Of a stretch of DNA of 64,000 nt, positions 1 to 64,000 are shown in pieces (within the stretch, counting starts at the first letter, position 1; each line of letters begins with the position of its first letter). The translations under genes were made by a program, and so were the position numbers. The DNA is from Chloroflexus sp. Y-396-1 (GTDB taxonomy: Bacteria > Chloroflexota > Chloroflexia > Chloroflexales > Chloroflexaceae). Under the pieces are notes generated by a model. That model was not told where the DNA came from and did not search any database. It worked only from the letters and a program-made list of their open reading frames with translations. Location: NCBI RefSeq assembly GCF_000516515.1, contig NZ_KI911784.1, forward strand, positions 1,706,881-1,770,880, written 5' to 3'.

Positions 1-897
1 GTTGAACGGTTGGAGGAGACGGTAGCGCGTGCACGCCCAATCTTGCGTGCATTCCGCGAGCGACGACCCCGCCCATTTCGTGATGAAAAGATTATTACCG
101 CATGGAATGCGCTGGCAATCCGGGCGCTGGCAGTCGCGAGTGCGCGTGTCCCGGAATATCTGGGGTTTGCCCAACAGTGCGCCGATTTTCTGCTAACGAA
201 TCTGCGGCGTGCTGATGGTCGATTACTCCGAAGCTGGAAGGATGGGCGGCCGGGGCCAGCAGCGTTTCTCGAAGATTATGCGCTGCTTTGCGATGCGTTG
301 ATCGAGCTGCATGCGGCCAGTGGTGAAACTCGGTATCTGGCAATCGCCATCGAACTGGCCGATGCTCTACTCGATCTCTTTTGGGATGATCAGGCTGGAA
401 TGTTCTTCGACACCGGTTGCGATCAACCAGCATTGGTAACTCGTCCACGTGATCTGAGCGACAACGCAACACCCTCGGGTTCATCGGCAGCGGCCTACGC
501 ATTGTTGCGGCTCTACGCAATAACCGGACGTGAGCTGTATGCAACCCGCGCTCGGCAAGTACTTGAACAGGCGACGCCTATGTTGAAGCGCTTTCCGCTC
601 GGGTTCGGTCGGATGTTATGTGCAGCCGATATTGCGATTGGCCCAACTCGTGAACTGGCAATTATTGGCCCGTCTGATCATCCGGCAACACAGGCCTTGG
701 TTGCGGTGGCCCGTGCGGCATACCGGCCTCGTCTGGTCATTGTACGAGCAATGCCCAATGACCCGGTTGCATTGCTCAGCCCACTGCTCAGCGGACGCAC
801 GATGATCGACGATCGGCCCACCGCCTATCTCTGTGAGCAGTTTGCCTGTCAGTTACCGGTGACAACCCCTGAAGCACTCCAGGCGCAATTGGGTTGA
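1..897 (+). CDS. DUF255/YyaL-type thioredoxin-domain protein, C-terminal part (5' end outside window)
   Basis: The reading frame is open from base 1, and the first in-frame start-like codon (TTG at 10) is not a credible start, so this is the end of a longer gene. The segment PRPFRDEKIITAWNALAIRA matches the start of the all-alpha, glycosidase-like barrel that follows the thioredoxin domain in YyaL/spermatogenesis-associated protein 20 (about 650-700 aa in full). It is followed by regularly spaced helices such as FLEDYALLCDALIELH. The N-terminal thioredoxin domain must lie upstream of the window. The exact biochemical role of this family is not established. It ends 154 bp before the next gene on the same strand. 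Confidence 0.85.
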   Translation, partial: VERLEETVARARPILRAFRERRPRPFRDEKIITAWNALAIRALAVASARVPEYLGFAQQCADFLLTNLRRADGRLLRSWKDGRPGPAAFLEDYALLCDALIELHAASGETRYLAIAIELADALLDLFWDDQAGMFFDTGCDQPALVTRPRDLSDNATPSGSSAAAYALLRLYAITGRELYATRARQVLEQATPMLKRFPLGFGRMLCAADIAIGPTRELAIIGPSDHPATQALVAVARAAYRPRLVIVRAMPNDPVALLSPLLSGRTMIDDRPTAYLCEQFACQLPVTTPEALQAQLG

Positions 898-1051
898 GCA
901 GCGGTATTGGGAAGACGACGCGCAGGGGGTTGAGAACCTGCCCCTAACGTAGTGAAGGAAGGTGTCACAGCCCAGAACTAGAAATTTGTTATGATTATCC
1001 AAGCGTCAACAACGATGACAGCTCTTCTGATAGTTAAGGAACCATCGCGGC

Positions 1052-2356
1052 ATGCACATTCTTCACGTCGTTCAACTCTACTGGCCAGCACCGAGCGGAG
1101 CAGCGCGTTATTTTCAAGAGATCGGAGCGCGGCTGGTAGCTGAAGGTCATCGGGTTACTGTACTGACGACCGATGCCTTCGATCTTGAACATCTCTGGAT
1201 GGCCGGAAAACGGCGGATTAGTGAGCCAACCGGTGAGCACGATGGAGTGATGATCCGACGGCTGACAATCCGGCGTTTACCTGCACCGGCCATGCTCTAC
1301 CCGGTCATTCGGCGGCTGATGGTTGAGTTGGGGCGTGTCGGGCGGCCTGCAATCCCCTTCCTCCGCCGATTGGCAACCTTGACGCCGCAACTACCCGATC
1401 TTGCGACAGTCCTAACCGATCCGGCACTCGCCAACGTAGACATCGTTCATACCACCAACATTACGCTCGATTTTGCGCTGATCCCGGTCGCACGCTGGGC
1501 TGCCGAGCGTGGAATCACTCACATTTGTACACCCTTCGTACATCTGGGTGAACCGGGTAGTGAGCAGGTGGTGCGGTATTATGCTATGCCGCACCAGATC
1601 GAACTCCTCCGGCAGACAACCTGGGTGGCGACGATGACCGATATTGAACGGGCATACCTTATACGGCGTGGGATACCGGCCAGCCAGATTGTCACCGTTG
1701 GCGCGGGGGTCAATCCGACTGAAGTGACCGGTGGCGATGGAAGACGTTTTCGCACTACCTATCGAATCCATGGCCCGATGGTGTTAAGCCTTGGAGTAGC
1801 CGCCTTTGACAAAGGTACTGTTCATACCCTGGCTGCTATGCGGCGCCTGTGGGCACAGGGAAGCGACGCGATTTGGGTACAATGTGGGCCAGCTTTTGGC
1901 GGTTTCGCCGATACAGTAGCAGCATTGCAACCAGAGGAACAGGATCGAGTACGAATTCTCGGCTACGTTGATGATGCGACCCGACGTGATGCACTGGCGG
2001 CGGCCGATCTTTACGTGCAACCGTCACGCACCGATAGTTTTGGAATAACGTATCTTGAAGCGTGGTGTAACGGGATACCGGTCATTGGTGCTCGAGCAGG
2101 CGGTGTACCGGCTGTTGTGCGCCACGGTGTCGATGGCTTACTCGTGCCATTCGGCAATGTTACGGCTATTGCCGGCGCGATTGACCGCCTGCTTCGTGAT
2201 CGGGTGCTGGCGCAAGCGTTGGGCGCAGCCGGACGGGCGCGAGTCTGGCGGGAATTGACCTGGGATGCAGTCTACGAGCGCATTCGCCCGCTGTACACCA
2301 ATCACGATCATCGCCCACCAGCGTTGCGCGTAACCTCCATCAAGATACGGTCGTAG
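1052..2356 (+). CDS. glycosyltransferase family 4 (GT-B fold)
   Basis: 434 aa. Transfers a sugar from a nucleotide-sugar donor to a lipid, glycan or other acceptor; the substrate cannot be told. The N-terminus (HILHVVQLYWPAPSGAARYF) is the glycine/alanine-rich acceptor-side loop typical of GT4 enzymes. The C-terminal half holds the donor-binding region, with PSRTDSFGITYLEAWCNGIP (the E-x7-E region) followed by GARAGGVPAVVRHGVDGLLV. No membrane segment is seen, so it is probably cytoplasmic and membrane-peripheral. ATG at 1052 is chosen because the canonical N-terminal strand starts right there. The last 49 bp overlap the 3' end of the convergent acetyltransferase gene. Confidence 0.9.
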   Translation: MHILHVVQLYWPAPSGAARYFQEIGARLVAEGHRVTVLTTDAFDLEHLWMAGKRRISEPTGEHDGVMIRRLTIRRLPAPAMLYPVIRRLMVELGRVGRPAIPFLRRLATLTPQLPDLATVLTDPALANVDIVHTTNITLDFALIPVARWAAERGITHICTPFVHLGEPGSEQVVRYYAMPHQIELLRQTTWVATMTDIERAYLIRRGIPASQIVTVGAGVNPTEVTGGDGRRFRTTYRIHGPMVLSLGVAAFDKGTVHTLAAMRRLWAQGSDAIWVQCGPAFGGFADTVAALQPEEQDRVRILGYVDDATRRDALAAADLYVQPSRTDSFGITYLEAWCNGIPVIGARAGGVPAVVRHGVDGLLVPFGNVTAIAGAIDRLLRDRVLAQALGAAGRARVWRELTWDAVYERIRPLYTNHDHRPPALRVTSIKIRS

Positions 2357-2868
2357 CGTTGACCATTGAAATGCACTGCACCGTGTAAACGCCCAACCTC
2401 ACGAAATCCGGCAGCCAGGTACGTACGACGCGCCCGTTCATTAAAACTGTACACCCAGAGACTGATATTGTAGAGGTTGAGATACCGAAAGCCGTACTCG
2501 ATCAACAACTGCACTGCTTCACGGCCGTAGCCCCTCCCCCACACGGTTTTATCACCGATAGCAATACCCAGCTCAGCGGTGCTGTGTAAAAGATTGATGT
2601 TGTGCAGGCTGCACGTACCGATCAAACGTTCAGAGTCCCGCAACACGATGGCAAATGTACGTTCGTGTTCAACGGCATTGGCCCTTGCTGCGATCCACTG
2701 CTGTTCTTGCTCAAGGGTAAAGCTACGCCCCTGCTGACCGAGCAGCGCAGTCAATTCCAGATCGGCAAACCACTGTGCTAACAATGCTGCATCTTCAGCA
2801 AAGATATGGCTCAGAAAGACCTTTTCTCCGGCCAGCACAACCGGACGGGGATGCAGGAAATTATTCAT
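2308..2868 (-). CDS. GNAT family N-acetyltransferase (RimJ/RimL type)
   Basis: 186 aa from the ATG at 2868, which has AAGGAG six bases upstream; an in-frame ATG at 2922 would lie inside the rsgA end and has no such site. Acetyl-CoA-dependent transfer to an amino group; the acceptor is unknown, and protein N-termini or small amines are both possible. The family's acetyl-CoA loop is seen as VWGRGYGREAVQLLIEYGF, and the RimL-like C-terminal pattern as NISLWVYSFNERARRTYLAA followed by GFREVGRLHGAVHFNGQRYD. It lies 37 bp downstream of rsgA on the same strand and may be co-transcribed. It ends inside the 3' end of the convergent glycosyltransferase gene (49-bp overlap). Confidence 0.88.
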   Translation of the reverse strand: MNNFLHPRPVVLAGEKVFLSHIFAEDAALLAQWFADLELTALLGQQGRSFTLEQEQQWIAARANAVEHERTFAIVLRDSERLIGTCSLHNINLLHSTAELGIAIGDKTVWGRGYGREAVQLLIEYGFRYLNLYNISLWVYSFNERARRTYLAAGFREVGRLHGAVHFNGQRYDRILMEVTRNAGGR

Positions 2869-2905
2869 TAGTAGCTCCTTAGCGGTAAAGGCAATCCTAT
2901 CGCCT

Positions 2906-3880
2906 TCACGCATCTTCATCACTGTTCATCAAGCGGGCGTAGCTCTCGTAGCGAGCTGGCGTGATTTCGCCACGCTCAACTGCGGCACGTACCGCGCAAC
3001 GAGGCTCATGGAGATGCGTACAACCGACAAAGTAGCAATCACCGAGAAATGGACGAAACTCGCGAAAACACCAGGCAAGGTCGCTGGCCGGTAGATTCCA
3101 AAGCCCAATCTCGCGAATTCCCGGCGTGTCGGCGACATAGCCACCACCAGGTAGATTCAGCGGAATCAACTCAGCGACCGTCGTCGTGTGGCGGCCTTTA
3201 GACAGACGTTCACTAACTTCACCGGTACGCAGATTCAGACCGGGTTGGATCGCATTCAGCAGGCTACTCTTACCTACCCCCGACTTGCCGGTTACAACAC
3301 TGATCTGGCCGGCCAGGCGGCTCCGCAGTTCATCAATGCCTTCACCGGTGATAATACTGGTATAGACAATAGGATAGCCAATATGTGCGTATGGGGCAAA
3401 CATTGCTTCAGCCGTGCTGCGTTCGACCAAATCAATCTTGGTTGCGACAATCACAACCGGCAACCCACTATGCTCGCAAATAACCAGATAACGGTCGAGC
3501 ATGCGGGGTGTGAAATCAGGTTGGGCACAAGCGAAGACTAGGAGCACCTGATCAACATTGGCAACAATCACATCCTCCTTATACGCACCACGTGACCCGG
3601 CAGCACGTCGTGCCAAGCGACTCCGTCGTGGCAGCACCGCTTCGATAGCACCCTGCCCATTTCCTACCGGTTGAACCTCAACCTGATCACCAATGACAAC
3701 CAGATCGGTTGCCTGACGCTCTTTCTTAAGGCGGCCACGTAAACGACATTCCAGGATGCCTTGTTCTGTCTGCACCCAGAAGAAACCACTCTGCGCTCGT
3801 AAGACCGACCCAACCAGGCGGGTTGCGCCAGTTGTTGGAGTTGTCTCAAATGCGGTAGTGGGTATAGTTTTACGACTCAT
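2906..3880 (-). CDS. rsgA: small ribosomal subunit biogenesis GTPase RsgA
   Basis: 324 aa, close to the usual length. Circularly permuted GTPase that checks late maturation of the 30S subunit. Order of parts: N-terminal OB fold (about 20-90), then G4 (TKID, about 147-150, in place of the usual NKxD), G1 P-loop GKSGVGKSS (198-206), G2 around GRHTTT (229-234), G3 DTPG (251-254), and a zinc finger C282-x4-C287-x-H289-x5-C295. The permuted order G4-G1-G3 is diagnostic. Its start overlaps the end of the 87-aa gene by 11 bp, implying translational coupling. The transcription unit may begin in the structured leader at 4190-4460. Confidence 0.96.
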   Translation of the reverse strand: MSRKTIPTTAFETTPTTGATRLVGSVLRAQSGFFWVQTEQGILECRLRGRLKKERQATDLVVIGDQVEVQPVGNGQGAIEAVLPRRSRLARRAAGSRGAYKEDVIVANVDQVLLVFACAQPDFTPRMLDRYLVICEHSGLPVVIVATKIDLVERSTAEAMFAPYAHIGYPIVYTSIITGEGIDELRSRLAGQISVVTGKSGVGKSSLLNAIQPGLNLRTGEVSERLSKGRHTTTVAELIPLNLPGGGYVADTPGIREIGLWNLPASDLAWCFREFRPFLGDCYFVGCTHLHEPRCAVRAAVERGEITPARYESYARLMNSDEDA

Positions 3881-4133
3881 CGATCTTCAGCTCCGGCCAA
3901 TAAACATCCAACGCACCAAAAGCTATGCGTATGATACGGTCGACAAACGGTAACCATCTCAAACCTTCTGGCGTTGCCGCAGTGATCGTAGGTTGTATTC
4001 GATATTTCCGCTCAGGTTTCGGCGGATGATACGATAATGAGCCATCTCGCTCAAGGATAATCATGACGATTCCCTCCACGTCGGCTGGTAACTGATGTTC
4101 TGCGGCATACCCGACAGCATCGTAAACGGACAT
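3870..4133 (-). CDS. conserved-looking hypothetical protein upstream of rsgA (87 aa)
   Basis: 87 aa, no family recognised. It starts ATG at 4133 with AAGGA about eight bases upstream. The sequence has an acidic first half, a proline/lysine-rich centre (YHPPKPERKYRIQP) and a C-terminal half with hydrophobic stretches (LPFVDRIIRIAFGALDVYW) but no clear membrane helix. The 11-bp overlap with rsgA suggests the two are translated together, so a role linked to ribosome assembly is possible but unproven. The coding sequence contains one arm (4069-4083) of a 15-bp inverted repeat whose other arm lies upstream of the start codon. Confidence 0.7.
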   Translation of the reverse strand: MSVYDAVGYAAEHQLPADVEGIVMIILERDGSLSYHPPKPERKYRIQPTITAATPEGLRWLPFVDRIIRIAFGALDVYWPELKIDES

Positions 4134-4187
4134 ATCAGCAATCCTTACTATTGCTGTGCCGAACCACCATCGCGACGTGGAGGGAAT
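4069..4187 (-). repeat. 15-bp perfect inverted repeat flanking the start of the 87-aa gene
   Basis: ATTCCCTCCACGTCG at 4069-4083 is the exact reverse complement of 4173-4187. In the minus-strand transcript the two arms would form a 15-bp stem with the start codon (4131-4133) and its ribosome-binding site in the 89-nt loop. The upstream arm begins right after the U-tract of the terminator at 4188-4264. The pairing is seen in the sequence; a regulatory role is inferred. Confidence 0.6.
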
Positions 4188-4264
4188 GAAAAAGGCTGTG
4201 GCAGCCGTAGCACCTCAGCCCGAATAAAGAGCGGGCTGCGGGTGCTTACTGGCTTCCCACAGCC
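4188..4264 (-). terminator. long structured intrinsic terminator after the 32-aa ORF
   Basis: On the minus strand GGCTGTGG (4257-4264) pairs with CCACAGCC (4194-4201). Nested inside are AGCACC/GGTGCT and CAGCCCG/CGGGCTG closing a nine-base loop, and the structure is followed by five U residues (4189-4193). The nested stems make it larger than an ordinary terminator, so it could also be the expression platform of a leader RNA. Confidence 0.7.
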
Positions 4265-4289
4265 CGCCGGTATCACAGGTTGCGCCTGT

Positions 4290-4388
4290 TTAGCCTGCGC
4301 TGTGTGAAGCCTCTCTCACGTCAGCGGAGTCGTTCGACACCATCAAAACAGTGCCTGTCATTACGTTCTGATGAATTACGAGTGTCAT
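4290..4388 (-). CDS. candidate 32-aa small protein or leader peptide
   Basis: A 33-codon ORF starting ATG at 4388 with a perfect AGGAGG six bases upstream and ending TAA at 4290. The peptide begins MTLVIHQNVMTGTVLMVSND and ends ADVREASHSAG, with no signal peptide or membrane segment. It lies in its own small transcription unit: a promoter (4430-4458) upstream and the terminator (4188-4264) downstream. It sits between the threonine dehydratase gene and the 87-aa gene/rsgA pair, all on the same strand, so it could be a leader peptide for attenuation or a free-standing small protein. I do not recognise a family. Expression is inferred, not shown. Confidence 0.5.
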   Translation of the reverse strand: MTLVIHQNVMTGTVLMVSNDSADVREASHSAG

Positions 4389-4429
4389 GAACGACCTCCT
4401 CTACGTGATTACATACTTCTTGCCCGTGC

Positions 4430-4458
4430 AGCATAGCATAGCAGTGATGAACTGTCAA
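4430..4458 (-). promoter_or_regulatory. sigma70-type promoter for the 32-aa ORF/leader
   Basis: On the minus strand a consensus -35 TTGACA (4453-4458) is followed after exactly 17 bp by TATGCT (4430-4435). It starts just past the threonine dehydratase stop codon and points toward the 32-aa ORF. Confidence 0.6.
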
Positions 4459-4469
4459 TGGAATTTCGC

Positions 4470-5447
4470 TCAGTCTTTTGACGGAATAGCGAAGATTTGT
4501 TGCAATGTCGCCGCAGTAACATTACGCCCACAGAGCAGCACAACAACGCGCTGTCCGGCCAGATCGCTGATCTGTTGTTCGAGCAGCGCAGCGAGTGGCA
4601 CCGCAGCACTACCCTCTGCGATGAGATGATGTTCTTCGATAAGCCAGCGCATTGCACGAGCGATAGCCGGTTCATCGACCAGCAGCATCTCATCGAGCAC
4701 CTGCTGCAAGATCGGCAGCGTTATGGTATCGGTAGCAATGTTACCGGCCAGGCCATCGGCCAGCGTTGGTTCATCGGCAACCGGTGCCACCCGCCCGGTG
4801 CGCAACGCAGCAGTCATGGCTGCGGAAGCGGCAGCCTGCACCCCAATCACCCGCACTCGTGGGTTCATTGCTTTAGCCCAGAGACCAACACCACTCGCCA
4901 GACCACCACCCCCAACCGCAACCACAATGACATCAATATCGGCCAATGTCTGCCAGATTTCAACTGCCAGCGTACCCTGACCAGCAATCACCAGCGGGTC
5001 ATTGTAAGGTGAAATAAAATGCCAGCCGTACTCGGCGGCCATACGCAACGCTTCAGCCTCGGCTGCATCATAGCCCGTGCCATGCAAAACGACCTCAACC
5101 GGATAACGGCGCAAGGCCGCGATTTTGGCCGGAGAAGCTGTAGCCGGTACAACTAGCGTGGCCGTCGTACCTATCATGGCTGCGGTATGAGCAATACCCA
5201 GAGCATGATTACCGGCTGAGCAGGCTACCACGTGGGTCGTAGCCGGTAACTGACGCAGAGCATTCGCTGCACCACGAATCTTAAAACTACCGGTCACCTG
5301 GGCCAGCTCCAGCTTGAGCCAGACTTCGGCGCCGGTCAATGCACATAACGGCCGGCTTATCTCAAGCGGCGTGGGCTGAACGATCCCGGCGATACGTCGA
5401 TGTGCAGCCAGTATATCGGCGGGTGTAGGGAACAACGGTTGTTTCAT
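4470..5447 (-). CDS. threonine/serine dehydratase-like PLP enzyme (fold type II)
   Basis: 325 aa. Deaminates threonine and/or serine to the 2-oxoacid. The PLP lysine is K56 in TGSFKIRGA, the substrate loop is ACSAGNHALGIAHTA, and the phosphate-binding glycine loop is VGGGGLASG. The C-terminal ACT-like regulatory domain of biosynthetic IlvA (about 500 aa) is absent, so it resembles the short catabolic TdcB type or a serine/threonine racemase-dehydratase; substrate and pathway are therefore uncertain. ATG at 5447 has AGGA upstream. It lies 46 bp downstream of the broken aldo/keto reductase gene, so an original operon with that gene may have been separated from its promoter by the insertion element. 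Confidence 0.87.
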   Translation of the reverse strand: MKQPLFPTPADILAAHRRIAGIVQPTPLEISRPLCALTGAEVWLKLELAQVTGSFKIRGAANALRQLPATTHVVACSAGNHALGIAHTAAMIGTTATLVVPATASPAKIAALRRYPVEVVLHGTGYDAAEAEALRMAAEYGWHFISPYNDPLVIAGQGTLAVEIWQTLADIDVIVVAVGGGGLASGVGLWAKAMNPRVRVIGVQAAASAAMTAALRTGRVAPVADEPTLADGLAGNIATDTITLPILQQVLDEMLLVDEPAIARAMRWLIEEHHLIAEGSAAVPLAALLEQQISDLAGQRVVVLLCGRNVTAATLQQIFAIPSKD

Positions 5448-5493
5448 GAGCCTATTCCTGTTGCCTGAGCGGAGAAGAACACCGGAGCACTAC

Positions 5494-5730
5494 CTACGAA
5501 TGACCGCGAATCGGCTTTGGCCGATATGGCTCTTCTAAACGCTGAATCTCTTCAGGTGACAATTTCACATCGAGCGCAGCAACTGCCTCTTCGAGCTGGT
5601 ACATTTTCGTGGCGCCGATGATAGGTGCAGTCACCTCCGGCTTATGAAGCAGCCAGGCCAGCGCAATCTGGGCATTACTGACCCCACGGGCACGAGCGAT
5701 TTCACTTACCGTTCTATCATACCTACTCAA
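5494..5730 (-). pseudogene. aldo/keto reductase, C-terminal fragment (interrupted by IS607 element)
   Basis: About 76 codons encoding the end of an aldo/keto reductase: RTVSEIARARGVSNAQIALA, then WLLHKPEVTAPIIGATKMYQ, the NADPH-binding end of the barrel and the helix that follows. It begins at the right edge of the IS607-type element without a proper start (only a TTG). The N-terminal fragment lies at 7617-7850. Together they account for only about 150 of the usual 320-335 residues, so about 170 central codons are missing. The gene is dead as a reductase. Confidence 0.88.
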
Positions 5731-5950
5731 ACCTACCTAAGCAGGTTCAAAGCTGACTTCCTGCTTCATCGAGGCCGGTTTCACGGCCATCTTGCGATGG
5801 CCGCCAGAGCCTTCCTCTCCACAGGCGTCACTTCCGGCGGAACTCGCCGTAGGGCCACGTTGGGCGGCAAGATTCTTCAAGTTGATCGCGGCATTGATGT
5901 CGCGATCGTGGATCGTGCCGCATTTCGGGCACGTCCACTGGCGCACCGAC
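5727..5950 (-). ncRNA. candidate omega/reRNA at the tnpB 3' end
   Basis: TnpB proteins of IS605/IS607 elements are guided by an RNA that covers the 3' end of tnpB and runs to the element's right end, with the flanking DNA as guide. The tnpB stop codon (5737-5739) lies only a few bases from the inferred right end, so scaffold RNA here would overlap the last part of the coding sequence. Limits are inferred from family knowledge; I did not derive a fold. Confidence 0.35.
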
Positions 5951-6951
5951 AGCGGCAAATCCTCGAGCTTGTGCCCACACGCCGAGCAAGTCTTGCTGCT
6001 GGCGAAGAAGCGATCTGCCACGACCACTTGCCCACCACGCATCGCTGCCTTGTAGTCCAACTGCCGTCGGAACTCGAAGAAACTCATGTCGGCAATAGCG
6101 CGTGCCAGATGCCGGTTTTTCAGCATCCCACGCACGTTCAGGTTTTCGATAACGATGGTGTGAAACCGCCGCGTAAGGTCGGACGTGAGCTTGTGCAAGG
6201 CATCTTGCCGGATATTGGCAATGCGGGCATGAAGCCTGGCGAGCTTCGCCTTGGCCTTACGCCAATTGGCTGAGCCTTTCTGCTTGCGACTTAGACTGCG
6301 CGAGAGCCTGCGCAAGCGCTTCAGAAGCGCTGTGTGCGGCTTGGGGCCAGCGATTTTCTCTCCCGTCGAGAGTGTTGCCATCGCCGAGACGCCCAAATCC
6401 ACACCCACCACGCCTTGGTTCTCGGCGGGGCGCTTAGGTGGATTGTCGGTATCGACGGTGATGCTGACAAACCAGCGGTTGGCCACACGGGAGATCGTGG
6501 CCGACATGATCTTGCCAGCAAAGCGCAACGACTCACGCATGCGCACCCAACCAAGATTGGGGATGCGAATGCGGCAGCCGTCGATGCGGACCTGGTCGTT
6601 GGTGAGCGTGAAGCGGTCATCCTTTCCTTTTTTGCGGAATTGCGGGTATCTGGCGCGACCGGCAAAGAAGTTCTTGAACGCCTCGCCCAACTGGATGATC
6701 GCCATCTGTGGGGCGTTCTTCGTGACTGCCAGCATCCAGGGAAACTGCTCACGCTTGATGGCGTTGAGCTGGCGGCGCAAGGCGGCCTCAGAGGGTTTGG
6801 GCAAAGACGGGTCGGCTTTGTGGGCCTCATATTGCCTCTTCCACTCGGCCAGCGCCCAGTTGTAGGCAAAACGCGCCACACCGCAAGCCTTCTTGAAAGA
6901 GGTGGCCTGCTTGTTGTTGGGATCAAGTGCGATTTTATGCGCGATCAGCAC
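5737..6951 (-). CDS. tnpB: TnpB RNA-guided nuclease of an IS607-type element
   Basis: 404 aa, full length for the family. All three RuvC residues are present: D185 in GVDLGVSA, E269 in IVIENLNVRGM, and D351 in HDRDINAAINL. The zinc finger has C322/C325 and C341/C344 (CSACG...CPKCG). The N-terminal wedge domain begins MLIAHKIALDPNNKQ. In this family TnpB cuts DNA at the empty donor site under omega-RNA guidance and helps the element persist. Its start overlaps the tnpA end by 7 bp, so it is translated as part of the same transcript. No frameshift or missing catalytic residue is seen. Confidence 0.93.
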   Translation of the reverse strand: MLIAHKIALDPNNKQATSFKKACGVARFAYNWALAEWKRQYEAHKADPSLPKPSEAALRRQLNAIKREQFPWMLAVTKNAPQMAIIQLGEAFKNFFAGRARYPQFRKKGKDDRFTLTNDQVRIDGCRIRIPNLGWVRMRESLRFAGKIMSATISRVANRWFVSITVDTDNPPKRPAENQGVVGVDLGVSAMATLSTGEKIAGPKPHTALLKRLRRLSRSLSRKQKGSANWRKAKAKLARLHARIANIRQDALHKLTSDLTRRFHTIVIENLNVRGMLKNRHLARAIADMSFFEFRRQLDYKAAMRGGQVVVADRFFASSKTCSACGHKLEDLPLSVRQWTCPKCGTIHDRDINAAINLKNLAAQRGPTASSAGSDACGEEGSGGHRKMAVKPASMKQEVSFEPA

Positions 6952-7571
6952 GTCTGCGCCTCCTCGACAGCCTTCTTCACACCATCAATGAGCTTCTGGT
7001 TCTTGCGGCTGCGCGAACCGTACAAACGGGCCGAGCACACCGTAATGATCGCCAACACATCCCCGGCCAAATCTTCCTCAACCGTCGTGTCCTCGCCTTG
7101 ATTGAGGATGACCACCTCGACGTTCTTTGCTTCACAGATGGCAAAGACCGGTTCCGCGCCAAAGCGCAACAGACGACCCGTGTGCGTGATGAGCAAGCGC
7201 CCAACATCGCCTGCAATGATGGCATTGAGCAAACGCTGCACGCCTTTCTTGTGGTAGTGCATGCCCGAACCCAGATCGGCGATGACCTCGCATGCCCAAC
7301 CCTGGCGGGCACAGTACAACTCCAGCACCTGCTTCTGTCGCTCCAGGTCGTCTTTTTGGTCGTGGCGAGATACGCGGGCGTAGGCGATGGTTGTACGGTC
7401 TTGGGGCGCGGCGCGAAACAACTCAGGCTTGAGCTTGGCAAGATCATACCGGCGCTGCCCTCCAGCTGTGCGCTCAGGTAGCAACTTGCCTTCGCGTTCC
7501 CATCGCCGCAGCGTCGTAATCGACACACCCAACGCCGCAGATGCCTCGCCTATCGCTCCATATCTCTCCAT
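6945..7571 (-). CDS. tnpA: IS607-type serine recombinase (transposase TnpA)
   Basis: 208 aa. An N-terminal MerR-like helix-turn-helix (about 1-45, EASAALGVSITTLRRWEREG) is followed by a small serine-recombinase catalytic domain with YARVSRHDQKDDLERQ, S68 being the nucleophile. The end motif SARLYGSRSRKNQKLIDG is characteristic of IS607 TnpA. It carries out excision and insertion of the element. ATG at 7571 is the first codon of the MerR-like domain. The gene appears intact and leads the two-gene element. Confidence 0.94.
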   Translation of the reverse strand: MERYGAIGEASAALGVSITTLRRWEREGKLLPERTAGGQRRYDLAKLKPELFRAAPQDRTTIAYARVSRHDQKDDLERQKQVLELYCARQGWACEVIADLGSGMHYHKKGVQRLLNAIIAGDVGRLLITHTGRLLRFGAEPVFAICEAKNVEVVILNQGEDTTVEEDLAGDVLAIITVCSARLYGSRSRKNQKLIDGVKKAVEEAQTC

Positions 7572-7616
7572 AATAGATAGTATTAGTCAGTTATGGATAG
7601 TTTTCAAGCGAACTGT

Positions 7617-7850
7617 TCAAACCCCAGAGTCACGAATGGCGCGACCTAAAATCTCTTCGCTCAACCCCAACGAATACATATCGGCCGTATCGAAGAAATT
7701 GATCCCCAATTCTAGCGCCCGAAAGATAAAGGGCCGACTGGCAGCTTCGTCGAGCACCCATTCCCGCCAGCTTGGCGAACCATAGCTCATACAACCCAAA
7801 CAGATACGCGAAACCTGCATCCCGGTTGAGCCGAAACGTGTGTACTGCAT
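7617..7850 (-). pseudogene. aldo/keto reductase, N-terminal fragment
   Basis: 77 codons from the native ATG at 7850. MQYTRFGSTGMQVSRICLGC and the catalytic-Asp/Tyr region FFDTADMYSLGLSEEILGRA are typical of the family. The reading frame runs into the IS607 edge after RAIRDSG and stops at a TGA within the element boundary. The Lys and His of the tetrad lie in the missing central part, so a truncated product would be inactive. Confidence 0.88.
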
Positions 7851-7886
7851 ACGATGACACCTCTTATCAAGAAGCGGGTAACAGTC

Positions 7887-7892
7887 GTATTA
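7887..7892 (-). promoter_or_regulatory. -10 element upstream of the aldo/keto reductase gene
   Basis: A perfect TATAAT on the minus strand, 37 bp upstream of the reductase ATG. No convincing -35 was seen. It would now transcribe the truncated reductase and perhaps the element. Confidence 0.4.
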
Positions 7893-8085
7893 TAACGAAG
7901 CTGGGCAGGTTGCAGAACCATACAGGTGAGCAAGGAAGGGTTTTCAACGTTGCCGGTTTTCGATCGTGTTCGATGCGCTGATGCCTGTCTTGCACCCGCT
8001 CCTACATCGTGCGAGGAGGGGAGACAGGTTGGAAACTCACCTGCCCTCCCACCCCTATGTTCTCTCTCCTACTTCTATGTTTCGC

Positions 8086-8114
8086 TTGACCACTCTGCCA
8101 GCACATGTTAGAGT
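8086..8114 (+). promoter_or_regulatory. promoter of the rRNA methyltransferase/argJ operon
   Basis: TTGACC (8086-8091), a 17-bp spacer and TAGAGT (8109-8114). A start about seven bases after the -10 falls at 8121-8124, at the ATG of the first gene, which has no Shine-Dalgarno sequence. This suggests a leaderless mRNA. Confidence 0.5.
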
Positions 8115-8123
8115 CAGTCTACT

Positions 8124-9326
8124 ATGGCAACTGTTATTCTGCTTCCCGGTCGCGAACGACCGGTTATTCAACGACATCCATGGATCTTCTCTGGAGCTAT
8201 CGCCGAGGTACGCGGAAATCCGGCGCCTGGTGCGGTCGTCGATGTGTACGCTCATGACGGAAGCTGGCTGGCCCGTGGCTTTTGGAGCAGCACCTCACAA
8301 CTGCGTGTGCGACTGGCTACCTGGGAACGAACCCAACTGCTCGATGAAACGTGGCTCCACGAAGCGATTGCACGGGCAATTACCGGACGCGAAAAATGGC
8401 TCCACAACCCGGCCATTGCCTGCCGGCTGGTGTTTAGCGAGTCGGATGGTATCCCTGGCCTGATCGTGGATCGGTACGGCTGCTATCTGGTTATCCAATT
8501 GCTCACGCAGGCAATGGCAACCCGAGCCGATCAGGTGATAAAAGTATTAGTGGATTTACTCGCCCCACGCGGTATCTACGAACGGAGCGATGCCGAGGTA
8601 CGAGAGAAAGAATCGCTCCCACCGGCTGTGGGATTGCGCTGGGGGGAAGCGCCACCTCGCTTACCGGTAACGTTGATAACCGGTCTCGATCAACTCGCCA
8701 GCGAACGACGTATGTTCGCCGATCTGCAAACCGGTCAGAAGACCGGTATCTACCTTGATCAGGCGATTAACCATCTGCGAGTAGGAGCTTACTGTAGCGA
8801 CGCCGATACACTCGACTGTTTTTCTTACGCCGGTGGATTTGCGCTGGCGGCTGCCCGTGCTGGTGCCCGTCAGCTTACGCTGATCGATGCCAGTGCTGAA
8901 GCCCTCGCCTTGGCTGCCGATAACCTCCGCCTAAACGATCTGTCGATACCAACTGAATTGGTTGAGGGTGATGCGTTTCAGATTCTGCGTCAATACCGCA
9001 ACGAGCATCGTCAATTTGATGTGGTCATCCTCGATCCACCGAAATTTGTCCACCAGCAATCTCACCTGCAACGCGCCACCCGTGGCTACAAAGATATTAA
9101 TTTGCAGGCACTGCACCTGATCCGGAGTGGGGGGATATTAGCAACATTCAGTTGTTCGGGTCTGGTTTCAGCCGATCTCTTTCAGAAAATTATCTTTGGC
9201 GCTGCAATTGATGCCGGACGCGATGTACAAATCCTCGAACGGCTGACTCAGGCGCCTGATCATCCAGTGCTCCTGACGTTTCCAGAAAGTGAATATCTCA
9301 AAGGATTGATCTGTCGGGTGTGGTAA
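8124..9326 (+). CDS. class I SAM-dependent rRNA methyltransferase (RlmI/RlmK C-terminal-like, PUA domain)
   Basis: 400 aa, standard length. An N-terminal PUA domain (about 1-75; IQRHPWIFSGAIAEV) is joined to a Rossmann methyltransferase. Motifs: TGIYLDQ, SAM-binding DCFSYAGGFALAAARAGA, LIDASAEALALA, and the m5C/RlmI catalytic region VVILDPPKFV followed later by FSCSG. E. coli RlmI makes m5C1962 in 23S rRNA; the exact target here is inferred. ATG at 8124 begins the PUA domain directly. First gene of a likely operon with argJ 33 bp downstream. Confidence 0.9.
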   Translation: MATVILLPGRERPVIQRHPWIFSGAIAEVRGNPAPGAVVDVYAHDGSWLARGFWSSTSQLRVRLATWERTQLLDETWLHEAIARAITGREKWLHNPAIACRLVFSESDGIPGLIVDRYGCYLVIQLLTQAMATRADQVIKVLVDLLAPRGIYERSDAEVREKESLPPAVGLRWGEAPPRLPVTLITGLDQLASERRMFADLQTGQKTGIYLDQAINHLRVGAYCSDADTLDCFSYAGGFALAAARAGARQLTLIDASAEALALAADNLRLNDLSIPTELVEGDAFQILRQYRNEHRQFDVVILDPPKFVHQQSHLQRATRGYKDINLQALHLIRSGGILATFSCSGLVSADLFQKIIFGAAIDAGRDVQILERLTQAPDHPVLLTFPESEYLKGLICRVW

Positions 9327-9359
9327 ACTATTTGCATCCTTGTTTATTGTCGATCGGCT

Positions 9360-10556
9360 ATGAACTTCACAATCTTTGAAGATGGTCATATCGCCAGCCC
9401 AACCGGGTTCCGCGCCACCGGCATTTCTGCCGGCCTGAAAGAGGGGAGCAAGGCACGTGATCTGGCCCTCGTCTACTCTCAATATCCATGCCGTGCAGCA
9501 GCCTTGTTCACAACCAGCGTCTTCAAAGCGGCGCCGGTGTTTCTGAGTCAGGCCATTTTGCTGCGTAACCACGATGCGATCCGGGCCGTGTTGATTAACG
9601 CCGGTCAAGCAAACGCTGGCACCGGCCAGAACGGACTGAATGATGCGATTGAGTGCGCCAAGATAACAGCCGATGAGCTAGAAGTGCCACGCGATTCAGT
9701 GCTGTTGATGTCAACCGGTCTGATTGGGGTACCACTGCCGATGCAACGAATGCGCAACGGTATTCGACGGGCAGTAAGTGAACTCGATAGTAATGGGGGA
9801 CGGCGAGCTGCGCTGGCGATACTTACCACCGACACACGTCCCAAGGAACGAGTCCTGCGCGTTTCGTTGCGGAACGGCCCACGTTACACGCTGGCCGGAA
9901 TGGCGAAGGGAACCCGCATGATCCACCCCCGGCTGGCGACGCTGTTGGCTCTCATCACTACTGACCTGGCGATCAGCCAACCACTGCTGCAACGAGCACT
10001 ACGACAGAGTGTCGATCGTTCGTTCAATCGGTTGAACATTGACGGTGACTGTAGCCCAAATGATAGTGTGATTATGCTGGCGAATGGTGCTATCGACCAT
10101 CCACCAATCACTGACTCAAGTACCTGGGAGTTTGGTGTCTTTCAGGAAGCCCTCGACTTCTTGTGCGCCGATCTGGCAAACCAAATTGTGCGCGATGCAG
10201 CCGGTTCTGGTAAAGTGATTAAGGTGGTGGTGCAGGGGGCCGCCGATGAAGCGACAGCTCAGGCTATTGCCCATGCCGTGGCCCGCTCCGGCTCGGTGCG
10301 AGCAGCCTGTCGGCGCAACTCATCCGATTGGGGTGCACTCCTGGCTGCTATTGGCGCTAGCGCTGTTGAGTTGCGTCCTGATCTCCTTGATCTTCGGATC
10401 GGGACGGTGCCGGTTATGCTTCGCGGTACGCCCGTTCCGTTTGACCCGACGAACCTGGTGCAGACGATGTCGGGCCCTGAAGTCGAATTGATGATCGACC
10501 TCAATCTTGGCCTGGCCGAAACAACCGTCTGGACCTGCACGTGGACAGATGGGTGA
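9360..10556 (+). CDS. argJ: bifunctional ornithine acetyltransferase/N-acetylglutamate synthase
   Basis: 398 aa. Transfers the acetyl group from N-acetylornithine to glutamate in the cyclic arginine pathway. The precursor self-cleaves before a conserved Thr; here it is T194 in HPRLATLLALITTD, within the family pattern GMAKG-(x)-MI-x-P-x-x-AT. The oxyanion pair STGLIGVPLP (119-128) and the early INAGQANAGTG are also present. The usual S-G after KG is T-R here, a mild variation. There is no Shine-Dalgarno site before the ATG. No other arg gene is in the window. The next gene starts 6 bp after its stop. Confidence 0.95.
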   Translation: MNFTIFEDGHIASPTGFRATGISAGLKEGSKARDLALVYSQYPCRAAALFTTSVFKAAPVFLSQAILLRNHDAIRAVLINAGQANAGTGQNGLNDAIECAKITADELEVPRDSVLLMSTGLIGVPLPMQRMRNGIRRAVSELDSNGGRRAALAILTTDTRPKERVLRVSLRNGPRYTLAGMAKGTRMIHPRLATLLALITTDLAISQPLLQRALRQSVDRSFNRLNIDGDCSPNDSVIMLANGAIDHPPITDSSTWEFGVFQEALDFLCADLANQIVRDAAGSGKVIKVVVQGAADEATAQAIAHAVARSGSVRAACRRNSSDWGALLAAIGASAVELRPDLLDLRIGTVPVMLRGTPVPFDPTNLVQTMSGPEVELMIDLNLGLAETTVWTCTWTDG

Positions 10557-10562
10557 ATCTTT

Positions 10563-11231
10563 ATGGAACAAACTTTGCCATTATTTCCGCTCGGCTCGCT
10601 GCTCTTTCCCGGTAGCATCATGAGTTTGCACATCTTCGAACAACGTTATCGCCTGATGATCGGTCGTTGTCTGGCCGAACAACAGCCGTTTGGGATTGTC
10701 TTGCTCCGTCGCGGCCACGAAGTGATTGAAGGACGACGGATGGCAATTGCCCCTGAACCTTACGAGGTTGGCACAGTAGCGGTGATTCAAGATCATCTCA
10801 GACTAGAGGATGGCCGCTATTTGCTCCAGGTAATCGGCCAGAATCGCTTTCGTATCATCCAGGTCATTGAACAATCGCCGTACCTGGTTGCTCAGGTGAA
10901 GATGCTTCCCGATCACGTTGATCAGCAGGCAAAGGCTGCCGCCGCTGAATTACGCAATACCTACCGGCGATACTGGGAACGTATTGCTACGCTGACCGGC
11001 GCCGAGATTGATGTTGAACCGTTACCCGTTGATCCGGTGAGTCTGAGTTACATGTTAGCCGACCGGTTAAGGATTGATCAGGCCCAGAAGCAACGCTGGT
11101 TAGAAGCCGATGTTACCGAACGTCTCCGTAGTCTGACAATGGCTATCCGTACTGAACTGGCAATTCTGCCACGCGGCCCGCAAGGTCTCGATCCATCGAC
11201 TCTGTTGGGCGGCTGGAACAGTCTAAACTAA
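10563..11231 (+). CDS. LON N-terminal (substrate-binding) domain protein without protease
   Basis: 222 aa. The start LPLFPLGSLLFPGSIMSLHI, then FEQRYRLMI, is the typical opening of the Lon substrate-binding domain, and RYLLQVIGQNRFRI is its second conserved block. There is no AAA+ or Ser-Lys protease part, so this is a stand-alone LON-domain protein like those common in cyanobacteria and Chloroflexi. Its partners are unknown. It starts 6 bp after the argJ stop and ends 11 bp before the DUF503 gene, so it is certainly in one operon with them. Confidence 0.88.
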   Translation: MEQTLPLFPLGSLLFPGSIMSLHIFEQRYRLMIGRCLAEQQPFGIVLLRRGHEVIEGRRMAIAPEPYEVGTVAVIQDHLRLEDGRYLLQVIGQNRFRIIQVIEQSPYLVAQVKMLPDHVDQQAKAAAAELRNTYRRYWERIATLTGAEIDVEPLPVDPVSLSYMLADRLRIDQAQKQRWLEADVTERLRSLTMAIRTELAILPRGPQGLDPSTLLGGWNSLN

Positions 11232-11242
11232 CCGTCAAGCGT

Positions 11243-11527
11243 ATGATTATCGGTTCGTGTACAATTCATCTCCACATCGCGACAGCTCAATCGTTGAAAG
11301 AGAAGCGTCAAGTGGTGCGTTCACTCATCGCCCGCATCCGCAACGAATTTAATGTCTCAGTTGCCGAAATCGACGATCAAGATCGCTGGCAGAGCGCCCG
11401 CCTCGGAATAGCGGTCGTGGCAACCGATGGCATTCATGCTCAGCAGCAGCTTGAAGCAGTAGTGAACTTCATTGAACGTCAGCGTCCTGATTGTCCGCTG
11501 TTGACGTATGAAATCGAGCTGTTGTGA
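11243..11527 (+). CDS. DUF503 (YlxP-like) small protein
   Basis: 94 aa, the family's normal size. The signature is MIIGSCTIHLHIATAQSLKE followed by KRQVVRSLIARIRNEFNVSV and EIDDQDRWQSARLG. YlxP proteins are small ferredoxin-like-fold proteins, often encoded near nusA/infB/rbfA and thought to touch translation or ribosome assembly; the function is not settled. Here it sits between a LON-domain gene and a BchI-like gene, an unusual place. Confidence 0.88.
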   Translation: MIIGSCTIHLHIATAQSLKEKRQVVRSLIARIRNEFNVSVAEIDDQDRWQSARLGIAVVATDGIHAQQQLEAVVNFIERQRPDCPLLTYEIELL

Positions 11528-11581
11528 CGCAGAGCTTTTCAAAGCTCTTCCCTATGACTATGGAGGGCGGAAATACGGGTA

Positions 11582-12703
11582 GTGAGAGGAGAGCCGATCC
11601 ACCTCACCCTTCCCCTTCCGCGCCTCCGAGTGGAAGATGCAGAAGCGAGGTTCTCGCCGATGGCTGACGATATTTATCCCTTTCCGCTACTGGCGATGGT
11701 CGGTCAGACCGAGCTCAAAACGGCGCTGATCCTTGGCCTTATCAACCCGCAAGTTGGCGGCATTTTGCTCAGCGGGCCTTATGGGGTTGGGAAAACCACT
11801 GCTGTGCGTGGTCTGCTCGATGTCATGCCCTTCGTGACCCGCGAGCATCCCGATGCTGATGGAAAAACGCTCGTTGAGCGCATGCGCTTGATCGAACTAC
11901 CGCTCAATGCTCGGCTGGAAGACGTGGTTGGTGGGATCAACGAACGCATTGCCATCGAGCAACACGTTGTACGCCTGGAAGAAGGAATTTTAGCCCGCGC
12001 TCACGGTAATGTCCTTTACGTCGATGAGATCAACCTGCTCGATCAGGCAGTCGTTGATGCTATTCTCGACGCAGCAGCTCAAGGTCGAACGTTTGTACGG
12101 CGGGGTGCAATGGTGCGTCTGTTTCCCAGTCAGTTTGTGCTTATCGGTTCGATGAATCCAGAAGAAGGAGCACTACGACCACAAATTCTCGACCGCTTTG
12201 GTTTACGGGTATGGGTGGCGCCTGTTGCCGATCATCGTGCCCGGCTCGAAATCTATCGGCGCGCCCGTGATTTTCGCAACGATCCGGTAGGCTTTCGGCA
12301 AGGGTACGCAGCTCAGACCGCAGCGCTCGCCGAAGAGATCATGATCGCCCGTGAGATTCTCCCACACGTCACTATTCCGCCAGAGTTGGAAGAGCAGGCC
12401 CTGGCCTTAGTTCAGCAACTGCATATCCCTTCGCATCGTGCTGAAATAGCGTTACTAGAAGGGGCGCGCGCCCGGGCCGCAGCCGATTTTCGCAATGTCG
12501 TCAACGCTGAAGATATTCGGCGAATCGCACCGCTGGCATTAACGTGGCGCCACAGCGACTGGTTTGAGCGGCATACGGCCGGAGTACAGGCCGAGCAAGA
12601 GACTATCGCTGCTGCCCTAGACAAACTTTTTCCGCTAACTGATACCGGACGACGGCGAAGTCGGCGCAGCACGGTGCGGCAGATTGAGGAAGGTCATGCC
12701 TGA
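11582..12703 (+). CDS. magnesium chelatase subunit I-like AAA+ ATPase (BchI/ChlI type)
   Basis: 373 aa from the GTG at 11582, or 347 aa from the ATG at 11660, where similarity to the family begins (DDIYPFPLLAMVGQ). Walker A GPYGVGKT (65-72), Walker B VLYVDE (144-149), the BchI insert GKTLVERMRLIELPLNARLE and the signature MNPEEGALRPQILDRFGLRV are all present. BchI hexamers power Mg2+ insertion into protoporphyrin IX with BchD and BchH. No BchD or BchH gene is adjacent, so this may be the chelatase subunit or a MoxR-like paralogue. It lies 54 bp after the DUF503 gene and ends 4 bp from a convergent gene. Confidence 0.88.
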   Translation: MRGEPIHLTLPLPRLRVEDAEARFSPMADDIYPFPLLAMVGQTELKTALILGLINPQVGGILLSGPYGVGKTTAVRGLLDVMPFVTREHPDADGKTLVERMRLIELPLNARLEDVVGGINERIAIEQHVVRLEEGILARAHGNVLYVDEINLLDQAVVDAILDAAAQGRTFVRRGAMVRLFPSQFVLIGSMNPEEGALRPQILDRFGLRVWVAPVADHRARLEIYRRARDFRNDPVGFRQGYAAQTAALAEEIMIAREILPHVTIPPELEEQALALVQQLHIPSHRAEIALLEGARARAAADFRNVVNAEDIRRIAPLALTWRHSDWFERHTAGVQAEQETIAAALDKLFPLTDTGRRRSRRSTVRQIEEGHA

Positions 12704-12707
12704 AACG

Positions 12708-13784
12708 CTACTGTTCTGCATTGGTCAAAGCGTCGCCGGCATCTTCCGCAAAACTGTAGACCACAATCCCGAAGCGTTCAGCAACCTTCCGCGCCGGAGC
12801 ATCTACCATCGGCGAGATGACTATCAACTGCTCGGCTTTTCGCTCATGACGGCGTTCATACCACCGCGCCTTACGTTCAAACAGATACATATCGGCCTTG
12901 CTCATCGATGACTTAATCTCACAAATCAGCAACAGGCCATTTTTGATAATCACATCAAGCTCGATCTGTTCAGGTCGTCCAAATACTTCGCCGGTCTCAT
13001 CAAACTCGTTGACATTGATCAATTCGAGATTGAAAAAGCCGGTCAGAATACCACGCAAAGCGTCACGGAACGACTGCTCTGAATACAGCCCCCAACGCGC
13101 ACCGAGCGCGCCAATGGTAGAGTCGAACTTTCGGTCAAGCGCCGCATGCCGCCGCATAAGCTCGCGGATTTCACGTTGATTCTCTTCCCAGCGTCGCGAT
13201 TGCTCTGCCCACAGCCGAGTTTGCTCTTCCCAGCGTTGCGATTGCTCTGCCCACAGCCGGGTTTGCTCTTCCCAACGCCGGTCTTGCTCTGCCCAGCGTT
13301 GAGCTTGTTCTTCCCAGCGCCGATCTTGCTCCTCCCAGCGTTGAGCTTGTTCTTCCCAGCGTTGAGTCTGCTCTTCCCAGCGGCGAGTCTGCTCTTCCCA
13401 GCGGCGAGTCTGTTCTTCCCACTTGCGATCAATTTCCGCGTGGCGCTGATCCATCTCGCCCAACCGCCGCAGCATCTCGCGAATTTCACGTTGATTCTCT
13501 TCCCAGCGTTGCGATTGCTCTGCCCAACGCCGATCTTGTTCTGCCCAGCGTTGAGCTTGTTCTGCCCAGCGCTGAGCTTGTTCTGCCCACAGACGTGCTT
13601 GCTCTTCGCGAGATTGTCGCAACTCCTCGAGAATGCGATCAAACCGATTATCAGTTTCCGAGCGACCAGCAAAATATTTTTGCGCAAGTTGCAAGATCAG
13701 ACGCTGCACTTCCGGATCGCGTTCAAGGAGTGCAGGTAGTTCCTGGATAATCAATTCCCTAATTTGGTCGCGTTCGAGTGGCAT
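12708..13784 (-). CDS. heptad-repeat coiled-coil protein with C-terminal PD-(D/E)XK-like domain (DUF3782 type)
   Basis: 358 aa. Residues 1-60 form a short helical head. Residues about 62-96 and 121-199 are near-perfect heptads of the form RWEEQxx or RWAEQxx. The two blocks end in similar segments (WEENQREIREMLRR and WEENQREIRELMRR), indicating internal duplication. The last 140 residues resemble a PD-(D/E)XK nuclease fold, with D277 in IELDVII and E289/K291 in CEIKSS. Such proteins are common in cyanobacteria and Chloroflexi, and no function is firmly known. ATG at 13784 has AAGGAG six bases upstream, and an extended -10 lies 63 bp upstream. Confidence 0.82.
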   Translation of the reverse strand: MPLERDQIRELIIQELPALLERDPEVQRLILQLAQKYFAGRSETDNRFDRILEELRQSREEQARLWAEQAQRWAEQAQRWAEQDRRWAEQSQRWEENQREIREMLRRLGEMDQRHAEIDRKWEEQTRRWEEQTRRWEEQTQRWEEQAQRWEEQDRRWEEQAQRWAEQDRRWEEQTRLWAEQSQRWEEQTRLWAEQSRRWEENQREIRELMRRHAALDRKFDSTIGALGARWGLYSEQSFRDALRGILTGFFNLELINVNEFDETGEVFGRPEQIELDVIIKNGLLLICEIKSSMSKADMYLFERKARWYERRHERKAEQLIVISPMVDAPARKVAERFGIVVYSFAEDAGDALTNAEQ

Positions 13785-13846
13785 GTCGTACTCCTTTGAC
13801 GGGCAAGTGCAGCGTGTGAGAGAATTGATACGGTCAAATGTACTAT

Positions 13847-13855
13847 ATTATAGCA
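13847..13855 (-). promoter_or_regulatory. extended -10 promoter of the coiled-coil gene
   Basis: TGCTATAAT on the minus strand, the same nonamer found upstream of the AhpD-like gene and ftsK. No good -35 is seen, as expected for extended -10 promoters. Confidence 0.5.
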
Positions 13856-14647
13856 TACCCAGAAACTATCAATCATCTCAACTATAACACTGTTAGGGGT
13901 TTCCATCGTTCTTTCCTACTCGATAGTGTTGATGTGAGAAGGGCGTGTGCGGAGGCGCACAGCACACCATTCCAACAGTGGTCTGCGGCTAGACCATCGT
14001 CAGCTTACCGATAGTGCCCGTCACCGCATTGGAGGGGCAGGTTTGGAAACCACCCCGATGGTGTATCCCTGAGACGGACAAGAATTCCACGCTGCCACCT
14101 GCAGGACACGAGCCGGAGGCCCGCGCTCCTACCTCAGCGGACAACGGCTTAGACAGGCTTCCATCCGCTCACATCAGAGGCGGGCCGCACACCCGCGCTT
14201 CCACGTCATCGGCGCATTTTCAGAACGTGTGTCTACAGAAAGCTTTTTGCCCTCCGTTGTTCGCCCTCAGTTCAACTTCAGTGATGATCGCCGAACCGGT
14301 TGCCAGTCTATGGAAAGCCTTTTTGTCTTCGGTTGTTCGCCCCCTTCCTCTCCCACAAGGGGAGAGGAAGGGAGTCAGAGGGAAGGTGAGGGGGGCTACC
14401 GTCCGTGAGCCGACCTGCACGAACACGTCGGACTATTGCTCAGCCAGGGTTGTACCCACTTGCCGTAGGATGCGGGCCTTCGGTCTGTGCTCTTAGGCGA
14501 CCGTATCGGTCAGGGATAGCCTGAAAGACATTCATTGGTGAGCACGACCAAAAACTGAGCACTCTGACAACCGCACCGTTACGTCAGCCAGCATGTCTTG
14601 GCGCAAGATTTTACATTCCGGCTCTTGTTGCCAGAGCACCCAGAGCA
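13856..14647 (+). other. long intergenic region with dispersed palindromic repeats
   Basis: No supportable gene. It holds a copy of a GGAGGCCCGC-type palindrome near 14105-14125. At about 14341-14395 there is a CCCTTCCTCTCCC hairpin with a GGGAAGGTGAGGG tail, also present at 61895. Near 14530 is a segment (TTCATTGGTGAGC...) that recurs near 44848. Short ORFs here are low-quality and unconvincing. Confidence 0.6.
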
Positions 14648-15346
14648 TTACGCAACACCCATAGCCAGGCGCCGCACTGCCGGGGCCTCCTGAGCCATCC
14701 GTTGCGTCAACTGCCACGTGCCCAGACAAAACGCCAGTTGCGCTAGCGTCTGCACAATTTGCTCAAACCACTGCACCGGAATAGTCTGCGGCATATTTGT
14801 CGCCATTTGCGACAAACCAATGATTGTGAGCAGGACGATCACAAACACCACGGCTAACGGTCGCATATTGCGCTTCCATGCCCCAACCGCCAGCATAAGC
14901 AGGAGGACAACATTTCCAATCGTTGCTAACATGATCAGCGGCACTCGCCATGGCCCACCATTCACCGCGATCAGCACTGACCCTACTGCGAACAGACCAA
15001 TCACGATCAGCGGGATCACCCAGGGTCGGCGCAAGCCTGGCTTAGCCTGAAGCTGGCGCGTGTAACTGTACACTGCGGTGGCAATCAGTGTGAAACCGGG
15101 TGCGATCATGGGGAACAGTGCCTGACTGAAGAGAGGGATGTCGGTACCGTTGATCGCCATCAGCAATTTCCAGGTTGCCTTTAAGATGCCACCAACTGCC
15201 AGCAGGGCCAGGCCGGTAAAAGCCATCATCCCCAACGTTCGATCCAGTTGCTGAATGGTACGCGCAATAAACCATACACCGATCAACGAGAAGATTACCG
15301 GGAGATAATCCTCTAGCGCCAGCGCTATCGAATATTCCGTCTCCAT
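14648..15346 (-). CDS. integral membrane protein, seven predicted helices, function unknown
   Basis: 232 aa from the ATG at 15346, which has GGAGG six bases upstream (an in-frame TTG six bases further up is less likely). About seven hydrophobic segments are seen, for example VIFSLIGVWFIA, MMAFTGLALLAVGGILKAT, VIPLIVIGLFAVGSVLIAVN and AVVFVIVLLTIIGLSQMA. No catalytic motif or known family is recognised. It stands alone between two long intergenic regions. The short charged loops and lack of a signal peptide suggest an inner-membrane protein. Confidence 0.75.
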   Translation of the reverse strand: METEYSIALALEDYLPVIFSLIGVWFIARTIQQLDRTLGMMAFTGLALLAVGGILKATWKLLMAINGTDIPLFSQALFPMIAPGFTLIATAVYSYTRQLQAKPGLRRPWVIPLIVIGLFAVGSVLIAVNGGPWRVPLIMLATIGNVVLLLMLAVGAWKRNMRPLAVVFVIVLLTIIGLSQMATNMPQTIPVQWFEQIVQTLAQLAFCLGTWQLTQRMAQEAPAVRRLAMGVA

Positions 15347-15671
15347 TGCCAACCTCCCGCATTGCCTACAATTAACACTTTAGTTCATTATATTGCATAT
15401 CATACCGATTGACAAGCTCGGAGCGCGGGCCTCTGGCCCGTATTAGTGGTGGGTGACGGGAAGGCATCGACTAGAGCAAACGAGAAACGAGAAGAACAGT
15501 ACTGATCCCAATCGCTAGCAGAACATGCAAACATTTTCGTCTTTCTGCGTTCACCGCTACATCTCCTCATGTTTTGGAATAATCCACGTTTATTTTTGTG
15601 ATAACGCTATCCGTGGTCGGCTTGTGGTATCCTAAACCTGTTCACAGACCAAGGGCGTGGAGGAGGAAGAT
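15347..15671 (+). other. intergenic region
   Basis: Upstream of both flanking divergent genes. It contains one GCGGGCCTCTGGCCCG palindrome (about 15422-15440) of the dispersed family and an A/T-rich stretch, but no clear promoter pair. Confidence 0.5.
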
Positions 15672-16349
15672 ATGGAGATCCGCGACCGCCCCGACCACGA
15701 TCCGGTTGCTGATTTGCTGTTAGTTGATGCATACATGCGGTGGGCATTGCTCGCAGCCGAAGAAGTGATTGGGCGTAACGGTTTGGCCGTTGTGTTGCGC
15801 CAGGCCGGTTTAAGTCATTTGATAGGCAATTATCCGCCCGAACAACTGAAAGCGTCGAGTGGGCTAACGTTTTACCATTACGCCTCACTCAACGCCGGCC
15901 TGATTAACTTTTTCGGTCACTCGGCACGCAGCATGGCATTACGGATCGGTCGTCAGACGGCTCGACTGGCAATTGCCAATCAGAGCGCATTGTTTGGTAC
16001 TGCTGCGTTGATCGCCTCGAAGGTGCTACCTTTTGCCACGCAGGTGAAACTGGGGTTGTCGGCAATGCAAGCCGGCTTACGCCGTCTCAGTCAGGCGGTA
16101 AACCAGGATCGGCGGCTGGCACTAGAGGATCGTGGCGACAGTTGGGCGTATATTGACTACACCTGTTCAATGTCGGCTGGCAAGCAGGCGGATGAGCCAA
16201 TTGGTTACATTCAGTGCGGTATCTTACAAGAAGCACTACACTGGCAAACCGGGCGTGAATTTGCAGTCGAACAGATTGCCTGTCGTTCAATGGGTGCGCC
16301 AGCATCGATCTGGCTAGTAGCAAAATCTCCGATGCTCCCTGTTTCTTGA
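15672..16349 (+). CDS. V4R-like small-molecule-binding protein (4-vinyl reductase-like)
   Basis: 225 aa from the ATG at 15672, preceded by GGAGGAGG; an in-frame GTG at 15657 would place that site inside the gene. The C-terminal third (IGYIQCGILQEALHWQTGRE, then FAVEQIACRSMGAPASIWLV) follows the V4R pattern: G-x-(G/C)-(I/L)-x-x-x-(L) then tG-x-x-v-x-v-E-x-x-C. V4R domains bind ligands and are related to the BchJ protein of bacteriochlorophyll metabolism; the ligand here is unknown. The N-terminal helix-rich 120 residues are not recognised. The pentapeptide-repeat gene begins 18 bp downstream. Confidence 0.65.
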   Translation: MEIRDRPDHDPVADLLLVDAYMRWALLAAEEVIGRNGLAVVLRQAGLSHLIGNYPPEQLKASSGLTFYHYASLNAGLINFFGHSARSMALRIGRQTARLAIANQSALFGTAALIASKVLPFATQVKLGLSAMQAGLRRLSQAVNQDRRLALEDRGDSWAYIDYTCSMSAGKQADEPIGYIQCGILQEALHWQTGREFAVEQIACRSMGAPASIWLVAKSPMLPVS

Positions 16350-16367
16350 TGTGTAAAGGAGGGCCGT

Positions 16368-17306
16368 ATGGCCGACCTGACTCCTGACCAGATTTTTGAT
16401 CTTCTCAATCGTCCAGGGCCGCTCTGGCTGGTTGGTGCTAATCTGAGCGGCGCCAATTTGAGCGCTGCTAATCTAAGCGGCGCCAATTTGAGTGAGGCAC
16501 AACTGAGTCGTACCCGATTAACCGATGCTAACCTGTATCGGGCCGATTTGAGTGTATGCGATTTGGGCGGCGCTAATCTGAGCTGGGCTAATCTCCGCGA
16601 GGCGCGCCTCAATTGGGCGCAGTTGGTTCGAGCCGATTTGAGCGATGCCGATCTGCGAAAAGCGGATTTGAGCTGGGCCAATCTGGAGTTCGCAACCCTG
16701 GTTGGTGCCAATCTCAGGGGCGCTAATCTGAGCGCCGCCGATTTCAGTGGCGCTAACCTGTACGGTGCTAACCTTAGTCTCTGCAATCTCAGCGGAGCCG
16801 ATCTACGCGATACGGTGATGATCGGCGCGAATCTCAGTGAAGCCCAACTGCGCGAAGCACAGTTGGTTAATTTGAGTGGAGCCAATCTGAGTGGTGCAAT
16901 ACTCTTGCGGGTGAGCCTGAACGGCGCCAATGGCAGCGGCGTCAATCTGGCAGGCGCCAATCTAATGCACGCCAATCTACGTGAAGCAACCTTTGATGAC
17001 GCAAATTTCATCGGCGCCAATCTTAGCGAAGCAAATTTGGGTGAAGCAAGTCTGTGCAATGCCGATTTCAGTGAGGCGAATCTCAGTGGTGTGTATCTGA
17101 GTGGCGCGAACCTGCGCGGAGCTATTTTGACCCGCGCCAATCTGTCGCGTGCCAATCTGAGTGGCGCCAATCTACGCGGCGCGAACCTGCGTGGGGTAAA
17201 TCTGCGTGAAGCATCACTGGCCGATGCGGATTTAACCGACGCCGATCTCACCGATGCGGATTTGACCGACTGTGACTTGACCGGAGCGAGAGGTATTATC
17301 CGGTGA
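16368..17306 (+). CDS. pentapeptide repeat protein
   Basis: 312 aa. After a short head (ADLTPDQIFDLLNRPGPLWL) nearly the whole protein is pentapeptides of the A(N/D)LxX type, about 50 in tandem, predicted to fold as a right-handed quadrilateral beta-helix. AAGGAGG lies just upstream of the ATG. Roles in this family vary, from gyrase protection to scaffolds; none can be assigned here. It is co-directional and tightly spaced with the V4R-like gene, so the two probably work together. The repeats also create an antisense open frame of about 340 codons, which is a shadow. Confidence 0.93.
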   Translation: MADLTPDQIFDLLNRPGPLWLVGANLSGANLSAANLSGANLSEAQLSRTRLTDANLYRADLSVCDLGGANLSWANLREARLNWAQLVRADLSDADLRKADLSWANLEFATLVGANLRGANLSAADFSGANLYGANLSLCNLSGADLRDTVMIGANLSEAQLREAQLVNLSGANLSGAILLRVSLNGANGSGVNLAGANLMHANLREATFDDANFIGANLSEANLGEASLCNADFSEANLSGVYLSGANLRGAILTRANLSRANLSGANLRGANLRGVNLREASLADADLTDADLTDADLTDCDLTGARGIIR

Positions 17307-17323
17307 CAGACCCATTAGAATAG

Positions 17324-17343
17324 GGGTATGCGAACGCATACCC
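17324..17343. terminator. bidirectional hairpin between pentapeptide and uvrA genes
   Basis: A perfect inverted repeat, GGGTATG-CGAACG-CATACCC, lies between two convergent genes and touches the uvrA stop codon. There is no U-tract on either strand, so termination strength is uncertain. Confidence 0.5.
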
Positions 17344-17344
17344 A

Positions 17345-20242
17345 CTAGCGTGAAGCAACAACCGACTCAAGTATCTCGCGTAGAAATCGTCCGGTGTGTG
17401 AGGTTGGATGACGGGCGACCTCTTCAGGTGTGCCAAGAGCGACCACCTCACCGCCACCATCACCACCTTCAGGCCCCATATCGATCACGTAATCAGCCGT
17501 CTTGATTACATCGAGATTGTGTTCGATCACGATAACCGTATTCCCCGCCTCTACCAGCCGGTGTAACACCCGCAGCAGATTCTGAATATCGGCAAAGTGA
17601 AGGCCGGTCGTTGGTTCATCGAGAATGTAAATGGTACGACCGGTGGCAACCCGAGCCAATTCCTTCGCTAGCTTCACACGCTGCGCTTCACCGCCAGAAA
17701 GTGTCGTTGCAGGCTGTCCGAGTTTGATGTAGTCAAGCCCAACATCGTGCAGTGTTTGTAAGATACGACGCACCCGCGGCACATTGGCAAAAAACTCTAA
17801 CGCGGTCTGCACGTCCATATCAAGCACATCGGCGATAGTCTTGCCGCGATACTTAACCTGCAAGGTTTCCCGGTTGTAGCGCTTCCCTTTGCATTCAGCG
17901 CAGCGAACCCAAACATCGGCCAGGAATTGCATGTCAATCTTGATCTCGCCGTTCCCCTCACACGCCTCGCAGCGCCCGCCTTTCAGGTTGAAACTGAAGC
18001 GACCCGGCCCATAACCACGCAGTTTCGCTTCGGGTGTTTCGGCAAACAATTCACGGAGCAGGTCGAAGAGCTTCACGTAGGTCGCCGGATTTGAGCGCGG
18101 AGTACGACCAATTGGCTGCTGATCAATGTTGATGACCTTATCCAATCGTTCAAGACCGTACAGGTTGCGGAAGGGACCAGGCTTAAGTTGTGCACGATTG
18201 AGACGGTTAGCAAGCGCCGGATAGAGTGTTTCAGTAATGAGCGATGATTTCCCCGAACCAGAGACGCCGGTTACGGCAATGAAACAACCGAGCGGAAAAC
18301 TGACCGTCACATCACGCAGGTTATTGAGCGTTGCTCCTTCCAGAGTCAGCCAACCGTTGCTAGCCTGACGACGACTGATCGGGATCGGGATCGTCAGGCG
18401 GCCAGAGAGGTACTGACCGGTCAGTGAGGTCGGGTGTTGCGCCACCTGCTCTGGTGTTCCAGCGGTCACAATTTGACCACCTTTCACACCAGCGCCGGGA
18501 CCAAAGTCGATAATCCAATCGGCAGCCTGCATTGTCTCAAGGTCATGCTCGACGACAATCAGGGTGTTACCCAGATCACGCAACCGCAATAGCGAATCGA
18601 GGAGCTTACGATTATCACGCTGATGCAAACCGATGCTCGGTTCATCGAGAATGTACATCACGCCGACCAACCCAGAGCCAATCTGAGAAGCGAGCCGAAT
18701 ACGCTGTGCTTCTCCACCAGAAAGAGTTGGAGCGGCGCGGTCGAGTGTCAGATAGTGTAAACCTACATTGTGCAAGAAACCGAGACGCTCACGAATCTCT
18801 TTCAATACATCACCGACGATGGCCCGCTCGGTCTCATTAAGATGATTGGGCAATTCACGGGCCCAATCGAGCGCTTGGGCAACGTTCATTCGGGTTACGT
18901 CACGGATCGAACGCCCTGCCACCCGCACGGCCAGACTTTCCGGTCGTAACCTTGCTCCCTGACAATCAGGGCAGGGTTGTTCGCTCATGTATTGCGTGTA
19001 GTACTCGCGCATCGTGTCGGAGCCACTCTGCATATAGCGCCGACGAATTTCACTGGCCAGTCCTTCCCAAGTACGGTAATACTCACCGCGCGACCCACTC
19101 TCGTGTTCCCAGAAGAAGCGAATGCGTTCCTGACCACTACCATAGATAATTGCATCACGCTGACGTTGCGTCAACGAATCCCAGGGTGCATCAAGATCAA
19201 TGTGATAATGGGCAGCGATAGCAAGCAGAGCCTTGTATGCCCAGGTATCCTGCTTTTTGCGCATTTCGCCCCAATACGTCACGGCGCCGTCGTGAATTGA
19301 GAGTGCGCCATTGGGCACGAGGAGCGACGGATCGACTTCAAGGCGCGCACCAAGACCGGTACAGGTCGGGCATGCTCCCTGGGGTGAGTTGAACGAAAAC
19401 ATCTGTGGGGTCAGCTCAGGAAACGAAATCCCACATGCCAGACAGGTATTACTCTCGCTCATCATCCACTCGCGTGGTTGAGAAGGATCGGCTGGGACGT
19501 CGGCGAGGCTGATGATAATCTTCCCTTCCCCAACCCGTAAAGCCGTTTCAACACTATCGGTGAGTCGGGTTATGAAGCTGTCAACATCACCGTTTTCGGC
19601 AACTGCTGGTATCGCCAGGCGGTCGATCACTACCTCAATCGAGTGTTTGACCTTCTTGTTCAGCTTAATCTCTTCATCGAGCGAACGAATTTCGCCATCA
19701 ACGCGCACACGAGTGAAGCCTTCGGCTTTAGCTTCAGCAAAAATATCTTTGTACTCACCTTTACGTTGCGAAACAACCGGTGCCAGCACCATAAAGCGCG
19801 TACCGGGCGGGAGGGTCAGAATACGATCCACCATCTGCTGTGCCGATTGCGCGGCAACCGGCTGACCACACCGATGACAGTATTGATGACCGACCCGCGC
19901 AAAGAGCAGACGTAGATAGTCGTAGATTTCCGTTATCGTACCAACAGTCGAGCGTGGGTTCTTGCTGGCACTCTTTTGCTCAATAGCAATTGCCGGTGAT
20001 AAACCCTCAATCAGATCGACTTGCGGTTTTTCCATCTGGCCAAGAAATTGCCGTGCGTAAGCCGACAGGCTCTCAACGTACCGCCGCTGACCCTCGGCAT
20101 AGAGGGTGTCAAATGCCAGTGAACTCTTGCCCGACCCACTCACTCCGGTCAGCACTACCAGCCGATCACGCGGGATTTCAACATCAATGCCCTTGAGGTT
20201 ATGTTCACGTGCGCCCTTAATGACGATGGTCGTCTTTGCCAC
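17345..20242 (-). CDS. uvrA: excinuclease ABC subunit A
   Basis: 965 aa, standard length. Damage-recognition ATPase of nucleotide excision repair. It has two ABC modules: Walker [13 protein letters not shown] near residue 33 and a second [11 protein letters not shown] in the C-terminal half, with [13 protein letters not shown] and [13 protein letters not shown] signatures. Zinc-binding cysteine clusters are seen in [10 protein letters not shown]...CPTC and [10 protein letters not shown]...CAEC. uvrB and uvrC are not in the window. The upstream region has a TATACT -10-like hexamer about 75 bp from the ATG. The gene runs toward the pentapeptide gene, with a shared hairpin between them. Confidence 0.98.
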
Positions 20243-20461
20243 GACTCTCTCCGCTGCTAGACAAACGAAACAAGAGCGTCGTCGAATGGTGACGACGCCA
20301 AGCCTACATGATAGTATACCACTATTTTTTAGAACAAACGAACGACAAAGGCCGGATTTTAGGTCTTTTCAACGTTTTCACCTTACTCAGCAGAGGTGAG
20401 AGAGAAGATTGAGGTGAAAGAGCGAGTTCTAAATCGGTCATTGATAACGTGCTGATGCAGC

Positions 20462-21505
20462 AAACGATAGGTTTCAACCATAAACGCTGGTACGGGCCGG
20501 AGGCCTGCGCGCCCAGGATGTCCCATTATATGGGCTGGAGGCCTGCGCGCCCAGGAACCCAATGGGCACGTCACACCCCCAGCGATGCGGGCCGGAGGCC
20601 CGTGCGCCTGGGAACCCAATGGGCGCGTCACACACCTAGCGATGCGGGCCGGAGGCCCGCGCACCCAGGATGCCCCATTATACGGGCCGGAGGCCCGCGC
20701 GCCCAGGATGTCCCATTATATGGGCTGGAGGCCTGCGCTCGCAGAAACCCCATGGGCGTCGCACACCCAGCGATGCGGGCCGGAGGCCCGCGCGCCCAGG
20801 AACCCCATGGGCGCGTCGCACACCCAGCGATGCGGGCCGGAGGCCCGCGCGCCCGGGATGTCCCATTAATATGGGCTGGAGGCCTGCGCTCGCAGAAACC
20901 CCATGGGCGTCGCACACCCAGCGATGCGGGCCGAAGGCCCGCGCGCCCAGAAACCCAATGGGCGCGTCACACACCTAGCGATGCGGGCCGGAGGCCCGCG
21001 CACCCAGGATGCCCCATTATACGGGCTGGAGGCCTGCGCGCCCAGGCACCCAATGGGCGCGTCACACACCTAGCGATGCGGGCCGGAGGCCCGCGCGCCC
21101 GGGAACCCCATGGGCGTCACACACCTATCGATGCGGGCAGGAGGCCCGCGCACCCAGGATGCCCCATTATACGGGCCGGAGGCCCGCGCGCCCAGGATGG
21201 CCCATGATACGGGCTGGAGGTCTGCGCGCCCAGAAACCCAATGGGCGCGTCACACCCCCAGCGATGCGGGCTGGAGGCCCGCACACCCAGGATGGCCCAT
21301 GATACGGGCTGGAGGCCTGCGCTCGCAGAAACCCGATGGGCGTCGCACACCTAGCGATGCGGGCCGGAGGCCCGCGCGCCCAGGACGTCCCATTATACGG
21401 GCCGGAGGCCCGCACGCCCAGAAACCCAATGGGCGCGTCGCATACCTAGAGATGCGGCGCGCCCAGGATATCCCATTATATGGGCTGGAGGCCTGCGCTC
21501 GCAGG
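20462..21505 (+). repeat. 1-kb array of about 21 palindromic GC-rich units
   Basis: About 21 copies of a core resembling GCGGGCCGGAGGCCCGCGC, an imperfect palindrome, spaced about 40-55 bp apart. Linkers are of two sorts: one contains CCCAATGGGC with GCGTCACACACCTAGCGATG, the other CCCATTATATGGGC; both are themselves palindromic. Variants (GGCTGGAGGCCTGC) alternate without strict order. Single or few copies of the core occur at about 14105, 15425, 28376, 51972 and in the 54242 array. Long ORFs in all frames here are composition artefacts. Confidence 0.9.
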
Positions 21506-21584
21506 CGAGTGTCGCTATCAGCAGGGAACTATGTGGTCATCGAATGCAATCTGAAGCCAAAAGCTGCGAACCCGCTCACTCACC

Positions 21585-22103
21585 TTATCGTTGCTTCCAC
21601 CAGCTCGCAGACTCAACAAACAGTGGTGTATCAGGCTGTAATTGAGCAGCGCGAGTCAGATCGGTTTCAATCTCAGGATCGGTGGGGTCTTTCAGAAAGC
21701 GCCCCCAGGCCCGAATGAAATAGATGGCAGCACGTTCAGGTACAACCGCTAGCGCACGTTCACTCTCTGATACTAGGTATTCACCCAGCGTTGTTTCCCA
21801 TCCTTGCGCAACCGTCCCCACAATGAGTGGCGATTCAACGTTAAAAATGTCAGCCGGTGTATAGCTGCGCATCTGGGCTACTGCGCCATCGTAATCACCA
21901 AAAAACACATAGTTGATCAGCGGAAAAGCACTCTCGTCAATTGCTCTGAGGTGAGCATCGTGTATCTTCTGGATCAGGCGCTGATTCCAGCGTAGCGATC
22001 CGCCAGTCGTTGGTGGATCACTATTACCAGCAGTATTTACCACAGTATTGATTGCTGCTAGAGCATCTATCCAGAGATCGGCATGCGTAAATGCAACAGC
22101 CTG
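21585..22103 (-). pseudogene. C-terminal part of the lipoprotein gene, beyond an in-frame TGA
   Basis: In the same frame as the lipoprotein gene upstream and separated from it by one TGA (22104-22106). Reading on gives QAVAFTHADLWIDALAAINT and then about 153 codons ending in ESASWWKQR. It includes a helical segment with TPR-like character (DLTRAAQLQPDTPLFVE). There is no ribosome-binding site or good start for separate translation; the first alternative start is a GTG at 22043. I read it as the detached C-terminal domain of a formerly 530-codon gene, unless the stop is a sequencing error or is read through. Confidence 0.6.
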
Positions 22104-23174
22104 TCAATTCTGATCGGCGAACGGAGCTGTTTGATATTCAGGCACTAATTCACTGATGGTGCGCTCGACCATCTGACTCTTTTCCCAGCTATAGACCTGG
22201 TAAAAAGGATAGTACACTCCGCAGGCATAGCAAAAAACGTAGCGTTCTGACCGATCAAGCACCACTTCAGCAACACCATCGCCGTCGAGGTCTGCGATAG
22301 TACCGAATCCCGGACTCGACGAGAAGGCAACCAATTCCTGTCGTAGCGTATTGTCGGCAAAGCTAAACAGATGGTAACTACCACTGTGAGCACCCAATCC
22401 GCCCTCGATCTGCAACCAGATTCGTTCAGGCGCAATGTTGACCTGTCGTACTACGCCAATAAAATCCGGTTCGAGAGTTTCTGTACCTTCACCAGACTTC
22501 AACGACTGACGATCAAGCTGTTGCCAGCCACTAACTGTGTACTCGTACACAGCAACAAAATGAGGCACCGATGGATCGAGGTCGAAATTTCGCATACCGG
22601 TGCTGTAAACAACCCACAATTGGCGTTCCCCATCAGCAGTGAGTGGCTGGGCTGCGAAACTATCAAATGCGTTTGCCGGTAGGTTTTCCCGTACCAGTGC
22701 AAAGAGTTCGGCGAGCTTCGGATCGATAGTGGTCGTCTCAGCAGCGCCTTCCGGTAAAGTGTATTGCTCGCCAGGCTGACACTCACCCCGAAAGAAGGCC
22801 CACTCCTCACACAATGAAAGATCATCAAACAGACATACACTAATCTGCCCGCCATCGCTAGTTGTCTGAATTTCCAGCCGACCTCCCTGTTCGCTACAGT
22901 AACTGCCAGCCGGATTAGCGAGACCGACAACGGGGGTAGAGGTCGGTGGTCGTTCCGGTTCACGCTGTGGTAAAGATGGGCCGGAAGTCATTTCAGTCGG
23001 TTTTGCGATGGTTGCAGCAGGAGACGAAGAAGGTTCTGTAGCACAACCTGCGTTAACGAGGAGCAGTCCAATGACAACTGCACAAAGTAAGACACGAATG
23101 ACTATAGAACCTTTACCGGCACGCGACATCCAGACAGAGGAAACACGTTTAACGGCCCATTGTATAAAACTCAT
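22104..23174 (-). CDS. lipoprotein with VCBS/FG-GAP-like region, truncated by TGA
   Basis: 356 aa. The N-terminal hydrophobic stretch IRVLLCAVVIGLLLVNAGC ends in a lipobox cysteine, so it is probably membrane-anchored and extracytoplasmic. A Ser/Thr/Pro linker follows, then a Cys-containing segment (GSYCSEQGGRLEIQTTSDG) and a repeat-like domain with DLDGDGVAEVVLDRS, typical of calcium-binding FG-GAP/VCBS repeats. The start at 23174 overlaps the upstream gene by 26 bp. An internal ATG at 23129 would give the lipobox at residue 29 and is equally likely. The stop at 22104 appears premature. Confidence 0.7.
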   Translation of the reverse strand: MSFIQWAVKRVSSVWMSRAGKGSIVIRVLLCAVVIGLLLVNAGCATEPSSSPAATIAKPTEMTSGPSLPQREPERPPTSTPVVGLANPAGSYCSEQGGRLEIQTTSDGGQISVCLFDDLSLCEEWAFFRGECQPGEQYTLPEGAAETTTIDPKLAELFALVRENLPANAFDSFAAQPLTADGERQLWVVYSTGMRNFDLDPSVPHFVAVYEYTVSGWQQLDRQSLKSGEGTETLEPDFIGVVRQVNIAPERIWLQIEGGLGAHSGSYHLFSFADNTLRQELVAFSSSPGFGTIADLDGDGVAEVVLDRSERYVFCYACGVYYPFYQVYSWEKSQMVERTISELVPEYQTAPFADQN

Positions 23175-23727
23175 CGTTAGGACGGAGAGCGCTCATATTC
23201 GCCAGCCGATTACTCATTGCGAAGAACGCTGCAATCGCGCCTATTTCCCAGATGTCGTCCTGGGTCAGCCCATGCTGGAACAAGGGTTGCCAGTCCTCTT
23301 CACTAATACGAGCCGAGTCGAGTGCTACCTTTAGCGCATAATCGAGAATAGCGCGTTGCCGGGGAGTGATCTCGGCCCGCTGATAGTTAGTTGCAATCTG
23401 ATCGGCCAGACGCGGATTTTTACTGCGAATGCGGAGGATGGCGCCGTGAGCAATGACACAGTACAAACAATCATTTGCCGCCGAAGTCGCTACGACGATC
23501 ATCTCTTTCTCGGCCTTGCTCAGATTGGAAGGACGTTCCATTAAGGCATCGTGATAGGCAAAAAAGGCCCGAAACTCATCGGGCCGTTGCGCAAGTGCCA
23601 GAAAGACGTTGGGGATAAAACCACTCTTTTCAGCGACCTTCTCGATCCGTTCACGAATATCATCGGGTAAGTCTGCAATTCGATCAGGTATCGGAAACCG
23701 GCTAATTGGGCGTTCGCTGGTATTCAC
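23149..23727 (-). CDS. AhpD/carboxymuconolactone decarboxylase-like peroxidase-related enzyme
   Basis: 192 aa. The CxxC-H motif CLYCVIAHGA is the AhpD-type redox centre, and ATSAANDC...IAHGAILR is typical of the 'uncharacterised peroxidase-related enzyme' subgroup. Likely an alkylhydroperoxidase or thiol-redox protein; the physiological reductant is unknown. The annotated ATG at 23727 has GTAAGGAG upstream and an extended -10 promoter 39 bp away. The lipoprotein gene overlaps or closely follows its 3' end. Confidence 0.9.
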   Translation of the reverse strand: MNTSERPISRFPIPDRIADLPDDIRERIEKVAEKSGFIPNVFLALAQRPDEFRAFFAYHDALMERPSNLSKAEKEMIVVATSAANDCLYCVIAHGAILRIRSKNPRLADQIATNYQRAEITPRQRAILDYALKVALDSARISEEDWQPLFQHGLTQDDIWEIGAIAAFFAMSNRLANMSALRPNDEFYTMGR

Positions 23728-23765
23728 GGCAGTACTCCTTACGGGGGAGAGATGCTTCGATGAAT

Positions 23766-23774
23766 ATTATAGCA
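23766..23774 (-). promoter_or_regulatory. extended -10 promoter of the AhpD-like gene
   Basis: TGCTATAAT on the minus strand, 39 bp upstream of the start codon; same nonamer as at 13847 and 44427. Confidence 0.5.
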
Positions 23775-24480
23775 TGGCGAAGATAGGAGAGAGGGGCAGG
23801 TTAGCAACTGGCCTAAAGCACCCCCTTCCTCTTCCTGTGTTGTAGAGCAAGGGGCTGCGAGAATGAGGGGGAGGCGCGATTCACGGCAAGACCAAGACCC
23901 ATCGTCTCGCCAATCATGGCCGTCACCGCATCGGGAGGAGCGGGTTAACCCACACTTGCGGCGGTCTAAGAGCATGATCAAAAACTCAGATTTCTTATTG
24001 CGAACGTACCGTGCCCGATCAACCACCGCGTTGGGGGGACCAACGTTCTGTTTCTCCATCCGCTGCACTGCCCCTCTGCCGAGGGGCAGTGCCAGGAACT
24101 GCGCGTGACGGGTTGGGTGAGTGACGTTCACCCCGCCTCCCAGCGTTCCTCCCGTGCGGGAACGAAAGGAGGCCAGGGGGAAGGTGAGGGGCGCCAGGCG
24201 TGCGCCGCAGCACCGACGCTGCAACGGTTGCAACCCTGTTCCAGCGCGTCGCGGAGACGTATGCGGTGCCCGCCACTAGTTCCCTAACCATTATGGCGCT
24301 GTTTTGGTCGAGCCTCATCAACAGCCCAGGTTTTTGATCACGCTCTAAAAAGGGTAGGCGGACTCCACTCACTCATTGCAGGATGCAGGACAGCGGCCAG
24401 TGCTCCCAAGTATCAAGAATTTGGAAACTTGAGAAGCTCTACTCTTATCATACACTCGCACCAACATGATTTTTCGGCTA
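23775..24480 (+). other. intergenic region with dispersed repeats
   Basis: No gene supported. About 24143-24195 carries a short hairpin (GTTCC...GGAAC) followed by a GGGGGAAGGTGAGGG tail, also seen at 14379 and 61929. About 23968-24035 (AGCATGATCAAAAACT...) resembles 61796-61860. These are pieces of the same dispersed repeat family. Confidence 0.55.
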
Positions 24481-24565
24481 TACTATTCATGTTACCTGAT
24501 TGACCGATCGCCGTCGATGGGGACGGAACGTAAGCGTCAGCCAGTGTGCGCATGCGTTACTACGT

Positions 24566-24589
24566 CCCGCTACGGCGAATCGTGGCGGG
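24566..24589 (+). promoter_or_regulatory. hairpin in the leader of the 2-oxoacid dehydrogenase operon
   Basis: CCCGC-T-ACG/CGT-G-GCGGG with a six-base loop, about 40 bp before the E1alpha start, followed by TCTTTG. A TATACT -10-like hexamer near 24480 would give a leader of about 140 nt. It may be an attenuator or simply a stable 5' end. No known riboswitch core is recognised. Confidence 0.35.
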
Positions 24590-24629
24590 TCTTTGATATG
24601 CATAACATACGGAAAGGAAGGTAGTGCCG

Positions 24630-25658
24630 ATGACCGTCTCGATCAAAGAAATCAGTGCCGATCCGGGATTTGGGCACGATCTACCGCCGCACACGCTCCG
24701 CGATATGCTGCGGTACATGATGTTGGCACGCGCACTCGATGAGCGTATGTGGGTGCTCAATCGCGCAGGCAAAGCGCCGTTTGTGATTAGTTGTCAGGGA
24801 CATGAAGCAGCCCAGGTTGGAGCCGCCTTTGCCTTAACGCGCGGAAAAGATTTTATCTTACCGTACTATCGCGGTCTGGCAATGGTGCTGGTGATGGGCA
24901 TGACCCCTACTGAGGTGATGCTAGGCCTGTTTGCCCGCGCCACCGATCCTAGCTCTGGTGGCCGACAGATGCCAGCCCACTACGGTTGCCGGCGTTTGAA
25001 GATTGTCACTCAATCATCACCGGTCGGTACGCAAATTCCGCATGCTGCCGGAATCGGATTGGCCGAGAAGATTAAAGGTGGCGACGCGGTGGTATGGGTA
25101 TCCTTTGGCGAGGGTACGACCAGTCAGGGTGATTTCCACGAAGGAGTTAATCTGGCAGCCGTACACCGGCTGCCGGTCATTTTTCAATGTGAAAATAACG
25201 AATACGCCATTAGTGTTCATCAGCGTCAGCAGATGGCAATCGGGAGTGTCGCCGAACGCGCCGCAGCGTATGGGATTCCCGGCATAAGTGTTGATGGTAC
25301 CGATGTGCTGGCGGTTTATGAAGTAACCCGCCGTGCCGTAGAGCGTGCCCGTCGTGGTGATGGGCCAACCCTAATTGAAGCACGGGTAGTACGCATGACG
25401 GCCCACTCAAGCGATGACAATGATCGCACCTATCGCCCACCGCACGAAATTACCCTGGTTCGCCATCAAGACCCGATTGTTCGTTTTGTCGCGCAATTGC
25501 GAGAACACGGTATCCTGAGTGAAGCCGAAGAGCAAGAGATGCGTGCTGAAGTTAAGGCGATTGTTGACCGGGCAACCGAAGAGGCCGAGCAGGCGCCAAT
25601 GCCCGAACCAGAAACGCTCTACGATCACGTCTATGCACCACTGCGCCAGCGTCGCTAA
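24630..25658 (+). CDS. 2-oxoacid dehydrogenase E1 component, alpha subunit (TPP-dependent)
   Basis: 342 aa from the ATG at 24630, eight bases after GGAAGG; the GTG at 24624 is too close to that site. Decarboxylates a 2-oxoacid with thiamine diphosphate. The TPP motif is GDAVVWVSFGEGTTSQGDFH...ENNEYAIS, and the phosphorylation-loop region is DGPTLIEARVVRMTAHSSDD. It resembles acetoin, pyruvate and branched-chain E1alpha proteins; the substrate cannot be told. The beta subunit starts 18 bp downstream. Confidence 0.93.
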   Translation: MTVSIKEISADPGFGHDLPPHTLRDMLRYMMLARALDERMWVLNRAGKAPFVISCQGHEAAQVGAAFALTRGKDFILPYYRGLAMVLVMGMTPTEVMLGLFARATDPSSGGRQMPAHYGCRRLKIVTQSSPVGTQIPHAAGIGLAEKIKGGDAVVWVSFGEGTTSQGDFHEGVNLAAVHRLPVIFQCENNEYAISVHQRQQMAIGSVAERAAAYGIPGISVDGTDVLAVYEVTRRAVERARRGDGPTLIEARVVRMTAHSSDDNDRTYRPPHEITLVRHQDPIVRFVAQLREHGILSEAEEQEMRAEVKAIVDRATEEAEQAPMPEPETLYDHVYAPLRQRR

Positions 25659-25676
25659 CGTGTCAGGGAGGGTATT

Positions 25677-26660
25677 ATGCCTGAAATGAATTTGCTCGAA
25701 GCCATTCGCCAGGGTCTCGATGAGGCACTGGCTGCCGATCCACGTGTATTTATTTTTGGTGAAGATGTTGGGAAGCGTGGCGGTGTCTTCCGTGTCACGG
25801 AAGGTCTTTACGACAAATACGGGCCGATGCGCGTCATCGACTCACCACTAGCTGAGAGTGTGATCGTCGGTGCGTGTATTGGGGCGGCAATGAACGATAT
25901 GCTGCCAATCGCTGAGATTCAGTTTGCCGATTTTATTGCACCGGCATTCAACCAGATTGTGCAAGAGGCAGCCCGCATTCACTACCGTTCAAATGGTGAT
26001 TGGGAAGTGCCACTGGTGATCCGAGTGCCTTACGGTGGCGGCATTCATGGCGCACTCTACCATAGCCAGAGTGTTGAAGCATTCTTTGCCCATGTTCCCG
26101 GTCTAAAAGTGGTCACCCCTTCAACTCCTTACGATGCAAAAGGGTTGTTGAAGAGTGCTATCGAGGACCCGAATCCAGTGCTCTTTCTCGAACACAAGAA
26201 GACCTATCGCCTGATCAAGGGCTTTGTACCCGAAGAAGATTATCGGGTTCCCATTGGTCCTGCTGACATCAAACGCCCCGGCGAGGATATTTCTGTCTTT
26301 GCGTATGGTCTGATGTTACACTACTGCCTGGAAGCTGCGCAAACACTAGCTGCGGAAGGAGTCAGTATTGAGGTGGTTGATCTGCGTACTTTACGCCCGC
26401 TCGATACGGAGACAATTCTCGCCAGTGTACGGCGTACCGGCAAGGCGTTGATCGTACACGAAGATAATCTGTTTGGTGGGTTTGGCGGTGAAGTAGCGGC
26501 AATTATTGCCGAACATGCATTTGAGTATCTCGACGGGCCGATTGTCAGGATCGGTGGCCCGGATGTGCCGGCGATGCCATTCGCCCATTCGCTCGAAGCG
26601 GCTTTTATGCCATCACCAATTTCGATTGCAGCAGCAATGCGTCGCCTGGCGGCGTATTGA
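25677..26660 (+). CDS. 2-oxoacid dehydrogenase E1 component, beta subunit
   Basis: 327 aa, standard length. Partner of the upstream alpha subunit in an alpha2beta2 E1. Typical blocks: FIFGEDVGKRGGVFRVTEGL, DSPLAESVIVGACIGAAMND, IAEIQFADFIAPAFNQIVQE and the C-terminal HEDNLFGGFGGEVAAIIAEH. A ribosome-binding site (GGGAGGG) lies upstream of the ATG. The E2 gene follows after 99 bp. Confidence 0.95.
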   Translation: MPEMNLLEAIRQGLDEALAADPRVFIFGEDVGKRGGVFRVTEGLYDKYGPMRVIDSPLAESVIVGACIGAAMNDMLPIAEIQFADFIAPAFNQIVQEAARIHYRSNGDWEVPLVIRVPYGGGIHGALYHSQSVEAFFAHVPGLKVVTPSTPYDAKGLLKSAIEDPNPVLFLEHKKTYRLIKGFVPEEDYRVPIGPADIKRPGEDISVFAYGLMLHYCLEAAQTLAAEGVSIEVVDLRTLRPLDTETILASVRRTGKALIVHEDNLFGGFGGEVAAIIAEHAFEYLDGPIVRIGGPDVPAMPFAHSLEAAFMPSPISIAAAMRRLAAY

Positions 26661-26759
26661 TACACTCAACACGGCCTGATTTGACGACAACGAAACAGGT
26701 CAGTGCATGTTATCGTGCGTTCTCGATATACGTTACGAACCATGCGGTAGGTGAGATAC

Positions 26760-28112
26760 ATGATTGAGATTAAAATGCCCCAACTCGGCGAAAGTGTGAC
26801 TGAAGGTACGGTTGGCCGGTGGTTAAAACGCCCCGGTGATCCGGTCGCGAAGTACGAACCGCTGCTTGAAGTAGTCACCGACAAAGTTGATACAGAAGTT
26901 CCCGCCCCTGAAGCTGGTGTTCTGCACGAGATTTTGGTGCCGGAAGGTGAGACGGTGCGGGTTGGCACTGTTATTGCCCGGCTGGCCCCGGCTGATACAG
27001 CAGTGTCCGGTGCGCCAACAGCAGCACCGGTTACTAAGATAGCAACAACCGAATCCAGTTCTACAACGGTCACGGTAACAGCAACCACCGCCCCGCCGGC
27101 AACTGGCGATGGACGAAACACGTATCTTTCACCAGTAGTTGCCCGTTTGCTGGCTGAACATCAGCTTAATCCAGCGCAGATTCGCGGTACCGGTCAGGGT
27201 GGGCGAATTACCAAACAAGATGTGCTGCGCTTCCTGGCCGAGCGCGAAAAACAATCCTCAGCACCAGTAGTAACACCCGTGACCCCTGCTTCCGCTCCAT
27301 CGCCTGCATCCACCGCATCTACACCCACCCCAGCACCTGCACCGACACCGGCGCCTGTACCGATGGCGTCTGCACCCACCCCGCCACCAGTTGCCGCGCC
27401 AGCAACGTCTGAAATCCCCGCTGATGCCGAACTCGTGCCGTTAACACCAATGCGACGCAGCATTGCCGAACATATGGTGCGTTCAGTTCGGACCTCGCCT
27501 CATGTCACTACCGTTATGGAGGTCGATCTAAGTCGGGTGATAGCGCATCGGGCAGCTCATCAGGAAGCATTCAGTCGCCAGGGTGTCCGTCTCACAATGA
27601 CGCCGTACTTCATTATGGCCGCTATAGCCGGTTTGCAGGCTGTACCGGTCTTCAACGGCAGCTTTACCGACCAGGGAATTATCATTCATCGTCGCATAAA
27701 CATTGGCGTCGCCGTGGCATTGAACGAGGGCTTACTGGTACCGGTTATTCCTGATGCTGATGAAAAGAACCTGCTCGGCCTAGCCCGAGCCGTCAACGAC
27801 CTAGCCGAGCGGGCACGGAGCAAACGTCTCCGCCCCGAAGAGACGCAAGGTGGTACCTTCACCATCACGAACCATGGCGTAACCGGTAGCCTCTTTGCAA
27901 CGCCGATTATCAATCAACCACAGGCCGGCATTCTCGGTATCGGGGCGGTTGTCAAGCGTCCGGTTGTGATCACCCAAAACGGTCTTGATGCCATTGCAAT
28001 TCGCCCGCTCTGCTATCTCTCGTTCACCTTCGATCACCGGATTGCCGATGGTGCTACCGCCGACCAGTTCCTTTCTACAGTGAAAAAGCGGCTCGAACAG
28101 TGGGAAGGGTAG
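26760..28112 (+). CDS. dihydrolipoyl acyltransferase (E2) of the 2-oxoacid dehydrogenase complex
   Basis: 450 aa from the ATG at 26760, preceded by AGGTGAG; an in-frame GTG at 26751 lies inside that site. Order: a lipoyl domain with the modified lysine K42 in VVTDKVDTEV; a linker; an E3-binding domain (YLSPVVARLLAEHQLNPAQI); a long Ala/Pro/Thr linker (about 165-215); and the catalytic core ending in FTFDHRIADGATADQF with its His-x3-Asp-Gly. It forms the complex core and passes acyl groups to CoA. No E3 (lipoamide dehydrogenase) gene follows, so E3 must come from elsewhere. A terminator lies 6 bp downstream. Confidence 0.96.
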   Translation: MIEIKMPQLGESVTEGTVGRWLKRPGDPVAKYEPLLEVVTDKVDTEVPAPEAGVLHEILVPEGETVRVGTVIARLAPADTAVSGAPTAAPVTKIATTESSSTTVTVTATTAPPATGDGRNTYLSPVVARLLAEHQLNPAQIRGTGQGGRITKQDVLRFLAEREKQSSAPVVTPVTPASAPSPASTASTPTPAPAPTPAPVPMASAPTPPPVAAPATSEIPADAELVPLTPMRRSIAEHMVRSVRTSPHVTTVMEVDLSRVIAHRAAHQEAFSRQGVRLTMTPYFIMAAIAGLQAVPVFNGSFTDQGIIIHRRINIGVAVALNEGLLVPVIPDADEKNLLGLARAVNDLAERARSKRLRPEETQGGTFTITNHGVTGSLFATPIINQPQAGILGIGAVVKRPVVITQNGLDAIAIRPLCYLSFTFDHRIADGATADQFLSTVKKRLEQWEG

Positions 28113-28118
28113 GCTGAC

Positions 28119-28161
28119 TCAGAGGGTCAACTCAATGGGTTGGCCCTCTGATCTGGATTTT
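28119..28161 (+). terminator. intrinsic terminator of the 2-oxoacid dehydrogenase operon
   Basis: TCAGAGGGTCAAC pairs with GGTTGGCCCTCTGA around a six-base loop (28119-28151), followed by TCTGGATTTT. Confidence 0.7.
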
Positions 28162-28420
28162 CAACGTTCTTCCGGTAATCTAGTAGTGATGATGCGAGAA
28201 AAGAGTTAGGGAACGGAATAGACCGATTCCTCCGCAGCGGATGCACGCAGCCTACCGGCCCCCCGATGTAGGTCAAGCCTCCGTTCTCTTATCCCACCGC
28301 TTGCGGGAACTAGGAGGTACTTGCGGGGGATGGGAGATGCGCCTAGGTTCACCGATGCTACTACAGAACGCAGACCTCTGGCCTGCGCTCGCAGGTCAGA
28401 GACAATGTTCAGACACATGC
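28162..28420 (+). other. intergenic region with one dispersed palindrome
   Basis: Between convergent genes. It contains a CCTCTGGCCTGCGCTCGCAG segment (28376-28395) matching a variant unit of the 20462 array. No gene seen. Confidence 0.5.
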
Positions 28421-30499
28421 TTAACGCATGATCTGGAGCAGATTGCTGTAGTCGTCAGTCCAGAGCGGTAGCGATGTTGTGTATCCATCCATATTACGAG
28501 CACGAGTGGTCAATTCAGGAATTGATAAAAGTGACTCGTCACGCGAAAGGAGAAACCAACGTGAACGTACTGCTCGTTCACCATCCCCTTCATCATCGAT
28601 AAGCAAGCGATAAAGCGAAAAATGATCGGCTAGTTTCCACACAACTGGCACAAGGTCGAGATGACGATTAGAAATATGTACCGCGAGGATTCCATCAGCC
28701 GTGAGATGATCAAGGTAGAGTTGAAATGATTCACGATTCAGCAAGTATACGGGAATAGAATCACTTGAAAATACATCCAAAACCAATAGATGGTAACCCT
28801 GTGATCCATTCTCTTGTAGCTCTCGTTCCAATGACAACCGTGCATCACCCAAGACAAGTTCAATTGTCGCACTACTATCCTGGAGATAAGAAAAATAGCC
28901 ACCTTTTCCTGATGCGATGTCAATAATATCCGGATTAATTTCATAAAACCGGTACACATCACCTGGCAAGCCGTATGTGGCTAACGTACCAATGCCTAAT
29001 CCAAGCACCCCCACACGAAGACCATTTCCGCGTTTAGGATGATTGTTGAGCAACAATCCAAGCCCGCTTGTTTCGCTGTAGTACGCCGTTGGCAGCTTAC
29101 GTTTCTCTGGTGCAACATACTGGAAACCGTGCACCGTTATACCGTGTACGAGAACATACCGCCGGGTCGAGGCATCATCGGCCGATTCAAGAACTTTGAT
29201 ACGGGTCGAAGCGTAGAAGTTTCGTTGCAACAATACCGAACTTTCTATATCAATGCTAATGAAGAGATACATCAGAAACCCAGCACAGATCAGACCACCC
29301 CAAAGAATCAGGCGCTGCCATTTCAGACCGGTCTCAGGACGACGAAACGCAACCAGGAAAAACATTAACCATGCTAAGACTAATCCTAGCGGATATTCCC
29401 AATAGCCTCTGAAGAGAACTGGCGCCACAAAGGTAACAAAAACACCTCCCAGTGCCCCACCAACAGATACCAGCAGATAGAATATCGTCAACTGTGATTG
29501 TTGAGGACGTAATCGGTATAACTCACCATGGCAGATCATGCAAACAGCAAACAAACATAAAGAATAGACCGTTATCTGAATGATTATCGATATTGTTTCT
29601 AACCCTATAACTACCCAGATAATCGCAAGGAAAGAAAGAACAAAAACCGCTAGAAATATATTTCGATTATAATAGTGATCGCCAGCAAAAGTTATAATAA
29701 AGGAGAGCAGATATATTGTTAAAGGTAACACCCAAAGGAAAGGGATAACCGCTACATCTTGAGTGATACGGGCAGTTGTTGCTAGCAGAAACAACGAAGC
29801 CGTGGCAGCTAATCCAATCCACAACAGGATATCACGCCACGGGATAGTTGCCGATGAACCAGATGCAACGATTTCCGGGCGGACAATTGTTGATGACTGA
29901 TGTCGCCAGGCTCGAATTGCTCCCCAAATAGCAAATCCAACATAGCAAAGATACCCGATTGACCACATCCATCCCTGCACGGGTAACGTGAATAGTGGCT
30001 CAACGAGCAGTGGGTAGCTGATTAATCCGAGCAGTGAGCCAACATTCGAGACAGCATACAAACGGTACGCCGTTTGCGTTGGAAAAAGGCGATGAAACCA
30101 TACCTGTACTAATGGACTATTTGAAGCTAACAGGAAGTACGGTAAACCAACCGAAATCGTGAGGAGCTTGATGATTTCTAACACGGGCATAGCCTCCGGC
30201 GCCGGTTTCCAATCGGCGCCCGGTGTAATCGGTGACCGCCAAAACCAGCCTAATATCAAGACTCCGCAGACCGAGAGACACAAAAAGAAAATATGCCAGC
30301 GCTCACGTTTGTAACACGGTTTGCCAACCCAGTCGGCATACGCATAACCAGCAGTTAACAAAATCTGGAAAAACATTTGCACGGTTGACCATACGGCTGG
30401 GACACCACCAAACCAGGGCAAGATGTAGCGTGCTATCATTGGCTGAATTTGAAAAAGGAGAAAAGCTGAAAGAAAGATAGAAGCAATGAAGTAAAACAT
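28421..30499 (-). CDS. spermidine synthase-like membrane protein (transporter-like N-terminus + methyltransferase fold)
   Basis: 692 aa. About twelve hydrophobic segments in the first 430 residues (for example IASIFLSAFLLFQIQPMIAR and AVWSTVQMFFQILLTAGYAY) are followed by a Rossmann domain like spermidine synthase, with GVLGLGIGTLATYG, YEINPDIIDIAS and LVLGDARLSLE. The early QPMIARYILPWFGGVPAVW is the hallmark of the fused 'spermidine synthase-like' family of bacterial membrane proteins. Enzymatic activity is unproven. The DNA is visibly more A/T-rich than its neighbours, which may mean transfer. No operon partners. Confidence 0.85.
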   Translation of the reverse strand: MFYFIASIFLSAFLLFQIQPMIARYILPWFGGVPAVWSTVQMFFQILLTAGYAYADWVGKPCYKRERWHIFFLCLSVCGVLILGWFWRSPITPGADWKPAPEAMPVLEIIKLLTISVGLPYFLLASNSPLVQVWFHRLFPTQTAYRLYAVSNVGSLLGLISYPLLVEPLFTLPVQGWMWSIGYLCYVGFAIWGAIRAWRHQSSTIVRPEIVASGSSATIPWRDILLWIGLAATASLFLLATTARITQDVAVIPFLWVLPLTIYLLSFIITFAGDHYYNRNIFLAVFVLSFLAIIWVVIGLETISIIIQITVYSLCLFAVCMICHGELYRLRPQQSQLTIFYLLVSVGGALGGVFVTFVAPVLFRGYWEYPLGLVLAWLMFFLVAFRRPETGLKWQRLILWGGLICAGFLMYLFISIDIESSVLLQRNFYASTRIKVLESADDASTRRYVLVHGITVHGFQYVAPEKRKLPTAYYSETSGLGLLLNNHPKRGNGLRVGVLGLGIGTLATYGLPGDVYRFYEINPDIIDIASGKGGYFSYLQDSSATIELVLGDARLSLERELQENGSQGYHLLVLDVFSSDSIPVYLLNRESFQLYLDHLTADGILAVHISNRHLDLVPVVWKLADHFSLYRLLIDDEGDGERAVRSRWFLLSRDESLLSIPELTTRARNMDGYTTSLPLWTDDYSNLLQIMR

Positions 30500-30978
30500 T
30501 TGGCCTCGTTCGAGATCGGTTTTAAGATATGGAACAGGAAAGTTTTTAGCTCATAATGGCTAAGGGTAAAGCGCCATAGCGTTTCAAAATAGACAAAGCG
30601 AAGTCAAGATTATAGCCTTGCCCTTATTGTACCACAATCATGATTCGTATCAGACGTGCTTCTATCACATCGAATCTGATAATGTCTTTTACCCGCAAGA
30701 GGCGGTTTAGAGCCTATCCAGAATATCTCGTTCCAGAACATGCGGGTTGGGCAGTGTGGTCATTATCGATCCAGCGGTGGGTGGGTCCCACCGGGGAAGG
30801 CACAGCAGCGTCGTGCCCCTACCCGTAATGCTATTGGCGCCAGGCTATTCGTCCATCGTGCAGGAACTGCTGACAAGGTTCGTCACATCGTGGACGTGAC
30901 GACAAGATATTCGGATAGGCACTCAGAACCTGCCCCTACTGTCTACGTGGTATAACATTCCAAAACAATCCTGAACTC
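30500..30978 (+). other. intergenic region with a dispersed repeat
   Basis: No gene supported. Around 30780-30945 a stretch (GGCACAGCAGCG... GACGACAAGATATTC... CCTGCCCCTAC) resembles 62050-62135 and, for its end, 928-943. It belongs to another dispersed family. Confidence 0.5.
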
Positions 30979-31962
30979 TCATCCGGTAAGCAAATGCTCG
31001 GCAAAGATCATACGGCGAGTGCGCGTTTCACAGCGCAAGATTAGGGAGTTCGTTTCTGCCCGGTCACCGGCCAGCCGCACACCACGAAGCAGGATGCTGT
31101 CGGTGATGCCGGTAGCGACGAAAAATATCTGGTTACTGCTGACAATATCGTCACAGGTCAGAATCCGTTTTGTATCCAGACCGGCGCGTGTAATTGCTGT
31201 ACGCTCGGCCTCGCTCTGCGGGGCGAGACGGGCTAACATTGCACCACCAAGTGATTTGACAGCACATGCAGCCAATACGCCTTCGTGCGCTCCACCAATT
31301 CCCATCAATATGTCAACATTTGTACCAGAGATCGCCGCCAGCAACGCACCGTAGATGTCGCCATCATCAGCCAGCATTACCCGTGCTCCGGCAGCTCGAA
31401 TCTCGTCAATCAGATGGGCGTGCCGTGGGCGATCAAGGACGAAAACGACCAGATCACGCACTGAGCGTCGGGTTGCCCGTGCGACTAGGGCCAGTGTCCA
31501 GCCTGCCGGTGCATCGAGACACTCCGGCACTAGATACGGAGCAACCTGTGGACCGACAATGATCTTCTCCATGTAAGCCGCCGGATAAGGCGCCCACAAT
31601 GCACCTCGATTAGTTACAGCGGCAAAAGAGACGGCCCCAGCACGTCCCTGAGCTAACTGACGCCGTCCATCAACCGGATCAACGATTAAGTCCGCAGGTG
31701 GGCCCTTACCAGTGCCAACCCGTGCTCCACCCGACAGAGGCGTAGCAGCCATCGCTCGCACTTCTTCACCCATAACTAGACGACCATCAAGTTCAAGATT
31801 GGCCAGCGCAGCAGCCATTGCGGTAGCGGCTGCCTGATCAGCAGCTTCAATTTCACCGCGCCCCATCAGACGGGCGGCTGCAATAGCGGCTGCTTCAGTG
31901 GCTCGCACCAGATCAAGACCGGTGTTGGGGCCGAGCTTTTGTGCCTGTGGTATCTCCATCAT
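30979..31962 (-). CDS. glpX: class II fructose-1,6-bisphosphatase (GlpX family)
   Basis: About 327 aa from the ATG at 31962 (or the adjacent ATG at 31959), which follows GAAGGGAG; ATGs further upstream overlap sulP. Hydrolyses fructose-1,6-bisphosphate, and often sedoheptulose bisphosphate, in gluconeogenesis or the Calvin cycle. Family blocks: GPNTGLDLVRATEAAAIAAA, a metal-site IVDPVDGR, and MGIGGAHEGVLAACAVKSLG. The metal motif departs from the usual DP(L/I)EGT: it reads DPVDGRRQ, with Glu changed to Asp. It lies 26 bp downstream of a SulP gene on the same strand. Confidence 0.9.
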   Translation of the reverse strand: MMEIPQAQKLGPNTGLDLVRATEAAAIAAARLMGRGEIEAADQAAATAMAAALANLELDGRLVMGEEVRAMAATPLSGGARVGTGKGPPADLIVDPVDGRRQLAQGRAGAVSFAAVTNRGALWAPYPAAYMEKIIVGPQVAPYLVPECLDAPAGWTLALVARATRRSVRDLVVFVLDRPRHAHLIDEIRAAGARVMLADDGDIYGALLAAISGTNVDILMGIGGAHEGVLAACAVKSLGGAMLARLAPQSEAERTAITRAGLDTKRILTCDDIVSSNQIFFVATGITDSILLRGVRLAGDRAETNSLILRCETRTRRMIFAEHLLTG

Positions 31963-32900
31963 AGCTCCCTTCTCCTGCATCGCACCTGTCAAAACTCCTC
32001 AACTGCTTCGAGCAGATTTGCCGCTTCCCACGCCAGCATCCCACCTTCCAGCACCAACGGCGGTGGTGTTCGTCCGGCCAGCAGCGCTGCGGCCCGTAAG
32101 CTCCGCCGACCACTCCGGCACACCAGCACCAGCGGGCCAGTGGGTAGGTGCTCACGGTGGAGGGGCAGTTGGGCAAGGGGAATGTTGCGTGCGCCGGGAA
32201 TGTGCCCGCGCTGGAATTCACGCGGTTCGCGCACATCGATGACCTGTGGCGGTTGCGCTGTGTGCAGTTGTTCCCATAGCGCCCGTGCAGTAATCTGTGC
32301 CGGTGGCTTGCCGTCGAGGAGGGGGAGTGCTACTGGCCCCGGCAACAATTGCTTCGGCAACTCCTGACACTCTCGGAACACCCGCCGGTCACATTCGTAA
32401 ATACAAACTGCCGGGTCAAGCACGCGATGAAACAGAAATTCGATGGCCTTGTCTTCGTCGAGGAAGCGTTCGGCGCCGAGCTGTTCGTAAAAGCCGCTGA
32501 TCTGCATCCGGTGCATCACACTAGCCCGTACCCGCACAAAGTAGAGATCACCACCGCGCACCCGCAGTGTGCGCCGAATGGTTTCAAGCGCCCGTATCCC
32601 ACTCACATCACACTGGTTAACGCTGTGCATCCGCAAGAGCAGATACCGCACACTCCGTTGCCGTTCCAGCAGCCCCAACAACTGTTCTTCCACGTGATTG
32701 ACCGCGCCAAAATAGAGGTCGCCTTGCAGGTCAACCACCAGCAACTGCGGACACATTGGCTTGCCGTGCGCTGCCTCCCAGTGGCGAAACTCGCTATCGG
32801 GTACCACCGCTTCCACACGCGGCATAGCGGTGCGGATCAGGTAATAGCCCAATGAGGTGACCACCCCGATCAAAATCGCAAATTGCAACGGCAGCGTGAG
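31897..32900 (-). repeat. 1.0-kb direct repeat, copy A (sulP 3' half plus glpX start)
   Basis: Nearly identical to 34142-35145 (offset 2245 bp), with only a few scattered differences noticed. It covers the STAS and rhodanese part of the SulP gene, its 3' flank and the first codons of glpX. Similarity drops sharply at about 32900. Confidence 0.9.
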
Positions 32901-34100
32901 AGTCAAGAACAGAGTCATAAACATAATGACAGCTTCACCACGCGACCCGTGCCAGATGCGAACTATCGAACGCTGATCAACCATACTCCAAGCAGTAACG
33001 GCTAATGCTCCTGCTAAAGCAGCGCGTGGTACTTCGGCCAGCAGGCTTGAAAGGACCGTTGTAGCCAGGAAGACTGTAAGCCCAGAGATGATCGCGGTAA
33101 GTGATGTTTTTCCTCCTGCCTGATAAGCTAACGCTGACCGATTAAACGATGCGGAACAAGGCATCCCGGAAAAGAGACCGGCGACTATATTTGCCAATCC
33201 CTGTCCAATAAATTCCTGATTACTGTCGATCCGCTGACCAGTATAACCGGCAATTGCACGGGCAATAGCGGTTGCCTCAACCAGACCGATAATGGCTAGT
33301 GCCAACGCACCATTGGCAAGCTGCCCAATAAGCTCCACATCGAAGACCGGCAGTTGCGAGAGAGGCGGTAATCCTGGCGGAATCACACCCATTACCCGAA
33401 CTCCCTGCGCTTTAAGGTTCAGCAACCAGACAATTGGCGATACAACCACAATGCTCAGTAAGACAGCGGGAACTCGCCGAGTCAGACGAGGGAACAGCAC
33501 GATGAGAATAATGGTTGATCCACCAACAGCCACTGATGGCCAATGAATAGCGTCGAGATGGGTAGCGACTTCGGTGATCGTTTGCAAAATACCGGCGCCG
33601 GGCGGAAGATCAATTCTCAGGAGTGGGCCAATCTGATTTGACAGAATGAGAATCCCTGCTCCAGCCGTAAACCCAACTGCCACTGCGTCAGAGACAAAGT
33701 TCACCAGTATGCCTAATTGTGCAATCCCCATAATAACGCGAATGATCCCGGCCATAACGGCAATTAAGCTGGCGGCAGTCACAAATTCATTACTCCCAAC
33801 GGCAGTAATCGGCGCCAGTACCGATAGGGTCAGAATCGCAGCAGTATTCGTTGGACCGCTGTTGAGATGGCTTGACGATCCCCACAGCCCACCAACAATT
33901 GTAGCGGTTAGTGCACTATATAGGCCAACAACCGGTGGTAGACCACCCAAAATGGCAAATGCTAGCGATTGGGGAAGTAACACTAGGCCAACAGTTATAC
34001 CAGCCAGAAAATCGGTACGAAGACTATCAGGTGTAAAAGTACGCACCAATCGTACCGGTTGGGTAAACAAAACAATGATATAGCGTAGATAGTGCATCAT
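31989..34100 (-). CDS. SulP-family anion transporter with STAS and rhodanese domains (copy 1)
   Basis: 703 aa. The N-terminal 430 residues are the SulP transporter with about 12-14 helices (SLAFAILGGLPPVVGLYSAL; NIVAGLFSGMPCSASFNRSA), followed by a STAS domain (LLVVDLQGDLYFGAVNHVEE; NQCDVSGIRALETI). A rhodanese domain follows, with C661 in VCRSGRRS and VIDVREPREFQRGHIPGARN. Such fusions would couple sulfate or other anion uptake to sulfur handling; the substrate is inferred. The C-terminal half is almost identical to the second copy upstream, while the N-terminal half is only about three-quarters identical. glpX follows after 26 bp. Confidence 0.92.
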   Translation of the reverse strand: MMHYLRYIIVLFTQPVRLVRTFTPDSLRTDFLAGITVGLVLLPQSLAFAILGGLPPVVGLYSALTATIVGGLWGSSSHLNSGPTNTAAILTLSVLAPITAVGSNEFVTAASLIAVMAGIIRVIMGIAQLGILVNFVSDAVAVGFTAGAGILILSNQIGPLLRIDLPPGAGILQTITEVATHLDAIHWPSVAVGGSTIILIVLFPRLTRRVPAVLLSIVVVSPIVWLLNLKAQGVRVMGVIPPGLPPLSQLPVFDVELIGQLANGALALAIIGLVEATAIARAIAGYTGQRIDSNQEFIGQGLANIVAGLFSGMPCSASFNRSALAYQAGGKTSLTAIISGLTVFLATTVLSSLLAEVPRAALAGALAVTAWSMVDQRSIVRIWHGSRGEAVIMFMTLFLTLTLPLQFAILIGVVTSLGYYLIRTAMPRVEAVVPDSEFRHWEAAHGKPMCPQLLVVDLQGDLYFGAVNHVEEQLLGLLERQRSVRYLLLRMHSVNQCDVSGIRALETIRRTLRVRGGDLYFVRVRASVMHRMQISGFYEQLGAERFLDEDKAIEFLFHRVLDPAVCIYECDRRVFRECQELPKQLLPGPVALPLLDGKPPAQITARALWEQLHTAQPPQVIDVREPREFQRGHIPGARNIPLAQLPLHREHLPTGPLVLVCRSGRRSLRAAALLAGRTPPPLVLEGGMLAWEAANLLEAVEEF

Positions 34101-34138
34101 AGGTCATGACAGTAGAAGCAACTATTTCTTGTTGCTGT

Positions 34139-34207
34139 CTCAGTAGCACGCACCAGATCGAGACCGGTGTTGGGGCCGAGCTTTTGTGCCTGTGGTATCT
34201 CCATCAT
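34139..34207 (-). pseudogene. 5' fragment of glpX (23 codons) between the two sulP genes
   Basis: Encodes MMEIPQAQKLGPNTGLDLVR and then ATE, exactly as the true glpX start at 31962, and then diverges into unrelated sequence before the next sulP start. It is the scar of a tandem duplication of a sulP-glpX unit. Not functional. Confidence 0.85.
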
Positions 34208-35145
34208 AGCTCCCTTCTCCTGCATCGCACCCGTCAAAACTCCTCAACTGCTTCGAGCAGATTTGCCGCTTCCCACGCCAGCATCCCACCTTCCAACACC
34301 AACGGCGGTGGTGTTCGTCCGGCCAGCAGCGCTGCGGCCCGTAAGCTCCGCCGACCACTCCGGCACACCAGCACCAGCGGGCCAGTGGGTAGGTGCTCAC
34401 GGTGGAGGGGCAGTTGGGCAAGGGGAATGTTGCGTGCGCCGGGAATGTGCCCGCGCTGGAATTCACGCGGTTCGCGCACATCGATGACCTGTGGCGGTTG
34501 CGCTGTGTGCAGTTGTTCCCATAGCGCCCGTGCAGTAATCTGTGCCGGTGGCTTGCCGTCGAGGAGGGGGAGTGCTACTGGCCCCGGCAACAATTGCTTC
34601 GGCAACTCCTGACACTCTCGGAACACCCGCCGGTCACATTCGTAAATACAAACTGCCGGGTCAAGCACGCGATGAAACAGAAATTCGATGGCCTTGTCTT
34701 CGTCGAGGAAGCGTTCGGCGCCGAGCTGTTCGTAAAAGCCGCTGATCTGCATCCGATGCATCACACTGGCCCGTACCCGCACAAAGTAGAGATCACCGCC
34801 GCGCACCCGCAGCGTGCGCCGAATGGTTTCAAGCGCCCGTATCCCACTCACATCACACTGGTTAACGCTGTGCATCCGCAAGAGCAGATACCGCACACTC
34901 CGTTGCCGTTCCAGCAGCCCCAACAACTGTTCTTCCACGTGATTGACCGCGCCAAAATAGAGGTCGCCTTGCAGGTCAACCACCAGCAACTGCGGACACA
35001 TTGGCTTGCCGTGCGCCGCCTCCCAGTGGCGAAACTCGCTATCGGGTACCACCGCTTCCACACGCGGCATAGCGGTGCGGATCAGGTAATAGCCCAATGA
35101 GGTGACCACCCCGATCAAAATCGCAAATTGCAACGGCAGCGTGAG
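34142..35145 (-). repeat. 1.0-kb direct repeat, copy B
   Basis: Partner of 31897-32900. Small differences include A/G changes near 34296 and 34756. The sharp upper boundary lies inside the SulP coding sequence just upstream of the STAS part. Confidence 0.9.
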
Positions 35146-36342
35146 CGTTAGCGCCAGTGTCGCCACCATAATGGCTGTCTCACCACGTGAACTGCGCCAG
35201 ACCCGCGCCATTGCTTTGTGATCAACCATCCCAAGTGCGGCAACCATCAAAGTTCCCGCTAATACAGGACGTGGAATGATCGTCAGGATCTCGTTTAAAA
35301 GACTGGTTCCAATCAAAACGGTGATCCCTGAAATAACCCCAGTGAGTGCTGTCTTGCCACCTGCCTGATACGCCAGGGCCGAGCGGTTGAATGAGCCAGA
35401 ACACGGCATGCCGGAAAAGATTCCAGCAGCAATGTTCGATAATCCCTGCCCAACAAATTCCTGATTGCTGTCAATTCGTTGACCGGTGTAGCCAGCAATT
35501 GCACGTGCGATAGCAATGGCTTCAACCAGACCAATAATGGCCAACGCGAGTGCACCGTTTGCCAACTGTCCAATCAATTGGATATCGACGGGAAGCTGTG
35601 CTAAAGGTGGAAAACCTGCCGGCACCTCCCCCATTAAGCGCACACCCTGCTGTTCCAGGTCGAAAACCCAGACAATGAAAGTCATAATGACAATACTCAA
35701 GAGTGAGGCCGGCAATGTGCGGGTAAAGTTGGGAATCGTATAGATAATAACAATGGTCAATCCGCCAATAATAAGCGATGGCCAGTGTACTTGATCGAAT
35801 TTCGCCAGCGTTTCGACAACAATTGTAGGAATATTTGCACCTAGAGGAATGCTAATGCGAGTAATAGGGCCAATCTGATTGAATAAAATTAAGAGTCCCG
35901 AACCAGCAGTAAATCCGATAGCAACCGCATCTGAGATAAAGGTCACCAGCATACCTAATCGGGCAACACCCATAATGAGCCGGATGATTCCAGCCATTAC
36001 AGCAACTAAACTGGCAGCGGTAACGAATTCGGGACTGCCGACCGGTGCAATCGGCAGTAGTACTGATAGAGTTAAAATAGCGCCAGTTGTAGTAGGTCCA
36101 CTGTTCAGAAGGCTAGAGGAACCCCACAATGCCCCGACAATTGTGGCGACCATTGCGCTGTACAGACCAACCACTGGCGGTAGACCCCCGAGAATGGCAA
36201 ATGCCAGTGATTGGGGTAATAAAACTAGGCCGACCGTGATTCCGGCGAAAAAGTCAGATCGCAGTGCGTGCAGTGGATAAGTTCGGAATAATCGGACGGG
36301 CTGAGCAAACAGGGTTAGCGCCGAACGCATGTAATCGTACAT
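34234..36342 (-). CDS. SulP-family anion transporter with STAS and rhodanese domains (copy 2)
   Basis: 702 aa, same layout as copy 1: SulP membrane domain, STAS, linker DPAVCIYECDRRVFRECQEL, and rhodanese with C660. From LTLPLQFAILIGVVTSLGYY to the end the protein is identical or nearly so to copy 1. The membrane domain differs at about one residue in four (for example PITRISIPLG versus PLLRIDLPPG), so the two may differ in anion preference while sharing an identical regulatory tail. Downstream lies the 23-codon glpX remnant. Confidence 0.92.
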   Translation of the reverse strand: MYDYMRSALTLFAQPVRLFRTYPLHALRSDFFAGITVGLVLLPQSLAFAILGGLPPVVGLYSAMVATIVGALWGSSSLLNSGPTTTGAILTLSVLLPIAPVGSPEFVTAASLVAVMAGIIRLIMGVARLGMLVTFISDAVAIGFTAGSGLLILFNQIGPITRISIPLGANIPTIVVETLAKFDQVHWPSLIIGGLTIVIIYTIPNFTRTLPASLLSIVIMTFIVWVFDLEQQGVRLMGEVPAGFPPLAQLPVDIQLIGQLANGALALAIIGLVEAIAIARAIAGYTGQRIDSNQEFVGQGLSNIAAGIFSGMPCSGSFNRSALAYQAGGKTALTGVISGITVLIGTSLLNEILTIIPRPVLAGTLMVAALGMVDHKAMARVWRSSRGETAIMVATLALTLTLPLQFAILIGVVTSLGYYLIRTAMPRVEAVVPDSEFRHWEAAHGKPMCPQLLVVDLQGDLYFGAVNHVEEQLLGLLERQRSVRYLLLRMHSVNQCDVSGIRALETIRRTLRVRGGDLYFVRVRASVMHRMQISGFYEQLGAERFLDEDKAIEFLFHRVLDPAVCIYECDRRVFRECQELPKQLLPGPVALPLLDGKPPAQITARALWEQLHTAQPPQVIDVREPREFQRGHIPGARNIPLAQLPLHREHLPTGPLVLVCRSGRRSLRAAALLAGRTPPPLVLEGGMLAWEAANLLEAVEEF

Positions 36343-36741
36343 AGTGATGTATTCGAGTGTCTAGCGAGAATCACCATCATTGTGATCAATATCTCTTGCT
36401 ACCTGTGCCTGAAGGATGGTATAAATGGAAAGAAGCAGTTACTGTTTACTCCAGATGTCTTCTATCATACCGCGATTTCAGATTAGTAAAGGAGTGATGA
36501 GTACACCTGAAAGTAGCTTTGTAATTGCAGATACCGTATTCCTGTCAGATAGTCTGTGGTGTAGTAAAGGTGGTGCAGCAGTTAATCAGTATGCTGAATC
36601 TCGATATTCAGTATAACGTTTCTCGAATGGATACATTCATTCCCAATGTGCAACAAGAGGTTTGTACAAACGATAGGATCAGTACCGTTGCTGGCAGTAA
36701 GAACCACAACCAGGGAAAGGATTTCACGAATAAATAGTGTC
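36343..36741 (+). other. intergenic region, A/T-richer than surroundings
   Basis: Separates sulP copy 2 and the membrane glycosyltransferase, which diverge. A small frame at 36497-36616 has AAGGAG but only two bases before its ATG, so it is not called. No clear promoter or repeat seen. Confidence 0.5.
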
Positions 36742-38169
36742 ATGATCGACCGCCATTTATGGGCGTTGAGTACTATTATCGGTTTGATCCTCTTCTGGTT
36801 CTTACGGCAGCGCGGTTACGATGACCCGTACATTACGTATCGTTACGCGATCAACCTGGCAAGTGGCAACGGCTTTGTCTACAATCCTGGCGTTGCGACC
36901 CTCAGCACAACAGCCCCCCTGTTCGGCCTGATCCTTACCCCAGTGGCCTTATTCGGCTGGCCGATTCCACTGGTAGCTAACCTGATTGGCTGTCTGAGTC
37001 ACGCCGCTGGGGCACTGGCACTGTGGCGGTTGGGTCAAGAATGGGATGACGAGCTGACTGCTGGAGCAGCAGCATTGCTATATCTGCTCTTTCCTTTACC
37101 ATTGACAACGCTCGGTAGTGAGACTTTGCCAGCTATGGCGTTGACGCTATGGATTTTTGTGTGGGGAGCACGTGGTCAGCAGTGGCTTACCGGCACGTTT
37201 GCCGGATTGCTTGTCTGGTTGCGGCCCGATGGGATTCTTGTCGGGCCGTTAGTGCTCCTGTTATTGACGATAACCGGCAAGAGCTGGCGTGATTGGCGGC
37301 GCTGGCCGTGGTCGGCAGGATTGATCTGGAGCGGCATCATCATGGTTGGCGTAGGATTAGCCTGGCTTGTATACGATGCACCATTGCCGGTAACGCTCTA
37401 TGCCAAGCAACAACAGGCGCTCATTCCGGGTTTCTACGATTTTGGCGATCGACTGTGGGTGACGTTGCGTAATCATCTTGCCCAGCCTTTTTACCAGATG
37501 GTCTTCCTGCTGGCCGGTCTCGGCTTGATAGCGAGTGTTCGCTCTTGGCGCTGGCTATTTTTGATCGGATGGGCGACGATCTATGGTCTGGCCTATACGC
37601 TCTTGCACGTAGCCGGCTATTTCTGGTATGTGGCCCCACTCGTTGTCGGTCTGGCGCCTGCATTCGGGCTTGGGGTACGTCTCATCGGCAGATGGTTACA
37701 GCGGCTTGGTGGGCCGAGGTTACGTAACATTGGTATTGTGCTGATATTATGCGGCACTACCCTCTGGTTGAGCAGCGCCGTTTATCGTATCGGTCAACAA
37801 ATCGATCCCCGCCTGACCGTCTATCGCGAAGCAGGAGAATGGCTGGCAACCAATACGTCACCAAACGCCAGCGTCGCCACGCTAGAGATCGGCATTATCG
37901 GCTATTACGCTCAGCGTCCGATGATCGATTTTGCCGGTCTTCTACAGACGGATATTGCCGCCCAATTGGGATCAGGAGGGTTTGGCGCTTCGGCGCAGTA
38001 TGCGATTGAGCATTATCGTCCAGCATACCTGGTTTTGCAGGAACAGGCCCTCTCCCTGCTGAGCGGACGACCTGATCTTACCGCACGTTGTCCGATTGTT
38101 GCCGAGATTCCCGATCCACGATATGCGGCGCCGTTAACAATCCACGCCTGTCGTTGGGAAAGCCCTTAG
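36742..38169 (+). CDS. multi-spanning GT-C-like membrane protein (putative mannosyl/arabinosyltransferase-like)
   Basis: 475 aa from the ATG at 36742; upstream in-frame codons from 36646 lack membrane character. An acidic first loop (GYDDPYITYRYAINLASGNG, with the DD typical of GT39/GT83-like GT-C enzymes) is followed by about ten hydrophobic segments. A soluble C-terminal tail follows (EAGEWLATNTSPNASVATLE; GIIGYYAQRPMIDFAGL). These features fit polyprenyl-phosphate-sugar-dependent transferases of the envelope. Acceptor and sugar are unknown. The secreted glycosidase-like gene follows after 60 bp and may be co-expressed. Confidence 0.75.
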   Translation: MIDRHLWALSTIIGLILFWFLRQRGYDDPYITYRYAINLASGNGFVYNPGVATLSTTAPLFGLILTPVALFGWPIPLVANLIGCLSHAAGALALWRLGQEWDDELTAGAAALLYLLFPLPLTTLGSETLPAMALTLWIFVWGARGQQWLTGTFAGLLVWLRPDGILVGPLVLLLLTITGKSWRDWRRWPWSAGLIWSGIIMVGVGLAWLVYDAPLPVTLYAKQQQALIPGFYDFGDRLWVTLRNHLAQPFYQMVFLLAGLGLIASVRSWRWLFLIGWATIYGLAYTLLHVAGYFWYVAPLVVGLAPAFGLGVRLIGRWLQRLGGPRLRNIGIVLILCGTTLWLSSAVYRIGQQIDPRLTVYREAGEWLATNTSPNASVATLEIGIIGYYAQRPMIDFAGLLQTDIAAQLGSGGFGASAQYAIEHYRPAYLVLQEQALSLLSGRPDLTARCPIVAEIPDPRYAAPLTIHACRWESP

Positions 38170-38229
38170 TGTTTGCCAGGATGTACTTAGCAATGGGTTG
38201 CTGATCTCATCGACCAGAGGAGAAGCTGA

Positions 38230-40188
38230 ATGAAACGATTGATAACTATCACCCTCCTGCTCATTCTGTTAACCACGACGATGCCTGCTTCAGCCCAGGC
38301 TGCCGAACCATTCTGCTTTCCAGATGTGCCACTCATTGACAACTGTCTCCATCCATCGTTTGTGGCCTACTGGCGTGACAACGGTGGCCTACCAGTCTTT
38401 GGGTATCCGATCAGTGCGCTTGAGCAGTTTACCGGCGATGAAGGTCGATTGTTGACCGTACAATGGACAGAGCGTAACCGTCTTGAGTTACACCCTGACA
38501 AACCACCGGCCTACCGCATCCAGATTGGGCGGATGGGAGCAGAAGCATTAGCCCGTGCCGGTCGTGATCCCTTCGCCGATCCGCCTGATAATGGGCCACA
38601 ACCCGGCTGTCTCTGGTTCCCAGAAACTGGTCACAATGTCTGTGATCAGGAACCAGGCAACGGCTTTCGTTCGTACTGGCAGAACAACGGGCTGCGGATT
38701 CCCGGACTGAGTCGCTATGCGCAATCGCTGGCGTTGTTCGGCTACCCTTTAACAGCCCCGCAGATGGAGCGGAATGCAAACGGTGATCTGGTATTGACCC
38801 AGTGGTTTGAGCGAGCACGTTTTGAGTGGCATCCGCAAAACCCGGCCCGTTCACGAGTGTTACTTGGGTTGCTGGGGCGCGAACTGTATACCACCCCGCA
38901 ACCACTGCCCGATCTGCGGAGTGGCCGGTCGGTGTTCGGGGTGGAAATCAATCGCGGTACTGTTGCTGTCACTGCCAACCGTCTTGCCGAGCTTGGAGCT
39001 GATTGGGTGCGCTACAACGGTATTCTCTGGTCGGAAGTAGAGCCAACGCCAGGCACTCGTAATTGGGATGCCCTGAAGCAGGTTGAAGCAGACTTGCAGG
39101 CGATCAGTGCTGCTGGCGCTGTACCAATGGTGGTTGTGCGCGGCGCACCATCGTGGGCACAGGCCCAACCGGATACCATCTGCGGACCGATTCGCGCCGA
39201 CGCCTTACCTGCCTTTGCGTCATTCCTTAGCGATCTAGTCGCTCGCTATCGTCAACCACCGTACAACGTAACATTTTGGGAATTAGGAAATGAACCTGAT
39301 GCACCATTCCAGCTTGTCGGTAGTACAGCGCCGTTTGGTTGTTGGGGTGATGAGCAAGACGAAGAGAGCTATGGTGGTGCCGCGTATGCGGCAATGTTGA
39401 AGGTTGCCTACCCGGCAATTAAGGCTGCCAATCCGCAAGCTCAGGTCATTCTTGGGGGATTGATTCTCGATTGCGCACCGGATCGTTCGTTGCCGAATGG
39501 TCAGCCCTGCCGGGCTGGCCGCTTTTTTGAAGGTGTCTTACGCGCCGGTGGAGGTGATTACTTTGATATTGTGGCCTATCATGCGTATGGCTACTTTCGT
39601 CCTAATTACGATCCGGATCGCGAGCGACCGAACTGGAGTGACCGTGGCGGAGCAACGCTGGGCAAGGCTGCTTACCTACGCGAAACGCTGGCGCGGTACG
39701 GCTATGCTAAACCACTCATTATGAATGAAGGAGCCTTGCTCTGCTATCGCAGTTCGCCCAATTGTCGGCCCAACGGATTTGAAGCGGCAAAAGCAGATGC
39801 TGTGGTACGACTCTATGCTCGAACGCTGGCCATCGATCTGCTGATGTCACACTGGTACACGCTCAACGGCCCTGGCTGGCAGGAGAGTGGTTTACTCGAT
39901 GCCAACCAACAACCGGTACCGGCCTTTCAGGCATTTCAGTTCTTGCGTCAGCAACTGGCCAGCGCACGCTACGTGCGCACTGTAAACATTCCCGGTCTGG
40001 AAGGGTATCACTTCCGTACACCCGACGGTGACGTGATTATCGTCTGGAGTATTGATGGCAGCGAACGGACATTTACCGTCCCATCTGCAACCCGCGCTAT
40101 CTACGACGCAACCGGGACAGCATTACCGTTGTCAGCGACGCTGACTCTAACCACAGCGCCACGGATCGTTGTTGTTTCGGCTCGGTAA
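38230..40188 (+). CDS. secreted protein with tandem Chloroflexi-type repeats and a GH39/GH5-like TIM barrel
   Basis: 652 aa. Signal peptide 1-25 (ITITLLLILLTTTMPASAQA). Residues 28-220 are two copies of a 'CF...H..F..YW...GGLPVFGYP' module (near 30-95 and 127-220), which I know only from Chloroflexi-type secreted proteins. Residues 235-560 form a glycosidase-like barrel, with a likely acid/base E355 in WELGNEPDA and a nucleophile E500 in LIMNEGALL. Short beta tail at the end. Probably acts on an extracellular polysaccharide; the substrate is not known. AGAGGAGAA precedes the ATG. Confidence 0.8.
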   Translation: MKRLITITLLLILLTTTMPASAQAAEPFCFPDVPLIDNCLHPSFVAYWRDNGGLPVFGYPISALEQFTGDEGRLLTVQWTERNRLELHPDKPPAYRIQIGRMGAEALARAGRDPFADPPDNGPQPGCLWFPETGHNVCDQEPGNGFRSYWQNNGLRIPGLSRYAQSLALFGYPLTAPQMERNANGDLVLTQWFERARFEWHPQNPARSRVLLGLLGRELYTTPQPLPDLRSGRSVFGVEINRGTVAVTANRLAELGADWVRYNGILWSEVEPTPGTRNWDALKQVEADLQAISAAGAVPMVVVRGAPSWAQAQPDTICGPIRADALPAFASFLSDLVARYRQPPYNVTFWELGNEPDAPFQLVGSTAPFGCWGDEQDEESYGGAAYAAMLKVAYPAIKAANPQAQVILGGLILDCAPDRSLPNGQPCRAGRFFEGVLRAGGGDYFDIVAYHAYGYFRPNYDPDRERPNWSDRGGATLGKAAYLRETLARYGYAKPLIMNEGALLCYRSSPNCRPNGFEAAKADAVVRLYARTLAIDLLMSHWYTLNGPGWQESGLLDANQQPVPAFQAFQFLRQQLASARYVRTVNIPGLEGYHFRTPDGDVIIVWSIDGSERTFTVPSATRAIYDATGTALPLSATLTLTTAPRIVVVSAR

Positions 40189-40350
40189 CGGGTAGAGAGA
40201 TTGTGGGAGAGATGCGGAAACCTGCTTTTACCCGACGATCACAAGGTATGCAGTAACTAACAGGTAAGACGACGCTTCATTTCAAAGTTCTTGCTCTATC
40301 CGGCAATGGTGATGGAGGAGAAACCATTAGGAACGTAGGGATGAGCAGTT

Positions 40351-40373
40351 GGGGCGGAATCTAAATCCGCCCC
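40351..40373. terminator. hairpin between convergent glycosidase and M24 peptidase genes
   Basis: GGGGCGGA pairs with TCCGCCCC around a seven-base loop. It lies between the ends of two converging genes. There is no marked U-tract. Confidence 0.55.
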
Positions 40374-40410
40374 CTGAGATCGTTACCAAGTTCGGCTCAC
40401 TTACCACCCT

Positions 40411-41592
40411 TCACCGAATCAACCACAGCTCTTCCTGCGGTTGACCGATCCACTCATACCCATCGGAAGTGACCAGGACCTCTTCTTCAAGCGAAATATA
40501 ACCGTAACGAGTACGCACACCGAGTTCAAGGGTCAAGACCATCCCAGCATCGATAGTACCGTAAGGCTTGTCGCCGTACCGTTCCCAACGTGGATAAAAG
40601 CCAACACCACCATCGTGTACCGCTCGTCCAACCTGATGCCCAAGTGCATGCGGATACTCTGGATAACCGGCAGCGGTAATCGTCTGGCGGGCAATTGCAT
40701 CAATTTCCCACCCCACAACTCCGGGCCGTATTGCCGACGCTGCATTCCGAATTGCAGCTTTGACTGCATTGAAGGCGTGCAGAACTTCGGCTGGCGGTTC
40801 GTCTTCGTTAGGCCGCAAACAATACCAGACCCGCTGATGATCTGAGCAGTAGTCATTCAGTTTGACGCCAAAATCCATGTGGAAGATTTCACCAGGGCGC
40901 ACAATTTCATCCGAAGGGCCAACGTGTCCCCAGGGTGAGGCGGGTCCAGCATTAAGGCCAGGGCAATGGGCAGGGTCCCAGGCCGTCGTTGCCCCAGAAG
41001 CGTTGGTTTGTGCGTGCACAAAGGTCGCAACCTCGCGTTCACTCACTCCAGGTCGCAGAAAATCACCTACCGCAGTAAAGATGCGCAGACCGAGATCAGC
41101 AGCAGCCCGTAAGCGCGCCACTTCCTGAGGAGTCTTGCGGCTACGCAAAGCGGCAACAAACGTTTCAGCGGAAATGAGGCGATCGCGGTAGGGGGTATCG
41201 GCAAGATAATCGCACAGATTGAGATACATACCGTAGGTCAAGCCATCAGCACTCACATCGCTGCGGCTGATGTTAATCCCGATACGTTGCGGATCGTACA
41301 CAGAAAGGATTCGGACGAGTTCAGGTCCAATGCTCTGTGTATAGGTACGTACCTCAGTAAACAGACCAGTTCGCCGCACCGCTTCATCATCACCCAAACC
41401 GGTCAAGGCCAATGCCTGACCATGATAGGTAACCATGATGGCCGTCGGCCAGGTGAGAGAAAATTGACCGAGGAGCTTTAGCGATGGATCGGTGTGTTCA
41501 GCCGTCTCACGGACAAAAATGAGCCAGAGATCGAGATCATACGCTGCCAACAGTTCGCCAGCCTGGTGCAGTTTCTCTTGGTAAAGGTCCAT
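40411..41592 (-). CDS. M24-family metallopeptidase (Xaa-Pro aminopeptidase-like)
   Basis: 393 aa. An N-terminal creatinase-like domain (about 1-150) is followed by the pita-bread fold. The dimetal ligands are visible: D in HMDFGVKLNDYCSDH (two Asp), His in HALGHQVGRAVHD, Glu in LTLELGVRT and Glu in YISLEEEVLV. It may be a prolidase, an aminopeptidase P or a non-peptidase relative; substrate specificity cannot be read. Cytoplasmic, no signal peptide. Stands alone between convergent and unrelated genes. Confidence 0.9.
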   Translation of the reverse strand: MDLYQEKLHQAGELLAAYDLDLWLIFVRETAEHTDPSLKLLGQFSLTWPTAIMVTYHGQALALTGLGDDEAVRRTGLFTEVRTYTQSIGPELVRILSVYDPQRIGINISRSDVSADGLTYGMYLNLCDYLADTPYRDRLISAETFVAALRSRKTPQEVARLRAAADLGLRIFTAVGDFLRPGVSEREVATFVHAQTNASGATTAWDPAHCPGLNAGPASPWGHVGPSDEIVRPGEIFHMDFGVKLNDYCSDHQRVWYCLRPNEDEPPAEVLHAFNAVKAAIRNAASAIRPGVVGWEIDAIARQTITAAGYPEYPHALGHQVGRAVHDGGVGFYPRWERYGDKPYGTIDAGMVLTLELGVRTRYGYISLEEEVLVTSDGYEWIGQPQEELWLIR

Positions 41593-41745
41593 TCTTTAGC
41601 TCCTCTTGCATTGACTATGCGGCTGAACGCTGCATCGAAAGGGTAAGGTTGCAAACCCGATCCCACTGTGGTTGCTATTGCGCTCGCTTCACTCTTTGCA
41701 CAGGGGATATTCTGGCGCTATAGGGTGGGTTGGGGTCCACCCCTA

Positions 41746-42015
41746 CTATCGCCACAAACTATTCCAGAGGTCTTGCAGCGTACTTTGCACACCGGCAATC
41801 GTCTGCCGAATGGGGTCAGGCGAGAGGCGAGCATCGAGGCGGGTACGGGCATCTTCAATCACCTCAGTGAGCATGCGGTGAGCTTCTTCGGCGTAGAGCT
41901 TGGTTAGCAACTCAGCATAGGCATCGAGCAACTGTTCGCGGTCAGCTTGAGGAGTTTCATCAAGTAAATTTGCTAAAATTTGTCGGGCACGAGTATAGAA
42001 ATCTTCAATCGCCAT
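41746..42015 (-). CDS. small helical hypothetical protein (89 aa)
   Basis: 89 aa, highly charged and almost wholly helical (MAIEDFYTRARQILANLLDE; LLDAYAELLTKLYAEEAHRM). Family not recognised. It lies 32 bp downstream of ftsK on the same strand and is preceded by GGAAG, so it may be in the ftsK transcript. No catalytic motif. An alpha-helical structural or regulatory role is the only thing composition suggests. Confidence 0.65.
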   Translation of the reverse strand: MAIEDFYTRARQILANLLDETPQADREQLLDAYAELLTKLYAEEAHRMLTEVIEDARTRLDARLSPDPIRQTIAGVQSTLQDLWNSLWR

Positions 42016-42047
42016 AAACGCTTCCTTCCCGGACTGTTATCGGGCAT

Positions 42048-44390
42048 CTATGATACCGGTGGACTATCCCGCCTGAGTACTTCTCGAGAGCGGCCACCTT
42101 CAGCAGGACCGACATACCCCTGTTGCTCCAGCAGATCGATCAACTGCTGGGCCTTCGAGTAACCAATGCGGAGCCGCCGTTGGAGAAGGGAAGCTGAAGC
42201 GCGCTGGTGTTGCGAGACAAGCGCAATCGCCTGGGGCAACAGCTCATCTTGTTCGGCGGGCGAGAGAAAGTCGGCTGGTGGTTTAAAATTATCTCCACTG
42301 GTGGCAGCCTGATCGGTACGAGTATCACTCGCCGTTTCAGCCGACTTCGCCTCGGTGGGAGGAGCAGCATTACGCCAGAACTCAACGATCCGCTCAACTT
42401 CGCGGTCGGCAACGTAAGTGCCCTGGATACGCACCAGTTTAGACGAGTCAGCAGCCATATATAGCATATCACCACGACCTAACAGATGTTCAGCACCGGG
42501 CACATCAAGGATAACGCGGCTATCGACCTGTGAGGTTACCGCGAAGGCGATCCGTGAAGGGAAATTTGCCTTAATCAAACCGGTAATCACATCGACTGAC
42601 GGGCGTTGAGTGGCAATGATCAAATGAATACCCGTCGCACGGGCCATCTGCGCCAACCGACAGATATAGGTTTCAACCTCATCAGCAGCCATCATCATCA
42701 GATCTGCTAGCTCGTCAATCACAATCACAATATATGGCATCGGTTCGAGATCGGCCCGTTTTCGCGCCAATTGGCGATAACTATCGATGTTACGACAGGC
42801 ATTACGGGCAAAGATTTTGTAGCGGCGCTCCATCTCACGAGTAGCCCACTTCAGCGTTGGCACAACCCGTTCTACCTCAGTCACTACCGGAGAAAGCAGA
42901 TGCGGAATATGGTTGTAGACGATCATCTCGACCATTTTAGGGTCGATCAGAATGAATTTGAGTTCATCGGGGGTATGTTTCAGCAACAGACCGCAGAGAA
43001 AGGCATTAATTGCCACCGACTTCCCAGAACCGGTAGCACCGGCGACCAGTAAGTGCGGCATTTTGGTCAGATCGGCAATCACCGGCGTACCACTTACGTC
43101 CTTCCCCAACGGCAGTTTCAGGCGGCCACGGTGCGACTCGTACTCTTCGCTGTCGAGCACTTCGCGCAGGGTAACCATCGCAATGGCGCTGTTAGGAATC
43201 TCAATCCCGACCACATTTTTGCCAGGAATTGGCGCTTCAATCCGGATCGATTGCGCAGCCAGCGCCAACGCCAGATCGCGTTCCAGCGTCATAATTTTCG
43301 CGACCTTGACCCCAACTGCCGGTTGCAGCTCAAACTGAGTGACTGCCGGGCCGGTATTAACACCAACCACCCGCGCTTCAACTTTGAAACTGGCCAGCGT
43401 CTCTTCGATCACACGAGCTTTCAGCCGTCGTTCTTCATCAGTGATACCACCATCAACAGTGCGTTCAAGTAACAGATCAAGGGCCGGTAGAGGCCAGGCC
43501 CGACGCACCGATGATAGTTCAAATCCATCGAGCGGTTCCTGGACAACCTCCTGTACAGGCTCTGATTTCACCGGTGGAATCGGTTTTTGCGGGGGAGGTG
43601 ATTTATCGGCTGGTGGCGGCAACTCAGGCGTAGGGCGCTGGAATAGACTGGCCCGTGTAGGGCGAGCGGCGATAGGAGTTGGCACAATATCATCAACAAT
43701 TCCCTGAGGAGGTGGCGCAAAGAGTAAATCACTGCCGCCACGACGCAGCACTGTTGACTGCTGTGATGGCGAGCGGGGTGGGGCGTTCCAGAGCATCTGC
43801 CAGAATGCAGTCGTGCGCTCAATCATACCCAATACCAACTCGCGAACGGTGAGGTTAAAAGTGAGAAGTAAGCCTATCAGACCCAACGCCAAGATCACGA
43901 TCACCGCCGCAATGCGCCCAATTGCTACCTGTAGAAGTTCGAGTAGCCAGTATCCAATCAGGCCACCACCCTCATTCATTCTGTCAGGGAGGAGGATGTC
44001 ATGCACCGGCACTTCTAGCAAGCCTAGCATTGCCAGCAACACTAGAACTGTCCCCAGTACATTCGCACCGCTCAGGCTGGCATCGGTTATCTGTTCCTGC
44101 CACAAAATAGCGATACCAATGACCAGGAGGGTAAGCGGTACAAAGAAGATACCGGCGCCGAACAAAGTATGTACCAGATCGAGGTAAAGACGCCCCAGCC
44201 CACCAGACTCACCGGTAAAAACAAAAATGATCGTTATCGCGGCCAGCAGGATCAGACCGAGGGCAAAGAGTTCACGCTGATGTTCGGGGCGCAGGGCAAC
44301 CGGCCAGGCTCCGCGTGCCTTGCCCTTTCGACTACGATTGCTCGTGGTGCGCTGTTTTCCTGACGCTTTGTTCCCGCTACGTGAAGCCAT
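42048..44390 (-). CDS. ftsK: DNA translocase FtsK/SpoIIIE
   Basis: 780 aa from the ATG at 44390 (AGGA upstream); the longer frame from 44504 runs through promoter-like sequence. Pumps DNA through the septum during division and helps resolve chromosome dimers. The N-terminus is basic, followed by four membrane helices (FALGLILLAAITIIFVFT; FVPLTLLVIGIAILW), a Pro-rich linker, and a RecA-like motor with Walker A GATGSGKSV and Walker B VIVIDELADLMM. It ends with a gamma winged helix (ALVSQHQRASASLLQRRLRI) that reads oriented DNA motifs. An extended -10 lies 37 bp upstream. Confidence 0.96.
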   Translation of the reverse strand: MASRSGNKASGKQRTTSNRSRKGKARGAWPVALRPEHQRELFALGLILLAAITIIFVFTGESGGLGRLYLDLVHTLFGAGIFFVPLTLLVIGIAILWQEQITDASLSGANVLGTVLVLLAMLGLLEVPVHDILLPDRMNEGGGLIGYWLLELLQVAIGRIAAVIVILALGLIGLLLTFNLTVRELVLGMIERTTAFWQMLWNAPPRSPSQQSTVLRRGGSDLLFAPPPQGIVDDIVPTPIAARPTRASLFQRPTPELPPPADKSPPPQKPIPPVKSEPVQEVVQEPLDGFELSSVRRAWPLPALDLLLERTVDGGITDEERRLKARVIEETLASFKVEARVVGVNTGPAVTQFELQPAVGVKVAKIMTLERDLALALAAQSIRIEAPIPGKNVVGIEIPNSAIAMVTLREVLDSEEYESHRGRLKLPLGKDVSGTPVIADLTKMPHLLVAGATGSGKSVAINAFLCGLLLKHTPDELKFILIDPKMVEMIVYNHIPHLLSPVVTEVERVVPTLKWATREMERRYKIFARNACRNIDSYRQLARKRADLEPMPYIVIVIDELADLMMMAADEVETYICRLAQMARATGIHLIIATQRPSVDVITGLIKANFPSRIAFAVTSQVDSRVILDVPGAEHLLGRGDMLYMAADSSKLVRIQGTYVADREVERIVEFWRNAAPPTEAKSAETASDTRTDQAATSGDNFKPPADFLSPAEQDELLPQAIALVSQHQRASASLLQRRLRIGYSKAQQLIDLLEQQGYVGPAEGGRSREVLRRDSPPVS

Positions 44391-44426
44391 GGTTCCTACT
44401 TGTCGGGTGTTTATATATGCAATTCG

Positions 44427-44435
44427 ATTATAGCA
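44427..44435 (-). promoter_or_regulatory. extended -10 promoter of ftsK
   Basis: TGCTATAAT on the minus strand; third instance of this nonamer in the window. Confidence 0.5.
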
Positions 44436-44910
44436 TATTTGTGCGAGAGAGGTATAGGAAAAAACCTGACATCTCACGGCACAACTCTCGGCGTCGGCTT
44501 GCACACAACGCCCCTCATGCAGGGGTTTTCAGCGTTCTCAGCTTCAAAGTACGTTCGCTACGGTTCACCAACAGAGTGACACCAACCCCTATCACCCTGC
44601 TACCGATGAGTCCTCACCCGTGCAGTCGTTCTTGATGTACGAGACTCCCACTCTCGTAGAGTGGTGGGCAACGGGAAGACATTGGCTCGCGGATGAGCAC
44701 AGCAGCGGGGGACGGGTTCCAAACCCGCCAATCTGGTGTGCTCCTGCAACGGGCACAGGTCAATCGCTGCTACTACAGGACGCGGTCCGACAGCCCGCAC
44801 ATTAGGGAAAGCCGCATCGCTTTGGTGATCGTCGTGACGGTGCGAACAACGTTCATTGGTGAACCTGACCAAGAACTGAGAACTTTGAAAAGCCTTACCC
44901 CCGTGTCACC
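44436..44910 (+). other. intergenic region with dispersed repeat copy
   Basis: Contains near 44848-44885 the segment TTCATTGGTGAACCTGACCA also present near 14531. No gene supported. Confidence 0.5.
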
Positions 44911-44913
44911 CTC

Positions 44914-44942
44914 TTTACAAATTGCCTGTGACCGCATATAAT
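44914..44942 (+). promoter_or_regulatory. greA promoter
   Basis: TTTACA (44914-44919), a 17-bp spacer and a perfect TATAAT (44937-44942). The expected start is at about 44949, giving a 5' leader of about 125 nt before greA. Confidence 0.75.
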
Positions 44943-44950
44943 TGTCTCAA

Positions 44951-44976
44951 GATATGTGGTATTTGCACCACATATC
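44951..44976 (+). promoter_or_regulatory. 9-bp inverted repeat at the start of the greA leader
   Basis: GATATGTGG and CCACATATC separated by eight bases, directly at or after the expected transcription start. Could be an operator or the first leader hairpin. Confidence 0.5.
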
Positions 44977-44983
44977 ATTTTCC

Positions 44984-45014
44984 AACTGAGAGATGCGCTC
45001 TCAGTTATTCTTTT
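44984..45014 (+). terminator. intrinsic terminator inside the greA leader (attenuator)
   Basis: AACTGAGAG pairs perfectly with CTCTCAGTT around ATGCG (44984-45006), followed by ATTCTTTTT. It sits about 60 bp before the greA start and after the only strong promoter, so it should stop part of the greA transcription early. Confidence 0.7.
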
Positions 45015-45073
45015 TATATTAAGATTTTCCAACCGTCCGGTCAGACGGTATAGGCAGCGTAGAGGCAGTAGTG

Positions 45074-45547
45074 ATGACAGAGAAGCCAACTTATCTGACT
45101 CGCGAAGGTCGCGCCCGTTTGGAGGCCGAGCTTGAGCACCTCATCACCGTAGAGCGTAAACAGATTGCCGAACGGATCGCCGCGGCCAAAGAATTAGGCG
45201 ATATTTCCGAGAGCGGTGAATATGAAGATGCCAAGAAGGCACAGGCTCTATTAGAAGGTCGCATTCGCGAGCTGAAGCACTTGCTTTCACGCGCCGAAGT
45301 GATCGACGAAGATCAGGCCAGCAACGGCGAAGTACGACTTGGTTCGTCTGTAACCGTTCGCTTTGAAGATGATGGCACAGAAGAGACGTGGACGATTGTT
45401 GGTAGCGCCGAAGCTAATCCCCGTCAGGGGCGTATCTCCAACGAATCGCCACTCGGTGCTGCTCTCCTCGGTAAGCGAGCCAGAAACAAGGTGACGGTAC
45501 ATACTCCTTCCGGCGTCATGAAGTTGACGATTCTCAAAGTGCGATAG
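45074..45547 (+). CDS. greA: transcription elongation factor GreA
   Basis: 157 aa. Stimulates RNA cleavage by backtracked RNA polymerase. The N-terminal coiled coil carries the acidic tip in AKELGDISESGEYEDAK (D and E at the tip), followed by the C-terminal FKBP-like domain (LGSSVTVRFEDDGTEETWTI; SPLGAALLGKRARNKVTVHT). ATG at 45074 is chosen over an overlapping GTG three bases upstream. Preceded by a leader with an intrinsic terminator, which suggests regulation by premature termination. Confidence 0.97.
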   Translation: MTEKPTYLTREGRARLEAELEHLITVERKQIAERIAAAKELGDISESGEYEDAKKAQALLEGRIRELKHLLSRAEVIDEDQASNGEVRLGSSVTVRFEDDGTEETWTIVGSAEANPRQGRISNESPLGAALLGKRARNKVTVHTPSGVMKLTILKVR

Positions 45548-45631
45548 TAAGAAAACACCGGGCGAACGCAGCGCTATGTCAGCAGCAACCGCGTGTCGGT
45601 TGCCTGTGTGTTGGTGTGCTGTTTGCTTCTA

Positions 45632-45670
45632 TCAGGCGTCGAGAGGCCGACGCCTGATTGTATTTTTTCC
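45632..45670 (+). terminator. intrinsic terminator of greA
   Basis: TCAGGCGTCG pairs perfectly with CGACGCCTGA around a six-base loop, followed by TTGTATTTTTT. A TATAAT lies just after it at about 45675 and may serve lysS. Confidence 0.85.
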
Positions 45671-45742
45671 GGTATAATGAGAAAAAGGCGCACCGACGTT
45701 GGTGGATGACGTCGGCAATACATACAGTTTCGGCATAATCCT

Positions 45743-47215
45743 ATGGAATTAAACGATTTACAGGCCCAACGTGCCGCAAAACTCGATCAGTTGCGTGCGG
45801 CTGGCCTTGATCCCTACCCACCTCGCTGCCAGCGTAGCCATACGATTGGGGAAGTGCTCACCGCTTTTGATGAACTGGCAGCTAACGCTACACCACTGAC
45901 ACTGGCGGGGCGGATCATTGGCGCCCGCCGAATTATGGGTAAGATCGCTTTTGCGCATATTGAAGATGGAAGCGGTGAAATTCAGCTCTGGTTGAGTCGC
46001 GCCGATGTAGGCGATGAATGGTTTGACCGTTTTCGCGACCAGCTTGATACGTTTGATATTGTGCAGGCCAGCGGTGTCCTTCGCCGTACTAAAACCGGCG
46101 AGCGGTCACTGTTTGTCCGTGAACTGGCAATCTTGGCCAAGGCGATCAATCCACCACCGGAAAAATGGGCCGGTCTACAAGACGTTGAAGAACGGCATCG
46201 TCAACGCTACCTCGACTTGATCGTCAATCGCGACCGCCGCGACATTTTTCGTGCTCGCGCCCGGATTATCAGCACGATGCGGCGTGTTCTTGATGAACGC
46301 GGCTTTCTCGAAGTCGAAACCCCAGTTTTGCAACCACTTTACGGCGGTGCTGCCGCTCGCCCGTTTATCACCTATCATAATGCGCTCGGCCAAAACCTTT
46401 ATCTGCGCATTGCGACCGAACTCTATCTCAAGCGATTGATCGTCGGTGGCTTCCCTGGCGTGTACGAAATTGGCAAGAACTTTCGGAATGAGGGCGTAGA
46501 TCGGTCGCATAACCCTGAATTTACGATGATGGAGTGTTATCAGGCGTATGCAGATTATCACGCCATGATGACCCTCGTTGAAGAGATGCTGAGCGAAATC
46601 TGTCTAGCCGTACACGGTACTACAACAATAATCTATCAGGGACGCGAACTCGACTTTCGTCCACCGTGGCCACGGATTGCAATGGCGACGGCTATTGCCG
46701 ATCGTACCGGCATTGATATTACGCAACTGACCGATCTCGCTACCCTCCAGGCAGCTATCGCCGATAGCGGGCTGAGGGTCGAGCGCAAAGCGTCGTGGGC
46801 CAAACAGGTTGACGAACTCTTCTCTGAGTTTGTGCAACCACATCTCTTCCAGCCAACGTTTATCATCGACTATCCGGTAGCGATGTCGCCCCTCGCCAAG
46901 CGGATACCTGACCGTCCCGACTTTACCGAACGGTTTGAGGCCTTCATTGCCGGAATGGAGATCGGAAACGCTTTTACCGAACTGAACGATCCATTCGATC
47001 AAGAAGAGCGCTTCCGTGAACAATTGCGCGCATTCGCTGCCGGTGACGAAGAGGCTCATCAAATGGACGAAGATTTTATTAACGCTCTCTGCTACGGTAT
47101 GCCACCGACCGGCGGCTTGGGCATCGGTATTGACCGATTGGTCATGGTACTGACCGACCAATCAAACATCCGCGAAGTGATTCTCTTTCCACATTTGCGG
47201 GAACGATCCGATTGA
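45743..47215 (+). CDS. lysS: lysyl-tRNA synthetase, class II
   Basis: 490 aa, standard length. Charges tRNA-Lys. An N-terminal OB-fold anticodon-binding domain ([20 protein letters not shown], then [11 protein letters not shown]) is followed by the class II core. Motif 2 is [20 protein letters not shown] and motif 3 is [14 protein letters not shown]. No Shine-Dalgarno sequence is visible before the ATG. It is transcribed from between the greA terminator and the gene. Confidence 0.97.
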
Positions 47216-47256
47216 GTAAACGGTGCTGGCAAACCATCACCAGAAAGGAGGTTTTT

Positions 47257-47472
47257 ATGCCCCGCTCATTTACGGTTGAACGTGAGAGTTTGCCGGCGGT
47301 TGTCCAGCGTTGGATTGAAGCCATTGGTCTTGGTGAGGAGGAGCTGATTGAGCTGGTATTTACTGAACGTGAATTGCTCATCAGACGCCCGATGAGTCCA
47401 CACCTACGCGAATGGGCGGAAGCGATGTGTGATCAGTACGATCGCGCTTTTCGGCAGATTGTGGGGATCTAG
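47257..47472 (+). CDS. small protein upstream of a Doc-like gene (possible antitoxin)
   Basis: 71 aa from the ATG at 47257, five bases after a strong AGGAGG. RSFTVERESLPAVVQRWIEA, then the C-terminal HLREWAEAMCDQYDRAF. No clear DNA-binding fold is recognised, though the size and position match an antitoxin. The next gene begins 15 bp downstream. It follows lysS after 41 bp. Confidence 0.65.
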   Translation: MPRSFTVERESLPAVVQRWIEAIGLGEEELIELVFTERELLIRRPMSPHLREWAEAMCDQYDRAFRQIVGI

Positions 47473-47487
47473 CGACGAGATAGGGCA

Positions 47488-47904
47488 ATGCTTGACGAAG
47501 AATCAGCGGAGATCATCTATCTGACAAAGGATGATGTCCTTGATCTGCATACGTTTGTGGTCGAAAGGTACGGCGGTCTATTCGGGATTAAGAGTCAGGA
47601 TCGTTTGCAAATGGTATTACAAGCGCCACGACAACACCTCTTCGGCACAGAATTGTATCCCGATCTGTGCAGTAAGGCCGCCGTCTTTACCTTTTTACTC
47701 GTGAAGCATCATCCCTTTAACTCGGCAAATGAGGCTACTGCCTTTCTTAGTTTGCTACGTTTCCTTACGATCAATCGTGCCTGTTTACGACTGGAAGTTG
47801 GGCCAGATGAGATTGCCTGGGTATTTCGGGCATTAAGCCACGGTGATATGGATCGGGAAGAGCTTGAGCGCTGGCTACGCGAGAATGTAGGAACGTTACC
47901 ATGA
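47488..47904 (+). CDS. Doc/Fic-like protein with degenerate catalytic motif
   Basis: 138 aa, the size of death-on-curing toxins. It has the Doc N-terminal pattern (YLTKDDVLDLHTFVVERYGG, then LFGIKSQDRLQMVLQAPRQH). The Fic motif H-x-F-x-D-x-N-K-R is present only in part: H75-P-F77-N-S79-A-N81-E82-A83. Asp is Ser, Lys is Glu and Arg is Ala, residues needed to bind and place the nucleotide. It is therefore either inactive or has altered chemistry. Its stop overlaps the start of the next gene by 4 bp. Confidence 0.8.
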   Translation: MLDEESAEIIYLTKDDVLDLHTFVVERYGGLFGIKSQDRLQMVLQAPRQHLFGTELYPDLCSKAAVFTFLLVKHHPFNSANEATAFLSLLRFLTINRACLRLEVGPDEIAWVFRALSHGDMDREELERWLRENVGTLP

Positions 47905-48884
47905 TGCGGGTGCTCATTAATGGCGCAAAAGGGATGCTGAGCGCACGAGTGGCGCAGTTGCTGAGTCAGCAGTATGAGGTAATCGTGCTAGGTCGTCAGC
48001 CACCAGAAGCACCGATCGGGCATGCTGATTGGCTAACTGCACACCTTGATCGTCATCAATTGCTTGAACTCTTGCGCGCAACACAGATTGAGACGGTCAT
48101 CCATTTCGATTTGTTGGGCTTCAACGAGCCATTGCCCGATCACGAAACCACTGTCCAGCATAATGTTATTGGGACGATGGAGCTACTCGGTGCCTGTCGT
48201 GCTGCCGGAGTACGCCACATCGTGCTACGAAGTCATGGCTGGATTTACGGCGCCAGTCCGCTTAATCCGTTGTTCATCAGCGAAGAACATCCGATCAGAA
48301 CCCAGCATTATCGTGGACTGTTACGTACCCTTGGTGAGGTTGAACAGATCGTTGCCGACTTCGCCGCTCGTCATCCTCAAATTACGGTGACGGTGTTACG
48401 TTGTGCACCATTGCTAAGTCCGCAAAGCCATCTCATGCGCTACCTCTGTTCGCCATCGCCTCAGGTACTGTTCGGTTTTGACCCGATGATCCAGTTGTTG
48501 CACGTAGACGATGCTGCCCAGGCTGTGGTCGCCGCCGTCCAGCAACCGATTGGCGGGGCATTTAATATCGCTCCTTCTCAACCAATGCCGATCAGTCAGG
48601 TGATCCGACGGCTTGGTCATCAGCCAGTTCCGGTGTTGGGACCGCTTTTCAACAATCAGCCACCACCAGGATGGCCTTTCGAGGTCGATTTTTTACGCTA
48701 CCGCTGTACTATCGATCCGCAACGGGCCTGTCGCCTATTGGGATGGTCGGCAAGGTACGATATGGCGACAGCTCTCGACGCGCTCAAACCACTATCACCG
48801 GAAGAGGAACGCACAACGGCTGCGCGTGCGCTCAGTGAATTTTTGAACCGTAGGAGAAAAACCGATGAACGACGAGCCGGTTGA
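47901..48884 (+). CDS. NAD-dependent epimerase/dehydratase-like protein (SDR)
   Basis: 327 aa. A Rossmann start MRVLINGAKGMLSARVAQLL (G-x2-G-x3) and VIHFDLLGFNEP belong to the extended SDR family. There is no typical YxxxK at the expected place; the segment HYRGLLRTLGEVEQ carries neither Tyr nor Lys in register, so it may be a non-catalytic NAD-binding member. Overlaps the Doc-like gene by 4 bp and the acyltransferase gene by 20 bp, suggesting tight co-translation with the latter. Confidence 0.8.
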   Translation: MMRVLINGAKGMLSARVAQLLSQQYEVIVLGRQPPEAPIGHADWLTAHLDRHQLLELLRATQIETVIHFDLLGFNEPLPDHETTVQHNVIGTMELLGACRAAGVRHIVLRSHGWIYGASPLNPLFISEEHPIRTQHYRGLLRTLGEVEQIVADFAARHPQITVTVLRCAPLLSPQSHLMRYLCSPSPQVLFGFDPMIQLLHVDDAAQAVVAAVQQPIGGAFNIAPSQPMPISQVIRRLGHQPVPVLGPLFNNQPPPGWPFEVDFLRYRCTIDPQRACRLLGWSARYDMATALDALKPLSPEEERTTAARALSEFLNRRRKTDERRAG

Positions 48885-50142
48885 TTCCCAGCCCACAGCC
48901 GCAGAACCGCGTCGCTCACGCCGACGGCGAGCACAGACGGTGACCGTGGAAACAGAACAGGTATCGATCCAGGCTCCAACCGATCATTCCGGCATTGATG
49001 GTACCGTTCCCGGAACAGTTGCTCCATCACCATCAACACCGAAATCGTTGGAATGGGATGAACCAACACCAGCTCGTCGAACCGGAGAGCAACTATTTGA
49101 AGTGGAGATTGATATTCGCCAACAGAGCAATCAACAACCGCCACCACAGGCGGCATTAGCTCATTTTGCGGCTGGTGTTGTGCGGCTGATCGGTGAAAAT
49201 CTCCAACGTATGACCCAAGAGCAGATCGAGCGGGTTAATAGCATGCTGCAAGGCGTCGATCTGCGCGATTACCTCGATCCCGATTTCTGGAAGGGCATCG
49301 GAATGGTATTGCGTTATCAGATCGACGAACAGGTCAATTTTATTCAACGCCGACTACGCGGTGAGTATAGTACCGATCCCTTCGGCATGGATCGCGAGAT
49401 TATCGAGATCGCCCGCCCATTTCTTACCTTTATGTATACGACGTGGTGGCGAGTAACTGCCACTGGTCTTGAACACGTACCGGCTCAGGGTCGAGCCTTA
49501 CTGGTCGCGAACCACAGTGGAGTCTTACCCTGGGACGGGGCAATGATTGCAACTGCGGTTGCTAATGAACATCCGGCTCAGAACGAACGGATTGTGCGCT
49601 CGTTGCACTTACACTGGTTTACGACGTTGCCGGTGATAGCCCCTACACTCGCGGCACTTGGTCAGGTACCTGGGATTCCGGAGAACGCAATTCGGTTGCT
49701 CGAACAGGATGAATTGGTCTGTGTCTTCCCTGAAGGTCTGAAAGGGGTGGGAAAGCTCTTTAAAGATCGCTACAAGCTGGCTCGCTTTGGTCGCGGTGGG
49801 TTTGTACAGGCAGCGTTGCGCACTCAGGCGCCTATTATACCGGTCGCCGTTGTTGGTGCCGAAGAGATTTACCCGATGCTGGCCAATGCTGAGGGAATTG
49901 CGAAGTTATTTGGTTTTCCTTATTTCCCGCTTACTCCTTTCTTCCCGTGGTTAGGTTTGTTGGGTGTCATTCCATTGCCCACTCGCTGGAGCATCACTTT
50001 CTGCCCTCCGATTGCCACCAATGAATACGAACCAGCGGCCGCCGATGATCCTATTACGGTACTGGCTTTATCAGAGCAGGTGCGTGAGATTATCCAGGAG
50101 ACAATTAATCAGAAGCTGGCTGAACGCACGTCAGTATTTTGA
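48865..50142 (+). CDS. PlsC-like lysophospholipid acyltransferase
   Basis: 425 aa. Residues 1-110 are low-complexity and charged, followed by a helical region. The acyltransferase motifs are NHSGVLPWDG (H-x4-D family, here with a longer spacing to Asp), GQVPGIPENAIRL, FPEGLKGVGK and IPVAVVGAEE. Catalyses acyl transfer to a lysophospholipid or related acceptor at the membrane. The start lies within the SDR gene, with AGGAG eight bases upstream. A hairpin lies downstream. Confidence 0.86.
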   Translation: MNDEPVDSQPTAAEPRRSRRRRAQTVTVETEQVSIQAPTDHSGIDGTVPGTVAPSPSTPKSLEWDEPTPARRTGEQLFEVEIDIRQQSNQQPPPQAALAHFAAGVVRLIGENLQRMTQEQIERVNSMLQGVDLRDYLDPDFWKGIGMVLRYQIDEQVNFIQRRLRGEYSTDPFGMDREIIEIARPFLTFMYTTWWRVTATGLEHVPAQGRALLVANHSGVLPWDGAMIATAVANEHPAQNERIVRSLHLHWFTTLPVIAPTLAALGQVPGIPENAIRLLEQDELVCVFPEGLKGVGKLFKDRYKLARFGRGGFVQAALRTQAPIIPVAVVGAEEIYPMLANAEGIAKLFGFPYFPLTPFFPWLGLLGVIPLPTRWSITFCPPIATNEYEPAAADDPITVLALSEQVREIIQETINQKLAERTSVF

Positions 50143-50521
50143 GTAGTGGCGATGGCGATAGTTTGATACATTCAGAGGAAGCAAGGGGTGCAGTAGGGCT
50201 GCACCCTTATCATTTACTACTGCTGTAGTGATGTAGAAGACAGAGACCGCTCAAATAAGGCAAATACCCTCCCATTGATGAGAGGTTGTGTAATGTAGCC
50301 TGCCAGGAACGAAGGCTGGCGATGATTAGACATTTGGACAAAGCAGAGCAAAGGGCGCAGGTAACAGAAGCGAGAAGCATTTTTTCACACGTTACGAGCA
50401 TACTTTTTGATAGCGCTTCATATCAATGCGTATATCCAGGATTTGACACCATTGCGTATCAGGCTGAAAGTGTGGTAAGAATAACACAGGATATTCTCTC
50501 GTTGCTAGATTAGGACCTCGC
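50143..50521 (+). other. intergenic region after the acyltransferase gene
   Basis: Holds a near-perfect hairpin (50183-50208, AAGGGGTGCAG/CTGCACCCTT), probably the terminator of the upstream transcript. The rest has one 75-codon frame with no ribosome-binding site or known pattern; not called. Confidence 0.5.
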
Positions 50522-51850
50522 ATGCCATACCGCATCTGGATAATTGTGATCAGTCTCGTCGGCTTGATTTCCTGTACTGTTGTTCCAGGAAGCAGGACAG
50601 ATGAACCATCTATACCGCCTACAGCGCCAATCGTGGCGCCGGTTGCAACAATTCAGCCCACCCCCATCGTTACGGCAACTTCGAATACGTTGGCAAGCAG
50701 CACTCCCGTTACGAATGAATCGACATCTACACCAGAACCTTCTATGACAGCCATTGATCCAGCGACATTTGATTATGCGCTTGAGCGTATCGCTGATGGC
50801 TTTGCGCGTCCGACTCATCTCACCCACGCTGGTGATGGAAGCGGACGGTTGTTTGTAGTTGAGCAGGCCGGTCAAATTTGGATTTTGCACAACGGCAAAC
50901 GATTGTCAACTCCATTCCTCGATATTCGTGAACGGGTAGGATCACGTGGCAATGAACAGGGATTGCTCAGCGTTGCATTTCATCCTCAGTTTGCCGCAAA
51001 CGGTCGGTTCTTCGTCAATTACACCAACACCAGAGGCGATACGGTTGTCGCCGAATATCGCGTTAGCAATAATCCCGATCAGGCCGATCCAACGAGTGCT
51101 CGTGAGTTATTACGTATCGAGCAGCCTGCCGCGAATCATAATGGAGGCTTGTTACTGTTTGGCCCTGATGGCTACCTCTACATTGGCACCGGTGATGGTG
51201 GTGGGGCCGGCGATCCGATCAATGCTGGACAGCGGCTAGACACACTTCTGGGCAAGTTACTGAGAATCGATGTAGACAATGGTCAGCCGTATGCGATCCC
51301 ACCCGATAATCCTTTCGTTGGATTGGCTGACGCTTTGCCAGAAATTTGGGCCTACGGGTTGCGCAACCCCTGGCGCTTTACTTTCGATCCGGTGCGTGAG
51401 CTGATTTTCATCGCTGACGTTGGACAGAATGCGTTGGAAGAGGTCAACGTCGCTTCGGCTCAGGCAGGCGGTTTGAATTATGGCTGGCGGCTAATGGAGG
51501 GTAACCAGTGCTATCGATCAGCAAACTGCAATCCAACCGGTCTGGTTTTGCCGGTAGCGGTGTATGGACGCGATAGTGCTTCTGGTGGCTGTTCGGTGAC
51601 CGGCGGTGAAGTGTATCGCGGTGGGCGTCAACCACTGCTGAACGGTGTCTATTTTTATGCTGATTTTTGTACCGGTAATCTGTGGGCGCTCTGGGCCGAC
51701 GCTGATGGAGAATCGTGGCCACATGCGCTGGTTTCCCGCGTGAATATTCAAACGACATCGTTTGGGTTAGACGAGGCAGGAGAAATGTATTTGCTTGACC
51801 GTTCTGGAGGAGTGTACCGGCTGGTTGCCTCTGCACGCCAGGCCAGGTAA
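50522..51850 (+). CDS. PQQ-dependent sugar (aldose) dehydrogenase, lipoprotein
   Basis: 442 aa. The signal peptide ends in LISC (lipobox C18), followed by a Thr/Pro/Ser-rich tether. The beta-propeller begins at FARPTHLTHAGDGSGRLFVV, then EQAGQIWILHNG. Further blocks GNEQGLLSVAFHPQFAANGR, GTGDGGGAGDPI and WAYGLRNPWRFTFDP are typical of soluble PQQ glucose/aldose sugar dehydrogenases (Yli family). Oxidises aldoses to lactones outside the cytoplasmic membrane. PQQ must be made elsewhere or acquired. Confidence 0.92.
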   Translation: MPYRIWIIVISLVGLISCTVVPGSRTDEPSIPPTAPIVAPVATIQPTPIVTATSNTLASSTPVTNESTSTPEPSMTAIDPATFDYALERIADGFARPTHLTHAGDGSGRLFVVEQAGQIWILHNGKRLSTPFLDIRERVGSRGNEQGLLSVAFHPQFAANGRFFVNYTNTRGDTVVAEYRVSNNPDQADPTSARELLRIEQPAANHNGGLLLFGPDGYLYIGTGDGGGAGDPINAGQRLDTLLGKLLRIDVDNGQPYAIPPDNPFVGLADALPEIWAYGLRNPWRFTFDPVRELIFIADVGQNALEEVNVASAQAGGLNYGWRLMEGNQCYRSANCNPTGLVLPVAVYGRDSASGGCSVTGGEVYRGGRQPLLNGVYFYADFCTGNLWALWADADGESWPHALVSRVNIQTTSFGLDEAGEMYLLDRSGGVYRLVASARQAR

Positions 51851-52177
51851 TACCGTACTGGAGGTTTTCAGAGGTCTCTGCTTCGGGTCAGCCTTAATGA
51901 GCGGAGGGATACCGACAAATATCACGCATCCGCTGCCAATGACTCTCCACTTACGCAGTCATCTGAGCGTATGAGCCGGAGGCCCGCGTTATGTGGTGTG
52001 CAACCGGAACCCATCGGTTGGTGTATCAGCACCCCCCACCCCCCCCCCGCAAGCGGGGGGAGAAGATAGCCGCAGACCATTATCGGAACGATAAACTGGG
52101 CATTTCCGAACGCGCTGCGGCGAAGGTAGGACTCCGCCTATTCTGCGCACACTTCTGCGCTCGCTTCTCTTTCCCCT
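51851..52177 (+). other. intergenic region with GC-rich repeats
   Basis: Contains a GAGCCGGAGGCCCGC palindrome at about 51972 and a poly-C run followed by a GCGGGGGG stretch at 52030-52060 that would form a hairpin. No gene seen. Confidence 0.5.
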
Positions 52178-52945
52178 TCAAACACGCTCTAAGAAAGCTC
52201 TGATCAGTCGCATCAATTCAGCAGGTTGATCTTCTTGAATGGTGTGACCACTATTGGCAACGAACACTAGTTGGCAATTGGGAATGGCGGTAGCTAGACG
52301 TTGCACATCCTGCGGTAAGTTATTCTTTTCGCCATCACCATTAATGAGTAACACCGGACAGCGAATATGAGGTGCTGCACTCAAGCAAATATCACCACCG
52401 GCGGACAGAATGGCCTCGGCTGCCCGTACCCAACCCTCTATCATTGGTTCGAGTTGTTCGCGACCGTGTAATGCAATAATCTCGTCTCGCCAGGCTGCCC
52501 GTTGCTCACCCCAGGCTGAGACTGGTAACCAGTCTTGCACAGCGTCAACCATGGCCTGACTGATCACACCAGAGACGCCCCACGCCACTACCCCACGCAC
52601 CAAATCAGGACGCCGTGCTGCGAGAAGTAATGCACTCTCAGCACCATCGCTAAACCCCATCACAACCACCGGTTCTGGCCGTAGCATATCGAGCAGTTCG
52701 GCCATATCATCTGCGTCGCGCTGGTAGAAGTCGGGTGGAAAATTGCGATTCGGTGGCCGACTGGCACCATAGCCACGTAGATCGGGGGCGATGATCCGAT
52801 AATCCGGGCTGAGTTCATCGATAAGCAAGCCCAAGTGACTGCGCGCTGTGCCGGTAAAACCGTGCATAAGCAAGAGCGGTAAGCCACTCCCTACATCGTG
52901 ATATGCGATAATTGCTCCATCACGTAGCGTAACTTGTCTAAGCAT
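52178..52945 (-). CDS. alpha/beta hydrolase
   Basis: 255 aa. Catalytic triad visible: nucleophile S99 in GFSDGAES, an Asp in LLINGDGEKNN, and His in NSGHTIQED. The oxyanion region is LLLMHGFTGTARSHL. Substrate unknown; esterases, lipases and C-C hydrolases all share this layout. Start at 52945 is the first residue of the family's beta strand. It is divergent from the Crp/Fnr gene, with 68 bp between their starts, so the two may be regulated together. Confidence 0.9.
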   Translation of the reverse strand: MLRQVTLRDGAIIAYHDVGSGLPLLLMHGFTGTARSHLGLLIDELSPDYRIIAPDLRGYGASRPPNRNFPPDFYQRDADDMAELLDMLRPEPVVVMGFSDGAESALLLAARRPDLVRGVVAWGVSGVISQAMVDAVQDWLPVSAWGEQRAAWRDEIIALHGREQLEPMIEGWVRAAEAILSAGGDICLSAAPHIRCPVLLINGDGEKNNLPQDVQRLATAIPNCQLVFVANSGHTIQEDQPAELMRLIRAFLERV

Positions 52946-53013
52946 AAAAATCCTATAATGGTAACAAACAGCGATAGTCTACTTTCTGGGAAACTGAGAT
53001 TGAGAGTTATGCA

Positions 53014-53664
53014 ATGACCATAGAAGACTTGCGTGCCATTCCGTTGTTCGCCAGTCTTGATGAGGCAACGCTAGCCGATACTGCTCGCCGGGTACAAATC
53101 TACCACTATCGAGCTGGTCAATATATCATACACGAAGATCAACCTGCTCATGCTATCTTCTTTGTCGTTCGTGGTCGAGTACGGCTGTCACGCACTGCCC
53201 CTGATGGCCGCGAGCAGGTATTGGCCATGGTTGGGCCAGGTGAATACTTCAATGCCGTACCAATCTTCGATGGAGGGGCGAGTCCGGCGTCAGCACGGGC
53301 AATGAGTCAGGTTACATGTCTGTTACTGGCACGCGATGATCTGCTGATGCTCATTCGCAAACACCCCGATTTGGCACTGGCCGCCCTCTCTGATCTAGCC
53401 GGTCAATTACGCGAGCTGGTGATGCTGGTCGAAGACCTGGCCTTCCGTTCGGTACGCGCACGTCTGGCGCGATTATTACTGGCCGAAGCTGCTGAAGGAA
53501 CTGCTGAAGTGACGCAGCAAGAGCTGGCAGAACGTACCGGCACCGTGCGTGAGATTGCCGGGCGAGCGCTACGCCGAATGGCCGAGGAACGCCTAGTAAA
53601 ATTAGAGCGCGGGCGAGTCATCGTACTAGATCGAACGCGGCTGGCGAAAGTGGCAGAAGAATAA
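53014..53664 (+). CDS. Crp/Fnr-family transcription regulator
   Basis: 216 aa. An N-terminal cyclic-nucleotide-binding fold (YRAGQYIIHEDQPAHAIFFV, then RGRVRLSRTAPDGREQVLA) is followed by a C-terminal winged helix (VTQQELAERTGTVREIAGRA). No Fnr-type cysteines are present, so it is not an iron-sulfur sensor. The effector, if any, cannot be read. Lies head-to-head with the hydrolase gene; a TATAAT (about 52955) is in the gap. Confidence 0.92.
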   Translation: MTIEDLRAIPLFASLDEATLADTARRVQIYHYRAGQYIIHEDQPAHAIFFVVRGRVRLSRTAPDGREQVLAMVGPGEYFNAVPIFDGGASPASARAMSQVTCLLLARDDLLMLIRKHPDLALAALSDLAGQLRELVMLVEDLAFRSVRARLARLLLAEAAEGTAEVTQQELAERTGTVREIAGRALRRMAEERLVKLERGRVIVLDRTRLAKVAEE

Positions 53665-53693
53665 GGTGGCTAGATGAGTGTGCAGAACAAAAT

Positions 53694-53735
53694 CAAACCA
53701 CACGCTCGCAATGGTAGCGTGAAGCGCGTGGTTTG
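53694..53735. terminator. bidirectional hairpin between crp-like and flp genes
   Basis: CAAACCACACGCT pairs with AGCGCGTGGTTTG with one mismatch. It separates two convergent genes. On the minus strand it is followed by ATTTTG, a weak U-tract. Confidence 0.6.
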
Positions 53736-53763
53736 GCAAGGGTATGCTCAGCAAGCACAAGCT

Positions 53764-53943
53764 TTACTGAAAGAGAGCAGCTACCGTATTATACATATCA
53801 GCCAGTGAACCGCCGACAGCACTGATTGCCAGAACACAAACAAGTGCAATTAACGTAATAATCAATCCGTACTCGGCCAGTCCCTGACCCCGTTCGCGTT
53901 GCTGCTCTAATCGACGTATCAGGAACAACATGTGGGCAAGCAT
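53764..53943 (-). CDS. flp: Flp-family type IVb pilin (59 aa)
   Basis: A 60-codon gene starting ATG at 53943 and ending TAA at 53764, with AGGAGG ten bases upstream. The mature-like core GQGLAEYGLIITLIALVCVL has the conserved G-x-x-x-x-E-Y of the Flp/TadA system, and a short hydrophobic helix runs to residue 42. A short basic leader (MLAHMLFLIRRLEQQRERGQ) precedes the cleavage region. It would be processed by a prepilin peptidase and assembled by the Tad apparatus, but no tad genes are nearby. It is lone, and conserved motifs support it despite its size. Confidence 0.82.
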   Translation of the reverse strand: MLAHMLFLIRRLEQQRERGQGLAEYGLIITLIALVCVLAISAVGGSLADMYNTVAALFQ

Positions 53944-54241
53944 AGCATAATCACCTCCTTTCTTCTAATAATGCTACTGTATCCTGAATTTACACAACAT
54001 GCAATCAGCAGAGAGTACTATTACGCAATAGTACCGGCGTCATCGATGAATCCTACACTCCCAGGTAACAGCAGATGGTCGTCTCGGCAGGTGCTTCCTC
54101 TACTCACGGGTTACCGCTCATCGCGACAACTGACCTCACCAGGGTAGTTGACAATACGCAGTTTTCGTGGACAAGACTGGTATCAGCGTTTTCAGCGTTC
54201 GGCGTATTCGCTACTGAACGGTTACTCACAAGGAAACCTAG
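53944..54241 (+). other. intergenic region upstream of flp
   Basis: Promoter region of the minus-strand flp gene. No clear -10/-35 pair seen. No gene. Confidence 0.4.
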
Positions 54242-54494
54242 GTGCGCGGGCCTCTGGCCCGCATCGTGCGGTGTGTAGACAGTGGCTGCGTCAGATGCTG
54301 ACCGGCATCCGCGTGCGCGGGCCTCTGGCCCGCATCGCGCGGTGTGTAGACAGTAGCTGCGTCAGATGCTGACCGGCATCCGCGTGCGCGGGCCTCTGGC
54401 CCGCATCGTGCGGTGTGTAGACAGTAGCTGCGTCAGATGCTGACCGGCATCCGCGTGCGCGGGCCTCTGGCCCGCATCGCGCGGTGTGTAGACA
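54242..54494 (+). repeat. 71-bp tandem repeat, about 3.6 copies
   Basis: Units start at 54242, 54313, 54384 and 54455, each 71 bp apart; only one or two bases vary between copies (for example CATCGTGCGG/CATCGCGCGG). Each unit opens with the palindrome GCGGGCCTCTGGCCCGC and ends CTGACCGGCATCCGC. The palindrome is the same family as at 15422 and resembles the core of the 20462 array. Confidence 0.95.
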
Positions 54495-54668
54495 AGTACT
54501 ATCTTTTGTCACATCAACACATCTCATTTGGGACAGAATTGAAACACGCCCCTACCGCTCACCCCAATCTTCTCTACGACCATACGAAGGCTTTACAATT
54601 TGCTCTAAGTGGTATGGATCGTGCATACTACCGGTGGACATCTTAACCCTGAACCGAGGAGTCACATT

Positions 54669-55802
54669 ATGAGCACAACCTGGCGTGTACCGTTTGGCGA
54701 TTTGCGGCGCAGCCATCAAGCGATTGATACCGAATTAATCGCCGCCGTCAAACGAGTTATCGAAAGCGGCTGGTATATTTTAGGCAACGAAGTAGCAGCA
54801 TTCGAGCAGGAATTTGCTGCTGCCTGTGGTGTGAAACATTGTGTCGGCGTAGCCAGTGGCGCCGAGGCGCTCTATCTCGCGTTGGTTGCCGCTGGCATCG
54901 GGCCTGGTGATGAGGTGATTACAGTTGCCAATGCGTGTATGTACGACGTAGCCGCCATCTTGCAGGCTGGCGCCCGTCCAATCCTGGTTGATGTCGATCC
55001 GACTACTCAAAATCTCGATCCAGCAGCAATGGCCGCAGCCCTTACCCCACGCACCAGAGCTGTGATACCGGTACATCTCTTTGGGAGGCTGGCCGATATG
55101 GCCGCGATCAATGACCTGGCCGAACGGCATGATCTCGTTGTCATCGAAGATGCGGCTCAAGCCCACGGTGCATGGCGGATCGATCCAACGGGGCAACCAC
55201 GACAGGCCGGGCAGTGGGGTAATATTGCCGCATTCAGTTTCTACCCCACCAAGAATTTGGGTGCGTTAGGCGATGGCGGCGCAGTTGTAACCAACCAGAC
55301 ATCACTTGCCGAACGACTGCGACGCCTCCGCATGTACGGTTGGGAGCGGAAATATTACACGACCGAAATCGGTGGACGTAATTCTCGCCTCGATGAGCTG
55401 CAAGCAGCTATGTTGCGTGTGAAACTCACTCATCTTGCAGCAGCGAACGCTGCCCGGCGCGAACGGGCTAGCTGGTATACTGCGGCGTTGGCCGATGTAC
55501 CAATTGGTCTACCCGTAGATGAACCAGGCCACGTATATCACCTCTACGTGATTACCCTTCCCGACCGTTTTACTCGTGACCGACTACGTGAGCATCTCCT
55601 CGCCAACGGTGTCGGCTGCGATATTCACTACCCAACACCTACTCATCTGCAACCGGCCTATGCTGACCTTGGCTACCGAGCGGGTAGCCTGCCGGTAACC
55701 GAAGACTTGGCCGGTCGGATTTTGTCGCTACCGATGTATCCCGAACTGACCTACGAAGAAGTGATGTTTGTCGCTGAAACAGTACGAGCGGGGATCGTAT
55801 GA
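54669..55802 (+). CDS. DegT/DnrJ/EryC1/StrS-type sugar aminotransferase
   Basis: 377 aa from the ATG at 54669 (GAGGAG eight bases upstream). PLP enzyme that makes amino sugars on nucleotide carriers; the internal aldimine lysine is in FSFYPTKNLGALGDGGAVVT. Other blocks: GNEVAAFEQEFAAACGVKHC, GVASGAEALYLAL and VIEDAAQAHGA. First gene of a seven-gene run. Start codon overlap with the next gene is 4 bp. Confidence 0.93.
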   Translation: MSTTWRVPFGDLRRSHQAIDTELIAAVKRVIESGWYILGNEVAAFEQEFAAACGVKHCVGVASGAEALYLALVAAGIGPGDEVITVANACMYDVAAILQAGARPILVDVDPTTQNLDPAAMAAALTPRTRAVIPVHLFGRLADMAAINDLAERHDLVVIEDAAQAHGAWRIDPTGQPRQAGQWGNIAAFSFYPTKNLGALGDGGAVVTNQTSLAERLRRLRMYGWERKYYTTEIGGRNSRLDELQAAMLRVKLTHLAAANAARRERASWYTAALADVPIGLPVDEPGHVYHLYVITLPDRFTRDRLREHLLANGVGCDIHYPTPTHLQPAYADLGYRAGSLPVTEDLAGRILSLPMYPELTYEEVMFVAETVRAGIV

Positions 55803-56812
55803 TAGATTTTCAGCAATTTGCCGGTGCCAATGTACTGATCACCGGTGGCTTAGGCTTTATTGGCTCAAATCTGGCTCATCGGTTAGTCGAATTAGGTGCA
55901 AATATCACGCTAGTTGACTCGCTGATCCCAGAGTATGGCGGGAATCTTTACAACATCGCCGGTATTGAGAATCGGGTGCGGGTGAACATTGCTGATGTGC
56001 GCGATGAATACTCGATGAATTATCTGGTACAGGGTCAGGATTTTCTCTTCAACCTCGCCGGGCAAACGAGCCATCTCGATTCGATGCGCAACCCCTACAT
56101 TGACCTCGACATCAATTGTCGAGCCCAGCTTTCCATCCTCGAAGCCTGTCGCAAGAATAACCCGCGTATCACGATTGTCTATGCGTCCACCCGCCAGATT
56201 TATGGCAAGCCTGACTATCTTCCGGTTGATGAACGCCATTTATTACACCCAGTTGATGTAAACGGGATCAATAAAATGGCCGGTGAATGGTACCATATTC
56301 TCTACAACAATGTTTATGGTATTCGCGCATGTGCATTACGCCTGACCAATACGTATGGCCCACGGATGCGAGTCAAAGATGCGCGTCAGACCTTTCTTGG
56401 CATCTGGATCAGAAATGTCATCGATGGTAAGCCGATACAGGTTTGGGGCGATGGAAAACAACTGCGCGATTTTACCTACATCGATGATTGTGTTGATGCG
56501 TTGTTACTGGCCGCACTACACCCGGCAGCCGGCGGACAAATTTTTAATCTAGGTGGACTCGAAGTGATTAATTTACGTGATCTGGCAGCACTCACGGTTG
56601 AGATTGCCGGCGGCGGGAGTTATGAAATTATTCCCTACCCTCCAGATCGCAAACCGATCGATATTGGCGACTACTACGCCGATGATCGCCGGATTCGGAC
56701 GATACTGGGTTGGCAGCCGCGAATCGATCTCCGCACCGGTCTGGCAAGAACCATCGCGTTTTATCGTGAACATCGCCGCCATTACTGGGAACCATCACCG
56801 GATGAAGGTTAA
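55799..56812 (+). CDS. NAD-dependent epimerase/dehydratase (extended SDR)
   Basis: 337 aa. NAD-binding loop [14 protein letters not shown] and the STR-Q-I-Y segment are present. At the place of the usual YxxxK the sequence is N155-G-I-N-K159, so the catalytic Tyr is Asn. Other conserved blocks: [38 protein letters not shown]. Might be an epimerase, a 4,6-dehydratase relative or a non-redox member; the missing Tyr is the chief warning. Overlaps the aminotransferase gene by 4 bp. Confidence 0.85.
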
Positions 56813-56895
56813 TAAAAACCGCTACAATATTCATCAAACCGTCAAGATTGGTCACTACAATGTAAGTCAACGATATACAGAGGAGCACAACATCT

Positions 56896-57846
56896 ATGCG
56901 CGTATTAATTACCGGAGGAGCAGGCTTTCTAGGTTCACACCTGTGTGATCGCTTTCTGGCTGAAGGGCATACGGTGATCGCGATGGATAATCTGATCACC
57001 GGCAGTACCGACAATATCGCTCATCTGGCCGGTCATCCTCGCTTCCTCTTTATTCATCACGATGTCACGAACTACATTTACATCGAAGGACCCATCGACG
57101 CCGTATTGCACTTCGCCTCACCGGCGTCGCCAATTGATTACCTCGAGCTGCCGATTCAGACGCTCAAAGTTGGTGCCCTTGGCACCCATAAAGCACTTGG
57201 TCTAGCGCGGGCAAAAGGCGCTCGCTTTTTACTCGCTTCGACTTCAGAAGTCTACGGCGATCCCCAAGTCCATCCACAACCCGAAAGTTATTACGGTCAC
57301 GTTAATCCGGTTGGGCCACGCGGTGTGTACGATGAAGCCAAGCGTTTCGCCGAAGCCATGACGATGGCGTACCACAACTACCACGGTGTGGAGACGCGCA
57401 TTGTTCGTATCTTCAATACGTATGGCCCGCGGATGCGGCTCCGCGATGGGAGGGTCGTTCCCAACTTTATTTCGCAAGCCTTACGTGGCGAACCACTCAC
57501 CATTTACGGGGATGGCAGTCAGACCCGCTCGTTTCAGTATGTCTCCGATCTGGTAGAGGGCGTCTACCGATTGCTGTTTAGCGATGAAGTCGAACCGGTG
57601 AACATTGGCAATCCCAGTGAATTTACAATTGCCGAGTTCGCCCAGATCGTTAATGAAATAACCGGTAACAAAGCAGGGGTTGTCTACCGCGATCTCCGCA
57701 CCAAAGATGACCCTCAAGTGCGTCAACCTGATATAACCAAAGCCCGACGGATTCTCAACTGGGAACCAAAAGTATCCCTACGCGAAGGCCTAGAACAGAC
57801 TATTCCCTGGTTCCGGCAGGAACTGCAACGACGTGGCGAGCTATAA
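56896..57846 (+). CDS. UDP-glucuronate decarboxylase-type SDR (UDP-xylose synthase family)
   Basis: 316 aa. [20 protein letters not shown] and the block [20 protein letters not shown] identify the UXS family. The catalytic STSEVYGDP and Y-DEA-K ([12 protein letters not shown]) are intact. Makes UDP-xylose from UDP-glucuronate or a related product. The upstream ribosome-binding site is AGAGGAG. It sits in the nucleotide-sugar run, though the donor could also be another NDP-uronate. Confidence 0.93.
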
Positions 57847-57872
57847 CTGACACGAGGAGGCAGACTCAGCGT

Positions 57873-58649
57873 ATGAAGGCGGTCATTCTGGCTGGCGGCT
57901 ACGGTACCCGCATCAGTGAAGAGAGTGCCATTCGACCAAAGCCAATGGTTGAAATCGGTAATCGGCCTATTCTCTGGCACATTATGAAAATCTATTCGGC
58001 CCACGGAATCAACGAGTTCATCATCTGCTGTGGCTACAAAGGTCACATGATTAAAGAGTATTTTGCCAATTACTATCTGCATCATGCTGATGTGACCTTT
58101 GATATGCGCGAAAACCGTATGACAGTTCATTATACGAAGATCGAACCGTGGCAGGTGACGCTGGTTGATACCGGTGAGAATACCATGACCGGTGGACGAA
58201 TCAAGCGTATCCAGCCTTACGTTGGGAATGAGACCTTTTGCCTGACGTATGGTGACGGGGTAAGTGATGTTGATATTCGGGCCTTGATCGCTTACCATCG
58301 CGAGCAAGGAGTGACCGTAACCCTCACCGCCGTACAGCCGCCGGGTCGCTTTGGCGCCTTCTCGCTTGGTGAAGGGCAAACTTTGATCGAGAGTTTCAAA
58401 GAGAAGCCGAAGGGTGATGGGGCGTATATCAACGGTGGTTTCTTCGTTGTTGAACCAGCAGCATTCGATCTGATCGCCGGTGACGAGACAGTTTGGGAGC
58501 GTGAGCCACTAGAGCAGTTGGCGCAGCAAGGACAACTGGCGGCCTACCGTCACCATGGCTTCTGGCATCCGATGGATACCCTGCGCGACAAGAACTACTT
58601 GGAAGGGTTGTGGCAGAGCGGCCAGGCGCCCTGGAAAATTTGGGAATGA
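57873..58649 (+). CDS. rfbF: glucose-1-phosphate cytidylyltransferase
   Basis: 258 aa, the family's usual length. Activates glucose-1-phosphate with CTP to CDP-glucose. The start [20 protein letters not shown], then [20 protein letters not shown], and later [11 protein letters not shown] and the C-terminal [17 protein letters not shown] are typical of RfbF. CDP-glucose usually leads to 3,6-dideoxyhexoses or related sugars; the dehydratase RfbG is not clearly present. Confidence 0.95.
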
Positions 58650-58666
58650 TGGAGAAGGAGCGGGCA

Positions 58667-59695
58667 ATGAAAGTCCTCTTAACCGGCAGCGGCGGCTACA
58701 TTGGCATCGTCACTGCACCATATCTAATGGAACGTGGTCACGAGGTTGTCGGTGTTGACACCGGCTACTACGAGAGTGGCTGGCTCTACCACAGTGGCAT
58801 GCGACAACCACAGTTGATTGTCCAAGATATTCGTCGCTTAACCGCTGCTGACCTAGCCGGTTTTGACGCAGTGGTGCATATGGCCGAGCTATCGAACGAT
58901 CCGTTGGGGCAGCTTAACCGTGATCTGACGTTTCAGATCAACCATCAGGGCAGTGTCAGGCTAGCTCGTGCTGCGAAGGCGGCTGGCGTCAGGCGCTTCG
59001 TGTATATGTCATCATGTTCGGTGTATGGCATCGGAGAGGAAGGTGAGATCAAAACTGAGGAGTCACCGGTTAACCCCCAAACGGCTTACGCCGAATGTAA
59101 AGTGCTGGTGGAGCGTGATTTGGCCCAGATGGCTGATGATGACTTTTCACCGGTATTTCTGCGCAATGCAACCGCCTTCGGCCCCTCACCGCGCCAACGG
59201 TTTGATGTGGTGCTGAACAATCTTGCCGGTCTGGCATGGACAACCGGTAAGATCGCGATGACCAGTGACGGAACGCCGTGGCGACCACTGGTACACATTC
59301 TCGACATCGCCCAGGCTGTAGCCTGTGCGTTGGAGGCGCCACGCGAAGCGGTCCACAACCAGATTTTCAATGTTGGCGATAGCCGGTACAATTACCGTGT
59401 GCGCGAGATTGCCGAGATTGTCGCCGAAGTCTTTCCCGGTTGCGAACTAACGTTTGGTCGGAAAGATGCCGACAATCGCAGTTACCGGGTTGATTTTACC
59501 AAGATTGCTACGCGCCTTCCCGGATTTGCCTGCCGGTATGACGCACTAGCCGGTGCTCAGCAATTACGTGCTGTATTCGAGCGCATTGGAATGACACGTG
59601 AGATCTTCGAGGCGCCACCATACACTCGCCTCAAGATGCTTCGTCATCTGATCGCAACTAATCAACTTGACGCCGAACTGTTCTGGAGGAGCTAG
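58667..59695 (+). CDS. NAD-dependent sugar epimerase/dehydratase (extended SDR)
   Basis: 342 aa from the ATG at 58667, seven bases after AAGGAG. Rossmann start VLLTGSGGYIGIVTAPYLME; the catalytic SSCSVYG and Y-AEC-K (TAYAECKVLV) are present, so it is likely active. The family holds NDP-sugar epimerases and dehydratases, so it may supply the CDP-sugar 4,6-dehydratase or a later epimerase step. It begins 17 bp after the rfbF stop, and rfbC-like follows after 2 bp. Confidence 0.9.
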   Translation: MKVLLTGSGGYIGIVTAPYLMERGHEVVGVDTGYYESGWLYHSGMRQPQLIVQDIRRLTAADLAGFDAVVHMAELSNDPLGQLNRDLTFQINHQGSVRLARAAKAAGVRRFVYMSSCSVYGIGEEGEIKTEESPVNPQTAYAECKVLVERDLAQMADDDFSPVFLRNATAFGPSPRQRFDVVLNNLAGLAWTTGKIAMTSDGTPWRPLVHILDIAQAVACALEAPREAVHNQIFNVGDSRYNYRVREIAEIVAEVFPGCELTFGRKDADNRSYRVDFTKIATRLPGFACRYDALAGAQQLRAVFERIGMTREIFEAPPYTRLKMLRHLIATNQLDAELFWRS

Positions 59696-59697
59696 TT

Positions 59698-60228
59698 ATG
59701 CGGTTTATTCCTACCGAATTAAAGGATGCCCACATCATTGAGCTGGAGCCACGTGAAGACAACCGTGGCTTCTTCGCACGGGTTTGGGCCGACGATGAAT
59801 TCGCTGCTCATGGTCTGGTGAGTCGCGTCGTTCAGATGAACCTCTCGTATAATCGGGTGGCCGGTACATTGCGGGGGATGCACTTTCAGCACGCACCGTA
59901 TGCGGAAACCAAATTAGTACGTTGCATCCGTGGTGCAATCTACGATGTGATTATCGATTTACGCCCCGATTCACCGACCTACAAGCGCTGGATTGGGGTA
60001 AAGCTCACTGCGGCTAATCGGCTTGCTCTGTATGTACCGGAAGGCTTTGCCCACGGTTTTCAGACGCTTGAAGACGACACGGAAGTGTTTTACCAGGTCT
60101 CACAGTACTACACGCCGTCTGCCGAAGGTGGCGTACGTTACGACGATCCGGCCTTCGGGATTGAGTGGCCGTTGCCGGTCACCGAAATCAGTGAGAAAGA
60201 TAAGCGCTGGCCGCTGTTTAACGGTTAG
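59698..60228 (+). CDS. dTDP-4-dehydrorhamnose 3,5-epimerase-like (RfbC family cupin)
   Basis: 176 aa. Blocks: DNRGFFARVWADDEF, the catalytic H in LRGMHFQHAPYAETKLVRCI, and YVPEGFAHGFQTLEDDTEVF, then YQVSQYYTP. RfbC works on dTDP- or CDP-linked 4-keto-6-deoxyhexoses; given rfbF nearby, CDP-linked is possible. It begins 2 bp after the previous gene. Confidence 0.92.
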   Translation: MRFIPTELKDAHIIELEPREDNRGFFARVWADDEFAAHGLVSRVVQMNLSYNRVAGTLRGMHFQHAPYAETKLVRCIRGAIYDVIIDLRPDSPTYKRWIGVKLTAANRLALYVPEGFAHGFQTLEDDTEVFYQVSQYYTPSAEGGVRYDDPAFGIEWPLPVTEISEKDKRWPLFNG

Positions 60229-60425
60229 CAAGCGTTGTGGGTGTGTCTTTCGCAACCTGCATTCGCACCAGGTGTGAAGGTGTGGATGCAGGTCAGTCTG
60301 CTCACCCGGCCAGTTCGGTATTTGAGATTATCTGTTATCCCCACTCTGCTTGCAGGTGCATAACATCTACCGCAGGCACGTCTAACGAGCGCCTGCAAAC
60401 ACGGAACAACCCCGCGGAGAAAACT

Positions 60426-61730
60426 ATGATCCTGATCGACACTGCATTGCAACGCGCCGAAGCTGAGGGCCGGCCAATTCGAGTTGGCATGATCGGTGCG
60501 GGCTTTATGGCACGTGGAATTGCCCTCCAGATGATCCGGTATACCCGTGGTATGCGATTGGTTGCCATCGCCAATCGCACAATTGAACGAGCAATCCAGG
60601 CGTATACTGAAGCCGATGTGTCGACCGAAGCGATTCGCCGGGTCGACTCGCCAACTGCTTTGGCGGCAGCACTCGAAGCCGGTGCACCAGCAGTAACCAG
60701 CGATGCGCTCTTGCTTTGCACTGCCGATGGCATTGATGTCATTCTCGAAGTGACCGGTGCGGTTGAATTTGGCGCTCAAGTAGCCCTAACCGCGATGCGC
60801 CACGGCAAACACGTAGTAACGATGAATGCCGAACTCGATGGAACCCTCGGTGCAATTTTGCAGGTGTATGCCCGTCGCAATGGTGTAATCTTTACCCTTT
60901 CCGACGGAGACCAACCCGGCGTCATTATGAACCTCTATCGCTTCGTGCGCGGGTTAGGGGTCAAGCCGGTATTGTGCGGCAATATCAAGGGATTACACGA
61001 TCCGTATCGCAATCCAACCACGCAAGCCAATTTTGCCCGTCAATGGGGGCAAAATCCATATATGGTGACCAGCTTCGCCGACGGAACAAAAATTTCGTTT
61101 GAGCAGGCTGTCGTGGCAAACGCCACAGGAATGCGGGTCGCGAAGCGGGGGATGTTTGGGCCAACCGTACCATCCGGTACACCGCTAGCCGATGTCGTAC
61201 ATGAGCTGTATCCGCTAGAGGCCTTGCTCGAAGGGCCAGGGATTGTCGATTACGTTGTCGGTGCAACACCGGGGCCAGGCGTGTTTGTGTTGGGTACCCA
61301 CGACCATCCACGGATGCAGCACTACCTCAACCTGTATAAGCTAGGCAAGGGGCCGCTCTACCTCTTTTACACACCGTATCACCTGTGTCATTTTGAGGTT
61401 CCCAATTCGGTCGCCCGGGTCGCTCTGTTTGGTGATACGGTGCTAGCAGCGGCCGGACGACCAACCGTTGAAGTGATTGCAGCGGCCAAAACTGATCTAC
61501 GCGCTGGTCAAACGCTCGATGGGCTAGGGGGTTACATGACGTATGGATTGGCCGAAAATGCCGAGGTCGTGCAATCTGAACGTCTCTTACCAATCGGGCT
61601 GGCAGAGGGATGTACCCTACTGCGCGATATTCCGAAAGATGGCATCATTACCTACGCCGATGTTCAGTTACCACCCAATCGGTTGAGTGATCAGTTGCGG
61701 GCCGAACAAGATGCGATGTTCTGGTCGTAG
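60426..61730 (+). CDS. NAD(P)-dependent oxidoreductase of the homoserine dehydrogenase-like, SAF-domain type
   Basis: 434 aa from the ATG at 60426 (GGAGA upstream); the longer frame from 60237 is non-coding in character. N-terminal Rossmann PIRVGMIGAGFMARGIALQM, with HGKHVVTMNAELDGTLG and GDQPGVIMNLYRFVRGLGVK. The C-terminal LLPIGLAEGCTLLRDIPKDG resembles SAF-type tails. Such enzymes occur in nucleotide-sugar clusters, but the substrate is not known. It ends the operon, about 200 bp after rfbC-like. Confidence 0.82.
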   Translation: MILIDTALQRAEAEGRPIRVGMIGAGFMARGIALQMIRYTRGMRLVAIANRTIERAIQAYTEADVSTEAIRRVDSPTALAAALEAGAPAVTSDALLLCTADGIDVILEVTGAVEFGAQVALTAMRHGKHVVTMNAELDGTLGAILQVYARRNGVIFTLSDGDQPGVIMNLYRFVRGLGVKPVLCGNIKGLHDPYRNPTTQANFARQWGQNPYMVTSFADGTKISFEQAVVANATGMRVAKRGMFGPTVPSGTPLADVVHELYPLEALLEGPGIVDYVVGATPGPGVFVLGTHDHPRMQHYLNLYKLGKGPLYLFYTPYHLCHFEVPNSVARVALFGDTVLAAAGRPTVEVIAAAKTDLRAGQTLDGLGGYMTYGLAENAEVVQSERLLPIGLAEGCTLLRDIPKDGIITYADVQLPPNRLSDQLRAEQDAMFWS

Positions 61731-62164
61731 ATGTTCTACCTCTTCCTGGGGTGAGGAAGAATGAGCACAGGCTAATTGCTTTCAGAGCACTAAGAGCGTG
61801 ATCAGAAACCTGGATTTCTCATCGGGCACATACTGTGCTCGGGCAATCATTTGGGAGGTTGACAATATTCCGTCGCTCCCGCGCCCCACGTTCCCCCTTC
61901 CTCTCCCCTTGGGGAGAGGAAGGGGTTTAGGGGGAAGGTGAGGGATGCCAATCACAGAGGAGACGCATGCGCTACCTGCCGACGCTTCCCATCAGAAAAC
62001 CCCGGTACATGATCGGGCATCCTGGGCATCGGAGATATAACTGTAAGCGTACTGACCCAGAAGGGCACAGCAGCACTACCTCCTAACAGGATTCATCCGT
62101 CATGGACATGACGACAAGATACCCGTCTAGGCACTAACACCCGAACCCAGCAGATCACCCCACA
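61731..62164 (+). other. intergenic region with dispersed repeats and a perfect palindrome
   Basis: 61895-61926 is a perfect 15-bp-arm palindrome of CCCCTTCCTCTCCCC with its complement, followed by a GGGGGAAGGTGAGGG tail (about 61930-61945); the same family is at 14341 and, partly, at 24143. About 61796-61860 resembles 23968-24035, and 62050-62135 resembles 30790-30940. No gene seen. Confidence 0.75.
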
Positions 62165-62371
62165 TCAATCGGCTGCGCAATCGTTCGGCTGATCTTGGTG
62201 GTGATTCCGCGGCGACCACTCTTTTTCTTCTACAATGATTTCAATAGTCTTAAACCGGCGTCCACTTTCAGGGTCGTACCGATAACGAACGCAGACAAGC
62301 TTATCTCCATACATCGCTTGCAGCTTCTTAGTACCGCGCTGGCCGGGTTTCAATTTGAGACGAGTGCGCAT
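62165..62371 (-). CDS. small conserved-looking basic protein (68 aa)
   Basis: 68 aa. MRTRLKLKPGQRGTKKLQAM, then YGDKLVCVRYRYD, is a compact basic beta-rich start that I recall in similar small proteins from many bacteria; no function is known. The C-terminal tail is acidic and likely variable. It is preceded by GGAG and sits 107 bp downstream of the pyrG stop, on the same strand. Moderately confident that it is real. Confidence 0.65.
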   Translation of the reverse strand: MRTRLKLKPGQRGTKKLQAMYGDKLVCVRYRYDPESGRRFKTIEIIVEEKEWSPRNHHQDQPNDCAAD

Positions 62372-62478
62372 TGGTGGCTCCGTGGCATATTAGCGACAGT
62401 TCTTTGTCGTACTATACCGATCTGTGTTACCATATCATTACCGCAGCGCTGGTATATACCTGACACTATTTTTTCTGA

Positions 62479-64000
<1,522 letters not shown>

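Follow-up and report, generated by a model that had tools for sequence, protein, structure and literature searches.

Evidence for recurrent gene conversion, with a step in synonymous GC content, in the shared tail of a tandem SulP transporter gene pair in Chloroflexus

Whether bacterial gene conversion prefers G and C is a matter of debate, since the same genes are subject to recombination, selection and mutation together. Repeated exchange between bacterial paralogues has been described for the class-I release factors RF1 and RF2 (PMC4530459). Across bacterial clades, Lassalle et al. 2015 (PMC4450053) related gene GC-content to intragenic recombination, linked recombination to higher GC independently of codon-usage selection and proposed GC-biased gene conversion in bacteria. 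The SulP gene pair described here likewise points to repeated exchange between paralogues; in contrast to RF1 and RF2, these are tandem transporter genes, in which the apparently converted part is the cytoplasmic tail plus the last two membrane helices and carries a step in GC. Compared with the survey of Lassalle et al., whose text lacks the terms paralog, ectopic and duplicat, exchange here would take place between copies within a genome, and each gene's own unconverted half serves as the control. Among the matches listed in our literature search, which covered mostly open-access papers, no title concerned GC-biased conversion between bacterial paralogues; in a paper on paralogue conversion in a pathogen (PMC13061034) and in one on Escherichia coli rRNA operons (PMC8022953), 'biased gene conversion' appears only in the reference list. 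The process itself is already known, and the SulP pair is an unusually clean case. A gene with one converted and one unconverted half, present in several species alongside a single-copy relative, helps to separate recombination, selection and mutation as causes; its GC-rich tail lets the pair serve as a natural test of G/C preference in bacterial DNA copying.

In the 64,000-nucleotide stretch of Chloroflexus DNA analysed here (the window), the two genes, alpha and beta, lie in tandem next to glpX, and alpha is transcribed ahead of beta (Table 1). Both copies match the Pfam families PF00916 (Sulfate_transp, 295-297 bits) and PF01740 (STAS, 57 bits) above the curated cut-off, and are predicted from these domains to be SulP/SLC26 anion transporters with STAS. 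The rhodanese match (PF00581, 61 bits) retains the cysteine of the active-site loop, and this residue, C660, is invariant across 28 aligned sequences. The alignment with AtSULTR4;1 (PDB 7lhv) spans residues 16-546, covering membrane and STAS domains as in the SulP pair, and PDB 6ki1 and 5da0 resemble the pair over the membrane domain; compared with these SLC26/SulP proteins, alpha and beta additionally have a conserved cysteine-containing linker and the C-terminal rhodanese. Residue 85 is threonine in all six alpha sequences and asparagine in beta, as in 75 of 75 orthologues; N85T, at the predicted anion site, is fixed in alpha. Scans for sigma-70 promoters (4 matches, 3.5 expected) and terminators (1 match, 5.5 expected) did no better than chance.

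Table 1. Features of the SulP locus in window coordinates
Feature	Position	Strand	Details	Basis
Gene A, alpha copy	34234..36342	-	SulP head, STAS and rhodanese; 702 aa	ORF call; Pfam PF00916/PF01740/PF00581; head tree
Gene B, beta copy	31989..34100	-	Same domains as alpha; 703 aa; adjoins glpX	ORF call; Pfam
Beta homogenised tract	31916..32900	-		7 mismatches in 985 nt against alpha copy
Alpha homogenised tract	34161..35145	-	Beta tract shifted by +2245	Copy-to-copy alignment
Beta diverged head	32901..34100	-	Membrane domain	65% nt, 68% aa against alpha head
Alpha diverged head	35146..36342	-	Membrane domain; carries T85	Head comparison
Scar	34134..34204	-	Truncated glpX 5' end between alpha and beta	25 codons, 92% identity
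Scar reading frame	34097..34204	-	35 codons, created by scar	Translation
Intact glpX	30979..31959	-	Class II fructose-1,6-bisphosphatase, directly downstream of beta	Pfam PF03320
Alpha STAS domain	34723..34992	-	Residues 451-540	Pfam
Alpha rhodanese domain	34267..34533	-	Residues 604-692; active-site loop CRSGRRS	Pfam and sequence
Conserved divergent neighbour	36646..38169	+	507 aa; marks locus synteny with relatives	ORF and flank matches

The original prediction held that the two genes, offset by 2245 bp, share a near-identical 3' part of about 1 kb that ends abruptly within the coding sequence. Each of these elements is borne out: the offset is exact (20 neighbouring offsets gave only 24-30% match), the shared 985 nt contain 7 mismatches, and beyond the edge at 32900/35145 there are 150 mismatches in the next 445 nt. 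The head proteins, which had been put at about 75% identity, are 68% identical over about 390 codons, and the heads agree at only 37% of third positions (65% of all nucleotides). The tails are 99.0% identical, and their protein is 100% identical from codon 398 onward. The near-identical 3' half is thus real, but the block does not end at the stop codons; it goes on across the ribosome-binding site of glpX and into about 15 codons of that gene, and then at lower identity to 31889/34134. Because the shared block extends into the start of glpX, a glpX fragment follows alpha. In beta the tract comprises the last two predicted membrane helices, STAS, linker, rhodanese, stop codon, and these glpX sequences.

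Each head has its own orthologue in relatives, yet the tails are near-identical within a genome. In the head tree, sequences group by paralogue (support 100/100), the alpha head of the window clustering with the alpha heads of relatives and the beta head with their beta heads. In contrast, the tail tree groups sequences by genome, with 100/100 support for the window pair and for the pair of a second genome, G001, and tails sort by species where resolved; an AU test rejects a clade of all alpha tails (p 2e-7). Within the window genome, G001 and G007, heads are 65-70% identical and tails 99.0% (window), 99.9% (G001) and 99.6% (G007, 75 codons covered), and the tails of G001 are 73% identical to those of the window. 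Each of these three forms its own supported pair in the tail tree, pointing to more than one independent homogenisation, and in each the tail paralogues are closer to one another than to orthologues, the pattern of concerted evolution through conversion restricted to one part of the gene. In G003 and G005, within-genome tail identity is 89%, and orthologues are as close as paralogues or closer. Orthologues equally similar along their whole length, which the original prediction had named as evidence against conversion, were looked for and did not appear, and the combined evidence supports the predicted gene conversion between alpha and beta, as well as its recurrence. A single copy is present in each of the 22 outgroup loci examined, and two copies on one contig occur in only 3 genomes, all Chloroflexus, among 82 of the order (E 1e-150).

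GC content at four-fold sites (GC4) changes sharply along both genes, with tail/head values of 0.76/0.45 and 0.74/0.47 in the window genome (G000) and of 0.88/0.55 and 0.87/0.57 in G001. The change point in the window pair falls at codon 389 in alpha and 400 in beta, and the conversion edge lies at 399. Among 75 orthologue controls, the tail-head difference has a mean of 0.004 (sd 0.047, maximum 0.132), and the single-copy relative G002, which has beta only, exhibits a small, non-significant tail excess (0.685 versus 0.62, p 0.21; step 0.06); this is as expected of GC-biased gene conversion. Copy number alone is rejected as the cause by the unconverted tandem outgroup loci L055 and L059 (tail identity 61 and 65%), whose steps range from -0.01 to 0.05 (0.047 and -0.002 for the two copies of L059); the step in L096, with one complete copy, is -0.035. 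Raised synonymous GC therefore appears confined to the recombining tract, although it is weak or absent in three genes of the older pairs, G003a, G003b and G005b (steps 0.03, 0.09 and 0.05), whose heads are already GC-rich and whose tail identity has fallen to 89% through drift. For G007b the step is 0.04, on 50 sites. Since the tails in Chloroflexus are of common descent, few of the lineages behind the GC result count as independent.

Causes of a GC-rich tail other than conversion, among them expression, codon choice in a soluble domain and transfer from a GC-rich donor, are rather unlikely. Relative to the genome mean, heads are lower and tails higher, so the low head accounts for part of the step, and that part could be a membrane-domain effect. 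Some ordinary genes have steps of 0.2-0.29 when the change point is left free, and 14 of 207 segments in the G000 sample match its tail in GC4 richness. Substitution counts also fail to separate tail from head within a genome: W>S and S>W changes in the tail number 12:13 in G001, 8:21 in G000 and 2:30 in single-copy G002, and the first two differ from G002 (p 0.0004 and 0.037) but not significantly from their own heads (p 0.16 and 1.0); in G002 itself, the tail-head difference is likewise not significant (p 0.05) and lies in the downward direction. Against such explanations, the 75 orthologues have the same domains and virtually no mean step, and the step barely changes when codon families are corrected for (0.30 and 0.26 in G000, sd 0.057 over 38 genes; 0.32 and 0.29 in G001, sd 0.056 over 36 genes), so that codon-family make-up is rejected as its cause in both genomes. 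Moreover, the tails remain inside Chloroflexus in the tree, which does not support acquisition from a GC-rich source beyond Chloroflexus, and GC4 is also raised in a patch inside the head in six of six sequences of G003, G005 and G007, a patch not found in G000 or G001.

The gene order alpha-glpX'-beta-glpX in the window differs from the beta-alpha-glpX of relatives, and the homogenised block runs into a truncated glpX; the locus has therefore been rearranged. glpX neighbours the SulP gene in relatives and in most outgroup loci, lying downstream in 18 of 22. Could a single recent rearrangement, by tandem duplication and crossover deletion, have made the window tails alike without separate conversion? 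The inclusion of the glpX start in the identical block indicates that a duplication whose endpoint fell within glpX took place, and the altered gene order also fits, but we regard this explanation as distinctly improbable. The outer 27 nt of the scar (34134-34160) carry 5 mismatches, as against 7 in the whole 985-nt tract (Fisher p 6e-6), four of the five at glpX third positions; the greater divergence of the outer scar makes the duplication appear to predate the last homogenisation. In addition, the tails of G001 are near-identical in the relatives' gene order and without a scar. The last homogenising event in the window could nevertheless be the rearrangement itself. In G002, alpha may have been lost from either gene order, as the spacer upstream of its beta gene gave no blastn match to that of the window. 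As the TGA of the scar reading frame overlaps the beta ATG, translation of beta may be coupled to that frame.

The original prediction had also suggested that selection may hold the tail constant. The tail protein is indeed invariant between the two copies; however, third positions within a genome are nearly as identical as the protein (97.7% in the window, 99.7% in G001), whereas only about 43-52% of those of the window match the full-length tails of other species. The sameness of the tails therefore reflects copying rather than constraint, and the truncated glpX also lies inside the homogenised block; purifying selection on both genes is extremely improbable as the cause and is rejected on the third-position evidence. 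An assembly artefact, with a single locus counted twice, is unlikely to the point of being scarcely credible: the tail repeat does trouble assemblers, as contigs of G004, G005, G006 and G007 stop inside the tail or at its edge, but the heads are just 65% alike, the tails differ at 7 sites, the window genome is one contig, and both full copies lie on one contig in two relatives.

Recurrent conversion of the tail is part of a wider history that, taken as a whole, we consider likely. Upstream of glpX, the ancestor would have carried one SulP-STAS-rhodanese gene, which was then duplicated in the stem lineage of Chloroflexus; beta would have retained the ancestral head while that of alpha changed, including N85T at the predicted anion site, and the two copies may now handle distinct substrates. 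Ectopic conversion between the adjacent copies, recurring independently in several species, would keep the last two membrane helices, STAS, linker and rhodanese the same, rarely entering the head, where homology is low and mixed heads are probably selected against. In the window lineage, the ancestral order probably gave way to the present one through tandem duplication and loss, leaving the truncated glpX within the converted block. Conversion would be GC-biased, probably through MutS/MutL mismatch repair, and GC-rich variants would therefore spread through the tract; we infer both this direction of conversion and the role of repair bias, and mutS1 and mutL matches are present in eight of eight genomes. 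The pair also illustrates how two transporters can retain a common regulatory module as their transport domains diverge, and how a GC-rich domain might be mistaken for foreign DNA. Three features go beyond the original prediction: the fragment of glpX, the swapped gene order and the GC step. The beta fragment of G007 has an internal stop.

There is, in our judgement, an even chance that intrachromosomal repeat exchange in Chloroflexus is biased towards GC to a degree that resets the synonymous composition of any repeat, and perhaps some of its amino-acid positions. On that reading the SulP pair would be a built-in experiment, with a converted and an unconverted half in one gene and several converting lineages; in G002, loss of the partner would have ended conversion, and the tail would be drifting back to AT (2 W>S and 30 S>W changes). 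In an exploratory comparison, segments with a partner of at least 85% identity in the sampled DNA had a GC4 of 0.796 (n 1432) versus 0.563 (n 59954) for the rest in G000, and of 0.747 (n 1365) versus 0.645 (n 56740) in G001. Twelve of the 17 reading frames listed, several of which may be false frames, were scanned against Pfam; eight had no match and four did (L143, HEAT; L146, TPR/CHAT; L138, Fe-S; L166, double periplasmic-binding domain). In all four the repeated part is higher in GC4 than the unique part; L160_16498, a frame outside the scan, runs in the opposite direction on 8 unique sites. Elsewhere in its genome, L143 finds just two short matches and L146 none, so that the repeats of both are internal. 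For L163, whose C-terminal segment was picked because of its high GC4, that segment finds a further 11 diverged matches in its genome (64-80% identity). In the G000 sample, the six segments with the highest GC4 belong to internally repetitive genes (HEAT, TPR).

The two adjacent SulP genes of the window share positions 31916-32900 at an offset of 2245, with 7 mismatches in 985 nt, and the 445 nt directly above this block hold 150 mismatches between the copies. The original prediction of two genes with a near-identical 3' half, this offset and a sharp edge therefore describes a real feature, although its head identity of about 75% was overstated: the heads, the diverged membrane-domain 5' halves, share 64.9% of their nucleotides, 68.2% of their amino acids and 37.2% of their third positions, compared with 99.0%, 100% and 97.7% for the tails (codon 398 on). 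Gene conversion, the process named there, is the right one, as the heads pair by paralogue and the window tails pair within the genome; what makes the feature of interest was missed. Conversion between bacterial paralogues is already known from RF1/RF2 (PMC4530459), and GC-biased conversion was proposed earlier for bacteria (PMC4450053). On a GC-bias reading, the SulP pair unites the two, with an internal control. The window also holds further repeats (13107-13605, 20435-21483 and 54242-54494), comprising one array of 21-nt spacing, one mixed array with spacings of 38 to 301 nt and, at 71-nt intervals, three copies that are 97-99% identical.

The SulP-STAS-rhodanese gene pair of the window
Gene	Domains	Position	Strand	Basis
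alpha	SulP, STAS, rhodanese	34234-36342	minus	ORF and domain matches
beta	SulP, STAS, rhodanese	31989-34100	minus	ORF and domain matches

Across the Chloroflexus genomes (G000, which is the window's, and G001-G007), alpha and beta heads are 65-70% identical within genomes, and a tree of the heads puts alpha and beta in separate groups (100/100). The tree of the tails unites the window pair, the G001 pair and the G007 pair, each with support of 100/99 or better, and leaves G003 and G005 unresolved. Monophyly of all alpha tails is rejected (p 2e-7), and a protein tree that includes outgroups is concordant, with every Chloroflexus tail in one group. Within genomes, tail identity is highest in the window (99.0%), in G001 (99.9%) and in the shorter stretches compared for G007 (99.6%, 75 codons) and G004 (100%, 23 codons); it is 88.9% in G003 and 89.1% in G005. 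Between the window and G001, the tails are 73% alike. The upper tract edge (window, codon 399; G001, 387; G007, 394 or 381) falls near or inside helix 386-401 of a structure model (mean pLDDT 79.7), so that the tail would start with the last two membrane helices. The lower edge lies just behind the stop codon in G001 and, in the window, within a truncated start of glpX, the class II fructose-1,6-bisphosphatase gene.

The shared block outlasts the genes; behind alpha, the scar takes in glpX from its ribosome-binding site through the start codon to about codon 24, and intact glpX follows the end of beta after about 30 nt. The scar can be read as 35 codons, and its TGA overlaps the beta ATG, which may couple translation of beta to that of the scar frame. 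Its outer 27 nt contain 5 mismatches (4 at glpX third positions by manual count) against 7 in the 985 nt of the tract (p 6e-6), and from this greater divergence the duplication behind the scar probably predates the last homogenisation in the window.

At least one copy is present in 8/8 Chloroflexus genomes examined, the window's included. BLAST of the heads places beta-alpha-glpX on one contig in G001 and G003 (C. islandicus), where a tandem array (L107:7219-7740) separates beta from alpha in G003, its unit spanning the surroundings of the alpha start codon. Among the metagenome genomes, G005 and G007 are compatible with this order over two contigs, the beta head ending one and the tail end, alpha and glpX lying on the other, and G004 has a tail end, then alpha, then glpX. 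The G007 beta fragment (L110) has an in-frame TGA at head codon 371, W in other beta sequences, which is a sequencing error or decay. G006 shows a beta head only, at a contig end, and G002 has beta-glpX without alpha. The window's order, alpha-glpX'-beta-glpX, is thus swapped relative to its relatives, and the scar (glpX') suggests that alpha formerly stood before glpX in this lineage too. Synteny of the locus follows from the region upstream of the pair, which matches relatives and contains the divergent neighbour (36646-38169). Within the DNA examined, 22/22 outgroup loci have one copy each, with glpX downstream of the SulP gene in 18; it was not found in the 5 kb examined at L029 and L030, and the DNA examined at L037 and L045 covers little of that side. 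In the taxonomic order of Chloroflexus, matches at E 1e-150 occur in 42 of the 82 genomes; only G000, G001 and G003 have two on a single contig, while the two matches in G028, which is not a Chloroflexus genome, are on separate contigs. More distant loci L055 and L059 carry their own tandem pairs (tails 61 and 65% alike), and L096 has a complete copy plus a second head. A third SulP-like locus of the window's genome (L003, G000:C1:4116934-4119021) has 32% identity over a match that contains one TAA, with a separate rhodanese-like match about 700 nt before it.

GC at four-fold sites (GC4) steps between tail and head: 0.763/0.448 and 0.741/0.468 in the window pair, 0.878/0.547 and 0.873/0.568 in G001, 0.908/0.665 in G004 alpha (all p < 1e-7), and 0.848/0.693 and 0.844/0.689 in G005 and G007 alpha (p < 0.001). 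The values are 0.829/0.800 and 0.879/0.789 in G003 (not significant for alpha, p 0.52; beta p 0.02) and 0.76/0.718 in G007 beta (50 tail sites), with no significant difference in G005 beta (0.846/0.797, p 0.24) or single-copy G002 (0.685/0.623, p 0.21). In 75/75 control orthologous loci, the difference averages 0.004 (sd 0.047, maximum 0.132). A free change point falls at codons 389 and 400 in the window pair, 395 and 346 in G001, and 362, 383 and 386 in G004, G005 and G007 alpha; it is weak in G002 beta (469) and G003 alpha and beta (247, 375). Comparison genes were sampled from 400 kb each of G000 and G001, the part of the window outside the locus being added to the G000 sample. Free steps of the pairs (window 0.315 and 0.272; G001 0.337 and 0.317) compare with up to 0.212 (G000, n=38) and 0.292 (G001, n=36) in genes of at least 550 codons; among genes of at least 450 codons, one G000 gene (0.289) exceeds window beta. 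Ranked by likelihood ratio, the G001 pair (29.9 and 26.5) falls below one long gene of G001 (30.6), and window beta (16.0), but not alpha (21.1), falls below one gene of G000 (17.3). With a fixed cut and codon-family correction, the steps are 0.300 and 0.263 in G000 (sample sd 0.057, maximum 0.152) and 0.320 and 0.291 in G001 (sd 0.056, maximum 0.111). The GC4 level of the G000 tail is not extreme by itself, being matched by 14/207 sampled segments; that of the G001 tail is matched by 2/193. Segments with the highest GC4 in the samples include a HEAT-repeat gene (L143:2306-6244), a CHAT/NACHT-TPR gene (L146:13536-17975), a double periplasmic-binding-protein gene (L166:2096-4264) and a pullulanase-like gene end with further diverged copies (L163:8510-9290).

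Substitutions were counted at sites with the same base in the reference sequences. Tail A/T to G/C changes against the reverse number 12:13 in G001 alpha and 8:21 in G000 alpha, compared with 2:30 in G002 beta, which has no partner (p 0.0004 and 0.037). Head counts are 32:68, 18:42 and 6:16 in G001, G000 and G002. Tail and head do not differ significantly within G001 (p 0.16) or G000 (p 1.0), and this within-genome comparison counts against the GC-bias reading; the G002 tail lies below its own head (p 0.05). Over a head patch picked after inspection (codons 281-332; 28-29 sites per sequence), alpha and beta are nearly the same in G005 and G007 and partly so in G003. In 6/6 sequences from these three genomes, GC4 is higher in the patch than in the remainder of the head, by 0.08 to 0.23. 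The corresponding difference ranges from -0.09 to 0.04 in G000, G001 and G006 and is 0.06 in G002 beta, 0.11 in G004 alpha and on average -0.008 in 75 controls (sd 0.081, maximum 0.205). Codons 299-332 are no more alike within G005 and G007 (0.94, 0.95) than between their orthologues (0.93, 0.96), so any exchange there would be old. MutS1 and MutL matches occur in 8/8 Chloroflexus genomes, making a repair-based bias possible.

At 21 head positions, six alpha sequences are fixed for one residue and seven beta sequences for another; the tails of these sequences have no fixed difference. Position 85 is T in alpha and N in beta and 75/75 control orthologues, and position 148 is S in alpha and A in beta and 74/75; beta looks like the ancestral form. 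In the predicted structure, residue 85 opens a short helix (85-95) behind strand residues 81-82, with strand 315-316 and helix 318-326 as counterpart in the second repeat. In SLC26 structures, the anion site is made up of the N-ends of these two helices; with T85 at one of them, alpha probably differs from beta in substrate or affinity. The linkage to glpX is no proof of substrate, and literature searches on SulP-STAS-rhodanese fusions and C. aurantiacus transporters gave no title on these genes among the matches listed. In the STAS-rhodanese linker (alpha residues 561-577), most of 26 aligned sequences have the motif DPA(V/I)CIYEC(D/E)xRxFxEC, with its three Cys together in 25 (L051 is without the second); C565 and C577 do not vary among 28 sequences, and the linker Cys are a possible metal or persulfide site.
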